Translations under genes and position numbers: made by a program
Part shown: one piece after another, positions 1-44,132 of the stretch
How positions within the stretch are numbered: position 1 is the first letter of the stretch
Layout: every line of letters starts with the position of its first letter
The notes under the pieces: generated by a model
What the model was told of the DNA's origin: nothing
Database searches by the model: none
The model's input: the letters and a program-made list of their open reading frames with translations, nothing else
From: Bacteroidia bacterium
Lineage (GTDB): Bacteria > Bacteroidota > Bacteroidia > J057
DNA: 44,132 nucleotides
Assembly: GCA_030731845.1 (NCBI GenBank)
Contig: JANQTF010000062.1
Coordinates: 1-44,132 of the forward strand
Direction: 5' to 3'

Positions 1-60
1 GGGTTTTTCTGTCTCTCTCATTCAAACATTCAACAACTCACCCATTCAACAACTCAATCA

Positions 61-711
61 TCAGGCTTTGACAAGCGAAGTGTTGATGGCGTAGAGAATG
101 ACCTCTGAGGCGGTTTTGACGCCGAGCTTTCTCATGATGTTTTTGCGATGGGTGTACACGGTGTGAACGCTAAGGCTGAGGCCTTCGGCGATGTCACTGG
201 TGGAGGCGCCTTCTCCCATCATGCGAACGATTTCTGTCTCGCGCTGGGTGAGGTTGGCAGGTTCACAGGGGGCGGTTTCCTCGCCTTTTCGCTCGGTGTG
301 CCGCTCCAAAATGATGTCGAGGACTTTGCCGCAGAAGAATTTTTCATTCTTTTTGATGGCGTGAATGGCACCGAGAATTTCAGTTTCGTCACATTCCTTG
401 AGCAAAAACCCTTTGGCACCGTAGCCAAGCACCTGCATCACCTTTTCTTTGTCGAGCCAAGAGGAGATGATGAGAATATGTGTCTGAGGAGACACAGAAA
501 CGATCGTTTTAACATCTTCGATCGAGAAGGAGTTGGCCGGATCGTAATAATCGAAAATGAGGAGATCTGGCTCGCAAAGCGGCAAGATCCTGAAGAGCTC
601 TTTCCGATTGCCAGCTTCACCCACAACCTGAAGGTCTGGGTGTCCTGAGAGGACAGTTTTGAGGCCCTCTCTTACCAAATATGCTGAATCTGCAACAAGA
701 ATCTTCTGCAT
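61..711 (-). CDS. NarL/LuxR-family response regulator
   Basis: This looks like a two-domain DNA-binding response regulator of 216 residues, a typical length. The N-terminal receiver domain (about 1-120) has the probable phosphoacceptor D54 and the conserved lysine K105. One of the usual two acidic residues near the N-terminus is replaced (ILVADSA instead of a D-D pair). The C-terminal LuxR helix-turn-helix (about 150-210) starts with LTQRETEIVRMM and contains SVHTVYTHRKNIMRKLGV. No histidine kinase is adjacent, so it is an orphan here and its signal and targets are unknown. It is divergent from the membrane protein at 845, with about 130 bp between them for both promoters. The family call is firm; the specific role is not known. 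Confidence 0.9.
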   Translation of the reverse strand: MQKILVADSAYLVREGLKTVLSGHPDLQVVGEAGNRKELFRILPLCEPDLLIFDYYDPANSFSIEDVKTIVSVSPQTHILIISSWLDKEKVMQVLGYGAKGFLLKECDETEILGAIHAIKKNEKFFCGKVLDIILERHTERKGEETAPCEPANLTQRETEIVRMMGEGASTSDIAEGLSLSVHTVYTHRKNIMRKLGVKTASEVILYAINTSLVKA

Positions 712-844
712 AATGCCGTCTCTTGACGCAAGTTAATTCATTCTGTGACTGTCTGCCAAATCATTCTTCACTTACTTCTAACCAGATTCATCGGGGAAAG
801 TTCAAGTTGCGTATTTAGCCGCAGAAATTTGATAAATTTACCAC

Positions 845-1390
845 ATGGAATTTCATGAAGTAGAAGAACAAGGAAGCTCCGACTCTATTTTTTTAAAGGT
901 CGCCTCCGCCTCCCTGTTGGGAATAGGTGCTGTATTGCTTCTTTTGGGCTTCTCTTGCAAGGTATGGGGGTGGGGATATTGTTCGATGGAGATTCTGCCC
1001 ATTTTGGGCTCCGACCCCCGGTTTTTACCCGATATTACGATGATCAATCTTCCCTTAGCCATGTTGGTCATCGGTTTGGGCATTCGCCTGTTTTCACCTT
1101 ATGGATGGTGGGTGGTGACGATCCTGCTCATGGTACTGTTGGTACTTTTCGCCTTTCTCTCCATCTTTCATTGGGAGCGATGGCCTTGGGAGGAGATGTC
1201 AGACGGAAGCTGGGTCAAGGTGTCTTTACTGGCCATGCCCTATGCCGATTCGCTATTTACTTGCTTGCTGATTTCCCTGATCCTCATGGTCGCGATTCTC
1301 TATTGGTGGGATCCGCACGTGAGAATGTTATACTGGCGCAAATCAGCGCCCATAGCTTCTACCATCGAAAGTGATGTGCCTGTTTCCTGA
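845..1390 (+). CDS. hypothetical four-helix membrane protein
   Basis: I do not recognise this 181-residue protein. It has about four hydrophobic segments (around residues 20-40, 65-85, 90-108 and 130-152), so it is probably an inner-membrane protein. The start ATG at 845 is the first in the frame and leaves a short soluble acidic N-terminus. The stop is only 17 bp before rpe on the same strand, so the two are probably co-transcribed. The link to rpe does not reveal a function. The frame is convincingly coding: the hydrophobic periodicity and the close junction with the next gene both support it. Confidence 0.65.
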   Translation: MEFHEVEEQGSSDSIFLKVASASLLGIGAVLLLLGFSCKVWGWGYCSMEILPILGSDPRFLPDITMINLPLAMLVIGLGIRLFSPYGWWVVTILLMVLLVLFAFLSIFHWERWPWEEMSDGSWVKVSLLAMPYADSLFTCLLISLILMVAILYWWDPHVRMLYWRKSAPIASTIESDVPVS

Positions 1391-1407
1391 ACTCTTTTTC
1401 TTTTCCT

Positions 1408-2085
1408 ATGTCATCAACCATTGTCGCTCCTTCCATCCTTGCTGCCGATTTTGCCAATCTGAGCCAGTCTATTGCCACCATTGAGGCATCAGCAGCTGAG
1501 TGGGTTCATATTGACGTGATGGACGGCGTGTTTGTGCCCAATATTTCTTTCGGATTTCCCATCATCAGTGCCATACGCCCTCTCACTCAAAAAGTGTTTG
1601 ATGTGCACCTCATGATCGAAGATGCCGATCGTTATCTCGAAGAGTTTTGCAAGGCTGGCGCAGACCGCATCACGGTTCACTACGAGGCTTGTCGTCATCT
1701 TGACCGAACCCTTGCTGCCATTCGCGGAATGGGGCTAAAAAATGGTGTGGCACTCAATCCGCACACGCCTGTTTCATTGTTGCGGCACATGTTGCCTTCT
1801 ATCGACATGGTGCTCATCATGTCGGTCAATCCCGGATATGGAGGACAGTCCTTTATTCCCTATTCACTGACAAAAGTGGAAGAACTTCGTGCCGAAATTG
1901 ATCGGCAGGGCCTTCCTACCCTCATCGAAATTGATGGAGGGGTGAACCAAAGCACAGGCGCACAGCTCGTGCGTGCCGGGGCCGATGTGCTGGTAGCAGG
2001 TTCGTATGTGTTTGGACACAGCAGCCCTTTGGAGGCCATTCGCGGGTTATCTGAGTTGGATCGAAGCGCCGGGCGCCTGGTCTAA
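1408..2085 (+). CDS. rpe: ribulose-phosphate 3-epimerase
   Basis: This enzyme interconverts D-ribulose 5-phosphate and D-xylulose 5-phosphate in the pentose phosphate pathway, in the cytoplasm. The 225-residue TIM barrel is the usual length. It opens with APSILAADFANL, carries the metal-binding VHIDVMDG and VHLMIED motifs, then MSVNPGYGGQ, and the distal catalytic/metal-binding aspartate in IEIDGGV. A phosphate-binding segment follows (AGADVLVAGSYVFG). The start ATG at 1408 directly precedes the conserved N-terminus. The stop overlaps the stop of the convergent gene at 2082 by four bases. Identity is secure. Confidence 0.97.
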   Translation: MSSTIVAPSILAADFANLSQSIATIEASAAEWVHIDVMDGVFVPNISFGFPIISAIRPLTQKVFDVHLMIEDADRYLEEFCKAGADRITVHYEACRHLDRTLAAIRGMGLKNGVALNPHTPVSLLRHMLPSIDMVLIMSVNPGYGGQSFIPYSLTKVEELRAEIDRQGLPTLIEIDGGVNQSTGAQLVRAGADVLVAGSYVFGHSSPLEAIRGLSELDRSAGRLV

Positions 2086-3266
2086 TGTGGCTTTTCATAG
2101 ACCCATAAGACAGGCTGGCGCACAAAGAAGTTTCTCTGAACCTCCTCCGTCTGGGAGTCTGAGGGGAGTGTTTTCCACAGGTCCAGATACTGATCTTCTC
2201 CGTAGGCCTGATAGGCAAAGAGGAGTGCTGTGTGGCGCATGGGCCATTCGTCGAAGTAGAGCACATCTGGTGCCAGGGGCCAGGTGCCTTTGTCTGCAAT
2301 GTAGGGGAACATGAAGTCAATCGCCGCTTTGAGGTAGAGGCTATCGGTTTTGCCAAATTGCCAAAGCTCCGGGTCATCCGTTGCGAGGATATGGGCGAGG
2401 GTAAACATCGCGTCGAGGTTGAAGAGGGAATAGCCATAGGGCTTGGTGCGGGCCATTTCCTTGGGAAAAGAGCCGTCTGGAGCCAGTTGATCGGGCAGCA
2501 GGACGGTTTGGTAAAACTCCCGGGTGGCGTTGAACAGAGAATCGTTTCCGGTGAATTGTGCATACATGGCCACCTGCATGGCCCAGCAGGTGCTGTGGTT
2601 GTTGCCGTTGTTTTTTTCTTCCAGTCCATACGGGTGAGTGGTCATCCAGGTAGTGAAATCAGCAAACCATTGCTTGATGGCGGTTAACTCCTCGCCCTGA
2701 AGCCTTCCTCTTGCTTCCAGCATCTGGCAGGCTTGCACGACTTCCACAAGGTGGATGGCATCAATGATTCCGATGCCACGGCCAGTGCTGATGCCATAAA
2801 TGGCTTGGCTGTACAAAAGGTTGGGGTTCATTTTGGTGTCTTTCTCTACAAACCAAGCCATTAGGTGATCGGTGGCGCGATCAGCGTAGCGTGTTTCTCC
2901 GGTGAGGAGAAAGGCAGAAACCAAGGCAGGCACCATGATGCTCAGCCTACGCATATATTCGCGATGCTCGGTGAAATTATCGGGGTTGGTGAGCCCGTCT
3001 TTTCGGATGTAGGGTCCACCGGGGTTGCCTGTGTCGGGCCACCAATAATCGCCTTCAGAGTAGAAGTCATGAATTCCGCCGGCTGAGCGATCGCTCTGGC
3101 TCGCAGTCAGGGTGATGACCGGAAAGGCCAACAAGGAGTCAGCTGCGGTCATAACACGCGTGCGCTCAGAAGAAAGTATCTCGGTGGATAAGGTAGGAGA
3201 AACCGGAGAACAGGCCGAGAAGAGAGCACCTACAAAAATGAGTGAAAGGAAGGACCGAATGGGCAT
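2082..3266 (-). CDS. alginate lyase family lipoprotein
   Basis: This is a 394-residue secreted protein with a lipoprotein signal (LIFVGALFSAC, probable acylated Cys at about 19). The mature part resembles the alginate lyase superfamily fold (PF05426; possibly PL38-like), an alpha/alpha toroid. Recognisable blocks are the early IHDFYSEGDYWWPD and GGPYIRKDG, then NPNLLYSQAIYG and GNNHSTCWAMQVAMYAQFTG, where Asn-His pairs and Tyr residues typical of these lyases lie. Such enzymes cleave uronic-acid polysaccharides by beta-elimination. There are no SusC/SusD genes or other polysaccharide genes nearby, so the substrate is open. It could instead be a heparinase- or hydrolase-like relative. The gene is convergent with rpe, and the stop codons overlap. 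Confidence 0.8.
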   Translation of the reverse strand: MPIRSFLSLIFVGALFSACSPVSPTLSTEILSSERTRVMTAADSLLAFPVITLTASQSDRSAGGIHDFYSEGDYWWPDTGNPGGPYIRKDGLTNPDNFTEHREYMRRLSIMVPALVSAFLLTGETRYADRATDHLMAWFVEKDTKMNPNLLYSQAIYGISTGRGIGIIDAIHLVEVVQACQMLEARGRLQGEELTAIKQWFADFTTWMTTHPYGLEEKNNGNNHSTCWAMQVAMYAQFTGNDSLFNATREFYQTVLLPDQLAPDGSFPKEMARTKPYGYSLFNLDAMFTLAHILATDDPELWQFGKTDSLYLKAAIDFMFPYIADKGTWPLAPDVLYFDEWPMRHTALLFAYQAYGEDQYLDLWKTLPSDSQTEEVQRNFFVRQPVLWVYEKPH

Positions 3267-3616
3267 AGGAGAGATATTAGCAGAGAAATGCAGTTACAAA
3301 GTACGCGGCATCTCCGTCTAAATCATCAATAAATAGATTTTTCTGCATATCTTGCCATCATCTTCTCCCTCTGTGTCAGGTTTGAGGGTTTTTGGACCGA
3401 TTTTGGTAGCGCCTTGCTGAGATAGGTAACTAAAAAAATGCTGGAGCCCATCATAGTAAACAAATTCTGCTTCAATTGATCATTATTCCATGTATTAGAA
3501 TTTCAATCATTTGGCAGGCATCTGTTTCAGCGTTTTCCTCGTTATTAGAACAATGATTCAATAAACAGCTCTTTTTGACCCCACCCACAGCACCTTTTAC
3601 CCAACGCCCCTAGATT
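3267..3616. other. 350-bp intergenic region, no gene seen
   Basis: This lies between the divergent alginate-lyase-like gene and the small membrane protein at 3617. It is AT-rich and must hold both promoters. I see no convincing coding frame, strong hairpin or repeat, and no clear TTTG/TAnnTTTG promoter pair. Confidence 0.5.
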
Positions 3617-4021
3617 ATGGATCCACTTCTTACCTTCCTTGACGTATTGATTCTACTTCAAGGAACCTTCCTGATCATAGGGATCGTGAATGTTAAGCAG
3701 ACGTCTCGTCAGATTCCGGCTATTGTTGCTGCGGGGCTGCTGATCAGTGCCATGATTGTGGCCATGTTTTTCCAGCGTTGGGATGTGCTGATCCTGAGTT
3801 TTGTGATTCATCGGTCCTGGACCATGCTGGAATCTCTGCTGTTGCAGGGGCGAGTTTCGAGCTCTACATGGGCCTTGGCTCCTGTAAATCTGATCAGTAT
3901 CAGTGGTGCGTTGGTGTCTTTTTTCAGCGGCTTGTGGATTGTTTTTGGCCTCACCTATTTGTTTCACTGGGCCATGACATTGTTTGTCGGAAAACGAATC
4001 ATGACTCGCTTGTCTTCCTGA
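3617..4021 (+). CDS. small hypothetical membrane protein
   Basis: I do not recognise this 134-residue protein. It is almost entirely hydrophobic, with about four predicted membrane segments (roughly residues 5-25, 33-52, 57-75 and 95-125). It ends with a short basic tail (GKRIMTRLSS), so the C-terminus is probably cytoplasmic. The ATG at 3617 is the first in the frame. It stands alone and is followed within 35 bp by a strong terminator, which supports a real monocistronic gene. No function can be inferred from context. Confidence 0.6.
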   Translation: MDPLLTFLDVLILLQGTFLIIGIVNVKQTSRQIPAIVAAGLLISAMIVAMFFQRWDVLILSFVIHRSWTMLESLLLQGRVSSSTWALAPVNLISISGALVSFFSGLWIVFGLTYLFHWAMTLFVGKRIMTRLSS

Positions 4022-4052
4022 AAAAATATTAAGTTCATTATCAGCCAAATAC

Positions 4053-4083
4053 CCTCATTTAAGCAAAAATGAGGATTTTTTTT
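4053..4083. terminator. intrinsic terminator after the 3617 gene
   Basis: An 8-bp stem (CCTCATTT / AAATGAGG) with a 6-nt loop is followed by a run of eight T. It separates the small membrane protein gene from the tRNA promoter. Confidence 0.85.
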
Positions 4084-4092
4084 GCTCCAAAA

Positions 4093-4124
4093 TTTGGTCA
4101 TCTCTGAATCATTACTCACTTTTG
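4093..4124 (+). promoter_or_regulatory. Bacteroidota-type promoter for tRNA-Gly
   Basis: TTTG at 4093-4096 and CACTTTTG at 4117-4124 are separated by 20 nt. This closely matches the known Bacteroidota vegetative promoter (TTTG, about 19-20 nt, TAnnTTTG) with one mismatch in the downstream box. The tRNA begins 25 nt after the box, a sensible distance for a short leader. Confidence 0.6.
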
Positions 4125-4149
4125 TGTCCGCTAACAAAGTAAGCAAAAC

Positions 4150-4222
<73 letters not shown>

Positions 4223-4227
4223 CACAG

Positions 4228-4260
4228 AAATAAGGAGGCTTTGCCCTCCTTATTTTTTTT
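4228..4260 (+). terminator. intrinsic terminator of tRNA-Gly
   Basis: An 11-bp stem (AAATAAGGAGG / CCTCCTTATTT) with a 6-nt loop runs into a stretch of eight T. It starts 5 bp after the tRNA end. Confidence 0.9.
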
Positions 4261-4382
4261 GCCCTCATTTTTCTGTGGTCAAACCCTTTGGTCCTCATTC
4301 TTGTTATAGATAACGCTAGGTTTGTGAAACTTGGCGCGCGGAACAGAAAAGGAGCTTTTCTGGCCATCAATGAGCTGAAACA

Positions 4383-4871
4383 ATGATTTACCTGGGTATT
4401 GGCGCTAACCTCGGCGATCGTATGGCCACCATGCGGCAAGCACTTGAGATGCTGGAGCTTCGCGGAGGGTTGGTGTTAGACTGCTCGCCGGTATTTGAGA
4501 CGCCCGCCTGGGGCGGGGCTGCACAAGGCAGCTTTCTGAACGCCGTCGTTGAGATTGCTTACCAAGACACTGCTCCCAAACTCCTCGATACGTTGCTCCA
4601 CATCGAAAATCTCTTGGGTCGCATCCGGCAAGTGAAATGGGGAAATCGCCTCATCGATCTCGATATTCTGGAGTTTCATCGCGAAGTGTGGAGCCACCCG
4701 CTGCTCCAATTGCCGCATCCTGGATACACAAGTCGCGCTTTCGTGCTGGCACCATTTGCTGCCTTTCGCCCCGATTTTTTGCCTACCGGCAGCGATTCCT
4801 CCGTCTCCGATTTGCTACCAGGGCTCGATACACATGGAGTTGAGCTCAGCGAGGAGCCCCTTTGGATATGA
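4383..4871 (+). CDS. folK: 2-amino-4-hydroxy-6-hydroxymethyldihydropteridine diphosphokinase
   Basis: This is the pyrophosphokinase that transfers diphosphate from ATP to 6-hydroxymethyl-7,8-dihydropterin in folate synthesis, a cytoplasmic step. The 162-residue length is typical. Family signatures are the N-terminal YLGIGANLGDR, the central SPVFETPAWG and FLNAVVEI, the nucleotide/metal-binding RQVKWGNRLIDLDIL (with the DLD pair), and LPHPGYTSRAFVLAPF. The start at 4383 sits just before the first strand. Its TGA stop overlaps the ATG of the next gene (ATGA at 4868-4871), which implies translational coupling to a membrane protein with no obvious folate role. Confidence 0.96.
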   Translation: MIYLGIGANLGDRMATMRQALEMLELRGGLVLDCSPVFETPAWGGAAQGSFLNAVVEIAYQDTAPKLLDTLLHIENLLGRIRQVKWGNRLIDLDILEFHREVWSHPLLQLPHPGYTSRAFVLAPFAAFRPDFLPTGSDSSVSDLLPGLDTHGVELSEEPLWI

Positions 4872-5722
4872 AACCTGTGATGGCCCGCCTCTACCATTTT
4901 CTCCAGCTACTGAGTCTCGACGTCGTGCTCGGGGCCCTTGTCTCGGGGCACATGGTGGCTACGCTGCTTGGGACCACCATGCCCCTGAGTTGGTGGGTTG
5001 CCCTCCCCGTAAGCGTGTGGGTGCTCTACACCACCGACCATCTGCTTGATGCCTGGAGACTGGGAGAGCAGGCCACAAGCGACCGGCATCGCTTTCATGT
5101 GGTTCATTTCGAGGCCTTGGTCCTGGCATGGGGACTTGGCCTCGCGATGTGTCTGGGCGTATTCTCCTGGTGGGTCCCCACTCCCATGCTGATCCTGGGC
5201 TTCGCCGTAGGGGCACTGAGCCTTCTTCACCTGGGTCTTGTCTGGCTGGTGAAGGATAGGGTGAACCCCCTGCTCGCCAAGGAGGCGGGAGTCGCCTTCA
5301 TTTATACAGCTGGCGTTTGGATTGGTCCCCTTTCCTTGGTGCGGGGCCCGGTGATCTATGCCACTGGCCTGGCGATGCTCCAGTTTTTTGCCCTGGCCCT
5401 CATCAACCTCATCACATTCGCTTCATACGAGCAGGAGATGGATTCAGTGAATGGTTTGTCTTCCTGGGCAAGGGCACTCGGCCCTGCTGCTAGCCAATGG
5501 GTTATCGGGCTTTTGAGCCTCTTGGTGATGCTCCTCAGCTACTTCATTCTGCCCGAAAGGGCGACCAATGACCGGGTCGTCCCCGTTCAGGCTACCTTCC
5601 TGGCCATGCTCGCCCTGCTGGTCTGGGTCTGGGTCGATCGAAAGCGATTTCAGCAAAATGAAGCCTACCGAATGGTCGCCGATGCTGCCTTTCTCCTTCC
5701 AGTTTGGTTTCTGTGGTGGTAG
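4868..5722 (+). CDS. UbiA-like polytopic membrane protein
   Basis: This is a protein of about 284 residues with seven to nine hydrophobic segments. Near the N-terminus, after the second helix, it has TTDHLLDAWR, a DxxxD motif placed like the first Asp-rich motif of UbiA-superfamily prenyltransferases. A second acidic site (YEQEMDSVNG, about residue 190) sits where the second UbiA motif would lie, but it is not canonical. The resemblance suggests a UbiA-like fold; catalytic prenyl transfer is uncertain and the substrate unknown. I chose the ATG at 4868, which overlaps the folK stop, rather than an in-frame TTG at 4862. No downstream partner follows. Confidence 0.6.
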   Translation: MKPVMARLYHFLQLLSLDVVLGALVSGHMVATLLGTTMPLSWWVALPVSVWVLYTTDHLLDAWRLGEQATSDRHRFHVVHFEALVLAWGLGLAMCLGVFSWWVPTPMLILGFAVGALSLLHLGLVWLVKDRVNPLLAKEAGVAFIYTAGVWIGPLSLVRGPVIYATGLAMLQFFALALINLITFASYEQEMDSVNGLSSWARALGPAASQWVIGLLSLLVMLLSYFILPERATNDRVVPVQATFLAMLALLVWVWVDRKRFQQNEAYRMVADAAFLLPVWFLWW

Positions 5723-5945
5723 GGGGGATGGCCGTCCAGTTAAGAAAGGTGTCAGTCGCCACGCGCGTGGGACGAATACGAAGACCTGCTTTTTCTGCCG
5801 AGGTACACACTTTTTGTTGTAGAGTTACGGCAGGGGTAACGTGCGAAGTTTCCCCAGGACATCAACTTCGTTTCCCTGCGGCACGTAGGCATGTTGTCAA
5901 ATACTCATCTCAACCCGCCTTTTTTCACCAACCCAACAAAAAACA

Positions 5946-6296
5946 ATGAGAAAGTTAGTACAACTCCTGATGCTTGTGTTGGCCTTGCAGGCCTGTTCAG
6001 CAAGTGAGTCGATTTTTGGATTGAGCCCTCAACAAAGCATGTGCATCACTGGAAAGGGAGCCGGGCAAGATGCTGCTTTCAATCCATATTCGAATTCAAA
6101 AAGCCTGGCAATTGTCAAAAGCCTGGATGAGAATCCATTCTCGATCCGAGTTCAAATGAACGGGGAGGTACTAGAGAACATTGAGGTCCTGAAAAATGAA
6201 ACAAAAGAGGTTGTCTTGGAAAAAGGTTACGAATTGTATTTGGACAGTGAGTTCGCTTCAAAAGCCCGGGTTACCTTTAAGAAATACGATGAATAG
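5946..6296 (+). CDS. small hypothetical lipoprotein
   Basis: This 116-residue protein has a clear lipoprotein signal peptide (MLVLALQACSAS, Cys at about 17). The mature part is about 100 residues, polar, with an extra cysteine (QSMCITG) and a beta-rich pattern (SIRVQMNGEVLENIEVL, KARVTFKKYDE). It probably sits in the outer or inner membrane facing the periplasm. I do not recognise a family. It is flanked upstream by 223 bp with no visible gene and downstream by the hairpin repeat array that starts about 100 bp after its stop. Confidence 0.65.
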   Translation: MRKLVQLLMLVLALQACSASESIFGLSPQQSMCITGKGAGQDAAFNPYSNSKSLAIVKSLDENPFSIRVQMNGEVLENIEVLKNETKEVVLEKGYELYLDSEFASKARVTFKKYDE

Positions 6297-6398
6297 GGGC
6301 GAATCCCTCTCAGGACTTGGAGGTAGATCGAGAAATAGATCTCGAACGATGTTGCTTGTTTTTTCCCAATCGGGCTCCTGGCATTGATTTGAATACTC

Positions 6399-6550
6399 CG
6401 TAGGGACAGCCGGCAGGTCTGCCCCAGCCCGGCAGCGACCGTAGGGACAGCCGGCAGGTCCTGTCCCATCCCACAGCCACCGTAGGGACAGCCGGCAGGT
6501 CTGTCCCAGCCAACAGCGACCGTAGGGACAGCCGGCAGGTCTGTCCCAGC
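6399..6550. repeat. four tandem 40-41 bp hairpin repeats
   Basis: Four units start at 6399, 6440, 6481 and 6521 (periods 41, 41 and 40). Each contains CGTAGGGACAGCCGGCAGGT followed by a variant of CTGTCCCA. Units 2-4 can form a 7-bp hairpin (GGGACAG / CTGTCCC); unit 1 has GCCCC in its right arm. The 12-14 nt linkers (for example CCAACAGCGAC) are similar but not identical. The array lies between a lipoprotein gene and the convergent YihY-type gene, with no coding function apparent. Confidence 0.9.
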
Positions 6551-6559
6551 GATTAGGCT

Positions 6560-6606
6560 TCGCCTGTGTAGGGATGCCCCGCATGCCCGCATCCCTACAC
6601 AGGCGA
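6560..6606. repeat. 18-bp perfect palindrome with 11-nt loop
   Basis: Arms 6560-6577 and 6589-6606 are perfectly complementary (CGCCTGTGTAGGGATGC / GCATCCCTACACAGGCG plus one outer T-A pair), around a GC-rich loop. The core GTAGGGA is shared with the tandem units just upstream, so it looks like a diverged, larger member of the same REP-like family. There is no T-run, so it is not a classical intrinsic terminator. Confidence 0.9.
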
Positions 6607-6721
6607 TCGTGTTATCAGAGTAGGGAAAGGTCAGATCTTGAGGCGAAATCTGAAAGTTGATATTCTTGCCAAATGTAGAAAAAATCGAAGCGCTGACAGA
6701 TCATACAAAAAATCCCCCCCT

Positions 6722-7633
6722 CTACGATTCCACCTCCTTCACTTCGATATGTACCGCATTTCCATACGGCTTAATGTGGTAGCCAAATACCTCTGCGTGG
6801 CTGTAGGTGAGTTGGGCGCCGAATAGCACAATGAGGCCCGAGTAATAGACCCAGATCAGGGTAATGATGATGGCACTCGCTGCGCCATACGCATCCGCCA
6901 CGGAGCTATTTCCCAGATAAAACCCGATCAAAAATTTGCCGACAAAAAATAACACGGTGGTGACAAGGGCTCCGAAGCGGATATTCTTCCACCCGATGAT
7001 GACGTCAGGAAGAACCTTGTAGATCAGACCAAATAGAATGGTCGTGATCAGCAGGGAAAAGCCGAGGCTGACAACCTGAATGAGAATTGTTCCCCATTCG
7101 CTCAACCAATAGGCGAGCCAATCGCTAAAAATCGTGAAGACCGTATCAGCCATCAACGACACGAGGAGGAGAAAGCCCAGACTCACAACCATAGAAAGGG
7201 ATAAGAGCCTGTTGATCAGGAATTTGACGAACCCCTTTTCTGGTTTTTGCTTGACTCGCCAGATCTGATTTAGGCTGTTTTGCAGAGAGGTAAACACGGT
7301 GGTGGCACTGAAAACCAAGGTCGCGATCCCCAAAATTCTGGCCCAGATATTCTTGTCAGAAATGGCTACTGCATCAATGATTCGTTGGATTTCGTCTGCA
7401 CTGGCAGACCCTACGAGGCCATTGACTTGACCGACGAGGGCCTCCTGCACCGTCGCCTGATCAAAAATGATGCTGGCGATCCAAATCGCGATGAGCAAGA
7501 TGGCAGGGAGCGAAAATATCGTGTAAAACGCCAGCGAGGCGCTGTAGGTAAATGCCTGGCCGTCAACAAAAGCAAGGGTGGCGGTTCGTATGATTGTCCA
7601 ATATTGTCGCAGGGTAGCAAGGAGAGATTTCAC
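6722..7633 (-). CDS. YihY/BrkB-family inner-membrane protein
   Basis: This is a 303-residue integral membrane protein with about six helices. It matches the YihY/virulence factor BrkB family (PF03631). Characteristic regions are the N-terminal FTYSASLAFYTIFSLPAI, the central VFTSLQNSLNQIWRVK, and the C-terminal YGAASAIIITLIWVYYSG and LFGAQLTYSHAEVFG. The start ATG at 7633 directly precedes the amphipathic N-terminus. The family was once called ribonuclease BN, but that assignment was wrong; its function is still not settled. It is divergent from the methyltransferase at 7754 and convergent with the lipoprotein upstream of the hairpin array. Confidence 0.92.
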   Translation of the reverse strand: MKSLLATLRQYWTIIRTATLAFVDGQAFTYSASLAFYTIFSLPAILLIAIWIASIIFDQATVQEALVGQVNGLVGSASADEIQRIIDAVAISDKNIWARILGIATLVFSATTVFTSLQNSLNQIWRVKQKPEKGFVKFLINRLLSLSMVVSLGFLLLVSLMADTVFTIFSDWLAYWLSEWGTILIQVVSLGFSLLITTILFGLIYKVLPDVIIGWKNIRFGALVTTVLFFVGKFLIGFYLGNSSVADAYGAASAIIITLIWVYYSGLIVLFGAQLTYSHAEVFGYHIKPYGNAVHIEVKEVES

Positions 7634-7753
7634 ACTTTGTTATATGGGAATCAGGGGATTAAGTTTCAATTCGCAACAATAGGGGAAGAAGTAAGCCCAT
7701 CAGACCAAGCCGTGAAGCCGGGATAAACCGTATATTTCCCACAAGCCAGGCTC

Positions 7754-8443
7754 ATGCGGAGCTTTCGCCGGCTGCTATTCACGATTCACCTCAATCAACA
7801 TACAAAATTGAGCGCACCTTTCGACAAAGCAGCTTCCTGGTATGATCGGCTCGCGACCTTGGTGTATGGCCAACGCCTGTTGGCGGCGCAGCGCGAGATG
7901 TTGGAAGAGCTGCCAGAAAACGGGCGGGTGCTCTGGGTGGGAGGCGGCACAGGAACGATGTTACCTGTGCTGTTGGAGAGTCGGCCTCATCTTCACGTGG
8001 ATTATCTGGAAGAAAGCTCTCGCATGATCTCCATCGCAGCGGGCAGAATCACAGGGAGGGAGCAACAGGTCTCCTTCGCTACTTCTCTGGAATATTTGGA
8101 GCCCCGAGAAGCGGAATACGATGCGGTTTTGCTGTTTTTTGTGATGGATGTCTTTGAAACTCGTGAATTATCTCTACAGCTTCAAAAATGGCTGCGATAT
8201 GCCAATCCTCAGGGCAAAGTGCTTGTTGCTGAGTTTTGTGTGCCTGCTGAGCAGCCTGGACGAATGCTGGCCAAGGTGCTCATTCCCACGATGTATTCCT
8301 TTTTTCGGCTGAGTATCGGGATGAGCAACACGCGCCTGCCAGACTGGAAGGGTTGTCTGGAGGAGCAAGGCTTTCAGGAAGTGAAGCGCACAGAAAGGCT
8401 GTTGGGGATCATCTTGTCGGCTTGCTGGCAAGTGAAGGGCTAG
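7754..8443 (+). CDS. class I SAM-dependent methyltransferase
   Basis: This is a 229-residue cytoplasmic protein with the Rossmann-type methyltransferase fold. Motif I is VLWVGGGTGTMLP (about 57-69), the acidic end of strand 2 lies near YLEESSRM, and the motif IV region is EYDAVLLFFVMDVFE. A UbiE/methyltransferase-type PFDKAASWYDRLATLVYG segment lies before the core. The substrate is unknown. The start may be the ATG at 7754 or an in-frame TTG near 7808 just before SAPFDKAASWYD; the first 18 residues are basic and not typical of the family. Its TAG stop overlaps the stop of the convergent gene by four bases (CTAG). Confidence 0.8.
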   Translation: MRSFRRLLFTIHLNQHTKLSAPFDKAASWYDRLATLVYGQRLLAAQREMLEELPENGRVLWVGGGTGTMLPVLLESRPHLHVDYLEESSRMISIAAGRITGREQQVSFATSLEYLEPREAEYDAVLLFFVMDVFETRELSLQLQKWLRYANPQGKVLVAEFCVPAEQPGRMLAKVLIPTMYSFFRLSIGMSNTRLPDWKGCLEEQGFQEVKRTERLLGIILSACWQVKG

Positions 8444-9057
8444 CCTGCGTTCAGCTCGTCTTTGATGTCGCAGAGGAGCTCCATGCCCAGCACCACAGAT
8501 TCGAGATGCTTCTCATCTGTCAGCAATCCGGGCATGACAAAACTGAGTTCCTCATCTTCGATATAGACCAGTCCGGCATTCAGATTTCTGAAGGCTTTGT
8601 GCGTGCTGATCTTCGTATTTTCGGTGAGAATGATGCTGGCAAACATGAGATCATTGCTCTGAATGTCGAGCCAAGGCTCAAGGTCGTGCTGCATAGAGGA
8701 GATGGCCCCCACTTGTACCAGCTTTTCCAATTCTGGAAATGAGTCATTTCTCCTGGCGATCCGGATCATTTTTCTCACAGGATTGACCATTGGAATCGAC
8801 CCTTTTGTGTACCAGGCAGGAGTTTTGGCTCCGGGAGCTGCCAGATTGATGGGTTCAATACGGAGAGAATATTCACGATATTTCCCAAAAAGGCTGTAGT
8901 CCTGATCAGAAGCATAGGCCAGATCCAGGCCCAGGTTGGCGGCAAGTTTGCTGTGAAGTGCTTCCTTTTGTTGGAATCGGCGATTTCTGATAATCCCAAT
9001 TGCGATGCTTCCCCCTGCGAGAACGATTGCCAGGACAACAAACCAAATAGTATCCAT
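8440..9057 (-). CDS. hypothetical protein with N-terminal membrane anchor
   Basis: I do not recognise this protein of about 205 residues. I take ATG 9057 as the start (MDTIWFVVLAIVLAGG), which puts the single transmembrane helix at residues 3-22, followed by a basic RNRRFQQKE stop-transfer. A longer frame to 9105 adds 16 non-hydrophobic residues and would run into the divergent gene. The soluble domain is mixed alpha/beta, with no cysteine pair or evident catalytic motif. Its start is only 30 bp from the start of the divergent hydrolase, so the two share a very short promoter region. It is convergent with the methyltransferase. Confidence 0.6.
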   Translation of the reverse strand: MDTIWFVVLAIVLAGGSIAIGIIRNRRFQQKEALHSKLAANLGLDLAYASDQDYSLFGKYREYSLRIEPINLAAPGAKTPAWYTKGSIPMVNPVRKMIRIARRNDSFPELEKLVQVGAISSMQHDLEPWLDIQSNDLMFASIILTENTKISTHKAFRNLNAGLVYIEDEELSFVMPGLLTDEKHLESVVLGMELLCDIKDELNAG

Positions 9058-9087
9058 TTTGTATTTTGGGTGATAAACAGCAAAAAT

Positions 9088-9801
9088 ATGCGTCAACCAT
9101 TGCAATCCAAACCAGAAAATCCTCCGCTTGTTTTGTATGCCATCCCTGGGCTCGGTGTGGATGGCAGAATATTCGCAGCGCTTGAGCGATTTTTGCCTCT
9201 TCAGGTGCTGGAGTGGATGTTTCCAACCGAGCAGGAAGGGCTAAATGGCTACGCCATTCGCATGGCCAATAGGCTTCCTGCGGGCCCAGTTTATCTGATT
9301 GGATATTCCTTTGGTGGGGTAGTGGCACAGGAAATAGCCCGGCAGCGTGCAGAAGTGTCTGTGATCCTGATCAGCAGCATCCGCTTTCATGAGGAAAAAC
9401 CTCTATGGCTGAAGTTGGCGAAATATGTACCATTTTATCGCCTGGCGCAGGGGAGTTGGCGTGTTCGCAGCTTGCCATTGTGGAGCTGGAAATTTGGGGT
9501 CACCAAAGCAGAAGAGATTCGACTCTTGCAGGCAATGTTTTCCACAGCAGATGATGGGCTGAGAATGTGGAGCATTCGCAGGCTTTCGGAGTGGGAGGGA
9601 GCGAGGAATGTGCCGCTGTTTCTGCGTATTCACGGCGATGGCGATCACGTTTTTCGTGTTCGTCATTTTTCCGGAGACATGATCAAAATCTCAGGCGGAA
9701 ATCACATGATGATCTGGCAACAAGCAGAGGAAGTGGCTGGCGTGATAAGGGAGAAAATCGAGAAATCTGATCGACACGGGAGGCCGCCTGCAGATCAGTA
9801 G
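9088..9801 (+). CDS. alpha/beta hydrolase
   Basis: This 237-residue protein has the alpha/beta hydrolase fold. The oxyanion-region LYAIPGLGVDGRIFAAL lies at about 16-32. The nucleophile elbow GYSFGG has Ser at about 74. The acid is in IHGDGDHVF near residue 188 and the catalytic His in GGNHMM near residue 207. The triad therefore looks complete. No signal peptide is visible, so it is probably cytoplasmic. The substrate is not predictable. I take the ATG at 9088 (MRQPLQSKPENPP) because the upstream 45 codons lie over the divergent gene. The 3' end overlaps smpB by seven bases. Confidence 0.8.
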   Translation: MRQPLQSKPENPPLVLYAIPGLGVDGRIFAALERFLPLQVLEWMFPTEQEGLNGYAIRMANRLPAGPVYLIGYSFGGVVAQEIARQRAEVSVILISSIRFHEEKPLWLKLAKYVPFYRLAQGSWRVRSLPLWSWKFGVTKAEEIRLLQAMFSTADDGLRMWSIRRLSEWEGARNVPLFLRIHGDGDHVFRVRHFSGDMIKISGGNHMMIWQQAEEVAGVIREKIEKSDRHGRPPADQ

Positions 9802-10259
9802 TTATCAATCTGCCGTGCGGTTTCGCGCTGCACATCTCTGTCTTTGATGGAATCGCGCTTATCGTGGATTTTTTTGCCTCGTCCGAGGGCGATGTCCATC
9901 TTGGCGAGGTTGCGCTCGCCGAAATACACTTTGAGCGGCACGATGGTATAGCCTTTTTGTTCGATTCCTTTTTTGAGCTTGGCGAGTTCTTTTTTGCGGA
10001 GGAGGAGCTTGCGTTCGCGCAGCGGATCGTGGTTGGTATAGCCTCCTTTTTCGTATTCAGCGATGTTCATTCCTTTGATAAAGGCTCCATCTTCATTCAC
10101 ATAGATAAATGCTTCCTGGAGATTGGCTTTTCCGCCCCGCAAGGATTTGACTTCCGTGCCGGTGAGCATCATGCCGGCCTGGAAGGTTTCCATCAATTCG
10201 TATTCAAATTTTGCGCGGCGGTTGGAAACCACCATATCATTTCTTCCTTTTTCCGCCAT
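9795..10259 (-). CDS. smpB: SsrA-binding protein SmpB
   Basis: SmpB binds tmRNA and delivers it to stalled ribosomes for trans-translation in the cytoplasm. The 154-residue length is typical. Landmarks are VVSNRRAKFEYEL at the start of the OB-like barrel, MLTGTEVKSLRGGKANL, the FIYVNEDGAFIKGMNIAEY strand pair, and the basic C-terminal tail with GRGKKIHDKRDSIKDRD that enters the decoding site. ATG 10259 gives a short MAEKGRND leader, normal in this phylum. It lies 58 bp downstream of the thioesterase gene on the same strand. The 3' end overlaps the convergent hydrolase. Confidence 0.97.
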   Translation of the reverse strand: MAEKGRNDMVVSNRRAKFEYELMETFQAGMMLTGTEVKSLRGGKANLQEAFIYVNEDGAFIKGMNIAEYEKGGYTNHDPLRERKLLLRKKELAKLKKGIEQKGYTIVPLKVYFGERNLAKMDIALGRGKKIHDKRDSIKDRDVQRETARQIDNY

Positions 10260-10317
10260 ATTCGCTTGCCATATGGGCCAACAGGGCCCAAAACAGAACG
10301 GGAATCTACGAAAGTTC

Positions 10318-10710
10318 TCAACGCAAGGTTGTCATGAGTCGAGAAAGTTTCTCTTTTGACAGGATTTTCTGGCTTTGATTGCCTGTGGCTAGCAATCGCT
10401 GTCCTTCCATCACGCGAAAGGAGCAAACGACCTTGTTCCCAATCAGCTCCTCAAGCGTGGCGATAATGGTCACCGTTGCCCCGACCAAAGCAGGGGCGAG
10501 GTGCTCAATGCTGAGACTGATGCCGATTCCCTCTTCCCCTTCTTCTTTCATATCTAGGACAAACATCCTGCAAGCCCATTCAGCATCACGCGCCAGGGCA
10601 AATGTGCTGTAAAACGGGTGAACTTCACCGCTGTCGAATGAAGCCGTTTTATCTGGTGTTACTTCTGTTTGATAGAATTTCTTTTCTCCTGGACGAAAGA
10701 GTTGTTTCAT
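10318..10710 (-). CDS. hotdog-fold thioesterase-like protein
   Basis: This protein of about 130 residues resembles the FlK-like/fluoroacetyl-CoA-thioesterase branch of hotdog proteins. It has the early GEKKFYQTEVTPDKTASF strand, the buried-helix segment VHPFYSTFALARDAEWAC, and the strand pair GIGISLSIEHLAPALVGATV and EELIGNKVVCSFRVMEGQRL. The C-terminal region ends LLATGNQSQKIL. Such proteins cleave acyl-CoA thioesters or act as binding scaffolds; no substrate is inferable. I use ATG 10710 (MKQLFRPGEKK) because family members start close to this block. A longer frame to 10746 is possible. It is probably co-transcribed with smpB. Confidence 0.75.
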   Translation of the reverse strand: MKQLFRPGEKKFYQTEVTPDKTASFDSGEVHPFYSTFALARDAEWACRMFVLDMKEEGEEGIGISLSIEHLAPALVGATVTIIATLEELIGNKVVCSFRVMEGQRLLATGNQSQKILSKEKLSRLMTTLR

Positions 10711-10817
10711 TTCGTTAAGATATTTTAAGAAGAGTAACTTGCTCACGAGTTACCCGAAAAACAAGAAAATGAGCACGAGTATTCAATCTTTGAGCGATGA
10801 AGTTCGGGCTTTCATGT

Positions 10818-10845
10818 ATTTTGTACATCTTCATAAATACAAAAT
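10818..10845. repeat. AT-rich inverted repeat upstream of the T9SS giant
   Basis: ATTTTGTA (10818-10825) and TACAAAAT (10838-10845) form an 8-bp inverted repeat with a 12-nt spacer. It lies in the 201-bp region between the divergent thioesterase and the 10912 gene. It could be an operator; nothing proves this. Confidence 0.3.
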
Positions 10846-10911
10846 GCTTTTCAAGATGTGCAGCGTCATTTTGTTTTCTTCGTCTTATCCAAAAGGCCAC
10901 CCAGCCACCTT

Positions 10912-13900
10912 ATGAATGCTATGCTACGTTATGTGATCTTGTCCGCCCTGATGGTCGGTATTTTGTTGGTTTTTTTGCCAGCCAACGAGTTTGGGCCCTC
11001 TGTGTATATCGCAGAGCCTCAAATGGGGGTTAGTAATCTTCGGATCATTCAGAACGATGGTCAGTGGGACTCCCGGATCAATTTCTCTGTACCACTCAAC
11101 GGAGGAGAAATTTATTTGGAGAATAACAGGCTCACCTATGCCCTCTTTCATATTCCTGACCACGGACATGAGCAGGAAGCTCACAGGGCTCCTGAGGATA
11201 GTTTGCTGAGAGGCCATGCCTTCCATGTTAATTTCCCGGGTGCTAATGAGTTGCCCTCTGTGGTACCTACGCTCATGTATCCTGAATATCACAATTATTA
11301 TTTGGGAAATGATCCCAGCAAATGGGCTTCTGGCGTACCACTTTTCGGAACTGTTACCTACCAAAACCTGTGGCAAGGCGTTGATTTTCGCCTCTATGGA
11401 TTCGGCGATGCCTTGAAATATGACTTTATGTTGGATGCTGGTGTGGACCCATCCGTCATCTCCATAGACTACGAAGGACTTTCTTCCCTAAGACTTAGCA
11501 ACGACACCCTCTATTTAGGTACCTCAGTTCGCGAAATTACCGAGTTTCCACCTGTAGCCTATCAGGAAAAAAACGGACGCAAAGTCGTGGTTTCCTGTCA
11601 TTATCAACTCGACGGAACCATCCTGACCTATGATTTTCCGGAAGGATATGACCAAAGCCTTCCTTTGATCATTGACCCCAGTGTTATCTTCTCTACCTAT
11701 ACGGGCTCTCAATCCGATAATTGGGGCTTTACTGCAACTTATGATACTGCTGGAAATGCTTATGCAGGCGGTATTCAGTTCGGTGCCACTTCGGTATTTG
11801 GCGGATATCCTACCGTTGGTGCGATCCAGACCACTTTTCAAGGAGGGCAGTCTGATGCCACCATTTCTAAATTCAACGCTACCGGAACCCAGCTTATTTT
11901 CTCCACTTATTTAGGTGGTAGTAATGACGATCAGCCACACTCACTCATAGTAGATAATGACGACGAATTGGTTGTTTTTGGAAGAACCAAGTCAACCAAT
12001 TTCCCTACTTTCAATGCCTACGACGGTACGCAAAATGGCGGTTGGGACTTCTTTGTGACCAAGTTCACAGCCTCAGGACAGGCTTTGGTAGGTTCTACCT
12101 ATATCGGTGGAAGTGGCGACGACGGCCTCAACGTTTCCGATGACTTTCAAACTTACGGCACCACAAAATATAATTACGGAGACGATTCACGAGGAGAGGT
12201 CATTGTGGATGGGAACAACAACGTGTACGTAGCAGCTCCGACCAAATCTTCTAACTTTCCGGTTACGCATGGCTCTGGCAATAGCTCTGGCCCACAAGAT
12301 GGCGCGGTGATCCGCCTTTCCCCAGGCCTCAACGCCCTGACATGGTCGCGCCTCTTTGGCGGTACTGGCACAGATGCCATTCACACGATCAAGTTGGAAC
12401 CTGGCACAGGTCGCGTGCTGATCGCTGGAGGGACCAATAGCGTGAATCTTCCTGTCACACCAGGAGCCCATCAGGCCACCAATTTTGGCGGACTGACCGA
12501 TGGCTTTGTGGCCAAATTGGTGCCCGGCACCAATACCGTTGAGCGCTGTACCTATCTCGGCACGAGTGCCTATGATCAGGTCTATCTCCTCGATCTTGAT
12601 GACGATAACTTTGTGTACGTTGCCGGACAAACAACCGGAGCATGGCCCATTGTCAATCCTCTCTCTGGTGCGGTTTACCGAAACACCAATGCCAAGCAAT
12701 TCATTGTCAAGCTTCGAAACGACCTCGGAGGCCTGGAGTATTCCACCACTGTTGGGTCTGCGAATGCCCAATTCCCCAATATTTCTCCCACTGCCTTTTT
12801 GGTAGATCAATGCGAGAATGTGTACCTCACGGGTTGGGGCGGTAGTACCAACTCCAATACAGGCTCACCGAATCAGGGTAACACATCCAACATGGCCGTC
12901 ACTCCAGATGCCTTCAAATCCAGCACCGATGGCTCCGATTTTTACTTGATCGTGTTGGACAGAGATGTGCAAAACCTGGTCTATGGCAGCTACTTTGGCG
13001 GCAACAATGCCAACAATGGCGATCACGTAGATGGCGGAACCAGCCGCTTCGATAAGACCGGGGTGGTTTATCATGCCGTTTGTGCCAGTTGTGGGGGTAC
13101 CAATGCCTTTCCAGCTCAGCCTGGCAACGTGTATTCCACTACCAATAACTCCAACAACTGTAACCTCGCAGTCTTCAAACTTGCCTTTGATCTTAGCGGG
13201 TTGGAGGCCAATTTTGTACCCAGAGACCTAGCCAATAATATCATTGTCAATACCGAAGGCTGTGCGCCTTTGGTGGTAAAGTTTGATAATCAAAGCTTCC
13301 TGGGCGGTAATCCCGGCGTTACCACTTGGTTTTGGGACTTCGATGACAATGGTGCTTCTTCTTCGCTGTTTGAGCCAACTTATACCTTCCTCAATGCGGG
13401 AACCTATGAGGTCATGCTCATCATTACCGACTCCAGCAGTTGTAATATTGCAGATACCACGTACCAAACCATTACCGTATTTCCACCACCTTCAGTCGAT
13501 GCCGGCCCCGATCAGCTTGTGTGTGAGCGCGATACCTTCACCCTACAGGCCCTCCTGCCAGGGGTGAGCTACAGGTGGTCTCCTTCTGCGAGCTTTATCA
13601 CCTCTGATACCATCGCCAATCCTTCCGCAGTGGCCACGGCCACCAGAAATTACATTCTTACCCTCACCGATATCCAAGGCTGTGAAGCCCAGGACACCGT
13701 GAGGGTGCAGGTGGACACAAGCTTGAAAGTCTTTGGCCGACAAGATACGCTGATTTGTCGTGGAGGATCTGTGCGATTGAATGCCACTTCTACCAACGGC
13801 ATTCTCTATAATTGGACCTCACTTCCCGGCAGCAGTTTGTCTAATCCCAACATTACCAATCCATTAGCTTCAAATGTAGATACCACCACGCTCTTTGTGG

Positions 13901-15372
13901 TTTATTCTGAGAATGCCTTGGGTTGTCCGAATACCGACACCGTGCAGGTCGAGGTCTTTGAAGTATTTACCCTGGAAGACACTTCTATTTGTAATGGCGA
14001 CACCATCATCATGCAAACCAGCAATGGGGTCTCGTTTGTGTGGAGCCCCAACAATGGAACGTTGAGTAGTACCAACATCTCAAGCCCTCGTGCTTTCCCC
14101 TCCGTGACCACCACCTACACAGTGATAGGTACGAGCAGTGAGGGCTGTATCAGCAACAAAGACATCCTTGTAGAGGTGAAAGAGCCGCCAACAGCCGAAG
14201 CAGGACCAGATGATGTCATTTGTTTCGGAGAAAGCATTCAGCTTCAGGGCTCCGGCTCTATCCAGTTTGGATGGACTCCACTGGGCACATTGTCCAATCC
14301 TACCATCTCCAATCCGGTTGCCACGCCTTCGACCTCTACGGTCTATTATCTCACCGTCACGGATGCCGAGGGTTGCCAGGGGACCGATAGTGTGAGGATT
14401 GGCGTGTTGCCGCTTCCTGTGGTAGATGCCGGTGATGGCGCTACGATTTGCGAAGGCGAAGCCTTTCAGTTAGGGGCTACCGGTGCCTTCTTTTATCAAT
14501 GGACACCCGGAACTACCCTTTCGGATCCAACCATCGCAGATCCCCTCGCGATTCCTCTTGGTCTCACGGAGTATTTTGTTACCGGCACCGATCTCAATGG
14601 CTGCTCCAATATTGATTCTGTGACCATAGATGTCATTATTCGCCCCAGAACAGAAATCGACGGAATTAATCGTCTTTGCCTCGGTGGTGAAATTGAGCTC
14701 TTGGCCTCAGGAGGTGATTATTACGTCTGGAATACCGGCGATACAGCAGAAATCATTTTTGTGTCTCCCACCCAAACCACGACCTACATTGCTACCGCAT
14801 ATATCGGCGAGTGTGCAGGTTTCCCCGATACCCTTACCATCGATCAATTCTTTGACTATCCTACGGCCTTGTTCAACGCAGACCCCCTCTCCGGTTGGGC
14901 GCCGCAGTTGGTGCAATTCACCAATCTTTCTCAAGGTGCGTTGACCTACGAATGGAATTTTGGCTTTTCCAGGGCAAAATCAAATGAAGAAAATCCCTCC
15001 TTTGTGTACCCGGCACGGGGTGAATATGTGGTCCAGTTGATTGCTTTTTCGCCTCAAGGGTGTCCCGATACGGCTTATGCTACCTTGAATCTGGACAACA
15101 TTGCCCTCCATGTACCGAGCGGATTTACCCCCAATGGTGACGGCCCTAATGAAGATTTTCAAGTCGGGTATTTTGGGATCCGTGACCTCTCAGTGAGGAT
15201 CTACTCTCGTTGGGGACTCAAGATCTTTGAGTCTGATAATAAGGACTTTAGGTGGAATGGAACCTATCAGGGCACTCCAGTACCTGAGGGCGTCTATGTG
15301 TATGTGATTGAGGCTGTCGGAGAAAATGACCAGGTTTTGCTACGGAATGGAACCGTCACTCTGATCCGATAG
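10912..15372 (+). CDS. large T9SS type B sorting-domain surface protein
   Basis: This is a protein of about 1,486 residues exported through the Sec and type IX systems. I take ATG 10912 (MNAMLRYVILSALMVGILLVF) as the start; 10921 is also possible. After the signal comes a DUF7948-like domain (about nt 11040-11690), then SBBP-type propeller repeats (about 11690-13200, with STYLGGSNDDQPHS and STYIGGSGDDG). A PKD domain follows (TTWFWDFDD, about 13250-13480), then six Ig-like repeats of about 75 residues, each with a D/E-x-x-C motif (about 13490-14860). A second PKD-like domain (YEWNFGF) and the gliding-motility-associated C-terminal domain (HVPSGFTPNGDG to the end) complete it. The latter marks type B sorting. 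It is probably a cell-surface adhesin; the ligand is unknown. Confidence 0.93.
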   Translation: MNAMLRYVILSALMVGILLVFLPANEFGPSVYIAEPQMGVSNLRIIQNDGQWDSRINFSVPLNGGEIYLENNRLTYALFHIPDHGHEQEAHRAPEDSLLRGHAFHVNFPGANELPSVVPTLMYPEYHNYYLGNDPSKWASGVPLFGTVTYQNLWQGVDFRLYGFGDALKYDFMLDAGVDPSVISIDYEGLSSLRLSNDTLYLGTSVREITEFPPVAYQEKNGRKVVVSCHYQLDGTILTYDFPEGYDQSLPLIIDPSVIFSTYTGSQSDNWGFTATYDTAGNAYAGGIQFGATSVFGGYPTVGAIQTTFQGGQSDATISKFNATGTQLIFSTYLGGSNDDQPHSLIVDNDDELVVFGRTKSTNFPTFNAYDGTQNGGWDFFVTKFTASGQALVGSTYIGGSGDDGLNVSDDFQTYGTTKYNYGDDSRGEVIVDGNNNVYVAAPTKSSNFPVTHGSGNSSGPQDGAVIRLSPGLNALTWSRLFGGTGTDAIHTIKLEPGTGRVLIAGGTNSVNLPVTPGAHQATNFGGLTDGFVAKLVPGTNTVERCTYLGTSAYDQVYLLDLDDDNFVYVAGQTTGAWPIVNPLSGAVYRNTNAKQFIVKLRNDLGGLEYSTTVGSANAQFPNISPTAFLVDQCENVYLTGWGGSTNSNTGSPNQGNTSNMAVTPDAFKSSTDGSDFYLIVLDRDVQNLVYGSYFGGNNANNGDHVDGGTSRFDKTGVVYHAVCASCGGTNAFPAQPGNVYSTTNNSNNCNLAVFKLAFDLSGLEANFVPRDLANNIIVNTEGCAPLVVKFDNQSFLGGNPGVTTWFWDFDDNGASSSLFEPTYTFLNAGTYEVMLIITDSSSCNIADTTYQTITVFPPPSVDAGPDQLVCERDTFTLQALLPGVSYRWSPSASFITSDTIANPSAVATATRNYILTLTDIQGCEAQDTVRVQVDTSLKVFGRQDTLICRGGSVRLNATSTNGILYNWTSLPGSSLSNPNITNPLASNVDTTTLFVVYSENALGCPNTDTVQVEVFEVFTLEDTSICNGDTIIMQTSNGVSFVWSPNNGTLSSTNISSPRAFPSVTTTYTVIGTSSEGCISNKDILVEVKEPPTAEAGPDDVICFGESIQLQGSGSIQFGWTPLGTLSNPTISNPVATPSTSTVYYLTVTDAEGCQGTDSVRIGVLPLPVVDAGDGATICEGEAFQLGATGAFFYQWTPGTTLSDPTIADPLAIPLGLTEYFVTGTDLNGCSNIDSVTIDVIIRPRTEIDGINRLCLGGEIELLASGGDYYVWNTGDTAEIIFVSPTQTTTYIATAYIGECAGFPDTLTIDQFFDYPTALFNADPLSGWAPQLVQFTNLSQGALTYEWNFGFSRAKSNEENPSFVYPARGEYVVQLIAFSPQGCPDTAYATLNLDNIALHVPSGFTPNGDGPNEDFQVGYFGIRDLSVRIYSRWGLKIFESDNKDFRWNGTYQGTPVPEGVYVYVIEAVGENDQVLLRNGTVTLIR

Positions 15373-15483
15373 TTGTTTTCCGTGAAAAGGAGAATTGCAA
15401 GAGGAGTGGCGATTTGCTATTTTCGTGCTTCGATACTCCCGGCACATGCCAAATTGGGCTAATGACTTAGAATTCGTCACAGA

Positions 15484-16821
15484 ATGTTTGAGAATCTTTC
15501 GCAGAATATAGAGCAGGCCTTCCGCAACATACGTGGAAAAGGCAAAATCACAGAAATCAACGTAGCGGAAACCTTAAAGGAAATCCGCAGGGCCTTGATT
15601 GATGCCGACGTGAACTTCAAGGTCGCCAAGGAATTCACCAACAAAGTGAAGGAAGAGGCGCTTGGAAAAAACATTCTCATCCAGGTGGAACCGGGTCAGT
15701 TTCTGGTGAAAATCGTCCACGAGGAGCTGACAAAGCTCATGGGAGGATCCAATACTGGGCTCAGTATTGCGAAAAATCCGCCCACGGTGATTCTGATTGC
15801 CGGCTTACAAGGATCTGGTAAGACCACATTTGTCGGAAAACTTGCCAACCATCTCAAAGGAAAAGGTAAAAATCCGCTCCTGATTGCCTGCGACGTGTAT
15901 CGTCCTGCTGCTATCGATCAGCTTACTGTCCTCGCTGAGCAGGTTGGCGTGGAAATCTATAAAGAGCCAGACAACAAAAACCCGCTCCTGATTGCTCAAG
16001 CTGGTATTCAATACGCCAAAAAACACGGAAAAGACCTCGTTATTGTCGATACCGCTGGCCGCCTTGCGGTAGATGAGCAGATGATGAACGAAATCTCCGT
16101 TCTCAAAGAATCTCTCAAGCCTACCGAAACCCTGTTTGTGGTTGATGCCATGACAGGTCAGGATGCAGTTAACACGGCCAAGGCCTTCAACGATCGCCTC
16201 GATTTTGATGGAGTCGTTCTCACCAAGCTCGACGGTGATACCCGCGGTGGTGCCGCCATCTCGATTCGCACGGTGGTGGACAAACCCATCAAGTTTATCA
16301 GTGCGGGAGAGAAACCAGAAGATCTGGAGCTGTTCTATCCTGAGCGTATGGCTTCGCGAATTCTGGGAATGGGAGACGTGGTGACCCTCGTTGAAAAAGC
16401 CCAGCAGCAATTTGATCAGCAGGAAGCCGAAAGGCTTCAGCGGAAAATTCGCAAAAATGAGCTGGATTTTGACGATTTTCTCTCTCAGATCCAGGCCATC
16501 AAAAAGATGGGTAACATCAAGGATCTCATTGGCATGATCCCAGGCATGGGTAAAATGGTGAAGGATGTGGACATCGACAATGATGCCTTTAAGCATATTG
16601 AAGCCATTATTCGCTCCATGACCAAAGAGGAGCGAATGAAACCTCAGATCATCGATGGATCTCGCAGAAAGCGAATTGCCACCGGCGCAGGCAGGTCTGT
16701 CAGAGAAGTGAATGAACTGATCAAGCAGTTTGATGGGATGAAGAAAGCCATGAAACGAATGAATAGCATGGGTGCAGGAGGGAAAGTGGGTAGATCCATG
16801 GGTGCTCTTCGTCGCAGATAA
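15484..16821 (+). CDS. ffh: signal recognition particle protein Ffh
   Basis: This SRP54-family GTPase binds signal peptides and 4.5S RNA and targets nascent membrane proteins to FtsY. At 445 residues it has all three domains. The N domain covers about 1-90. The G domain holds GLQGSGKTT (about 107-115), DVYRPAAIDQL, DTAGR and TKLDGDTRGGA. The M domain, from about 330, is methionine-rich (IPGMGKMVKD, FDGMKKAMKRMNSMG) and ends in the basic GRSMGALRRR. ATG 15484 gives the canonical MFENLSQNIEQAF. It stands after the T9SS giant with 111 bp between, and is followed by a hairpin terminator abutting coaX. Confidence 0.98.
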   Translation: MFENLSQNIEQAFRNIRGKGKITEINVAETLKEIRRALIDADVNFKVAKEFTNKVKEEALGKNILIQVEPGQFLVKIVHEELTKLMGGSNTGLSIAKNPPTVILIAGLQGSGKTTFVGKLANHLKGKGKNPLLIACDVYRPAAIDQLTVLAEQVGVEIYKEPDNKNPLLIAQAGIQYAKKHGKDLVIVDTAGRLAVDEQMMNEISVLKESLKPTETLFVVDAMTGQDAVNTAKAFNDRLDFDGVVLTKLDGDTRGGAAISIRTVVDKPIKFISAGEKPEDLELFYPERMASRILGMGDVVTLVEKAQQQFDQQEAERLQRKIRKNELDFDDFLSQIQAIKKMGNIKDLIGMIPGMGKMVKDVDIDNDAFKHIEAIIRSMTKEERMKPQIIDGSRRKRIATGAGRSVREVNELIKQFDGMKKAMKRMNSMGAGGKVGRSMGALRRR

Positions 16822-16835
16822 TCCTCCAAATATAT

Positions 16836-16862
16836 AGCCTTCCGTTTTGGAAGGCTTTTTTT
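16836..16862 (+). terminator. ffh terminator ending 2 nt before the coaX start
   Basis: A perfect 8-bp stem (AGCCTTCC / GGAAGGCT) with a GTTTT loop is followed by six or more T. The T-run ends at 16862 and the coaX ATG is at 16865, so the hairpin occupies the place of the coaX leader. Confidence 0.85.
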
Positions 16863-16864
16863 CT

Positions 16865-17635
16865 ATGCTACTCGCCATTGATATCGGCAATACCGACATG
16901 GTATTCGGGATCCACGACGGGAGTCGTTGGATTCATCAATTTCGTCATCCTACTTCCGGATATTCCTTTTTGGAACAAAGTCTCGTACAGGAAGCTGCCC
17001 AGCGCGGGTTTGACTGGGCTGAGATGGATGTCTGCATTCTCTCCAGTGTGGTGCCCGGTGTCACGCCCTCCGTGGAGCGCCTGCTTGGGCGTCTGCTGCC
17101 GCATCGTCCGATGCTGCTTGGGCCAAGGATGTATCGGAAGCTTCCTGTCAAAATAAATAATCCAGAGGAAATCGGATCAGACCTTGTCGCGAATTCTTTT
17201 GCTGCCTTTGATCTGGTAAAGGGGCCGTGTATCGTAGTAGATTTTGGTACTGCCCTAACTTTTTCTACGATCAACGGAAAAGGCGAAATAGACGGAGTAG
17301 CCATTGCTCCGGGTCTCAAAACCGCCATGAAATCTTTATTCATGAATGCGGCACAGCTTCCCGAGGTTCCGCTGGAATGGCCAAATTCTGCCATAGGAAA
17401 GGGCACTGCACATGCTTTGCAAGCCGGTATTTTGCTGGGCTACGTAGGGCTTGTAAGAGAATTAATTGCCAAAATTAAGGAGGAAATGGGAATGCCAGAC
17501 ATGGCAGTCGTGGCCACAGGTGGCCTATCCGAAGTGCTTCCGCCATTGAAAAAGGACTTTAGCATCATCGATCGGATGCTCACCCTCGATGGGCTTCGAA
17601 TTCTTGCGCAATATCAATCCAGCCAATCAGACTGA
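16865..17635 (+). CDS. coaX: type III pantothenate kinase
   Basis: CoaX phosphorylates pantothenate in the first committed step of coenzyme A synthesis, in the cytoplasm; type III enzymes are insensitive to CoA feedback. The 256-residue protein has the ASKHA-fold signatures: LLAIDIGNTDMVFGI (phosphate 1), the NNPEEIGSDLVANSFAAF pantothenate-binding region, CIVVDFGTALTFSTI (phosphate 2), then APGLKTAMKSL and the adenosine-site VVATGGLSEVL. ATG 16865 directly begins the first strand; an upstream in-frame TTG at 16847 lies inside the terminator hairpin. The 3' end overlaps the convergent penicillin-binding protein gene by 22 bp. Confidence 0.96.
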   Translation: MLLAIDIGNTDMVFGIHDGSRWIHQFRHPTSGYSFLEQSLVQEAAQRGFDWAEMDVCILSSVVPGVTPSVERLLGRLLPHRPMLLGPRMYRKLPVKINNPEEIGSDLVANSFAAFDLVKGPCIVVDFGTALTFSTINGKGEIDGVAIAPGLKTAMKSLFMNAAQLPEVPLEWPNSAIGKGTAHALQAGILLGYVGLVRELIAKIKEEMGMPDMAVVATGGLSEVLPPLKKDFSIIDRMLTLDGLRILAQYQSSQSD

Positions 17636-19950
17636 AGGAGAATCTGAATGCTGTCTGGCACGGGGAGGCCCAGGCGACGGAGGCTATCTGCGGCGGTGCG
17701 TGCCCGCCACCACACCTTGAACTCAGACATCCCAACCGGGAAGGTGAATGATTCGCAATCCAGCTTTTCCTTCACCTCTGCACTCATGGGAATAAACCGG
17801 GTCCGGTCCATATAGTCAAACTCGGGATCATCGGAGGCGGCTTGCAGGAAGTAGCCAACCATTGGGAGGGCCGTAGTGGCTCCCTGCCCTTCGCTAATGC
17901 TCCTCCAATGGATACGAGGATCGATGCCCCCCACCCGTGCTCCAGCTACAAGGCTCGGGGTCATAGCGATGAACCAACCGTCTCGCTGATTTTGAGCCGT
18001 ACCGGTTTTGCCAGCTAGTTGCATCCTGAGCTTGTGCCGCACTCTCAGCGCGCGGCCTGTGCCTTGATCTATCACTGCCTCCAGCATGTGGGTGATCATC
18101 TCTGCCGTTTCTGTCTTGATCACTCGTGTGCCAGGATCGGGTGCAGAATAGTCGGCGAGGATATTGCCAAATCTATCTTCGATTCTGAGGAGGTAGCGAG
18201 GCATGATGTATTTGCCACCATTGGCAAAGGTGGCATAGGCCGTGACCATGTCGAGGAGAGAAGCATCGCCAGCGCCCAGGGCAATGGAAGGGTAGGGGGG
18301 CAGATCGGCACGTATGCCGAGTTGTTTGGCAAGGGCCAGAACGGGTTCCACTCCGATTTTCATGATTAGCTTTGCGGAGACCACGTTCACCGAGTGCGTG
18401 AGGGCTCCTTCCATAGAGTATTGTCCGCCATAAAAGTTGTCGGAGTTGCGGGGGGTCCACCCCTGATATTCGTCGAAGGTTTCCTGCTCATTAGAAATAT
18501 ACATACAGGGATCTTCTCCTGCTTCGATAGCCGAAGCATATAAGATGGGTTTAAAGACCGATCCTGTCTGGCGCTGCGCAGTGGCCTGATCATAAGCCGA
18601 GTAGCCATGATTAATCCCCCCAACCCATGCCCGGATGTGCCCATTGGTGGGATCGAGGGCGATGAAGCCAGCCTGAAGAATATAGGCGTCCTGAATCAGA
18701 GAATCGAGCAAGGCAATTTGCTGGTCTTCGTCGCCACTCCAATGAAACCCGGGGCTGGTTTTCCAGCTAAGAAGCCGTTGCTCGATGCTATCTGAGGGGA
18801 GGCCCTCGGCCTTCCAACGTTGAACCTTCTCACACTTGGCGATCAGTTCATCCACCAGCCCTTTGGCGGCTTTCCTTTTGTTGTAGCCCTTCCAGTGTTT
18901 GTCAAATCTTGTTTGAAGCACCTTCATCTGATCCATGAGTGCCCTTTCTGCATAGGTCTGCAAACGGCTATGGATGCTGGTGAAGATGCGAATTCCCGAC
19001 CTGTAGAGGTTGATTTTTTTGCCGGTATTCTTTTCATATTGCTTGCACCAAAGTGCCAACTCCTGCCGTAAATGCTCGCGAAAATGTGGGGCGATGCCAT
19101 CGTGGTGAGAATATCGTTTGTAGGCGAGACCCAGATCAAGCATTTGTAGTGAATCGCAGGCAAGAGGAGAAAGATCTGCGAAATTCTCCATTTGCTTGAG
19201 GACCACATTTCTGCGCTGCCTGGCCTCCACTGGGTGGCGCAGGGGGTGGTAGGCACTTGGCGCCTTGAGCATACCCACAAGCAGGGCAGACTCATGGGGG
19301 CGTAGGGCGGGACAGTTTTTGCCAAAGTAGCGCTGAGCCGCTGCTTCTAGCCCAAAAATCTCCTCACCAAACGATACCGAATTGAGATACAGTTCCAGAA
19401 TTTGCTGCTTCGAAAAAGCTTTCTCGATTCTTTGGGCAGTGATCATTTCCCGAAATTTGTTGATAGCGGTACTCATCAGCCCAAATGACTGGCGTGGATA
19501 CCAGGCCTTGGCTAGCTGCTGGGAGATGGTGCTACCACCGCCACCGCTTTCGTCACCCAAGAGAAGGCTTCGGAACATGACTCGAAAAAGGCTGCGGGAA
19601 TCAATGCCATCATGGTCGTAGAAACGGGCATCTTCGGTGGCAATCAGTGCTTCTATGAGAAAAGGAGGGACAGAGTCTATGGGAACACTGGTTCTTTTTT
19701 CAATGTGGTAGGTCCCGAGCATCACCATATCGATACTGTAGATGCGCGCAGCCTCTAGATTTTCGTGCTCAAGTAGGGTCGTTTTATCTGGAATCGGGCC
19801 GAATGCTCCCGCCAAGGTTATTAGATACAAAAAGACAGGCATGAGAATCATCATCAGCAGGAGGCTGATAACGATAGATGTTTTGGGCCATTTTTGCAAA
19901 AGGTCCCTGAACGTGCTTGCCTGATGTTTGAGGAACAGATAAATAGGCAT
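17614..19950 (-). CDS. class A penicillin-binding protein (PBP1A-type)
   Basis: This is a bifunctional peptidoglycan glycosyltransferase/transpeptidase of 778 residues, anchored by one membrane helix at about 26-50. The GT51 domain has the catalytic glutamate E106 in TEDARFYDHDGID, then GGSTISQQLAK (about 139-149) and KQQILELYLNSVSFG. The transpeptidase domain has the SxxK motif TGSVFKP (S464, K467), SVN (520-522) and KTGT (648-651), so it looks catalytically complete. It builds and crosslinks murein in the periplasm. ATG 19950 is the first codon before the cytoplasmic tail. It is upstream-flanked by DUF3276 on the same strand, with a terminator between them. Confidence 0.96.
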   Translation of the reverse strand: MPIYLFLKHQASTFRDLLQKWPKTSIVISLLLMMILMPVFLYLITLAGAFGPIPDKTTLLEHENLEAARIYSIDMVMLGTYHIEKRTSVPIDSVPPFLIEALIATEDARFYDHDGIDSRSLFRVMFRSLLLGDESGGGGSTISQQLAKAWYPRQSFGLMSTAINKFREMITAQRIEKAFSKQQILELYLNSVSFGEEIFGLEAAAQRYFGKNCPALRPHESALLVGMLKAPSAYHPLRHPVEARQRRNVVLKQMENFADLSPLACDSLQMLDLGLAYKRYSHHDGIAPHFREHLRQELALWCKQYEKNTGKKINLYRSGIRIFTSIHSRLQTYAERALMDQMKVLQTRFDKHWKGYNKRKAAKGLVDELIAKCEKVQRWKAEGLPSDSIEQRLLSWKTSPGFHWSGDEDQQIALLDSLIQDAYILQAGFIALDPTNGHIRAWVGGINHGYSAYDQATAQRQTGSVFKPILYASAIEAGEDPCMYISNEQETFDEYQGWTPRNSDNFYGGQYSMEGALTHSVNVVSAKLIMKIGVEPVLALAKQLGIRADLPPYPSIALGAGDASLLDMVTAYATFANGGKYIMPRYLLRIEDRFGNILADYSAPDPGTRVIKTETAEMITHMLEAVIDQGTGRALRVRHKLRMQLAGKTGTAQNQRDGWFIAMTPSLVAGARVGGIDPRIHWRSISEGQGATTALPMVGYFLQAASDDPEFDYMDRTRFIPMSAEVKEKLDCESFTFPVGMSEFKVWWRARTAADSLRRLGLPVPDSIQILLQSDWLD

Positions 19951-20046
19951 GGAGGCTGGATTCCCTGCAAATTACTAAATAAACCTATGGAACGGGGAAT
20001 GAAAAAAGGGATGTTCCGCAGGAAGATGATGCTTGGGCATCAAAAC

Positions 20047-20084
20047 AAAAAAGACATCTCCGATGTGCTCAGAGAGGTCTTTTG
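20047..20084 (-). terminator. terminator of the DUF3276 gene
   Basis: Arms at 20047-20060 and 20072-20084 pair over about 12 bp with one mismatch (AAAAGACaTCTC with GAGAgGTCTTTT). Read on the minus strand, the stem is followed by a T-run, 34 bp after the DUF3276 stop. Confidence 0.7.
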
Positions 20085-20117
20085 ATGAAAGCAATAGATG
20101 CCGCTCAGCGGGATCGA

Positions 20118-20507
20118 CTAGTCTTCCCAGCGAGTGGACAGGCTTTCTGTTTTTTCAGAATCGGCGGGCTCATCCTCTTCGGCGTAGCGAGCTTCTGCGA
20201 GGTAGCTGCCTTCATATTCGTCATCGGCGTAGTCGTCATGCTGCCTGTCGAATTCGTCGTAATCATAATCGGGCATCAGCTCAGCCTTGACGAAGTCAAT
20301 GGTTTTTTCCAAAGAGGAGAGAAACTTATTGAAATCTTCCTTGTAGAGGAAGATTTTATGTTTGTCATACCCTGGGCTGTTGAATTTTCGCTTGCTTTCC
20401 GTGATGGTGATGTAAAAATCATTGGAACGCGTCTCGCGGACATCGAAGAAATAGGTGCGTTTTCCAGCACGAATCTTCTCTGAATACACTTCGTCTCTCC
20501 CTTGCAT
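20118..20507 (-). CDS. DUF3276 (PUR-alpha-like) protein
   Basis: This 129-residue protein belongs to the DUF3276 family, found widely in Bacteroidota and related in fold to PUR single-stranded nucleic-acid-binding proteins. The conserved part is the first 80 residues: EVYSEKIRAGKRTYFFDVRETR, with FYITITESKR and KIFLYKEDFNKFLSSLEKTIDFV. The last 50 residues are highly acidic and low-complexity (DYDYDEFDRQHDDYADDEYE). The function is not established; nucleic-acid binding is inferred from the PUR-alpha similarity. It is transcribed divergently from the small lipoprotein ORF at 20693 and ends in its own terminator. Confidence 0.9.
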   Translation of the reverse strand: MQGRDEVYSEKIRAGKRTYFFDVRETRSNDFYITITESKRKFNSPGYDKHKIFLYKEDFNKFLSSLEKTIDFVKAELMPDYDYDEFDRQHDDYADDEYEGSYLAEARYAEEDEPADSEKTESLSTRWED

Positions 20508-20692
20508 AGCCTCAGAATTAGGTCATTTGTGTAGTGGGTATTGCGAAAGTATAAATTATTGCCATACCTAGCAACGGATTTTTCTGCGCTTCGAATTCTT
20601 AATAAATCTTACGTCTGCTATTCGAATATTTGCTAGCATTGCTTTTTGTCGGGACAATTTTCTTTTTTTTGGGCTGTGAATCGATTAAATCT

Positions 20693-20797
20693 ATGAGAAT
20701 AAGACTTTGGCTGTTGTTTTTGGTCGCACTTGGATGTACGTGCATGGCCGATAAAGATGAAATAGAGTCTGGAAATTCTCGTATCTATCGGCGTTAA
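20693..20797 (+). CDS. possible 34-residue lipoprotein-like peptide
   Basis: This very short frame starts with ATG 20693 and encodes MRIRLWLLFLVALGCTCMAD followed by a polar, charged tail of about 14 residues. The N-terminus is a good signal peptide with a lipobox-like VALGC; the lipobox is not fully canonical. It lies in the 418-bp gap between the divergent DUF3276 gene and the SH3-domain protein. It could be a small surface lipoprotein or chance. No homology can be judged at this length. Confidence 0.35.
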   Translation: MRIRLWLLFLVALGCTCMADKDEIESGNSRIYRR

Positions 20798-20925
20798 TAA
20801 CTTGTGAAAATTTCTGAGGTAAATTTCGCCAGACGATTGGAGTGAGGAAATGCCTCGATACTTGAAAAGATATTTTGTGATAATCTTCCAGCTTCCGTAA
20901 ATTGACTCTCGCAATTTTGAACTAC

Positions 20926-21720
20926 ATGTCGCGATTTCTTCTGGTATGTTTCCTTTTTTTTGCTGTAGCTGTCATCGCTTTGGGGTGTCAGAATACAGGT
21001 GCTCAGCACGCAGATGAAGCCGATACACTCGGCCTTTCTGCCCTTTGGCAAGAACAAGAGGAGGATTCACTGCTCGATTCACGCGCTATCTGTGTATGGC
21101 CCATTGTAGGACTCAGGAAAGAATCTGGCAGGAAAAATTATACCAGTGACAAGGAATCCAATTATTTGGTCCCCATATATTATGGCGAACGGGTAGAATT
21201 GTTGGGGCAATATGACACTGTGAAGTCTGAGAAACGGGTGTATATGAAAATCCGGCTTCAGGATGGACAAGATGGCTGGGTATATGAAGAACTATTTGAA
21301 AAACACGGCAGGTTGGCCGTTATGACTGGTGAGTCAGAGCTTTTTCGTCGTCCTGATATGATGACCCTCCGCGATGAAAGCCTAATGCCAGGGGAAATCA
21401 TCGTCGTACTCGAGAAAAAGGGAGATTGGCTGCATGTGTCTGGAAGCAAAAAGGCCAAGAAGGGATGGGTGAAAGCCCAGGACAACTTCTCCTTGCAGCA
21501 AAATGATTTGAAGACCGCCCTTTTGTTCTATAAGGCTAAGCAGGCCAGAACGCCTGAGCAGGAGCGCGGAAGACTCATATCGATACTTGCCGATCAAGAA
21601 CTCAAAGATTCTCAGTTGATCCCGATGGTGAAAAAAAGACTGGAAGAATTGGGACCTGGTGAATCCTCAACTCTCCAACTCGATGCCTCTGATTCAGAAA
21701 CCACCCTCGACGAGGACTAG
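20926..21720 (+). CDS. lipoprotein with two SH3-like domains
   Basis: This protein of about 264 residues begins with a lipoprotein signal (VCFLFFAVAVIALGCQ, Cys at about 21), so it is probably anchored to a membrane on the periplasmic side. Two bacterial SH3-like segments follow: one around VPIYYGERVELLGQYD to GWVYEELFE, the second around ELFRRPDMMTLRDESL to GDWLHVSGS and KKGWVKAQ. The last third is helical and charged (KTALLFYKAKQARTPEQERG). SH3b domains often bind cell-wall peptides, but a ligand is not visible here. I take the ATG at 20926; a TTG at 20902 would precede the signal. It ends 2 bp before the convergent gene's stop. Confidence 0.75.
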   Translation: MSRFLLVCFLFFAVAVIALGCQNTGAQHADEADTLGLSALWQEQEEDSLLDSRAICVWPIVGLRKESGRKNYTSDKESNYLVPIYYGERVELLGQYDTVKSEKRVYMKIRLQDGQDGWVYEELFEKHGRLAVMTGESELFRRPDMMTLRDESLMPGEIIVVLEKKGDWLHVSGSKKAKKGWVKAQDNFSLQQNDLKTALLFYKAKQARTPEQERGRLISILADQELKDSQLIPMVKKRLEELGPGESSTLQLDASDSETTLDED

Positions 21721-21722
21721 TC

Positions 21723-22190
21723 TCATCCATTGATCAGGTCTTTGACCCGTTGCTCTACAATCGCGGTTCGGTATTGTCTGCGGTATTTGAGCGTGTCGTC
21801 AACCTGCTTGAGGGATTGTTGCAATCGCAAAATTTCGGCGCTCTGCCGATCGTATCCCGGATCCTCCTGCATCTTCTCCAATTGTGCCCGCAAGGATCTC
21901 GACTGGGCTTCTAATTGACTCATATTCAGGTCAAATAGCGCATAAAGCAATGACTCAATCTCGATCTTGCCCTGCGCTTTGGCTTGCGAAGGCAGACTTG
22001 AATAGCTCTCCAGCCGAAGCCTGAGGGTCTGCTCCAACTCAGTTTGCTGCTGCTCGAATACTGATACCCGATAAGTCGCACCTTGAGGTACTTCCCGAGT
22101 GTTTGGCGGCTGAGAAACAACCACTTGTGGCAAAAATGCCAGGATAATTACCCAAGATTTCTTGATGAAATGTAGTAAAAGGTAGGCCAT
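21723..22190 (-). CDS. secreted coiled-coil protein, unknown function
   Basis: I do not recognise this protein of about 155 residues. ATG 22190 gives a plausible signal peptide (LLLHFIKKSWVIILAFLPQV) with cleavage near VVVSQ. An alternative longer frame reaches 22283 but has no membrane or signal logic. The mature part is almost wholly helical and likely a coiled coil (FEQQQTELEQTLRLRLESY, SLRAQLEKMQ, LRLQQSLKQVDDTLKYRRQ). It is probably periplasmic. It is convergent with the SH3-domain lipoprotein, with stops 2 bp apart, and divergent from the TonB-dependent receptor gene at 22444. Confidence 0.6.
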   Translation of the reverse strand: MAYLLLHFIKKSWVIILAFLPQVVVSQPPNTREVPQGATYRVSVFEQQQTELEQTLRLRLESYSSLPSQAKAQGKIEIESLLYALFDLNMSQLEAQSRSLRAQLEKMQEDPGYDRQSAEILRLQQSLKQVDDTLKYRRQYRTAIVEQRVKDLING

Positions 22191-22313
22191 AGGATGTATC
22201 GTGATATACTCATTCATGAATCCCTCCTCAACATAGCGAAAATCCCGCTTGATTATTTTATGTGAAGAAGGAAAACCCTTCATAATTGGTCCAAACTTCA
22301 GAGAGGAGATTTG

Positions 22314-22362
22314 TTAACTGTACGTTAATTGATTGTGCCCATATCTTAACATATCGTTAATG
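22314..22362 (+). promoter_or_regulatory. two Pho-box-like TTAAC/TTAAT repeat pairs upstream of the receptor gene
   Basis: TTAAC at 22314 and TTAAT at 22325 are 11 bp apart. A second pair, TTAAC at 22346 and TTAAT at 22357, is also 11 bp apart. The two pairs are 32 bp from each other, so all four hexamers lie on one helix face. Each pair also reads as a 15-bp palindrome, TTAAC-N5-GTTAA. Direct repeats with 11-bp spacing are the architecture of PhoB/PhoP operators in other phyla; the match here is inference. Confidence 0.55.
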
Positions 22363-22394
22363 ATGGCTTACCCATGCGTTTTTTCTGTGGAGCA

Positions 22395-22402
22395 TACCTT
22401 TG
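22395..22402 (+). promoter_or_regulatory. TACCTTTG downstream promoter element
   Basis: This is a perfect TAnnTTTG element, 42 nt before the receptor ATG. No TTTG lies at the expected distance upstream, which would suit an activator-dependent promoter. Confidence 0.5.
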
Positions 22403-22443
22403 CAGTCGATTCCTACATTGGTTGATGTCCATTGGATTTTACT

Positions 22444-25353
22444 ATGAAAGTTTTAAAAAGTTTGGTTCTGTTTTCAGCCCTCCTAGTGCTGACTCTGTCT
22501 TCTCTCCTGGCCCAGAGCAACGGGACCGCCCGAGGAAAAGTCGTTGATGGTACTACAGGTGAGCCTTTGCTCGGTGCTACCGTCCGTTTCCTTCAGGGAG
22601 ATGCAGTAAAAGGGGGGGCCTATACTGATCTCGAAGGCGCCTACTCTGTCTCTCTCCCAGCGGGAACCTATACCCTCATTACTTCCTACATTTCCTACCT
22701 CAATGACACACTCGAGCTTAACGTTGAAGCTGGAAATGTCGTTTTCACCGATCATCTCCTTTTAGAAGAAACCGCAGTCAGGGAAGACCTTGCCGTGGAA
22801 ATTGTTGGAAAAAGAAGCCAGGCTTCTGAGGTCACCTTATTTAATGTCAAAAGAACCTCCGTCAATACAGTGGATGGTGTCACCCTCGATCAGGTAAGAA
22901 GAACCGGCGATGCCAACGTGGCAGCGGCTATGACCCGCGTGGTAGGCGTGACCGTGGAAGGCGGTAAATATGTCTATGTTCGTGGATTGGGTGACCGCTA
23001 CTCCAAGACCCTGCTCAATGGCGCTGAGATCCCTGGACTCGACCCCAACAGGAACACCGTTCAGATGGATTTGTTTCCCTCCAATCTGGTAGATGGAATC
23101 CTCGTTTATAAAAACTTTACACCCAACCTTCCTGGATCTTTTTCCGGTGGCTTGGTTGATGTGAGAACCAAAGACTTTCCCGATCGCTTTTCCCTCCGAG
23201 TTTCAGGTACCTTGGGATACAACACCCAAGCATCTTTGAATGATCAGTTCCTCGCGGATGTAGTCACAACAAGCGACCTCCTTGGGTTTGCTGACCCCTC
23301 GCGGCAGATTCCTTCTTACATCACCAATGACCTCGAAGGAAGGTTGCCAAGAAGACCAGCCACCCGCGCACAATTAGAGAGCCGTGGACCTTTGCTCGAC
23401 TCGGCTTCCAGGGCCTTCACGACCAATATGCTTCCTACTCGTCGTAAATCCGGACTCAACCAAAACTATGAGTTCTCTATCGGGAATCAGCACATGCTGG
23501 GGGGCCGCCCTTTTGGCTACATCGCCAGCCTCACCTTCCGGAGGAATTTCAACTACTATGACGGTGCGGTGAGAAACCAATACAATCTGCCGAGCTCTAC
23601 TTCTTTTAGTCTTGACGGACAATCTCTGCTAAGCGGAGAGCGTGGAGAAGACGAGGCGCTTTGGGGAGGACTGGTGAAGTTGTCCTATAAACCATTCGAT
23701 AAGCACAAATTTTCGGTCAACTTCATGAGAAATCAGGGAAGTGAAACCTCTGGAGAAATTTTCACCGGGAGATATATCGTGTCAGGGGGTGATTTGAACC
23801 TTCAAACCAGAACCACAGGCTACATAGCGCGCGCCATCAACGTGAGCCAGGTGCAAGGCGATCATGCCTTCGGAGAGCTCAAAGCAGATTGGATTGTTTC
23901 CTACTCTCTGGCAAGTCAGTCCGAACCCGATCTTAGGTTTTTTGCCAATGAGTTCATTGTCAACAGTGCTGATGATTCCACCTTCATCATTGACGATGCA
24001 GCCTATGATCGCCCGCTGAGGTTTTATCGGAACCTCGAGGAGACCAATATTGATGCAAAACTGAACTTCAGTCTGCCGATTCCGAGTATTGGGACAGACA
24101 AGAAGTCAACCCTGCGTTTTGGCGGTGCCTATCTCACCAAAAATAGGTCTTTCAATGAGACCAGATATGAAATCTTCCCAGGTCGCAATGCTGCGCCCTA
24201 TGACGGAAATGCATCAGAATATTTTGCTCGGGACAATTTTGGCTACACCATCAATTATGGCCCAACTGGCAACCTGATTTATGAGGAGCGGTTATTTTAT
24301 CAAGACGTTACCCTTCGCCAGAACGTATTTGACGCCACTCAAACCATTACCTCTGGTTATTTGATGGCAGAGTCATTTGTCGGCAAGCGCCTTAAGTTGG
24401 TCTATGGAGCAAGGTATGAAGGTACTGAAATGGTGATCTCACCCGGAGATTCTACCTTGTTTGACCCCATCATTGCTGCTGATTCTACTGCTACTCCTGG
24501 GGTGTTGTCTTTGCAAGATATCTTGCCTTCCTTCAGCGCTATTTATGCTGTCAATGAGAAGGTGAATATTCGCGCCAATTATTCCAGAACCCTGGCCCGA
24601 CCCAACATCATGGAATTCTCTCAGTTTGAGCGACTTCCCTTCATTGGGGGTCCCATTTATCAGGGTAATCCTCAATTGGAGCGCACCTTGATCACCAACC
24701 TCGACCTTCGCTGGGAGTGGTTCTTCTCTTTGTCGGAGATGGTATCGGTCAGTGCCTTTTATAAGTATTTTGAGAATCCGATTGAAGTTGCTCAGAACTT
24801 TGCAACCCAAAACCTGCGCTTTGGCTATGTAAACAGAGAGTCTGCCATCGTGGCTGGAGTTGAGTTTGAGGTGAAAAAGAATCTTGGATTCGTCGGTGCA
24901 GGATTTGATAGGCTCCAAATTGGCGCCAACGCCTCCTTCATCCACTCAGAAACCCCCCTCACCGAAGACGAAATTCTCAACATTCAGTCAATTGATCCTG
25001 ACCGTCCGGACACAAGACCCCTCTTCGGTCAGTCGCCCTATGTGTTCAACACCGAGTTGGCCTACATAGACAGAGAAAAAGCAGGCCTCACAGCCAGTTT
25101 AAACTTCAATGTCTTTGGTCCACGCTTGTTTGCAGTGGGCGGCGCAGCTCCCGATATTTATGAGCAGCCCCGACCAAGCCTGAACTTCTCCATCTCCAAA
25201 GACATTTGGAAAGGCTGGTCGGTAAGATTTCGGGCCAATAATATTCTTAACCCAGAATATAAGTTTACTCAGACTTTCAAAGGGCAAGAATTTTTCTTTA
25301 GAAACAACACGGTTGGCAGAACATTTTCGCTCGGTTTGACATATCAAATATAA
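22444..25353 (+). CDS. TonB-dependent outer-membrane receptor
   Basis: This is an outer-membrane importer of about 969 residues. ATG 22444 gives a signal peptide (SLVLFSALLVLTLSSLLAQ). A carboxypeptidase-regulatory-like domain follows (about 26-105, ARGKVVDGTTGEPLLGATV). The plug domain covers about 115-250, with RRTGDANVAAAMTRVVGVT, VYVRGLGDRYSKTLLNG, and SFSGGLVDVRTKDFPD. The 22-strand barrel ends with the aromatic GRTFSLGLTYQI. It imports a scarce ligand using TonB energy. It does not have a SusD partner. A terminator follows, and the next gene encodes the duplicated T9SS protein with a similar upstream motif; the two are likely co-regulated. Confidence 0.95.
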   Translation: MKVLKSLVLFSALLVLTLSSLLAQSNGTARGKVVDGTTGEPLLGATVRFLQGDAVKGGAYTDLEGAYSVSLPAGTYTLITSYISYLNDTLELNVEAGNVVFTDHLLLEETAVREDLAVEIVGKRSQASEVTLFNVKRTSVNTVDGVTLDQVRRTGDANVAAAMTRVVGVTVEGGKYVYVRGLGDRYSKTLLNGAEIPGLDPNRNTVQMDLFPSNLVDGILVYKNFTPNLPGSFSGGLVDVRTKDFPDRFSLRVSGTLGYNTQASLNDQFLADVVTTSDLLGFADPSRQIPSYITNDLEGRLPRRPATRAQLESRGPLLDSASRAFTTNMLPTRRKSGLNQNYEFSIGNQHMLGGRPFGYIASLTFRRNFNYYDGAVRNQYNLPSSTSFSLDGQSLLSGERGEDEALWGGLVKLSYKPFDKHKFSVNFMRNQGSETSGEIFTGRYIVSGGDLNLQTRTTGYIARAINVSQVQGDHAFGELKADWIVSYSLASQSEPDLRFFANEFIVNSADDSTFIIDDAAYDRPLRFYRNLEETNIDAKLNFSLPIPSIGTDKKSTLRFGGAYLTKNRSFNETRYEIFPGRNAAPYDGNASEYFARDNFGYTINYGPTGNLIYEERLFYQDVTLRQNVFDATQTITSGYLMAESFVGKRLKLVYGARYEGTEMVISPGDSTLFDPIIAADSTATPGVLSLQDILPSFSAIYAVNEKVNIRANYSRTLARPNIMEFSQFERLPFIGGPIYQGNPQLERTLITNLDLRWEWFFSLSEMVSVSAFYKYFENPIEVAQNFATQNLRFGYVNRESAIVAGVEFEVKKNLGFVGAGFDRLQIGANASFIHSETPLTEDEILNIQSIDPDRPDTRPLFGQSPYVFNTELAYIDREKAGLTASLNFNVFGPRLFAVGGAAPDIYEQPRPSLNFSISKDIWKGWSVRFRANNILNPEYKFTQTFKGQEFFFRNNTVGRTFSLGLTYQI

Positions 25354-25381
25354 TCGACGAATTGGAAATTCTGATCTATTG

Positions 25382-25424
25382 AAACCCCAGGAAGGCTTAA
25401 AATCCCTTCCTGGGGTTTGTTTTT
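25382..25424 (+). terminator. strong terminator after the receptor gene
   Basis: A perfect 14-bp stem (AAACCCCAGGAAGG / CCTTCCTGGGGTTT, 25382-25395 and 25405-25418) with a 9-nt loop is followed by a T-rich tail. It implies that the next gene has its own promoter. Confidence 0.9.
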
Positions 25425-25450
25425 GCCCTTTTGGGAGACTAATTCTAAAC

Positions 25451-25495
25451 TTCACTTCATATTAATATTGGCTTAATAAGGCGCCTTTACCTTCG
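25451..25495 (+). promoter_or_regulatory. 11-bp-spaced TTMAY repeats and promoter element upstream of the beta-helix gene
   Basis: TTCAC at 25451, TTAAT at 25462 and TTAAT at 25473 are spaced exactly 11 bp apart. A TACCTTCG element (25488-25495) follows the last repeat by 10 bp, the usual distance from a Pho-type operator to the downstream promoter box. The ATG is 42 nt further on. Compare the TTAAY pairs and TACCTTTG before the receptor gene. Confidence 0.5.
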
Positions 25496-25537
25496 TCCAT
25501 AAGATCAATTCCTTATCAAAACCAAGCTTTTCTACTT

Positions 25538-28537
25538 ATGAAAAGAATTCTTTTTACCCTCACATTCTTGTTGGCCTTTGGAATGGTTGCCGTGTTCGGA
25601 CAGGACACAATCATGGTAGCCGGTACCACAGGTACAACAACCTGGACCAAAAATAATGTGTACTTGCTCAAAGGCTATGTACGTGTTGACAACGGAGAAA
25701 CCCTCACCATTCAGGAAGGAACCATCGTTCTGGCTGATACAGGTGCTCTCGAAAATGCTTCTGCATTGATCGTCGAGAGAAATGGTAAAATTTTTGCAAA
25801 TGGCACACAAGCTGAGCCGATTGTGTTTACCTCCCTTCTCGATAACACCAATGACCCTAATGACCTGCTCGATAAGCAAGCCATTGGTCTTTGGGGAGGA
25901 GTTATTATTTGTGGCGATGCATCTACCAATATCGCCAACAACGGATCTGCTCAGGTCGAAGGAATTCCTTCTACGCTTCCTGCGAGCGTAGGAACCTACG
26001 GCGGATCGACTGATGACGACGATAGCGGAGTGCTTCGCTATGTGACCATCCGTCACACGGGTGTTGCCCTTGCATCCAACAACGAAATCCAAGGTCTGAC
26101 CCTCGCTGGTGTTGGTAACAGAACCGTCATCGAAAATATTGAGTCCTATGCCTCCGCTGATGATGGTATCGAGATTTTTGGAGGAACTGTTAACCTCAAG
26201 TACATTTCTATCGCTTTCTTCGAAGACGATGGTCTCGATTATGATCAAGGTTGGAGAGGAAGTGTTCAGTACCTTTTTGTTCTCCAGGCCGCTGGCTTTG
26301 GTGATCGCCTTGGTGAGTGGGATGGTGCCGACACGCCAGAAGATGGTGCTCCTTTCGGAATTCCTACCATTTACAATGCTACCTTCATCGGAAGCCTTCC
26401 TGCTGGAACTGACAAGCGTACCCTTACCTTCCGTGCCAATGGCGGTGGTAAAGTGTACAACTCCATCTTCACAGAGCAAAATAGAGGCGTTGACATTGAG
26501 ATCAAGTCCGATTCCCTCATTTCTGAGAATTCTTATGACCGCTTCGTAGCTGGTGATCTTGATCTTACCAACAACATTTTCTGGAACATTGCTGGAAATA
26601 ACGCCAACAATATGTTCCGCATTTCCCCGATCCCAAAGGGTTGGGTGGACTCAGCCACAGTTGTTAGTGCTGCGGTAGCAGACATTCAGTCCTACTTCCC
26701 CGCCAACAACTCTATCAGCGATCCAGCTATCTTCGGATTGTCTTATGTAGATGATGGAATGCTCGACCCACGCTTTGGCGCTGCTGAAGTAACTCAAAAC
26801 CTAAAGCCTTCTACCGGCTTTTTTGATAATCCTGGATACAAAGGTGCTTTTGGCCCTACTCAGGCTGGACTTTGGATTAAAGGATGGACGGCGCTTGATC
26901 ACTATGGCTACCTTCCTACCTTCTCCTCTGACACAATCCTCGTAACCGGAACCACCGGAAATGCTACCTGGACAAACGACAAGGTGTATTTGCTGAAAGG
27001 ATACGTTCGCGTTGACAACGGAGACACCCTGCGCATCGCAGCTGGAACGGTTGTCTTGGCTGATACAGGTTCTTTGGAAAATGCTTCTGCGTTGATCATC
27101 GAGCGCGATGGCTACATCGAAGCCCTCGGTACTGAGCAAGATCCTATCATCTTCACTTCTCTGCTCGATAACACTACAGATCCAAACGATTTGCTCGACA
27201 AACAAGCGATCGGTCTTTGGGGTGGCGTAATCGTCTGTGGAGATGCCTCTACTAACATTGCCAACAACGGTTCGGCTCAAGTGGAAGGGATTCCTTCTAA
27301 CCTGCCTGCCACTGTAGGTACTTATGGAGGGAATGAGGATACAGATAATAGCGGAATTCTGCGCTACGTGTCTATTCGCCACACAGGGATTGCTTTGGCT
27401 TCCAACAACGAAATTCAAGGTCTCACCCTTGCTGGTGTAGGGAATGCAACTGTCGTTGAGCACATCGAATCCTATGCTTCTGCTGATGACGGTATCGAGA
27501 TCTTCGGAGGAACCGTGAACCTGAAGTATATCACGATCTCTTTCTTTGAAGACGACGGTCTCGACTATGACCAAGGTTGGAGAGGAAACGTACAGCACCT
27601 TTTCGTTCTCCAGGCTGCTGGCTTTGGTGACCGCATGGGTGAGTGGGATGGTGCAGATACACCAGAAGATGGTGCTCCTTTCGGCATTCCTACCATCTAC
27701 AACGCTACCTTCATCGGAAGCAAGCCTGCCGGAACAGATAAGAGAATGCTTACTTTCCGCGCCAATGGTGGTGGTAAAGTGTACAACTCTATCCTGATCG
27801 AGCAAAACAGAGGAATTGATGTTGAAATCAAATCTGATTCTCTCATCTCACAGAATTCTTATGACCGATTTGTAGCTGGTGATCTTGACCTCACCAACAA
27901 CATTTTCTGGAATATTGCCAGCAACACTGCTGCTTCTGCCTTCCGTATCTCTCCGATCCCAAAAGGGTGGGTTGACTCAGCTACCATTGTAAGTGCTGCG
28001 ATCACCAATTTCCAGACCTACATGGGTAACAACAACCTGATCACTGATCCAAAGATCCAAGGCCTTTCTTACATCGACGACAACGGTCTTGACCCACGCT
28101 TTGCTGCTTTTGAAGTGGTAGATGGTGTTAAGACTCCTGTTGGTGCTTTCTTCACCCCTACTACTTACAAAGGTGCTTTCGGCCTTACTGCCGATGGCCT
28201 TTGGGTAAAAGGGTGGACTGCTCTCGACCACTACGGGTATCTTGTAGCCAACCCTGGTAACGTGACAGGAATCAACAACGAAGAGTTGATCTCTACTGTG
28301 AATGTATATCCAAACCCTTCTACTGGAGTCTTCACCGTAACGGCTCAGGATCTTGACGTGGCGCAAGCTGCTACCATCACTGTCCTCAACGCCATGGGCC
28401 AGGTCGTATTCACCAAAGAAGTTCGTGGAAGCGAGCTTCGCACTGACATTGACCTTTCCAAAATGCCACAGGGCATGTATGTTCTTTCTATCAAAAATGG
28501 AAATAAAGTTTCCGTAGGAAAGATCATCAAAGAGTAA
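25538..28537 (+). CDS. T9SS type A secreted protein with two beta-helix-like halves
   Basis: This 999-residue protein has a clear signal peptide (ILFTLTFLLAFGMVAVFGQ). Two near-identical modules follow, each of about 440 residues (nt 25604-26929 and 26930-about 28245). Both contain LLDKQAIGLWGGVI, SYASADDGIEIFGGTVNLKY, FFEDDGLDYDQGWRG and NSYDRFVAGDLDLTNNIFWN. The turn-rich pattern (NIESYASADDGIEIFGG, NNIFWN) suggests a right-handed beta-helix. The C-terminus is a type A T9SS sorting domain (VNVYPNPSTGVFTVTA to the end, KMPQGMYVLSIKNG), so it is exported and attached to the surface or released. No catalytic residues are obvious. It follows the receptor gene and shares its upstream repeats, so I infer that it binds the same ligand. 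Confidence 0.85.
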   Translation: MKRILFTLTFLLAFGMVAVFGQDTIMVAGTTGTTTWTKNNVYLLKGYVRVDNGETLTIQEGTIVLADTGALENASALIVERNGKIFANGTQAEPIVFTSLLDNTNDPNDLLDKQAIGLWGGVIICGDASTNIANNGSAQVEGIPSTLPASVGTYGGSTDDDDSGVLRYVTIRHTGVALASNNEIQGLTLAGVGNRTVIENIESYASADDGIEIFGGTVNLKYISIAFFEDDGLDYDQGWRGSVQYLFVLQAAGFGDRLGEWDGADTPEDGAPFGIPTIYNATFIGSLPAGTDKRTLTFRANGGGKVYNSIFTEQNRGVDIEIKSDSLISENSYDRFVAGDLDLTNNIFWNIAGNNANNMFRISPIPKGWVDSATVVSAAVADIQSYFPANNSISDPAIFGLSYVDDGMLDPRFGAAEVTQNLKPSTGFFDNPGYKGAFGPTQAGLWIKGWTALDHYGYLPTFSSDTILVTGTTGNATWTNDKVYLLKGYVRVDNGDTLRIAAGTVVLADTGSLENASALIIERDGYIEALGTEQDPIIFTSLLDNTTDPNDLLDKQAIGLWGGVIVCGDASTNIANNGSAQVEGIPSNLPATVGTYGGNEDTDNSGILRYVSIRHTGIALASNNEIQGLTLAGVGNATVVEHIESYASADDGIEIFGGTVNLKYITISFFEDDGLDYDQGWRGNVQHLFVLQAAGFGDRMGEWDGADTPEDGAPFGIPTIYNATFIGSKPAGTDKRMLTFRANGGGKVYNSILIEQNRGIDVEIKSDSLISQNSYDRFVAGDLDLTNNIFWNIASNTAASAFRISPIPKGWVDSATIVSAAITNFQTYMGNNNLITDPKIQGLSYIDDNGLDPRFAAFEVVDGVKTPVGAFFTPTTYKGAFGLTADGLWVKGWTALDHYGYLVANPGNVTGINNEELISTVNVYPNPSTGVFTVTAQDLDVAQAATITVLNAMGQVVFTKEVRGSELRTDIDLSKMPQGMYVLSIKNGNKVSVGKIIKE

Positions 28538-28553
28538 GCATACTCGGTTGTAT

Positions 28554-28589
28554 AAAAAATCCCCCTTCCGCGAGGAAGGGGGATTTTTT
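28554..28589. terminator. bidirectional terminator between the beta-helix gene and bshB1
   Basis: A 10-bp stem (TCCCCCTTCC / GGAAGGGGGA) with loop GCGA is flanked by six A and six T, so it can act for the gene ending at 28537 and for the minus-strand gene ending at 28634. Confidence 0.95.
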
Positions 28590-28633
28590 ATTTTGATCTC
28601 TTGGTAATGGAGATCCCGGTATTCCTGAGCATT

Positions 28634-29365
28634 CTACCATCCCATTCGCAGCTCAAGAGGATCTTCTACCCCAATTGGCGTTTCGCAAAGAAACCCTTCG
28701 CCCAATTCATAGCCTACCAGATGGCCGACGTCGCGCGCTCTTCCTTCCAAAAAGTCCCAGAATCCCTGTGAGGAAATATAGGTCTGTGGTTCGTCCTGAT
28801 TTTGGTCAGGGTTGAAAAACTGGGAGCCAAATGCCTTGATCGCATCCTTTTTCTGCTCCCAATATGGCGTGATGTCCACCACAAAGTCGGGCTTGTGGTA
28901 GTAATCCTGGATATAGTAGAAAAGGTTCTTCGGACGCCAGGCTTCTTGCTCCTCTCCGTCGAGTTTCGTCTCGATTTTGCGAAGCCCAGAGAGGAAAACT
29001 GCATCCCTTACGAGCTTCGAGCCCCGACCGTGGTCAGGGTGTCGGTCTTCGGGCACGTTGGCAAAAATGGTATCAGGCCGATACTTTCTCACCATTTGCA
29101 CCACTGCCATGAGGTGGGCTTCGTCGTGGGTAAAAAAGCCATCGCGGAAGCCGAGGTTGTTTCTGGCCGATAACCCCATGATGTTGCCAGCTGCCAGTGC
29201 CTCTTCCATACGAAGTTCAGGCGTGCCACGAGAACCCAGTTCACCTTTGGTAAGGTCCACAATGCCCACCTTCTTGCCCGCTGCTACGAGCTTAAGAATG
29301 GTTCCCGAACAGCCTAGTTCCGCATCGTCGGGATGGGCTGCAAATACCAGTAAATCGAGTTTCAT
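28634..29365 (-). CDS. bshB1: bacillithiol biosynthesis deacetylase BshB1
   Basis: This is a PIG-L-family zinc deacetylase. It removes the acetyl group from GlcNAc-malate in bacillithiol synthesis, in the cytoplasm. The 243-residue length fits. Zinc-binding and family motifs are LVFAAHPDDAELG (near residue 11), GIVDLTKGELGSRGTPE and the later EDRHPDHGRG (about residue 110). Bacillithiol is the low-molecular-weight thiol of many Bacteroidota and Firmicutes. ATG 29365 (MKLDLLVFAA) starts the first strand; a longer frame to 29446 would overlap the upstream gene. It is 11 bp from the stop of the upstream gene. BshA and BshC are not in the window. Confidence 0.95.
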   Translation of the reverse strand: MKLDLLVFAAHPDDAELGCSGTILKLVAAGKKVGIVDLTKGELGSRGTPELRMEEALAAGNIMGLSARNNLGFRDGFFTHDEAHLMAVVQMVRKYRPDTIFANVPEDRHPDHGRGSKLVRDAVFLSGLRKIETKLDGEEQEAWRPKNLFYYIQDYYHKPDFVVDITPYWEQKKDAIKAFGSQFFNPDQNQDEPQTYISSQGFWDFLEGRARDVGHLVGYELGEGFLCETPIGVEDPLELRMGW

Positions 29366-29376
29366 GTTTTTTTTGC

Positions 29377-31263
29377 CTAATCGGCGATCAATAGCCGCTG
29401 CATCAAAATCTGTGTTTGACCATTGATCTGCCACTCGTGGCGCCAAAAGTACAACCCTTCTGCCAATTCTCGCGGTATTTCGAAGCTAAATTCTGCCTCT
29501 CTCCCAGACGAGGTCCAGCTTTGGATCAGTTTTCCCTGTAGATCAAGCAAACTTCCCCGATAAAGCGTCATGGGTATCTCTGAGTGGATTCTCACCTCTT
29601 CGCTACGTCCAATTGGGTTTTTGATCAGGCGAGGACCCGAAAGTAGCGCCTCTCTAGCCTGTGGGATAGACGCCAACACAGGTTTATAGGCCGTTTTGAG
29701 TTCCGTTCGAATCATCGGTACGCCATCAAGGCGGGTATTTGTCCAAATGCCTGATGAATCCCAATACGTGTAGCTATCACGGTCGTAACTCTGGTCAAAT
29801 CCTACGCCCAGCGGTATGTCATCCAGTTGTTGGATACCAATCCAGAAGGTGGCAGGTACTGCGGCTTCCTGCCCCAATGGCAATCTCACAAATTGACCTT
29901 CTTCGCTGTAGGTCACCTTCATGTTGGCTACCTGCTCCACAATGAAACTATCAGGATGCGGAAAATCCCAGATTCGCAAGCGAAATACCTTGTCAGCGAG
30001 GTAGGTTATCTTATTATTGGTGGGATTCACATGCACAGTTGGGGTGAAATAAATCCAAACACCAGTTACTGTATCTGCCGCAGGCAAGTCGATGCGTAAT
30101 CCAAAGGAAAGTGCTCTGTTGAGTCCAAAACTTCTATCAGCCACTCCATCATCGTAACCGATGAGCGAATCCATGAAAACCTGGGTTACCAGGGTATCGT
30201 TTCCGGCAAATCGGTCATTATTTGCTAGCAGGTAATGGCTGGCATACCAGCTGCCGGGAATATCGGGCGTCTGTGTTCCGTATGGCGGAATGCTCACATT
30301 GGAGCTGGCGTTGGCCGGAATGGTCACGGCAACATCCGCAAAATATGGATTGGTGGGGGGAGTCACTCCATTTCGCCATTCTCCATGCAGGGTTCCTGAA
30401 AAAGTGCTGGGTTGATTTTGCTTGACTTCTACCTGATAATTGCTTTGCCAGCCAGGATAATCGTTGTAAAGCCTGAGGGGGAATTGAAAATAAGGCTCTA
30501 AGGGACTGGAAAGCAAACGCAAAGGGCCTTGCTCATCCAGATTATTGATACCTCCGGGGAGAGCTACACCGAGATACACATAGTCAACATGCCAGACATC
30601 TAGCAGGCCGTTGAGAGATCCGTTGTTCTCCATCACAATCTGGGTGAACTGAGAAAAGTAGCCAGGCTGATCCATCGGAATGCTCAGCCAGGTTTTGCCA
30701 CCTGCGAGGGCTCCGGATAGCTTGGCCAGCACGAAGGTATCGGTTGGCGTGATAAGGCTCACCCGAAAGGTATCGGTAGATTCTGGCTTTTCACATCTGC
30801 CAGCAGCTTCTACATAGAGATAGAGCCAAAAATTACTAGAGGGCCCCGCACTGCGAATGTCAAGGTAATGAGACACAATCCTGTCTGCTGGTCCGGCTGC
30901 TGCTTCAAGGGTTTCGTAAGGAATTCCGCTACGCCTCAGCCCATCGAAGCGGATGGTGCCTGGGGTAGGAGGGGAGATGGCACTGTTTCGTACCACCTGA
31001 GGTACACGAAAGTCGATGGAAGGAATAAACCATTTGGTGGTGTCAGGAAGGCCAATGGCACCCGAAAAGTCGTCAAAAAATGGCTCGCTGGCTGAAATGA
31101 GCAGCGTGTCAGGGGTATTTCCCCGCAGATCTAGCTGAGGGGAGGCATATCGCCTCTCTTGTCTTTGACCTGCATCAGTTGACAAAAATGATTGCCCGGA
31201 TACCGAAGTAATCGAAAGAGAGGCGATAATTACTGCCAGAAACTTCACAAGTGTCGTATGCAT
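29377..31263 (-). CDS. secreted T9SS-type protein of unknown function
   Basis: This 628-residue protein has a signal peptide (LVKFLAVIIASLSITSVSG). The mature part begins with FLSTDAGQRQERRYASPQ, and has beta-sandwich-like segments of about 100 residues (for example ISASEPFFDDFSGAIGLPD and WFIPSIDFRVP). The last 80 residues look like a type A T9SS sorting domain (MTLYRGSLLDLQGKLIQSW, then REAEFSFEIPRELAEGLYFW and a short basic tail). It is thus probably exported and surface-attached. I do not recognise the central domain. I take ATG 31263 because it gives the signal peptide; a codon at 31281 precedes it. It is probably co-transcribed with bshB1. Confidence 0.7.
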   Translation of the reverse strand: MHTTLVKFLAVIIASLSITSVSGQSFLSTDAGQRQERRYASPQLDLRGNTPDTLLISASEPFFDDFSGAIGLPDTTKWFIPSIDFRVPQVVRNSAISPPTPGTIRFDGLRRSGIPYETLEAAAGPADRIVSHYLDIRSAGPSSNFWLYLYVEAAGRCEKPESTDTFRVSLITPTDTFVLAKLSGALAGGKTWLSIPMDQPGYFSQFTQIVMENNGSLNGLLDVWHVDYVYLGVALPGGINNLDEQGPLRLLSSPLEPYFQFPLRLYNDYPGWQSNYQVEVKQNQPSTFSGTLHGEWRNGVTPPTNPYFADVAVTIPANASSNVSIPPYGTQTPDIPGSWYASHYLLANNDRFAGNDTLVTQVFMDSLIGYDDGVADRSFGLNRALSFGLRIDLPAADTVTGVWIYFTPTVHVNPTNNKITYLADKVFRLRIWDFPHPDSFIVEQVANMKVTYSEEGQFVRLPLGQEAAVPATFWIGIQQLDDIPLGVGFDQSYDRDSYTYWDSSGIWTNTRLDGVPMIRTELKTAYKPVLASIPQAREALLSGPRLIKNPIGRSEEVRIHSEIPMTLYRGSLLDLQGKLIQSWTSSGREAEFSFEIPRELAEGLYFWRHEWQINGQTQILMQRLLIAD

Positions 31264-31338
31264 AGGGTTTGGTTCCTTCACCTGCTCAAATTATGAAAAA
31301 GGATGGGCAGGAAAAACGGAAAATCATCCCCCTTTGTT

Positions 31339-31758
31339 TCATTGACGAATATAGAGATAGGTATCAACGCCATCCTCAAACTCTTCGCTCAAAAAAAGGC
31401 TATCCGCTCGAACAACAGCTTCAAATCGATGATAGCTGATGCTGTTGGTTCTTCTTTCCCTCACATATAAAGTTTCCCCTTTGTCCTTAAATGTCCAGGT
31501 ACCGGTAGAGATGCGGGCAAATCCCAAGGGAGCACACAGCCCAAAGTCGTATTGATAGTCCCCGTTTTCAAAAAAGCGAGCGACATCATCGTCATTGCAA
31601 GCGGCTGTATCAACCACTCCAGCGATGGTCCTGCTCGCTAATCTCCATTCTCCCGAGGTCAGTTCCGGGTACAGTTCAAAAGACGCCAGATCGGTACATT
31701 GGGGGAGTATGCCAAGACCAATCATGCAAAAAGCAGCTAGTTTCAACCAGGTATTCAT
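31339..31758 (-). CDS. small lipocalin-like lipoprotein
   Basis: This protein of about 139 residues begins with a lipoprotein signal (LAAFCMIGLGILPQC). The mature part looks like a small beta-barrel with LTSGEWRLASRTIAG at the start, an internal cysteine, then ISTGTWTFKDKGETLYVRE and SFEAVV-like strands ending in DTYLYIRQ. GEW...SGTWTF patterns are typical of the lipocalin-like proteins of Bacteroidota. The ligand is unknown. ATG 31758 is chosen for the signal; an upstream frame to 31866 would overlap the rseP end. It lies between rseP and the T9SS-type gene on the same strand. Confidence 0.65.
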   Translation of the reverse strand: MNTWLKLAAFCMIGLGILPQCTDLASFELYPELTSGEWRLASRTIAGVVDTAACNDDDVARFFENGDYQYDFGLCAPLGFARISTGTWTFKDKGETLYVRERRTNSISYHRFEAVVRADSLFLSEEFEDGVDTYLYIRQ

Positions 31759-31843
31759 ATTGTTTTTTTCACCAGACGCCACTGCTGAGGCTTGCGCTGC
31801 CACAGATTTCAGAGAAAAAAAATTACCCCTTTTTGAGTCTTCC

Positions 31844-33322
31844 CTAGCTTGCCACTTGGAAAGCATCGTTGAACAGGATGAGAATCATCAGGCCCAGGAT
31901 GAAGATCATGCCAATTTGTTGTGCCACAATGCGAACCTTCGGTGAGGGCTCTTTTCTGGTAACAGCTTCAATGAGTAGGAAGAGCACATGGCCACCATCG
32001 AGCGCAGGAATAGGAAGGATGTTCACGAATGCCAGAATCATGCTGAGCATGGCTGTGAGTCTCAAAAAACCTTTGATCCCACCGATGAGGGAAGCATCAC
32101 GATAGACTTTGGCGATTTGAATGGGGCCCATGACAGATTTTGAGGCATCTACATCCTTGCGGAAAAGTTTTTTAATTCCTCTAAAATTCGTCACAACCAC
32201 TGAAAATGCTTCCGTGCTGCCTTTTACAAAGGCATCTCCCAAGCCATAGGTGATGGTGTCCAGCCTGAAAACAGATTCCAGGTCGGGATTGACCCCCATT
32301 TTGCCGTCGGCATCTGTGGTAAAGGCAAAGCTCAGGGTGTCGCTTCCTCGCAGTACGCCTACATTGATCTCCCTCGAGGAGACGCCATTGAGGTAATCGC
32401 GCAGATCACTAAATAGCTTGATTTCCTGGCTGTCGATCCGAATGATTTTGTCACCGGTCCTCATCCCTGCGAGGAAAGCGGGAGTAGCTGAAACGGCTTT
32501 TTCGCCTTCTGCAATTCTCATCGAATCCGCTACTTTGACTACTGCAGGGGCATTTGGACTAAAGAGAAAGCCAGAAATAGTGTCATGGTTGAAGTAATTT
32601 TGCACATTTCCTGGCACTTCGATTCTCAGGGTTTCCCCGTTGCGTTTTACCTCGTAATAAGCGCCATCATCTACCAGAATCGCCTGGCTCGTGTAGTCGG
32701 TGAAGTAAGGGAAAGATTCCCCTTTGAAAGAAATGATAGAGTCGCCAGTTTGAAAGCCCAGGAGATTGCCCAGGGTATTTCCGTCCGGAGAGACCTCGAT
32801 CCCATACACAACCTGCGACATGGGTAGTTTTGTGTCAGGATAACCGAACTTCAGTCCGGTGAAAATCGCTATTCCAAGAATGACATTCATGATCACGCCT
32901 CCGGTCATCACGATGAGGCGTTGCCACACGGGCTTTGCCCGGAACTCATAGGGCTTAGGCTCTTCTTGTAAGTGATTGGTGTCCAGGGATTCGTCAATGA
33001 TCCCGGAGATTTTCACGTAGCCTCCCAGCGGTGTGGCACCGATTTGATACTCGGTTTCGCCACGGGTAAAGCCAAACAGCTTTGGTGGAAACCCGATGGA
33101 GAATGTCTCCACCCTCATCCCAAATGCCTTGGCAGTGAGAAAATGTCCAAGTTCATGAACAGTCACCAGAATGGTGATGCCAATGAGCACCAAACCAATG
33201 GCAGTAAGAACTTCAATGACATTATCAAGGTAGCCAGTGAGTTGTCCGATCAGAAGGGCCAGGAGAATAATTCCGGCAATAATTCCAAGTCGGATAAAGC
33301 TTTTATTTCGTTGTGAACTCAT
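31844..33322 (-). CDS. rseP: RIP metalloprotease RseP (site-2 protease)
   Basis: This is an intramembrane zinc protease that cleaves single-pass anti-sigma factors and remnant signal peptides. The 492-residue protein has several membrane helices. The active-site VHELGHFLTAKAFGM is near residue 56, with the conserved GGYVKISG following. One or two PDZ-like domains occupy the periplasmic middle (AFLAGMRTGDKIIRID). The third zinc ligand lies in LPIPALDGGHV near the C-terminus. ATG 33322 (MSSQRNKSF) is preferred over a TTG 12 bp upstream. It lies 42 bp after aroC on the same strand. No anti-sigma factor is visible in the window. Confidence 0.95.
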   Translation of the reverse strand: MSSQRNKSFIRLGIIAGIILLALLIGQLTGYLDNVIEVLTAIGLVLIGITILVTVHELGHFLTAKAFGMRVETFSIGFPPKLFGFTRGETEYQIGATPLGGYVKISGIIDESLDTNHLQEEPKPYEFRAKPVWQRLIVMTGGVIMNVILGIAIFTGLKFGYPDTKLPMSQVVYGIEVSPDGNTLGNLLGFQTGDSIISFKGESFPYFTDYTSQAILVDDGAYYEVKRNGETLRIEVPGNVQNYFNHDTISGFLFSPNAPAVVKVADSMRIAEGEKAVSATPAFLAGMRTGDKIIRIDSQEIKLFSDLRDYLNGVSSREINVGVLRGSDTLSFAFTTDADGKMGVNPDLESVFRLDTITYGLGDAFVKGSTEAFSVVVTNFRGIKKLFRKDVDASKSVMGPIQIAKVYRDASLIGGIKGFLRLTAMLSMILAFVNILPIPALDGGHVLFLLIEAVTRKEPSPKVRIVAQQIGMIFILGLMILILFNDAFQVAS

Positions 33323-33364
33323 TCGTTTCTTCAATCGTTGATAAACAAAGGTAATACCGCTTTT

Positions 33365-34504
33365 CTAAGGAAGAAAGTATGGGGTATCGTTGTTTTGATT
33401 CCCTTTGTCAGACGCGAAAAGGGAGGGAAATGTTTTGGCGCGGTGAATCAAAAGTAAATCCACGAGGACAGTGGCACACATGGCTTCTACGATGGGGACG
33501 GCACGAGGCACTACACAAGGGTCATGTCGCCCTTTTCCGGGTAATACAATGGGGTTTCCTGCCTCATCGAGGGTATCTACGGGGCGCATGAGGGTGGCGG
33601 TAGGCTTAAATGCAACCCGGAAGGTCACATTTTCTCCATTGGAGATTCCTCCTTGAATGCCTCCAGAGTAATTGGTAAGTGTGCGTATATGGTCCCCTTC
33701 TTTAACAAAGGTGTCGTTGTGCTCGGAGCCAAACATATCCACGGCGCTAAAGCCGCTTCCAATTTCCACCCCCTTCACAGCATTGATTCCCATCATGGCC
33801 GAGGCCAATCTTGCGTCGAGCTTGTCATATACCGGCTCTCCGAGTCCGGGGAACATGCCGCTCACCTGGCAGGCAATGATTCCGCCCACGGAGTCACCCG
33901 CCCTGCGGGCTTCATCGATCCGCTCATACATGGCGCTCGCCACCTCTGCATCGGGGCAGCGCACAGCCATGGATTCTTCTGTGCTGAGGGCAAAATCTGT
34001 GGGCGTGTGATCAAGCTTAATACTATGAATTTGCTGCACCCAGGCATTGATCTGAATGCTGCTTATAGCAGAAAGGAGTAGCTTGGCTACGGCACCTGCT
34101 ATCACCCTGCCGATGGTCTCTCGTGCAGAGGAGCGACCTCCGCCCCGATAATCTCGAAAGCCAAATTTGGCATTGAAGGTGTAATCAGCATGGGAGGGTC
34201 GAAAGGCTCTCGCGATGTGGTCATAGTCTTTGGAGCGCGCATTTTCATTGGGCACCCAAAATCCCAGAGGGGTCCCCGTTGTCTTGCCTTCAAAATGACC
34301 TGAAAGCAGTTGAAAGGTGTCACTTTCTTTGCGCTGGGTCGTGATTCGGCTGGTTCCTGGCTTCCGGCGGTCCAGTTCTTCCTGAATAAATGCCAGGTCA
34401 AGCGCGAGCCCGGCTGGAACACCATCTATCACAACGCCGATTCCTTCTCCGTGCGATTCTCCAAATGTCGTGAAGCGAAAAATTCGCCCTTCGGTATTCA
34501 GCAT
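33365..34504 (-). CDS. aroC: chorismate synthase
   Basis: This enzyme converts 5-enolpyruvylshikimate-3-phosphate to chorismate, the last shared step of aromatic amino-acid synthesis, using reduced FMN. The 379-residue length is typical. Landmarks are FTTFGESHGEGIGVVIDG, RRKPGTSRITTQRKESD, PFRPSHADYTFN-like (ARAFRPSHADYTFNAKFG), the GGRSSARET motif and GGISNGENVTFRVAFKPT near the C-terminus. ATG 34504 opens the first motif. It is 52 bp after dctM and 42 bp before rseP, all on one strand, so co-transcription is likely. Identity is secure. Confidence 0.98.
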   Translation of the reverse strand: MLNTEGRIFRFTTFGESHGEGIGVVIDGVPAGLALDLAFIQEELDRRKPGTSRITTQRKESDTFQLLSGHFEGKTTGTPLGFWVPNENARSKDYDHIARAFRPSHADYTFNAKFGFRDYRGGGRSSARETIGRVIAGAVAKLLLSAISSIQINAWVQQIHSIKLDHTPTDFALSTEESMAVRCPDAEVASAMYERIDEARRAGDSVGGIIACQVSGMFPGLGEPVYDKLDARLASAMMGINAVKGVEIGSGFSAVDMFGSEHNDTFVKEGDHIRTLTNYSGGIQGGISNGENVTFRVAFKPTATLMRPVDTLDEAGNPIVLPGKGRHDPCVVPRAVPIVEAMCATVLVDLLLIHRAKTFPSLFASDKGNQNNDTPYFLP

Positions 34505-34556
34505 ATACAGCTATGGTTTGAGCTTGTTTGGCAAAAATGCATCTGAATTTGTTGAC

Positions 34557-35933
34557 TCACAACCAGGCCAATACCAATTGCGGGAACATCACGATAAAAA
34601 ACAAAACCACCAATTGGATGGCGATAAAGGGAATAATGCCTCGATACAAGATTCCGGTGGTGATAGAGGGAGGGGCAATTCCTTTGAGATAAAATAGGGA
34701 GAACCCGAATGGCGGCGTCAGGAAGCTTGTCTGAAGGTTCATCGCCAGTAAAATTCCGACCCAAACCAGTCCCATGTTTTCATTTCCCACCATGGTTGTT
34801 CCAAATACGCCATCTCCTTGTTCAATGTATTGGCGAAACAAAGGAGCTACCACGGGCACAATGATGTAGATGATTTCGATGAAATCAATGAAAAACCCCG
34901 CCACAAAAACCACTCCCATCACAATGGCAAGGAAAGCCCATGGGCCCAGGTTGGCCTGTTGAAGCAAGTCAAGTAAATAGGTCTCGCCGCCCAGTTTGCG
35001 AAAAACCAGCGAGAAAATGCTTGCCCCAATGATGATGAAAAACACCATAGAGCTGATTTTGGTGGTTTGCTGAGCTACCTCTTTCAGCAAGGTGAGGAGG
35101 GTGCTTTTTTTCTCGCCCCGCAGGGTGATCCATGTCAGGAGCCCCGCGCCAAAGGCACCAACTGCCGCCGCTTCTGTAGGGGAAGCGATCCCCGCGAATA
35201 TGCTGCCCAAAACCGCAAGGATGAGGAGCATGGGCATCAGAAAGGCGATGGCTACCTCTCTGGCAATCACCTTGTTGGGCCTGCCCCAAAAGTCCTGGAG
35301 TTCTTCTTTGGGGATTGGGGGAGCCAGTTGTGGTTTCCACCAGGCTATGGCAGTGATGTACAGCATATAACCAATCACCAATAACAGGCCAGGCAAAACC
35401 GCAGCTTTAAACAAAGCGCCCACATCTACCTGCAACACACTTCCGAGCAGGACTAAAAGGACTGAAGGGGGGATGATTTGGCCCAGCGTGCCAGAGGCCG
35501 CAATGGTGCCGGTGGCCAATTCGGGCTTGTAGCCCCGCTTGAGCATGGTAGGCAGGCTGATGAGGCCCATTGTTATGACGGTAGCTCCTACGATGCCCGT
35601 GGAGGCGGCCAATAAGGCCCCTACAATCACCACCGAAATGGCAAGGCCGCCCTTGAGGTTGCCTAGTAGCAAGCCCATTGTACTGAGCATTTTATTTGCC
35701 AACCCAGATTTCTCCAGCATGATTCCCATGAAAACAAAGAGGGGAACAGCCATGAGTACCGTATTGGACATGGTGCCCATGATGCGACTGGGAAGGAAGG
35801 CCAGGAAATGCGGTTCCAGGGTGAAAAGTCCAAAGACAAGCGAAGTGCCTCCGAGTACAAAAGCCACCGGAAACCCAGTTAAGACAAGTAAGAAGACAAG
35901 TCCAAACAGGACAAGGGCAAGGATTGGGTCCAT
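34557..35933 (-). CDS. dctM: TRAP transporter large permease (DctM)
   Basis: This is the large integral-membrane subunit of a tripartite ATP-independent periplasmic transporter. It moves an organic acid or similar solute using an ion gradient. The 458-residue protein has about twelve hydrophobic segments (ALVLFGLVFLLVLTGFPVAF at the start). Family blocks are SRIMGTMSNTVLMAVPLFVFMG, STGIVGATVITMGLISLPTML and SGTLGQIIPPS, then GIASPTEAAAVGAFGAG. It follows DctQ with 1 bp between the genes. A DctP substrate-binding protein is absent from the window. The substrate cannot be inferred. Confidence 0.96.
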   Translation of the reverse strand: MDPILALVLFGLVFLLVLTGFPVAFVLGGTSLVFGLFTLEPHFLAFLPSRIMGTMSNTVLMAVPLFVFMGIMLEKSGLANKMLSTMGLLLGNLKGGLAISVVIVGALLAASTGIVGATVITMGLISLPTMLKRGYKPELATGTIAASGTLGQIIPPSVLLVLLGSVLQVDVGALFKAAVLPGLLLVIGYMLYITAIAWWKPQLAPPIPKEELQDFWGRPNKVIAREVAIAFLMPMLLILAVLGSIFAGIASPTEAAAVGAFGAGLLTWITLRGEKKSTLLTLLKEVAQQTTKISSMVFFIIIGASIFSLVFRKLGGETYLLDLLQQANLGPWAFLAIVMGVVFVAGFFIDFIEIIYIIVPVVAPLFRQYIEQGDGVFGTTMVGNENMGLVWVGILLAMNLQTSFLTPPFGFSLFYLKGIAPPSITTGILYRGIIPFIAIQLVVLFFIVMFPQLVLAWL

Positions 35934-35934
35934 G

Positions 35935-36465
35935 TCAGGCGTGAATCTTCTGTGAGGGAGTAAGAATCAACAGCAGGGATTTAAGCGATTCGGCCCCTGA
36001 TTGTGCCAACAAAAGGATAAATGCAAGGGGAATGGCCAGCTTAATGGGGTAGAGTGCCTTAAGTCCCCCTGCATCTCCAGATTCTTCTGCCGATTGCCAG
36101 GATTGAAGAAAATAATCCCAGGCTGGAGGAATCAGAAAAAGGCACAAGGGAATGACAAGTAAGGAATGTCCGATCAGGTTGGTCAAGGCTTGCTGTCTTG
36201 GCGACCAATTCTGAAACAAGACATCTACCCGAACGTGCTGATCTTCCTGAAGGGTGTAGGCTCCGCCTAGCAAAAACATCAGGGAAAACAGATGCCATTC
36301 TACCTCAGATATCCATGCTGCACTTTCTGAGAGGAAATAGCGCACAAAAACATCGACAATAATGAGCAGCACCAACAAAGGATTGAGCCAGGATATTCCC
36401 TTGCCAATCCACCTGATGATCCCTTCAAGCCGGGAGATCAATACAATAAGGTATTTCGAGATCAT
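35935..36465 (-). CDS. dctQ: TRAP transporter small permease (DctQ)
   Basis: This 176-residue protein is the four-helix small subunit of a TRAP transporter. Landmarks are LLVLLIIVDVFVRYFL, the conserved SEVEWHLFSLMFLLGGAY, then EDQHVRVDVLFQ and the C-terminal IPLAFILLLAQSGAESL. It partners DctM, whose gene starts 1 bp after its stop. Its ATG (36463-36465) overlaps the TGA of the upstream PP2C-like gene (ATGA), so the three genes are translationally coupled. This is a strong signal that the PP2C-like protein works with the transporter. Confidence 0.93.
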   Translation of the reverse strand: MISKYLIVLISRLEGIIRWIGKGISWLNPLLVLLIIVDVFVRYFLSESAAWISEVEWHLFSLMFLLGGAYTLQEDQHVRVDVLFQNWSPRQQALTNLIGHSLLVIPLCLFLIPPAWDYFLQSWQSAEESGDAGGLKALYPIKLAIPLAFILLLAQSGAESLKSLLLILTPSQKIHA

Positions 36466-38549
36466 TGAGTTGCGACGCCCATTTCCTGCAAACGCTTTAC
36501 TGCATCTAAATAAAGCTGGGAGGAGGCACTTCTCAGGGAGCTGATAGCTGTAATTGTGTCACGACGATTGTGTCGCTCAAGCAGCAAATGCCCATAGAGA
36601 TACTCGCCTGCAGCCCAATGCAATCGCGCTGACTGCTGCGCATAGGTCAATGCCTTGGCTGGATCTGGGGTAACTCCCAGCCCTGAATGGTACATATAGG
36701 CCAATAAATAGGCTCCGGCACCATCGATCGCTTTGCCAGATTGCTCAAGCTTGTCTGCGCTGGCACTATAAAGGAAGTTTGAGTTCTTATCCTTGGCCTC
36801 CACAAATTGGCGCTTTCCTTCTGAGAGTAACCGCTTGAGCTCTGCCATGTCTGCCGCAGAAATTTCTGGCTCACTTGCCCTTACCCGCGCATTGGGAGCG
36901 CTTGCGGGTACAGATGTGGTGGCTGGCGCTTTAGCAGGCGTGTTGTCGGTAGAAGTCAGTGACCGAGTCCGTTGGTTGGTTGCATCGGCGATCAAGTCAG
37001 TTGCTGTGGGGGTTTCTGGCGCCACTTCCTGTTTGTTGGCTGCAAGCTGTGCTTCGCAGCTGTTTGCGAACAAGGTAGCTTCTTCAAACAAGGGTTGAGG
37101 CGCGGCGACAAGTTCCTTGCCATCGAGCTCCATGGCAGATTGATAAAACGACACGATTTTCTCGCAATCTTTGGACGGATCCTGCGACAATTCCTTGATC
37201 ACGATCAGATAGGCTTCTGCTACTCGTTTGGCAGGCATGATGGAATCGGGACCTTGTGTAGATTCCAGTAGCCGTTGAGCGTTTCTATATGCCTGTAGGG
37301 CGGCAAGGGCATTGCCCTTATCCATGAATTCATTTCCTTCTTTCACATATTGGCCCGGTGTGAGGTCAAGTTGGTCGAGTGGTAGATCCACAAGCTCCAT
37401 GGAAGGAAGGATGGTACTCATGAAATTCGCGGTCTGAAGTTTCATAGAGTCAACATATCGGCGTTCCTGATCGGTTTGCGCGATGGTACTTGCGCTGTCA
37501 AAGAGGGACTGGGCAATCCTGAATTCTTTGATCGACAGCTCAAAGTCTTTGTCTATGCTGGCATCTCGGCCCATTTGTAGGTGGATAGAACCATCATTTA
37601 CAACTTTTTCAAAAGGATTGTCTCTGGATTGAATGATGGCAACGAGGATCAGCGCAAGGATGGCGAGACCAAATGCACCTCCGATACCCCAGCCGAGATA
37701 GCGGCTCATGTTTTCTGTAAGGTCTCTGCTGCTTTTGGCATCTGTGTCTGTAGTTGTGGCTGAAGAGGCAGCAGCAACCGTAGCAGCAACAGGCTCCCTA
37801 CCTTGATCCGTCTTTATGCTTTCAATCGGGATGAGGTAGGCAGAATGATTTTCCTTGGCCAATCCGTTGACCACGAGGTTGTGGATTTCCTCCATGATGG
37901 CTTCTGGAGCGCTGTCCTTGGAGTTGGAAAACACGGCTTTGAGGGAAGCCGGATGAGCTTCCTGGTCCATTCCACTGGTAGCGAGGAAGAAAAAATCTCC
38001 GGGATGCAGATCCTCAATAGGAATGGATCGCAGCCTTACCTTTATCTCATCTTTGTTATGACCTTTGAGACGGGCATGCGGAGCTGGGTTTTCCATGTCT
38101 TGCTCCCACTGATCGGAGCCGGAAATGGTTTTGAGATTGCTGTTGTAGTGATAAACACGAGAATCGCCCACCCAGGCCAGGGTGACTCGGGTAGAGCCCA
38201 GATGAACCAATGAAAATGAAGCTGAAATACCTCCGGAATCTGAATTCCGGACAAGGTAATTGAGGAGCGAATCCTGTGCTTGTGCAACTGCTTTATCCAG
38301 ATGACTTTGATCGGCGTCTCCTTCTTTGAGAACATTCATGAAATGAGTGGCAATGCTCATAGCCACAATCTGAGAGGCACTTCCTCCATGGTCATTTCGA
38401 TTGATGCTACTTCCTTTGTCGCCATCTGAGACGATAAACAGTCGTGACTCCGGTGTTACTTCTCCGGCGATAGGATACACGAAATCTTCGTTATCTTCTT
38501 TGAGGCCTTTTTCGTGCAGGAAGATTGGTTGTTTTAGGAGTAGCTTCAT
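36462..38549 (-). CDS. membrane protein with degenerate PP2C domain and periplasmic TPR/Sel1 repeats
   Basis: This 695-residue protein has three parts. Residues 1-245 form a PP2C-like phosphatase domain with GLKEDNEDFVY, FIVSDGDKGS (Asp at about 42) and LAWVGDSRVYHYN (about 125-137). The usual late DG motif is TSGMDQ (191-196), and the final DN motif is EN (233-234), so metal-binding residues are altered. A transmembrane helix follows (about 286-308). The C-terminal half is presumably periplasmic, with a TPR-like motif (EGNEFMDKGNALAALQAYRN, about 405-425), a low-complexity Ala/Thr/Pro linker (about 510-560) and a Sel1-like repeat (AYMYHSGLGVTPDPAKALTY). It overlaps dctQ by four bases. It could be an inactive, signal-sensing partner of the TRAP transporter; that is inference. 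Confidence 0.8.
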   Translation of the reverse strand: MKLLLKQPIFLHEKGLKEDNEDFVYPIAGEVTPESRLFIVSDGDKGSSINRNDHGGSASQIVAMSIATHFMNVLKEGDADQSHLDKAVAQAQDSLLNYLVRNSDSGGISASFSLVHLGSTRVTLAWVGDSRVYHYNSNLKTISGSDQWEQDMENPAPHARLKGHNKDEIKVRLRSIPIEDLHPGDFFFLATSGMDQEAHPASLKAVFSNSKDSAPEAIMEEIHNLVVNGLAKENHSAYLIPIESIKTDQGREPVAATVAAASSATTTDTDAKSSRDLTENMSRYLGWGIGGAFGLAILALILVAIIQSRDNPFEKVVNDGSIHLQMGRDASIDKDFELSIKEFRIAQSLFDSASTIAQTDQERRYVDSMKLQTANFMSTILPSMELVDLPLDQLDLTPGQYVKEGNEFMDKGNALAALQAYRNAQRLLESTQGPDSIMPAKRVAEAYLIVIKELSQDPSKDCEKIVSFYQSAMELDGKELVAAPQPLFEEATLFANSCEAQLAANKQEVAPETPTATDLIADATNQRTRSLTSTDNTPAKAPATTSVPASAPNARVRASEPEISAADMAELKRLLSEGKRQFVEAKDKNSNFLYSASADKLEQSGKAIDGAGAYLLAYMYHSGLGVTPDPAKALTYAQQSARLHWAAGEYLYGHLLLERHNRRDTITAISSLRSASSQLYLDAVKRLQEMGVATQ

Positions 38550-38670
38550 TGATCGATAGTTGAAGTTGGGAATAAGGCTCGTTTGTATTGGATTTGCAAA
38601 TTAGGCCTTTTGTGAGAAATATAATCCAATTTTATCAATATTCATCTACGGTGCAATGCCGAATAATGCG

Positions 38671-38698
38671 AAAAAGCCTCCCGAGTTGGAAGGCTTTT
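38671..38698. terminator. bidirectional terminator
   Basis: A 7-bp stem with one mismatch (GCCTcCC / GGaAGGC) is flanked by a run of five A and a run of four T. It lies between the PP2C-like gene and the 63-residue ORF, 26 bp past the latter's stop on the minus strand. Confidence 0.65.
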
Positions 38699-38723
38699 CA
38701 TGTTTTAGAGACCATAGGGGTGG

Positions 38724-38915
38724 TCATGGCAAATCTTTGATCGAGGTAATCCGGTTTCTGAAAAGAGTTGTGGTTTGAGAACGGAGTCCAGACTCATGCA
38801 AAAGCGGAAATTCTTTCATCAGAAGATCCACTTCAGGCTGACTAAGCATCCGACTTTTACGAGTCATTCGGTTGTGAACGGCCCAGTCGGAATATGATTT
38901 TCTGATATAGTACAT
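38724..38915 (-). CDS. possible 63-residue hypothetical protein
   Basis: This frame encodes a basic, mostly helical peptide (MYYIRKSYSDWAVHNRMTRK at the start; LLMKEFPLLHESG in the middle). I do not recognise it and it has no signal peptide. It sits between two hairpin terminators, so it would be a monocistronic gene. The next upstream gene on the same strand starts more than 1 kb away (40120). The 140 bp upstream of its ATG shows no clear TAnnTTTG promoter. It might be a chance frame, or the region may encode a small RNA. Confidence 0.35.
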   Translation of the reverse strand: MYYIRKSYSDWAVHNRMTRKSRMLSQPEVDLLMKEFPLLHESGLRSQTTTLFRNRITSIKDLP

Positions 38916-39054
38916 ACAAATAGGTTGAGGGCCAGATGGAGTGTTAGAGGTAAATCCTGAATGTTCTCTACGATACTGATCTATGTAGTTTGAACGGAAA
39001 AACCATACCTGAGATTCATGATGTGGAAAACTTGGGTGTCACATGACTGTAACA

Positions 39055-39094
39055 AAAACTGAGCCATTTCATGGTGATGAAATGGCTCAGTTTT
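39055..39094. terminator. perfect 18-bp bidirectional terminator
   Basis: Arms AAAACTGAGCCATTTCAT and ATGAAATGGCTCAGTTTT (39055-39072 and 39077-39094) with loop GGTG pair perfectly. On the minus strand it follows the triple-SPOR gene by about 36 bp. Confidence 0.9.
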
Positions 39095-39130
39095 GAATAG
39101 TTTAATTCTGGGATAAGATCTCTGGCTGCA

Positions 39131-40120
39131 TCAATTAGCCATGATCCACATATTGGAGATTCCTTTTGCTTTGAGCGAGCGTTCATAGGCTTCTACCTCT
39201 TCTTTCGAGGCGGAGCTATAAAAGGAGACCCTAAATTTATCTTGATTTCCATTTTCCGGCCACATAATACTGGGAGAAATTCCCAATCCTTTGGCGGCTA
39301 CGACAAAATCGCTCGCCTCGTCATAGCGAGAGAAGCTTCCGCCAATCAGATGGTAGGTAACCTTGCGCGCAGCAATCGCGGAGCTGGAAGTTGGGGTAGA
39401 AATTCGGGCATTGCTAGAAGAGCTCAGGGGGCTCTGAGAAGTGCTTGAGCCGGACTCTTCCAATATCCAGAGTTCTTTTTGACCACTTCTGGTAAGCATG
39501 GTAGAATATGCCTGAACTTCAGGCCTGTTGTTGGCTACATATACCGAAACCCGGTATCGGGTCTCGTTTCCGGAGGGAAACACAACATAGGGTTCGAGTC
39601 CCTTGGCAGTAAGCTCAGCCACCTGCTGCATCGCAATGGCAGCAGTAGGGTGAGACCCGGCGATCAGGTGATAGCGGGAATTACTGGCTGCCGGGACAGT
39701 CACTGCCTGACCAGGAGATGCTACGCGCTGATTGCTCGTGGAGGTCGCCTGGGCACTTCGAGTGACTGGCGTTTGAAGGGAAAGAATCCATGGCTTTTCA
39801 GCCATACTTTCCTTGGTCACGCTTTTAGAAAAAGCTTCCACTTCGGCTCGGTTGAGCGATTGATAGCCGGAGACCCGGTACCAACCATTGTCGTTTTCTG
39901 GAAAAAGAATGATTGGATGATATCCGCCTGGCGTATTCTCCAATGCAGAAAGCATCTGGCTCGCTTTTTCGAAAGTTTTGTGGCTACCCATGATCAAATG
40001 GTAGTAACCATTTTGGGCAATCAGCATGGATCCGGCACTAAGCAGCATACCTGCCGCCAGAATTGTCCTCCTCAACCATCCGGACTGCTGTGACCGGTGG
40101 AGATTTGTTTTCTTAGACAT
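39131..40120 (-). CDS. secreted protein with three SPOR domains
   Basis: This 329-residue protein has a signal-like helix (RTILAAGMLLSAGSMLIAQ) after a basic N-terminus. Three SPOR domains follow (about 39-113, 149-220 and 255-327). Each has YHLIxGSH/F, then a helix, then a strand (for example YRVSVYVANNRPEVQAYSTM), with low-complexity Ser/Thr linkers between. SPOR domains bind denuded glycan strands at the division septum, so a role in cell-wall or division sites is likely. The upstream gene also encodes an SPOR domain of the same subtype. A strong terminator follows. The number of SPOR copies is unusual. Confidence 0.88.
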   Translation of the reverse strand: MSKKTNLHRSQQSGWLRRTILAAGMLLSAGSMLIAQNGYYHLIMGSHKTFEKASQMLSALENTPGGYHPIILFPENDNGWYRVSGYQSLNRAEVEAFSKSVTKESMAEKPWILSLQTPVTRSAQATSTSNQRVASPGQAVTVPAASNSRYHLIAGSHPTAAIAMQQVAELTAKGLEPYVVFPSGNETRYRVSVYVANNRPEVQAYSTMLTRSGQKELWILEESGSSTSQSPLSSSSNARISTPTSSSAIAARKVTYHLIGGSFSRYDEASDFVVAAKGLGISPSIMWPENGNQDKFRVSFYSSASKEEVEAYERSLKAKGISNMWIMAN

Positions 40121-40204
40121 GGGTTCTTCGTAATAACTAAGTGGGTACTAATGGATTGAAAGAACGGAACCACACATATACTTTCGGAGGAGTATAGAAA
40201 AATT

Positions 40205-41404
40205 TTAATAAGACCTTTCGGCATACACCCAGCCGGCCTGTCTTCCCATTTGTTTGAGCTTTTCTGCGTAGGCTGAAACTTTTTGGCGATCGCTGTCACG
40301 GTATATGGACACTCGATGGGGTTCGCCTGAGCCATCCTCTGCGAAGAGGATGATGGCATCATAGCCTTCGGTTTTCAGTTGGCTTACAAACTCCTGTGCT
40401 CTGGCAACATTGTTGAAACTACCAGCAATGAGGTGGTAATTCTGAATGGGGGCCAGCATACGGGAAGCGCTTTCGCCCGACTCTCCAGACCGAAACACCC
40501 CCATATCACCTACAGGTGAATTGTCGGCCATTGGGTTGCTATTTGCGGGAATGCCTCCTCTGGTGTTTGCCTGAGAACTTGCAATAGGCTCGCTTGTTGA
40601 GGAATCAATGAGAGGAGCTGCTTCTTGGTCAGAAATCGGTGAATCAGAGGCTGCGTTTTCTAATTCGGATATTCTGCGTGCTAGAGTGGGATCCTCGTCA
40701 CTGGAAATTCCTGTTGAGGAATTCTCATCATCACTTGTGACAGGCATTTCCATTGTGGATGGATCAGCCTTCACCATGGTAGAAGATGGATCCCCAAACC
40801 CGAGAGGACTGTATTTGGCGATAAGGAAACCCAACGCACCTAATAGCGCTATGACAAGGAAGAATTTCCAGCCTAGCAAGCGGTCCTTTGGGGTTATTTT
40901 TTCTTTAGAAAGAGTGTTCATTTCGTGCTTTTTCACAGGGATAGTAGGCGTTCCTTCAATTGATTTGTGTCTGTTTGCTTGTACTTTTTTGAGCCCAAAA
41001 GATTGGTTGTCAAGTACTTGCAAGGCTTGCTCATCTGTATGGAACGAAAATTCCCCGCTTGATGTTCGTGTTAGTTTACCTAACCCTGGAATGTCAAACA
41101 TTCCTTTTTCGGTTAATTCACTAACTATTTGTTCCTGCAATTTATATGCCAGCTCTTTTGCTAAATCAGTTGGAATCCCTTCTTTGTCAATCAAATAGGA
41201 TTCAAAGTCATACTGAGTAGGGAAGCCTTTGTTAAAATCAAGGGCAATGGTAGGTGGATATATAATGCCGGAGTCGGGGTCCCATCTTGCCGGCTGCTCC
41301 ATTCTCACGAAAGAACCCAGCTCACCAATCCTCAAGATCGGCAGCGCAGATAGCCCTCTGAGTAGAAAGGCAGCAGTCGATGGGTTGATGGATGAGTGAG
41401 CCAT
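40205..41404 (-). CDS. HU-CCDC81/SPOR membrane protein
   Basis: This 399-residue protein fuses an N-terminal pair of CCDC81-like HU domains (about 8-65, with LPILRIGELGSFVRMEQPA, and about 68-125, with MFDIPGLGKLTRTSSGEFSF) to a cytoplasmic linker, one transmembrane helix (about 176-197), a periplasmic acidic Ser-rich linker (about 205-310) and a C-terminal SPOR domain (about 320-396, NYHLIAGSFNNVARAQEF). This architecture is known in Bacteroidota as HU-CCDC81 and SPOR-containing proteins. It can link an intracellular HU-type domain to septal peptidoglycan. It lies 31 bp after the outer-membrane barrel gene and 84 bp before the triple-SPOR gene on the same strand. Confidence 0.85.
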   Translation of the reverse strand: MAHSSINPSTAAFLLRGLSALPILRIGELGSFVRMEQPARWDPDSGIIYPPTIALDFNKGFPTQYDFESYLIDKEGIPTDLAKELAYKLQEQIVSELTEKGMFDIPGLGKLTRTSSGEFSFHTDEQALQVLDNQSFGLKKVQANRHKSIEGTPTIPVKKHEMNTLSKEKITPKDRLLGWKFFLVIALLGALGFLIAKYSPLGFGDPSSTMVKADPSTMEMPVTSDDENSSTGISSDEDPTLARRISELENAASDSPISDQEAAPLIDSSTSEPIASSQANTRGGIPANSNPMADNSPVGDMGVFRSGESGESASRMLAPIQNYHLIAGSFNNVARAQEFVSQLKTEGYDAIILFAEDGSGEPHRVSIYRDSDRQKVSAYAEKLKQMGRQAGWVYAERSY

Positions 41405-41435
41405 AATTGGGTAGTGATAGGTGAAGGGCCTTTCC

Positions 41436-43088
41436 TTAAAATGCGATGCTCAGGCCTCCCAGAAAGTCAATTCTCCGCTCAGGGTAGTTATGCCAACGCT
41501 GATAATTGCTCCCGAGTAGATTATTCACTTTCAAAAATATAGAAAATTGATCAGTTACGCGATAGTCTCCTGAAAGATTTATATCAAGAAAGGTGCCTTG
41601 CTTGATTGGGTCACCGCTCGAAGTGAGGCTTGTGGTGCGGGCTCCAAAGACTAGAAGCTCTCCTCTTGCTGTCAATTTTTGGTTCCAGCGATACACGGCA
41701 TACAGATCTAAACGAAGGGGCGTAGCATGAAAGTATTTGAGCTGAGTGCTTGTGTTATAGATGTTTAGGTTCAAGGTGGCCCCTATATCGAGGAAGTCTT
41801 CTGGGGAGAAATTCACCTCTACTTGGGTTCCGGTCACGGTCATGAGTGAGTCATACACAAGGTCGAAATAGGTTCCGGCTGAATCCGTAAAATACATAAG
41901 TTGGTTTTCCAATCTTTTGTAAAATATTTTTGCACCGTAATCCACAGACTCCCCAATATTTCCTTTTCCTCCCAAATAGACATTCATTTTCTCAATTGTA
42001 GGACGAATTGTCACGTCTCTTTGCAGGTAAGGGTTGGTAAAAATCAAATCGTAGTACGTGTAGTTGGTCATCCCTGTGCTGTATCCAGCCAGGAAGGCAA
42101 ACTTATCTGGGATCACTCCAGCGCTCAGGTCGATCACCCCACCAAAATTGGAGAAGGATGCGGTATCAATGGAGTTGCGGAAGAAGTTGTACCTTACTCC
42201 ACCGCGAATTCTCACTGTGCCATTGTCAAATCCTATATATGGGGTGGCATTGAGGTAGAATCGGGTTTGTTTCACCTCTGCGAGATTGGCGTTGCTGAAG
42301 GTGAGGTCGCTCTCAAGGCCTGCCTTGAATTCTTTGGTGATGAAGTATGCTGCGTTGGGAGACAGGTCTATATTGCTCTCTGTGTTTCCTCTGTTGCCGA
42401 TGAAATACCTGAAATAGGCGCCCATGTCTGCTTCATAATCAGCATCTGGCTTGTAGTTGGTAGCCAGTGTGGCGCCGATTTGGGCTCTTGTAAACCCAAT
42501 TTTGAGGCTGTCTTCTCGGGCTACTTCGTCGTTGGAGAGCACGGTGTCGGCATATGGGAAATAGCTCGTATTGTACACATAGGCAGAGGCTCCGATGTTG
42601 TAATCGCGCTGGATGGAGGTCAGAGATAGTGTGCCATAGTCCTGCCTGAATTTTCGCAGCGGAATCACGTCATTATGAGCGGAGAGGTGATTGAAATCAA
42701 GGCCAAGGTCCATGTTGCCCTGACGACCATTGTGCAAAGAAAGCTTGGCATACGGCGTAATGAATCTTCCGATTCCCAGACTGAGAGAGTTATTGTAGAT
42801 ATCCTCTTTTTTGTCTTTTGGCCAGGGCTTGATCACTGGCGGAGCCGGATCAAAGTCGGTTTCTACATAATAATCGGCAGAATTGAACTGAAAGTCGTCG
42901 CGACTGGCTTGCTGTATCTCCTGATACGGAGGCTTGATAAAGGGCTTATTGCTCTCTATAACGTCTTCGATGCGCTCGTTTTCAAGCACAATGCTGTCTT
43001 GTCCTGCAAGCGGATCGTTTTGGGCAAAAAGGCTTCCTGATGTCATGAGAAGAACAAAGACCAGGAATGTATATGGGAACTTTTTCAT
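41436..43088 (-). CDS. plugless outer-membrane beta-barrel protein
   Basis: This is a protein of about 550 residues. It has a signal peptide (YTFLVFVLLMTSGSLFAQ), then an extended N-terminal segment of about 80 residues rich in Pro and acidic residues (FIKPPYQEIQQ and DFDPAPPVIKPWPKDK). From about residue 95 it has amphipathic beta-strands typical of a TonB-dependent receptor barrel (SLSLGIGRFITPYAKLSLHN) and ends in RRIDFLGGLSIAF. There is no plug domain or TonB box. It may be a scaffold or passive porin. ATG 43088 is chosen for the signal peptide. It lies 48 bp after the TPR gene on the same strand, so the two are probably co-expressed. Confidence 0.8.
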   Translation of the reverse strand: MKKFPYTFLVFVLLMTSGSLFAQNDPLAGQDSIVLENERIEDVIESNKPFIKPPYQEIQQASRDDFQFNSADYYVETDFDPAPPVIKPWPKDKKEDIYNNSLSLGIGRFITPYAKLSLHNGRQGNMDLGLDFNHLSAHNDVIPLRKFRQDYGTLSLTSIQRDYNIGASAYVYNTSYFPYADTVLSNDEVAREDSLKIGFTRAQIGATLATNYKPDADYEADMGAYFRYFIGNRGNTESNIDLSPNAAYFITKEFKAGLESDLTFSNANLAEVKQTRFYLNATPYIGFDNGTVRIRGGVRYNFFRNSIDTASFSNFGGVIDLSAGVIPDKFAFLAGYSTGMTNYTYYDLIFTNPYLQRDVTIRPTIEKMNVYLGGKGNIGESVDYGAKIFYKRLENQLMYFTDSAGTYFDLVYDSLMTVTGTQVEVNFSPEDFLDIGATLNLNIYNTSTQLKYFHATPLRLDLYAVYRWNQKLTARGELLVFGARTTSLTSSGDPIKQGTFLDINLSGDYRVTDQFSIFLKVNNLLGSNYQRWHNYPERRIDFLGGLSIAF

Positions 43089-43136
43089 TGATTCTGAACT
43101 AATGGTTGAAGGCAAGAGAGACAAAAGCAGGGCTAA

Positions 43137-44132
43137 TTACCCGCCATTGGCGGCATTTTCGAGGTCCTGAATTTCCTTGAGGCGCTTGCGTGCGGCCTCT
43201 TGCACGTCTGGGAACCTGTCTTCTTTGACCAGGCTTTCGAGGGTTCCTTTTGCCTGGAAAGTATTGCCGAGTTCATAGAAGGCATCTGCTGCCACGAGGA
43301 AGGCCTTGGCTTTCCAGTAGTTGAAGGTTGGGTAGTTATTGCTCTGATAAATCACAGCCTGCTTAACTTCTTCAAATTTGGCCTTGGCCTCCAGGATTTT
43401 TGCATCGGCCTGGGCAGTACTACCCTGCTGATCGAGGCGCTGGGCCTGTAGCTTGAGGGAGATGCCTTCGTCAAACAGGATCTTGCCGATCATGTACTGG
43501 CTTTCTGCTCCTGCTTCGTTCTTAAACTCTTTCTCTACGTCCTGAAAGGTGCGCTTGGCAGCTACTTTGTCGCCATCGGCATATTGGTTGTTGCCGATTT
43601 CCACATTCGCTTTGGTTCGAGAGTACACTGCTACCTCAGGGTCCTGGGAGATTTGCCTTAGGGTATTGATGGCGGCTTTGTGGTCGCCCATGGCATCGTA
43701 GTTTTTTGCAATTCCAAACTTCGCAGCTACTTTGTTTTGAAGGCTTCCCGCTACCTGATCGAGGGTCTGGTAGAGTTGTAGGCTTGCTACGAATTCCTGG
43801 CGCTCGTATTTGATTTCTGCGGCTTCCAAAAGCGCCACATTGGTGAAGGAATTAGAAGATGGCGTTGAATAAACAGCTTCATAATCACTTAATGCATTCG
43901 GAAACTGACGGAGCTCACGATAGGACCTGGCACGGAATACCAGCGCCTCGAAGTAGTTGGGACCGTTTTTGAATTCATTGATATAGGTGGTGAATTGCTC
44001 AATCGCCGACTGGTAATTGTTGGAAAAGAAGCGATCCTGGCCAGTCTTAAAGGCGAGTGATGCAAGGCCTTCGTCCATCTGTGGAGAATTCTTGCGATAG
44101 TCCTTGAAGATCTTGTCAAACTCTCTTTCAGG
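43137..44132 (-). CDS. tetratricopeptide-repeat protein (partial, N-terminus outside window)
   Basis: The frame stays open to the window edge, so only the C-terminal 331 residues are seen. They consist of TPR-like helix pairs, e.g. RFFSNNYQSAIEQFTTYIN, YFEALVFRARSYRELRQF and QGDKVAAKRTF-like segments (YADGDKVAAKRTFQDVEKEF). Conserved positions alternate in a 34-residue period. The C-terminal LKEIQDLENAANGG ends at the stop. Such YbgF/BamD-like TPR proteins of Bacteroidota are envelope-associated and often precede an outer-membrane barrel gene, as here (48 bp downstream). The ligand and location are inferred. The start and full length cannot be given. Confidence 0.85.
   Translation of the reverse strand, partial: PEREFDKIFKDYRKNSPQMDEGLASLAFKTGQDRFFSNNYQSAIEQFTTYINEFKNGPNYFEALVFRARSYRELRQFPNALSDYEAVYSTPSSNSFTNVALLEAAEIKYERQEFVASLQLYQTLDQVAGSLQNKVAAKFGIAKNYDAMGDHKAAINTLRQISQDPEVAVYSRTKANVEIGNNQYADGDKVAAKRTFQDVEKEFKNEAGAESQYMIGKILFDEGISLKLQAQRLDQQGSTAQADAKILEAKAKFEEVKQAVIYQSNNYPTFNYWKAKAFLVAADAFYELGNTFQAKGTLESLVKEDRFPDVQEAARKRLKEIQDLENAANGG

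Follow-up and report, generated by a model that had tools for sequence, protein, structure and literature searches.

The window, that is, the whole 44,132-nucleotide stretch of Bacteroidia DNA (contig JANQTF010000062.1) that was analysed, contains two neighbouring genes on the forward strand, encoding a TonB-dependent receptor and a secreted beta-helix protein, each of which is preceded by short direct repeats and a promoter element. The relevant features are listed below in window coordinates.

22314-22329, + strand: putative distal operator of the receptor gene, the pair TTAAC (22314) and TTAAT (22325), an 11-bp direct repeat
22346-22372, + strand: putative proximal operator of the receptor gene, TTAAC (22346), TTAAT (22357) and a degenerate TTACC (22368), recognised from the unit positions and from rank 3 in the profile search described below
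22395-22402, + strand: TACCTTTG, predicted -7 element (TAnnTTTG) of the receptor gene, 33 bp past the last exact TTAAT (10+2×11+1)
22444-25353, + strand: TonB-dependent receptor of 969 aa with an N-terminal carboxypeptidase-regulatory-like domain (Pfam PF13715 and PF07715, Plug)
25382-25418 (25382-25424 with the T-run), + strand: predicted terminator, a 14-bp inverted repeat without mismatches and, after it, GTTTTTG
25451-25477, + strand: putative operator of the beta-helix gene, TTCAC (25451), TTAAT (25462) and TTAAT (25473) at exact 11-bp spacing, rank 1 in the profile search
25488-25495, + strand: TACCTTCG, predicted -7 element of the beta-helix gene, with one mismatch to TAnnTTTG, exactly 10 bp past the last unit
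25538-28537, + strand: secreted beta-helix protein of 999 aa, ElpS/FII-like, with a C-terminal T9SS sorting domain (domain searches and AlphaFold2)

The best NCBIfam model for the receptor was TIGR01782, below its cut-off. The beta-helix protein is the product of an internal tandem duplication, residues 20-457 and 462-900 being 80% identical, and its closest full-length relative (genome G002, locus L100) likewise comprises two copies. AlphaFold2, applied to one copy of the domain, returned a confident beta-helix (mean pLDDT 90, pTM 0.90). A fold search with that model yielded weak, generic matches to pectate-lyase-like beta-helices, none below an E value of 0.001; a PDB sequence search with the beta-helix profile gave no match, and no Pfam family covers the domain. 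Because the fold matches are weak and generic, no enzymatic activity is claimed for the protein. The inverted repeat between the two genes is likely to be a terminator, which would fit a separate transcription unit and operator for each gene. The receptor's intergenic region is common to a divergent ORF of 186 aa without a Pfam match (21723-22283). This ORF may be co-regulated, since the near-palindromic 22314 pair reads as a repeat on the strand of the ORF as well, with a minus-strand match at 22313-22328.

The first-pass annotation had described TTAAY-type units in 11-bp steps within each group before the two genes, and every one of those units was recovered at its position and spacing. To these can be added the TTACC at 22368, a third, degenerate unit in phase with those at 22346 and 22357. 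The register of the 22314 pair relative to the 22346 pair is off by one base, the distance from 22325 to 22346 being 21 rather than 22 bp. The exact pattern TTAAY-N6-TTAAY occurs four times in the window, at three sites (one match is the minus strand of the same site), compared with 0.25 matches expected from dinucleotide shuffles, none of 100 of which reached four. It is not generally common in the genome, as the entire 5.26-Mb assembly contains 13 matches, fewer than the 32 found for the reversed control pattern. With four matches (three sites) in a 3.2-kb stretch and 13 genome-wide, the share that falls here is far above what the size of the stretch would predict.

The -7 promoter element of the Bacteroidota is TAnnTTTG. 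The first-pass annotation had also noted, without naming it, an element after each repeat group; these elements are indeed present, and we take TACCTTTG and TACCTTCG to be this -7 box. The idea that they form part of the operator was dropped accordingly. In promoters of relatives, the distance from the last exact unit to TAnnTTTG is mostly 10, 21, 32, 43 or 54 bp; a distance of 10+11n is matched to within one base in 26 of 30 (p=1.7e-11 under uniform phase). An alignment of the family promoters anchored at the -7 box shows four TTAAY units in phase, at -48, -37, -26 and -15. The window promoters share this register, exactly for the beta-helix gene (10 bp) and with one base of deviation from 10+2×11 for the receptor gene (33 bp). 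A profile was then built from 21 phased promoters, none of them from the window, and run over the whole of the organism's own genome. The beta-helix promoter ranked first and the receptor promoter third. The E value of the top match was a modest 0.57, so the evidence from the profile lies in the ranks.

Relatives of the beta-helix gene were collected from named genomes (79 loci) and from further genomes of the same family, giving 87 loci in all, with genes called by a simple longest-ORF procedure. The beta-helix gene and a TonB receptor gene adjoin on the same strand in 70 pairings over these 87 loci, with the beta-helix gene first in 43 and the receptor gene first in 27. A gene for a PhoB-like regulator is a direct neighbour at 19 of the 87 loci, in orders such as phoB-receptor-beta-helix (G010, L092) or beta-helix-phoB-receptor (G004, L093). 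The regions upstream of these genes were scanned for pairs of TTAAY units at every lag from 5 to 25. For the beta-helix genes, 37 pairs were found at lag 11 and 17 at lag 22, the next highest count being 10; for the receptors the counts were 21 and 10 (4 or fewer at other lags), and for the neighbouring PhoB-like regulators 28 and 8 (5 or fewer at others). An exact pair lies upstream of 32 of 69 beta-helix genes, 17 of 66 receptor genes and 26 of 36 regulator genes, compared with 16 of 449 unrelated genes (4%), and dinucleotide shuffles of the 69 beta-helix promoters produced a pair in about 1.4. It is apparent that the repeat pattern is strongly enriched at the orthologous promoters, with peaks at lags 11 and 22; the enrichment p-values are approximate, because the loci are partly related.

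Two further observations were made at these loci. A small CarboxypepD_reg-like protein of about 105-123 aa, also secreted, is encoded near PhoB/beta-helix clusters (L131, 14842-15192; L176, 16394-16720; and 13 similar). Repeats are present in 11 of its 15 promoters, a higher rate than for the beta-helix/receptor pair, and the protein is likely to be an unrecognised member of the Pho regulon. The beta-helix gene, mostly with a receptor gene, was also found well outside the Bacteroidota, in MAGs labelled Latescibacterota, KSB1, Calditrichaeota and Zixiibacteriota (L127, L128, L133, L167, L168, L174 and L190).

Several of the repeat-bearing control genes proved to be phosphate genes, namely those for PHO4, Na/Pi cotransporters with PhoU domains and polyphosphate kinase. 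In the relatives, exact pairs precede 6 of 10 PHO4 genes, both Na/Pi genes and the single ppk gene. The pstSCAB operon of a genome of the same family (G004) has three TTAAT units at 11 bp, and a similar 11-bp array precedes a phoB gene of the family that is followed by a histidine kinase gene. In an independent set of 30 pstS genes from across the class, the promoters contained 11 pairs at lag 11, five at lag 22 and two or fewer elsewhere, and the matched coding stretches that served as a control contained no pair. Most PBP_like_2 genes of the family are without repeats, probably because many of them are not PstS. A triple-repeat pattern applied to 13 family genomes gave counts only modestly above those of the reversed control, with matches that include pstS and phoB; it was too noisy to be kept as a stand-alone test. 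In the organism's own genome, the Na/Pi symporter gene has a degenerate array (TTACT/TTAAC/ATAAC) upstream, a distant PstS-like gene has no repeats upstream, and searches of the 93.8%-complete assembly for PHO4 and PhoU found neither. The expectation that the repeats would also mark known Pho genes is thus borne out in relatives, at pstS, PHO4, Na/Pi, polyphosphate kinase and phoB genes, but only weakly in this genome.

One regulator of the PhoB clade was found in the organism's own genome, at L094:5653-6402, with Response_reg and Trans_reg_C domains. It is 55% identical to the cluster-associated regulator of G004, and in a tree it groups with PhoB-clade regulators of other genomes, apart from more distant OmpR-family paralogues. 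The best NCBIfam model for it and for two cluster-associated regulators is PhoB, in each case below the curated cut-off; the best models for the partner kinases in relatives are PnpS and PhoR. No kinase gene is adjacent to the L094 candidate, and only degenerate repeats lie upstream of it. Directly downstream, where a PhoR kinase would be expected, is a gene for a stand-alone receiver-domain protein (L094, 5137-5514).

The operator of Bacillus subtilis PhoP consists of TTAACA repeats, with the same core and period as the repeats in the window. The traits of a PHO box are found here as well: direct repeats with an 11-bp period lie upstream of the promoter, they keep a fixed register, with a gap of about 10 bp to the -10/-7 element downstream, the genome encodes a PhoB-type regulator (L094:5653-6402), and in relatives the element occurs at bona fide phosphate genes (pstS, phoB and Pi transporters). 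In the PHO box of Escherichia coli, direct repeat units of 11 nt lie upstream of the -10 element, at a distance of 10 bp (PMC4415409, PMC1906773). Since the head-to-tail 11-bp units, the gap of about 10 bp before the core promoter element and the OmpR family of the regulator (PhoB in E. coli, putatively PhoB here) all correspond, the layout can be considered the same; the unit and the promoter element differ, being CTGTCAT-like in E. coli and TTAAY with the Bacteroidota -7 TAnnTTTG here, where arrays often have three or four units. The cyanobacterial SphR box, CTTAACCT, with at least three units and a 3-bp linker, likewise repeats every 11 bp and has a nearly identical core, cTTAAC (PMC1906773), but differs in phylum, regulator and promoter type.

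Counterparts of the gene pair have been described in two organisms. In Caulobacter, ElpS (Cc0170) is a secreted lipoprotein that is made on phosphate starvation and has a TonB receptor, Cc0171, as its partner (PMC2996285). In Flavobacterium johnsoniae, Fjoh_0545 (a TBDT) and Fjoh_0546 (FII) belong to the phoBR cluster and are strongly induced by Pi depletion, and the proteins FI-FIII are reported as related to Caulobacter ElpS (PMC8115612). The window protein combines a beta-helix fold, secretion and an adjacent TonB receptor, and the window pair appears to correspond to both systems, being matched to them by pairing, fold and the published descriptions rather than by sequence. The likeness to Caulobacter lies at the family level, in a secreted protein paired with a TonB receptor; there, ElpS is a T2SS-released lipoprotein and Cc0171 is reported to be constitutively expressed (PMC2996285), whereas the window protein has a T9SS sorting domain and a tandem duplication. 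F. johnsoniae has a like gene pair beside phoBR, whereas the window pair has no adjacent phoB; no description of an operator was found in PMC8115612. The PhoB of Bacteroides fragilis has been studied genetically and binds the pstC promoter, and the description of that binding defines no box (PMC3547664).

The first-pass suggestion of an operator for an OmpR/PhoB-family regulator, perhaps responsive to phosphate, therefore gains support from the enrichment at orthologues and from the phosphate genes of relatives, the regulator itself being putative. Judging from these sequence comparisons, the repeats very probably form a Pho box of the Bacteroidota type, to which PhoB would be recruited to switch on both genes. 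PhoB is preferred as the regulator on account of the genes next to it in relatives, the occurrence of the repeats at phosphate genes and the expression results for F. johnsoniae. According to this model, phosphate shortage would lead a PhoR-like kinase to phosphorylate a PhoB-like regulator of the OmpR family, for which L094:5653-6402 is the candidate, and PhoB would bind head-to-tail along one face of the DNA, to TTAAY units that recur at 11-bp intervals. As the promoter-nearest unit would end about 10 bp upstream of TAnnTTTG, we propose that PhoB occupies the -33 region, from which it would recruit RNA polymerase, activating rather than repressing transcription under phosphate limitation. 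Separate operators would drive the two genes, and their products, the TonB-dependent receptor in the outer membrane and the ElpS-like beta-helix protein that is secreted, may jointly scavenge phosphorus from organic or polymeric sources.

An alternative, which we consider unlikely, is that the repeats are operators of an RprY-type OmpR-family regulator (possibly the 'PhoP' of Riemerella anatipestifer) and that the trigger is envelope or redox stress. TTAAC repeats at 11 bp do precede RprX/RprY-like pairs and divergent genes in G009 (L250, 9562-9573) and in the organism's own genome (L248, 7790), these gene names having been assigned by eye rather than by a model, as well as a similar kinase/secreted-protein pair (L247, 2196); the RprXY-like genes with such repeats are not phosphate genes. 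DAP-seq of R. anatipestifer PhoP gave a motif with the core TTTAACA and binding to a receptor promoter (PMC9603813). Together with the repeats at the RprXY-like genes, this motif suggests that the TTAAY unit may mark OmpR-family operators generally. Against an RprY-type regulator, PhoB is the best-scoring model for the regulators encoded at L094 and L163, with RprY trailing by about 75 bits or more, the same array precedes pstS, PHO4, Na/Pi and ppk genes, and the F. johnsoniae orthologues respond to phosphate (PMC8115612). The position of the repeats before the RprX/RprY-like genes themselves suggests autoregulation through an operator close to the Pho box. It is much less probable still that the TTAAY array is bound by PhoB as well as by a paralogue and so combines phosphate with another stress signal: PhoB-type and RprY-type promoters both have TTAAY at 11 bp and many relatives have two PhoB-clade regulators, but only one was found in the genome in question, and flanking bases may discriminate between the two. 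Finally, an origin by chance in AT-rich promoter DNA, where TTAA counts do rise in intergenic regions and with which the modest profile E value might agree, is next to negligible. For the family as a whole, the lag and phase tests refute it: the shuffle expectations are far below the observed counts, the excess appears at lags 11 and 22 only, and it keeps phase with the -7 box.

Pi-responsive genes have been mapped in Flavobacterium (PMC8115612). A search of the open-access literature, which takes in few of the subscription journals, turned up no Pho-box consensus for the Bacteroidota, so the novelty of a consensus is provisional. With the Pho-box reading extended to the whole group, the balance tips slightly towards a view in which the Bacteroidota and near relatives would have as their ancestral Pho box an array of TTAAY units at 11-bp intervals that stops 10 bp short of TAnnTTTG, and in which the ElpS-like beta-helix protein and its receptor would be a core Pho-controlled system there for scavenging phosphorus at the outer membrane. 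The grammar would put an uncharacterised beta-helix/receptor pair into the Pho regulon. It would also provide a simple rule for recognising phosphate-response genes, permitting sequence-based prediction of Pho regulons in unculturable members of the Bacteroidota, which are major recyclers of phosphorus in soil, water and the gut.
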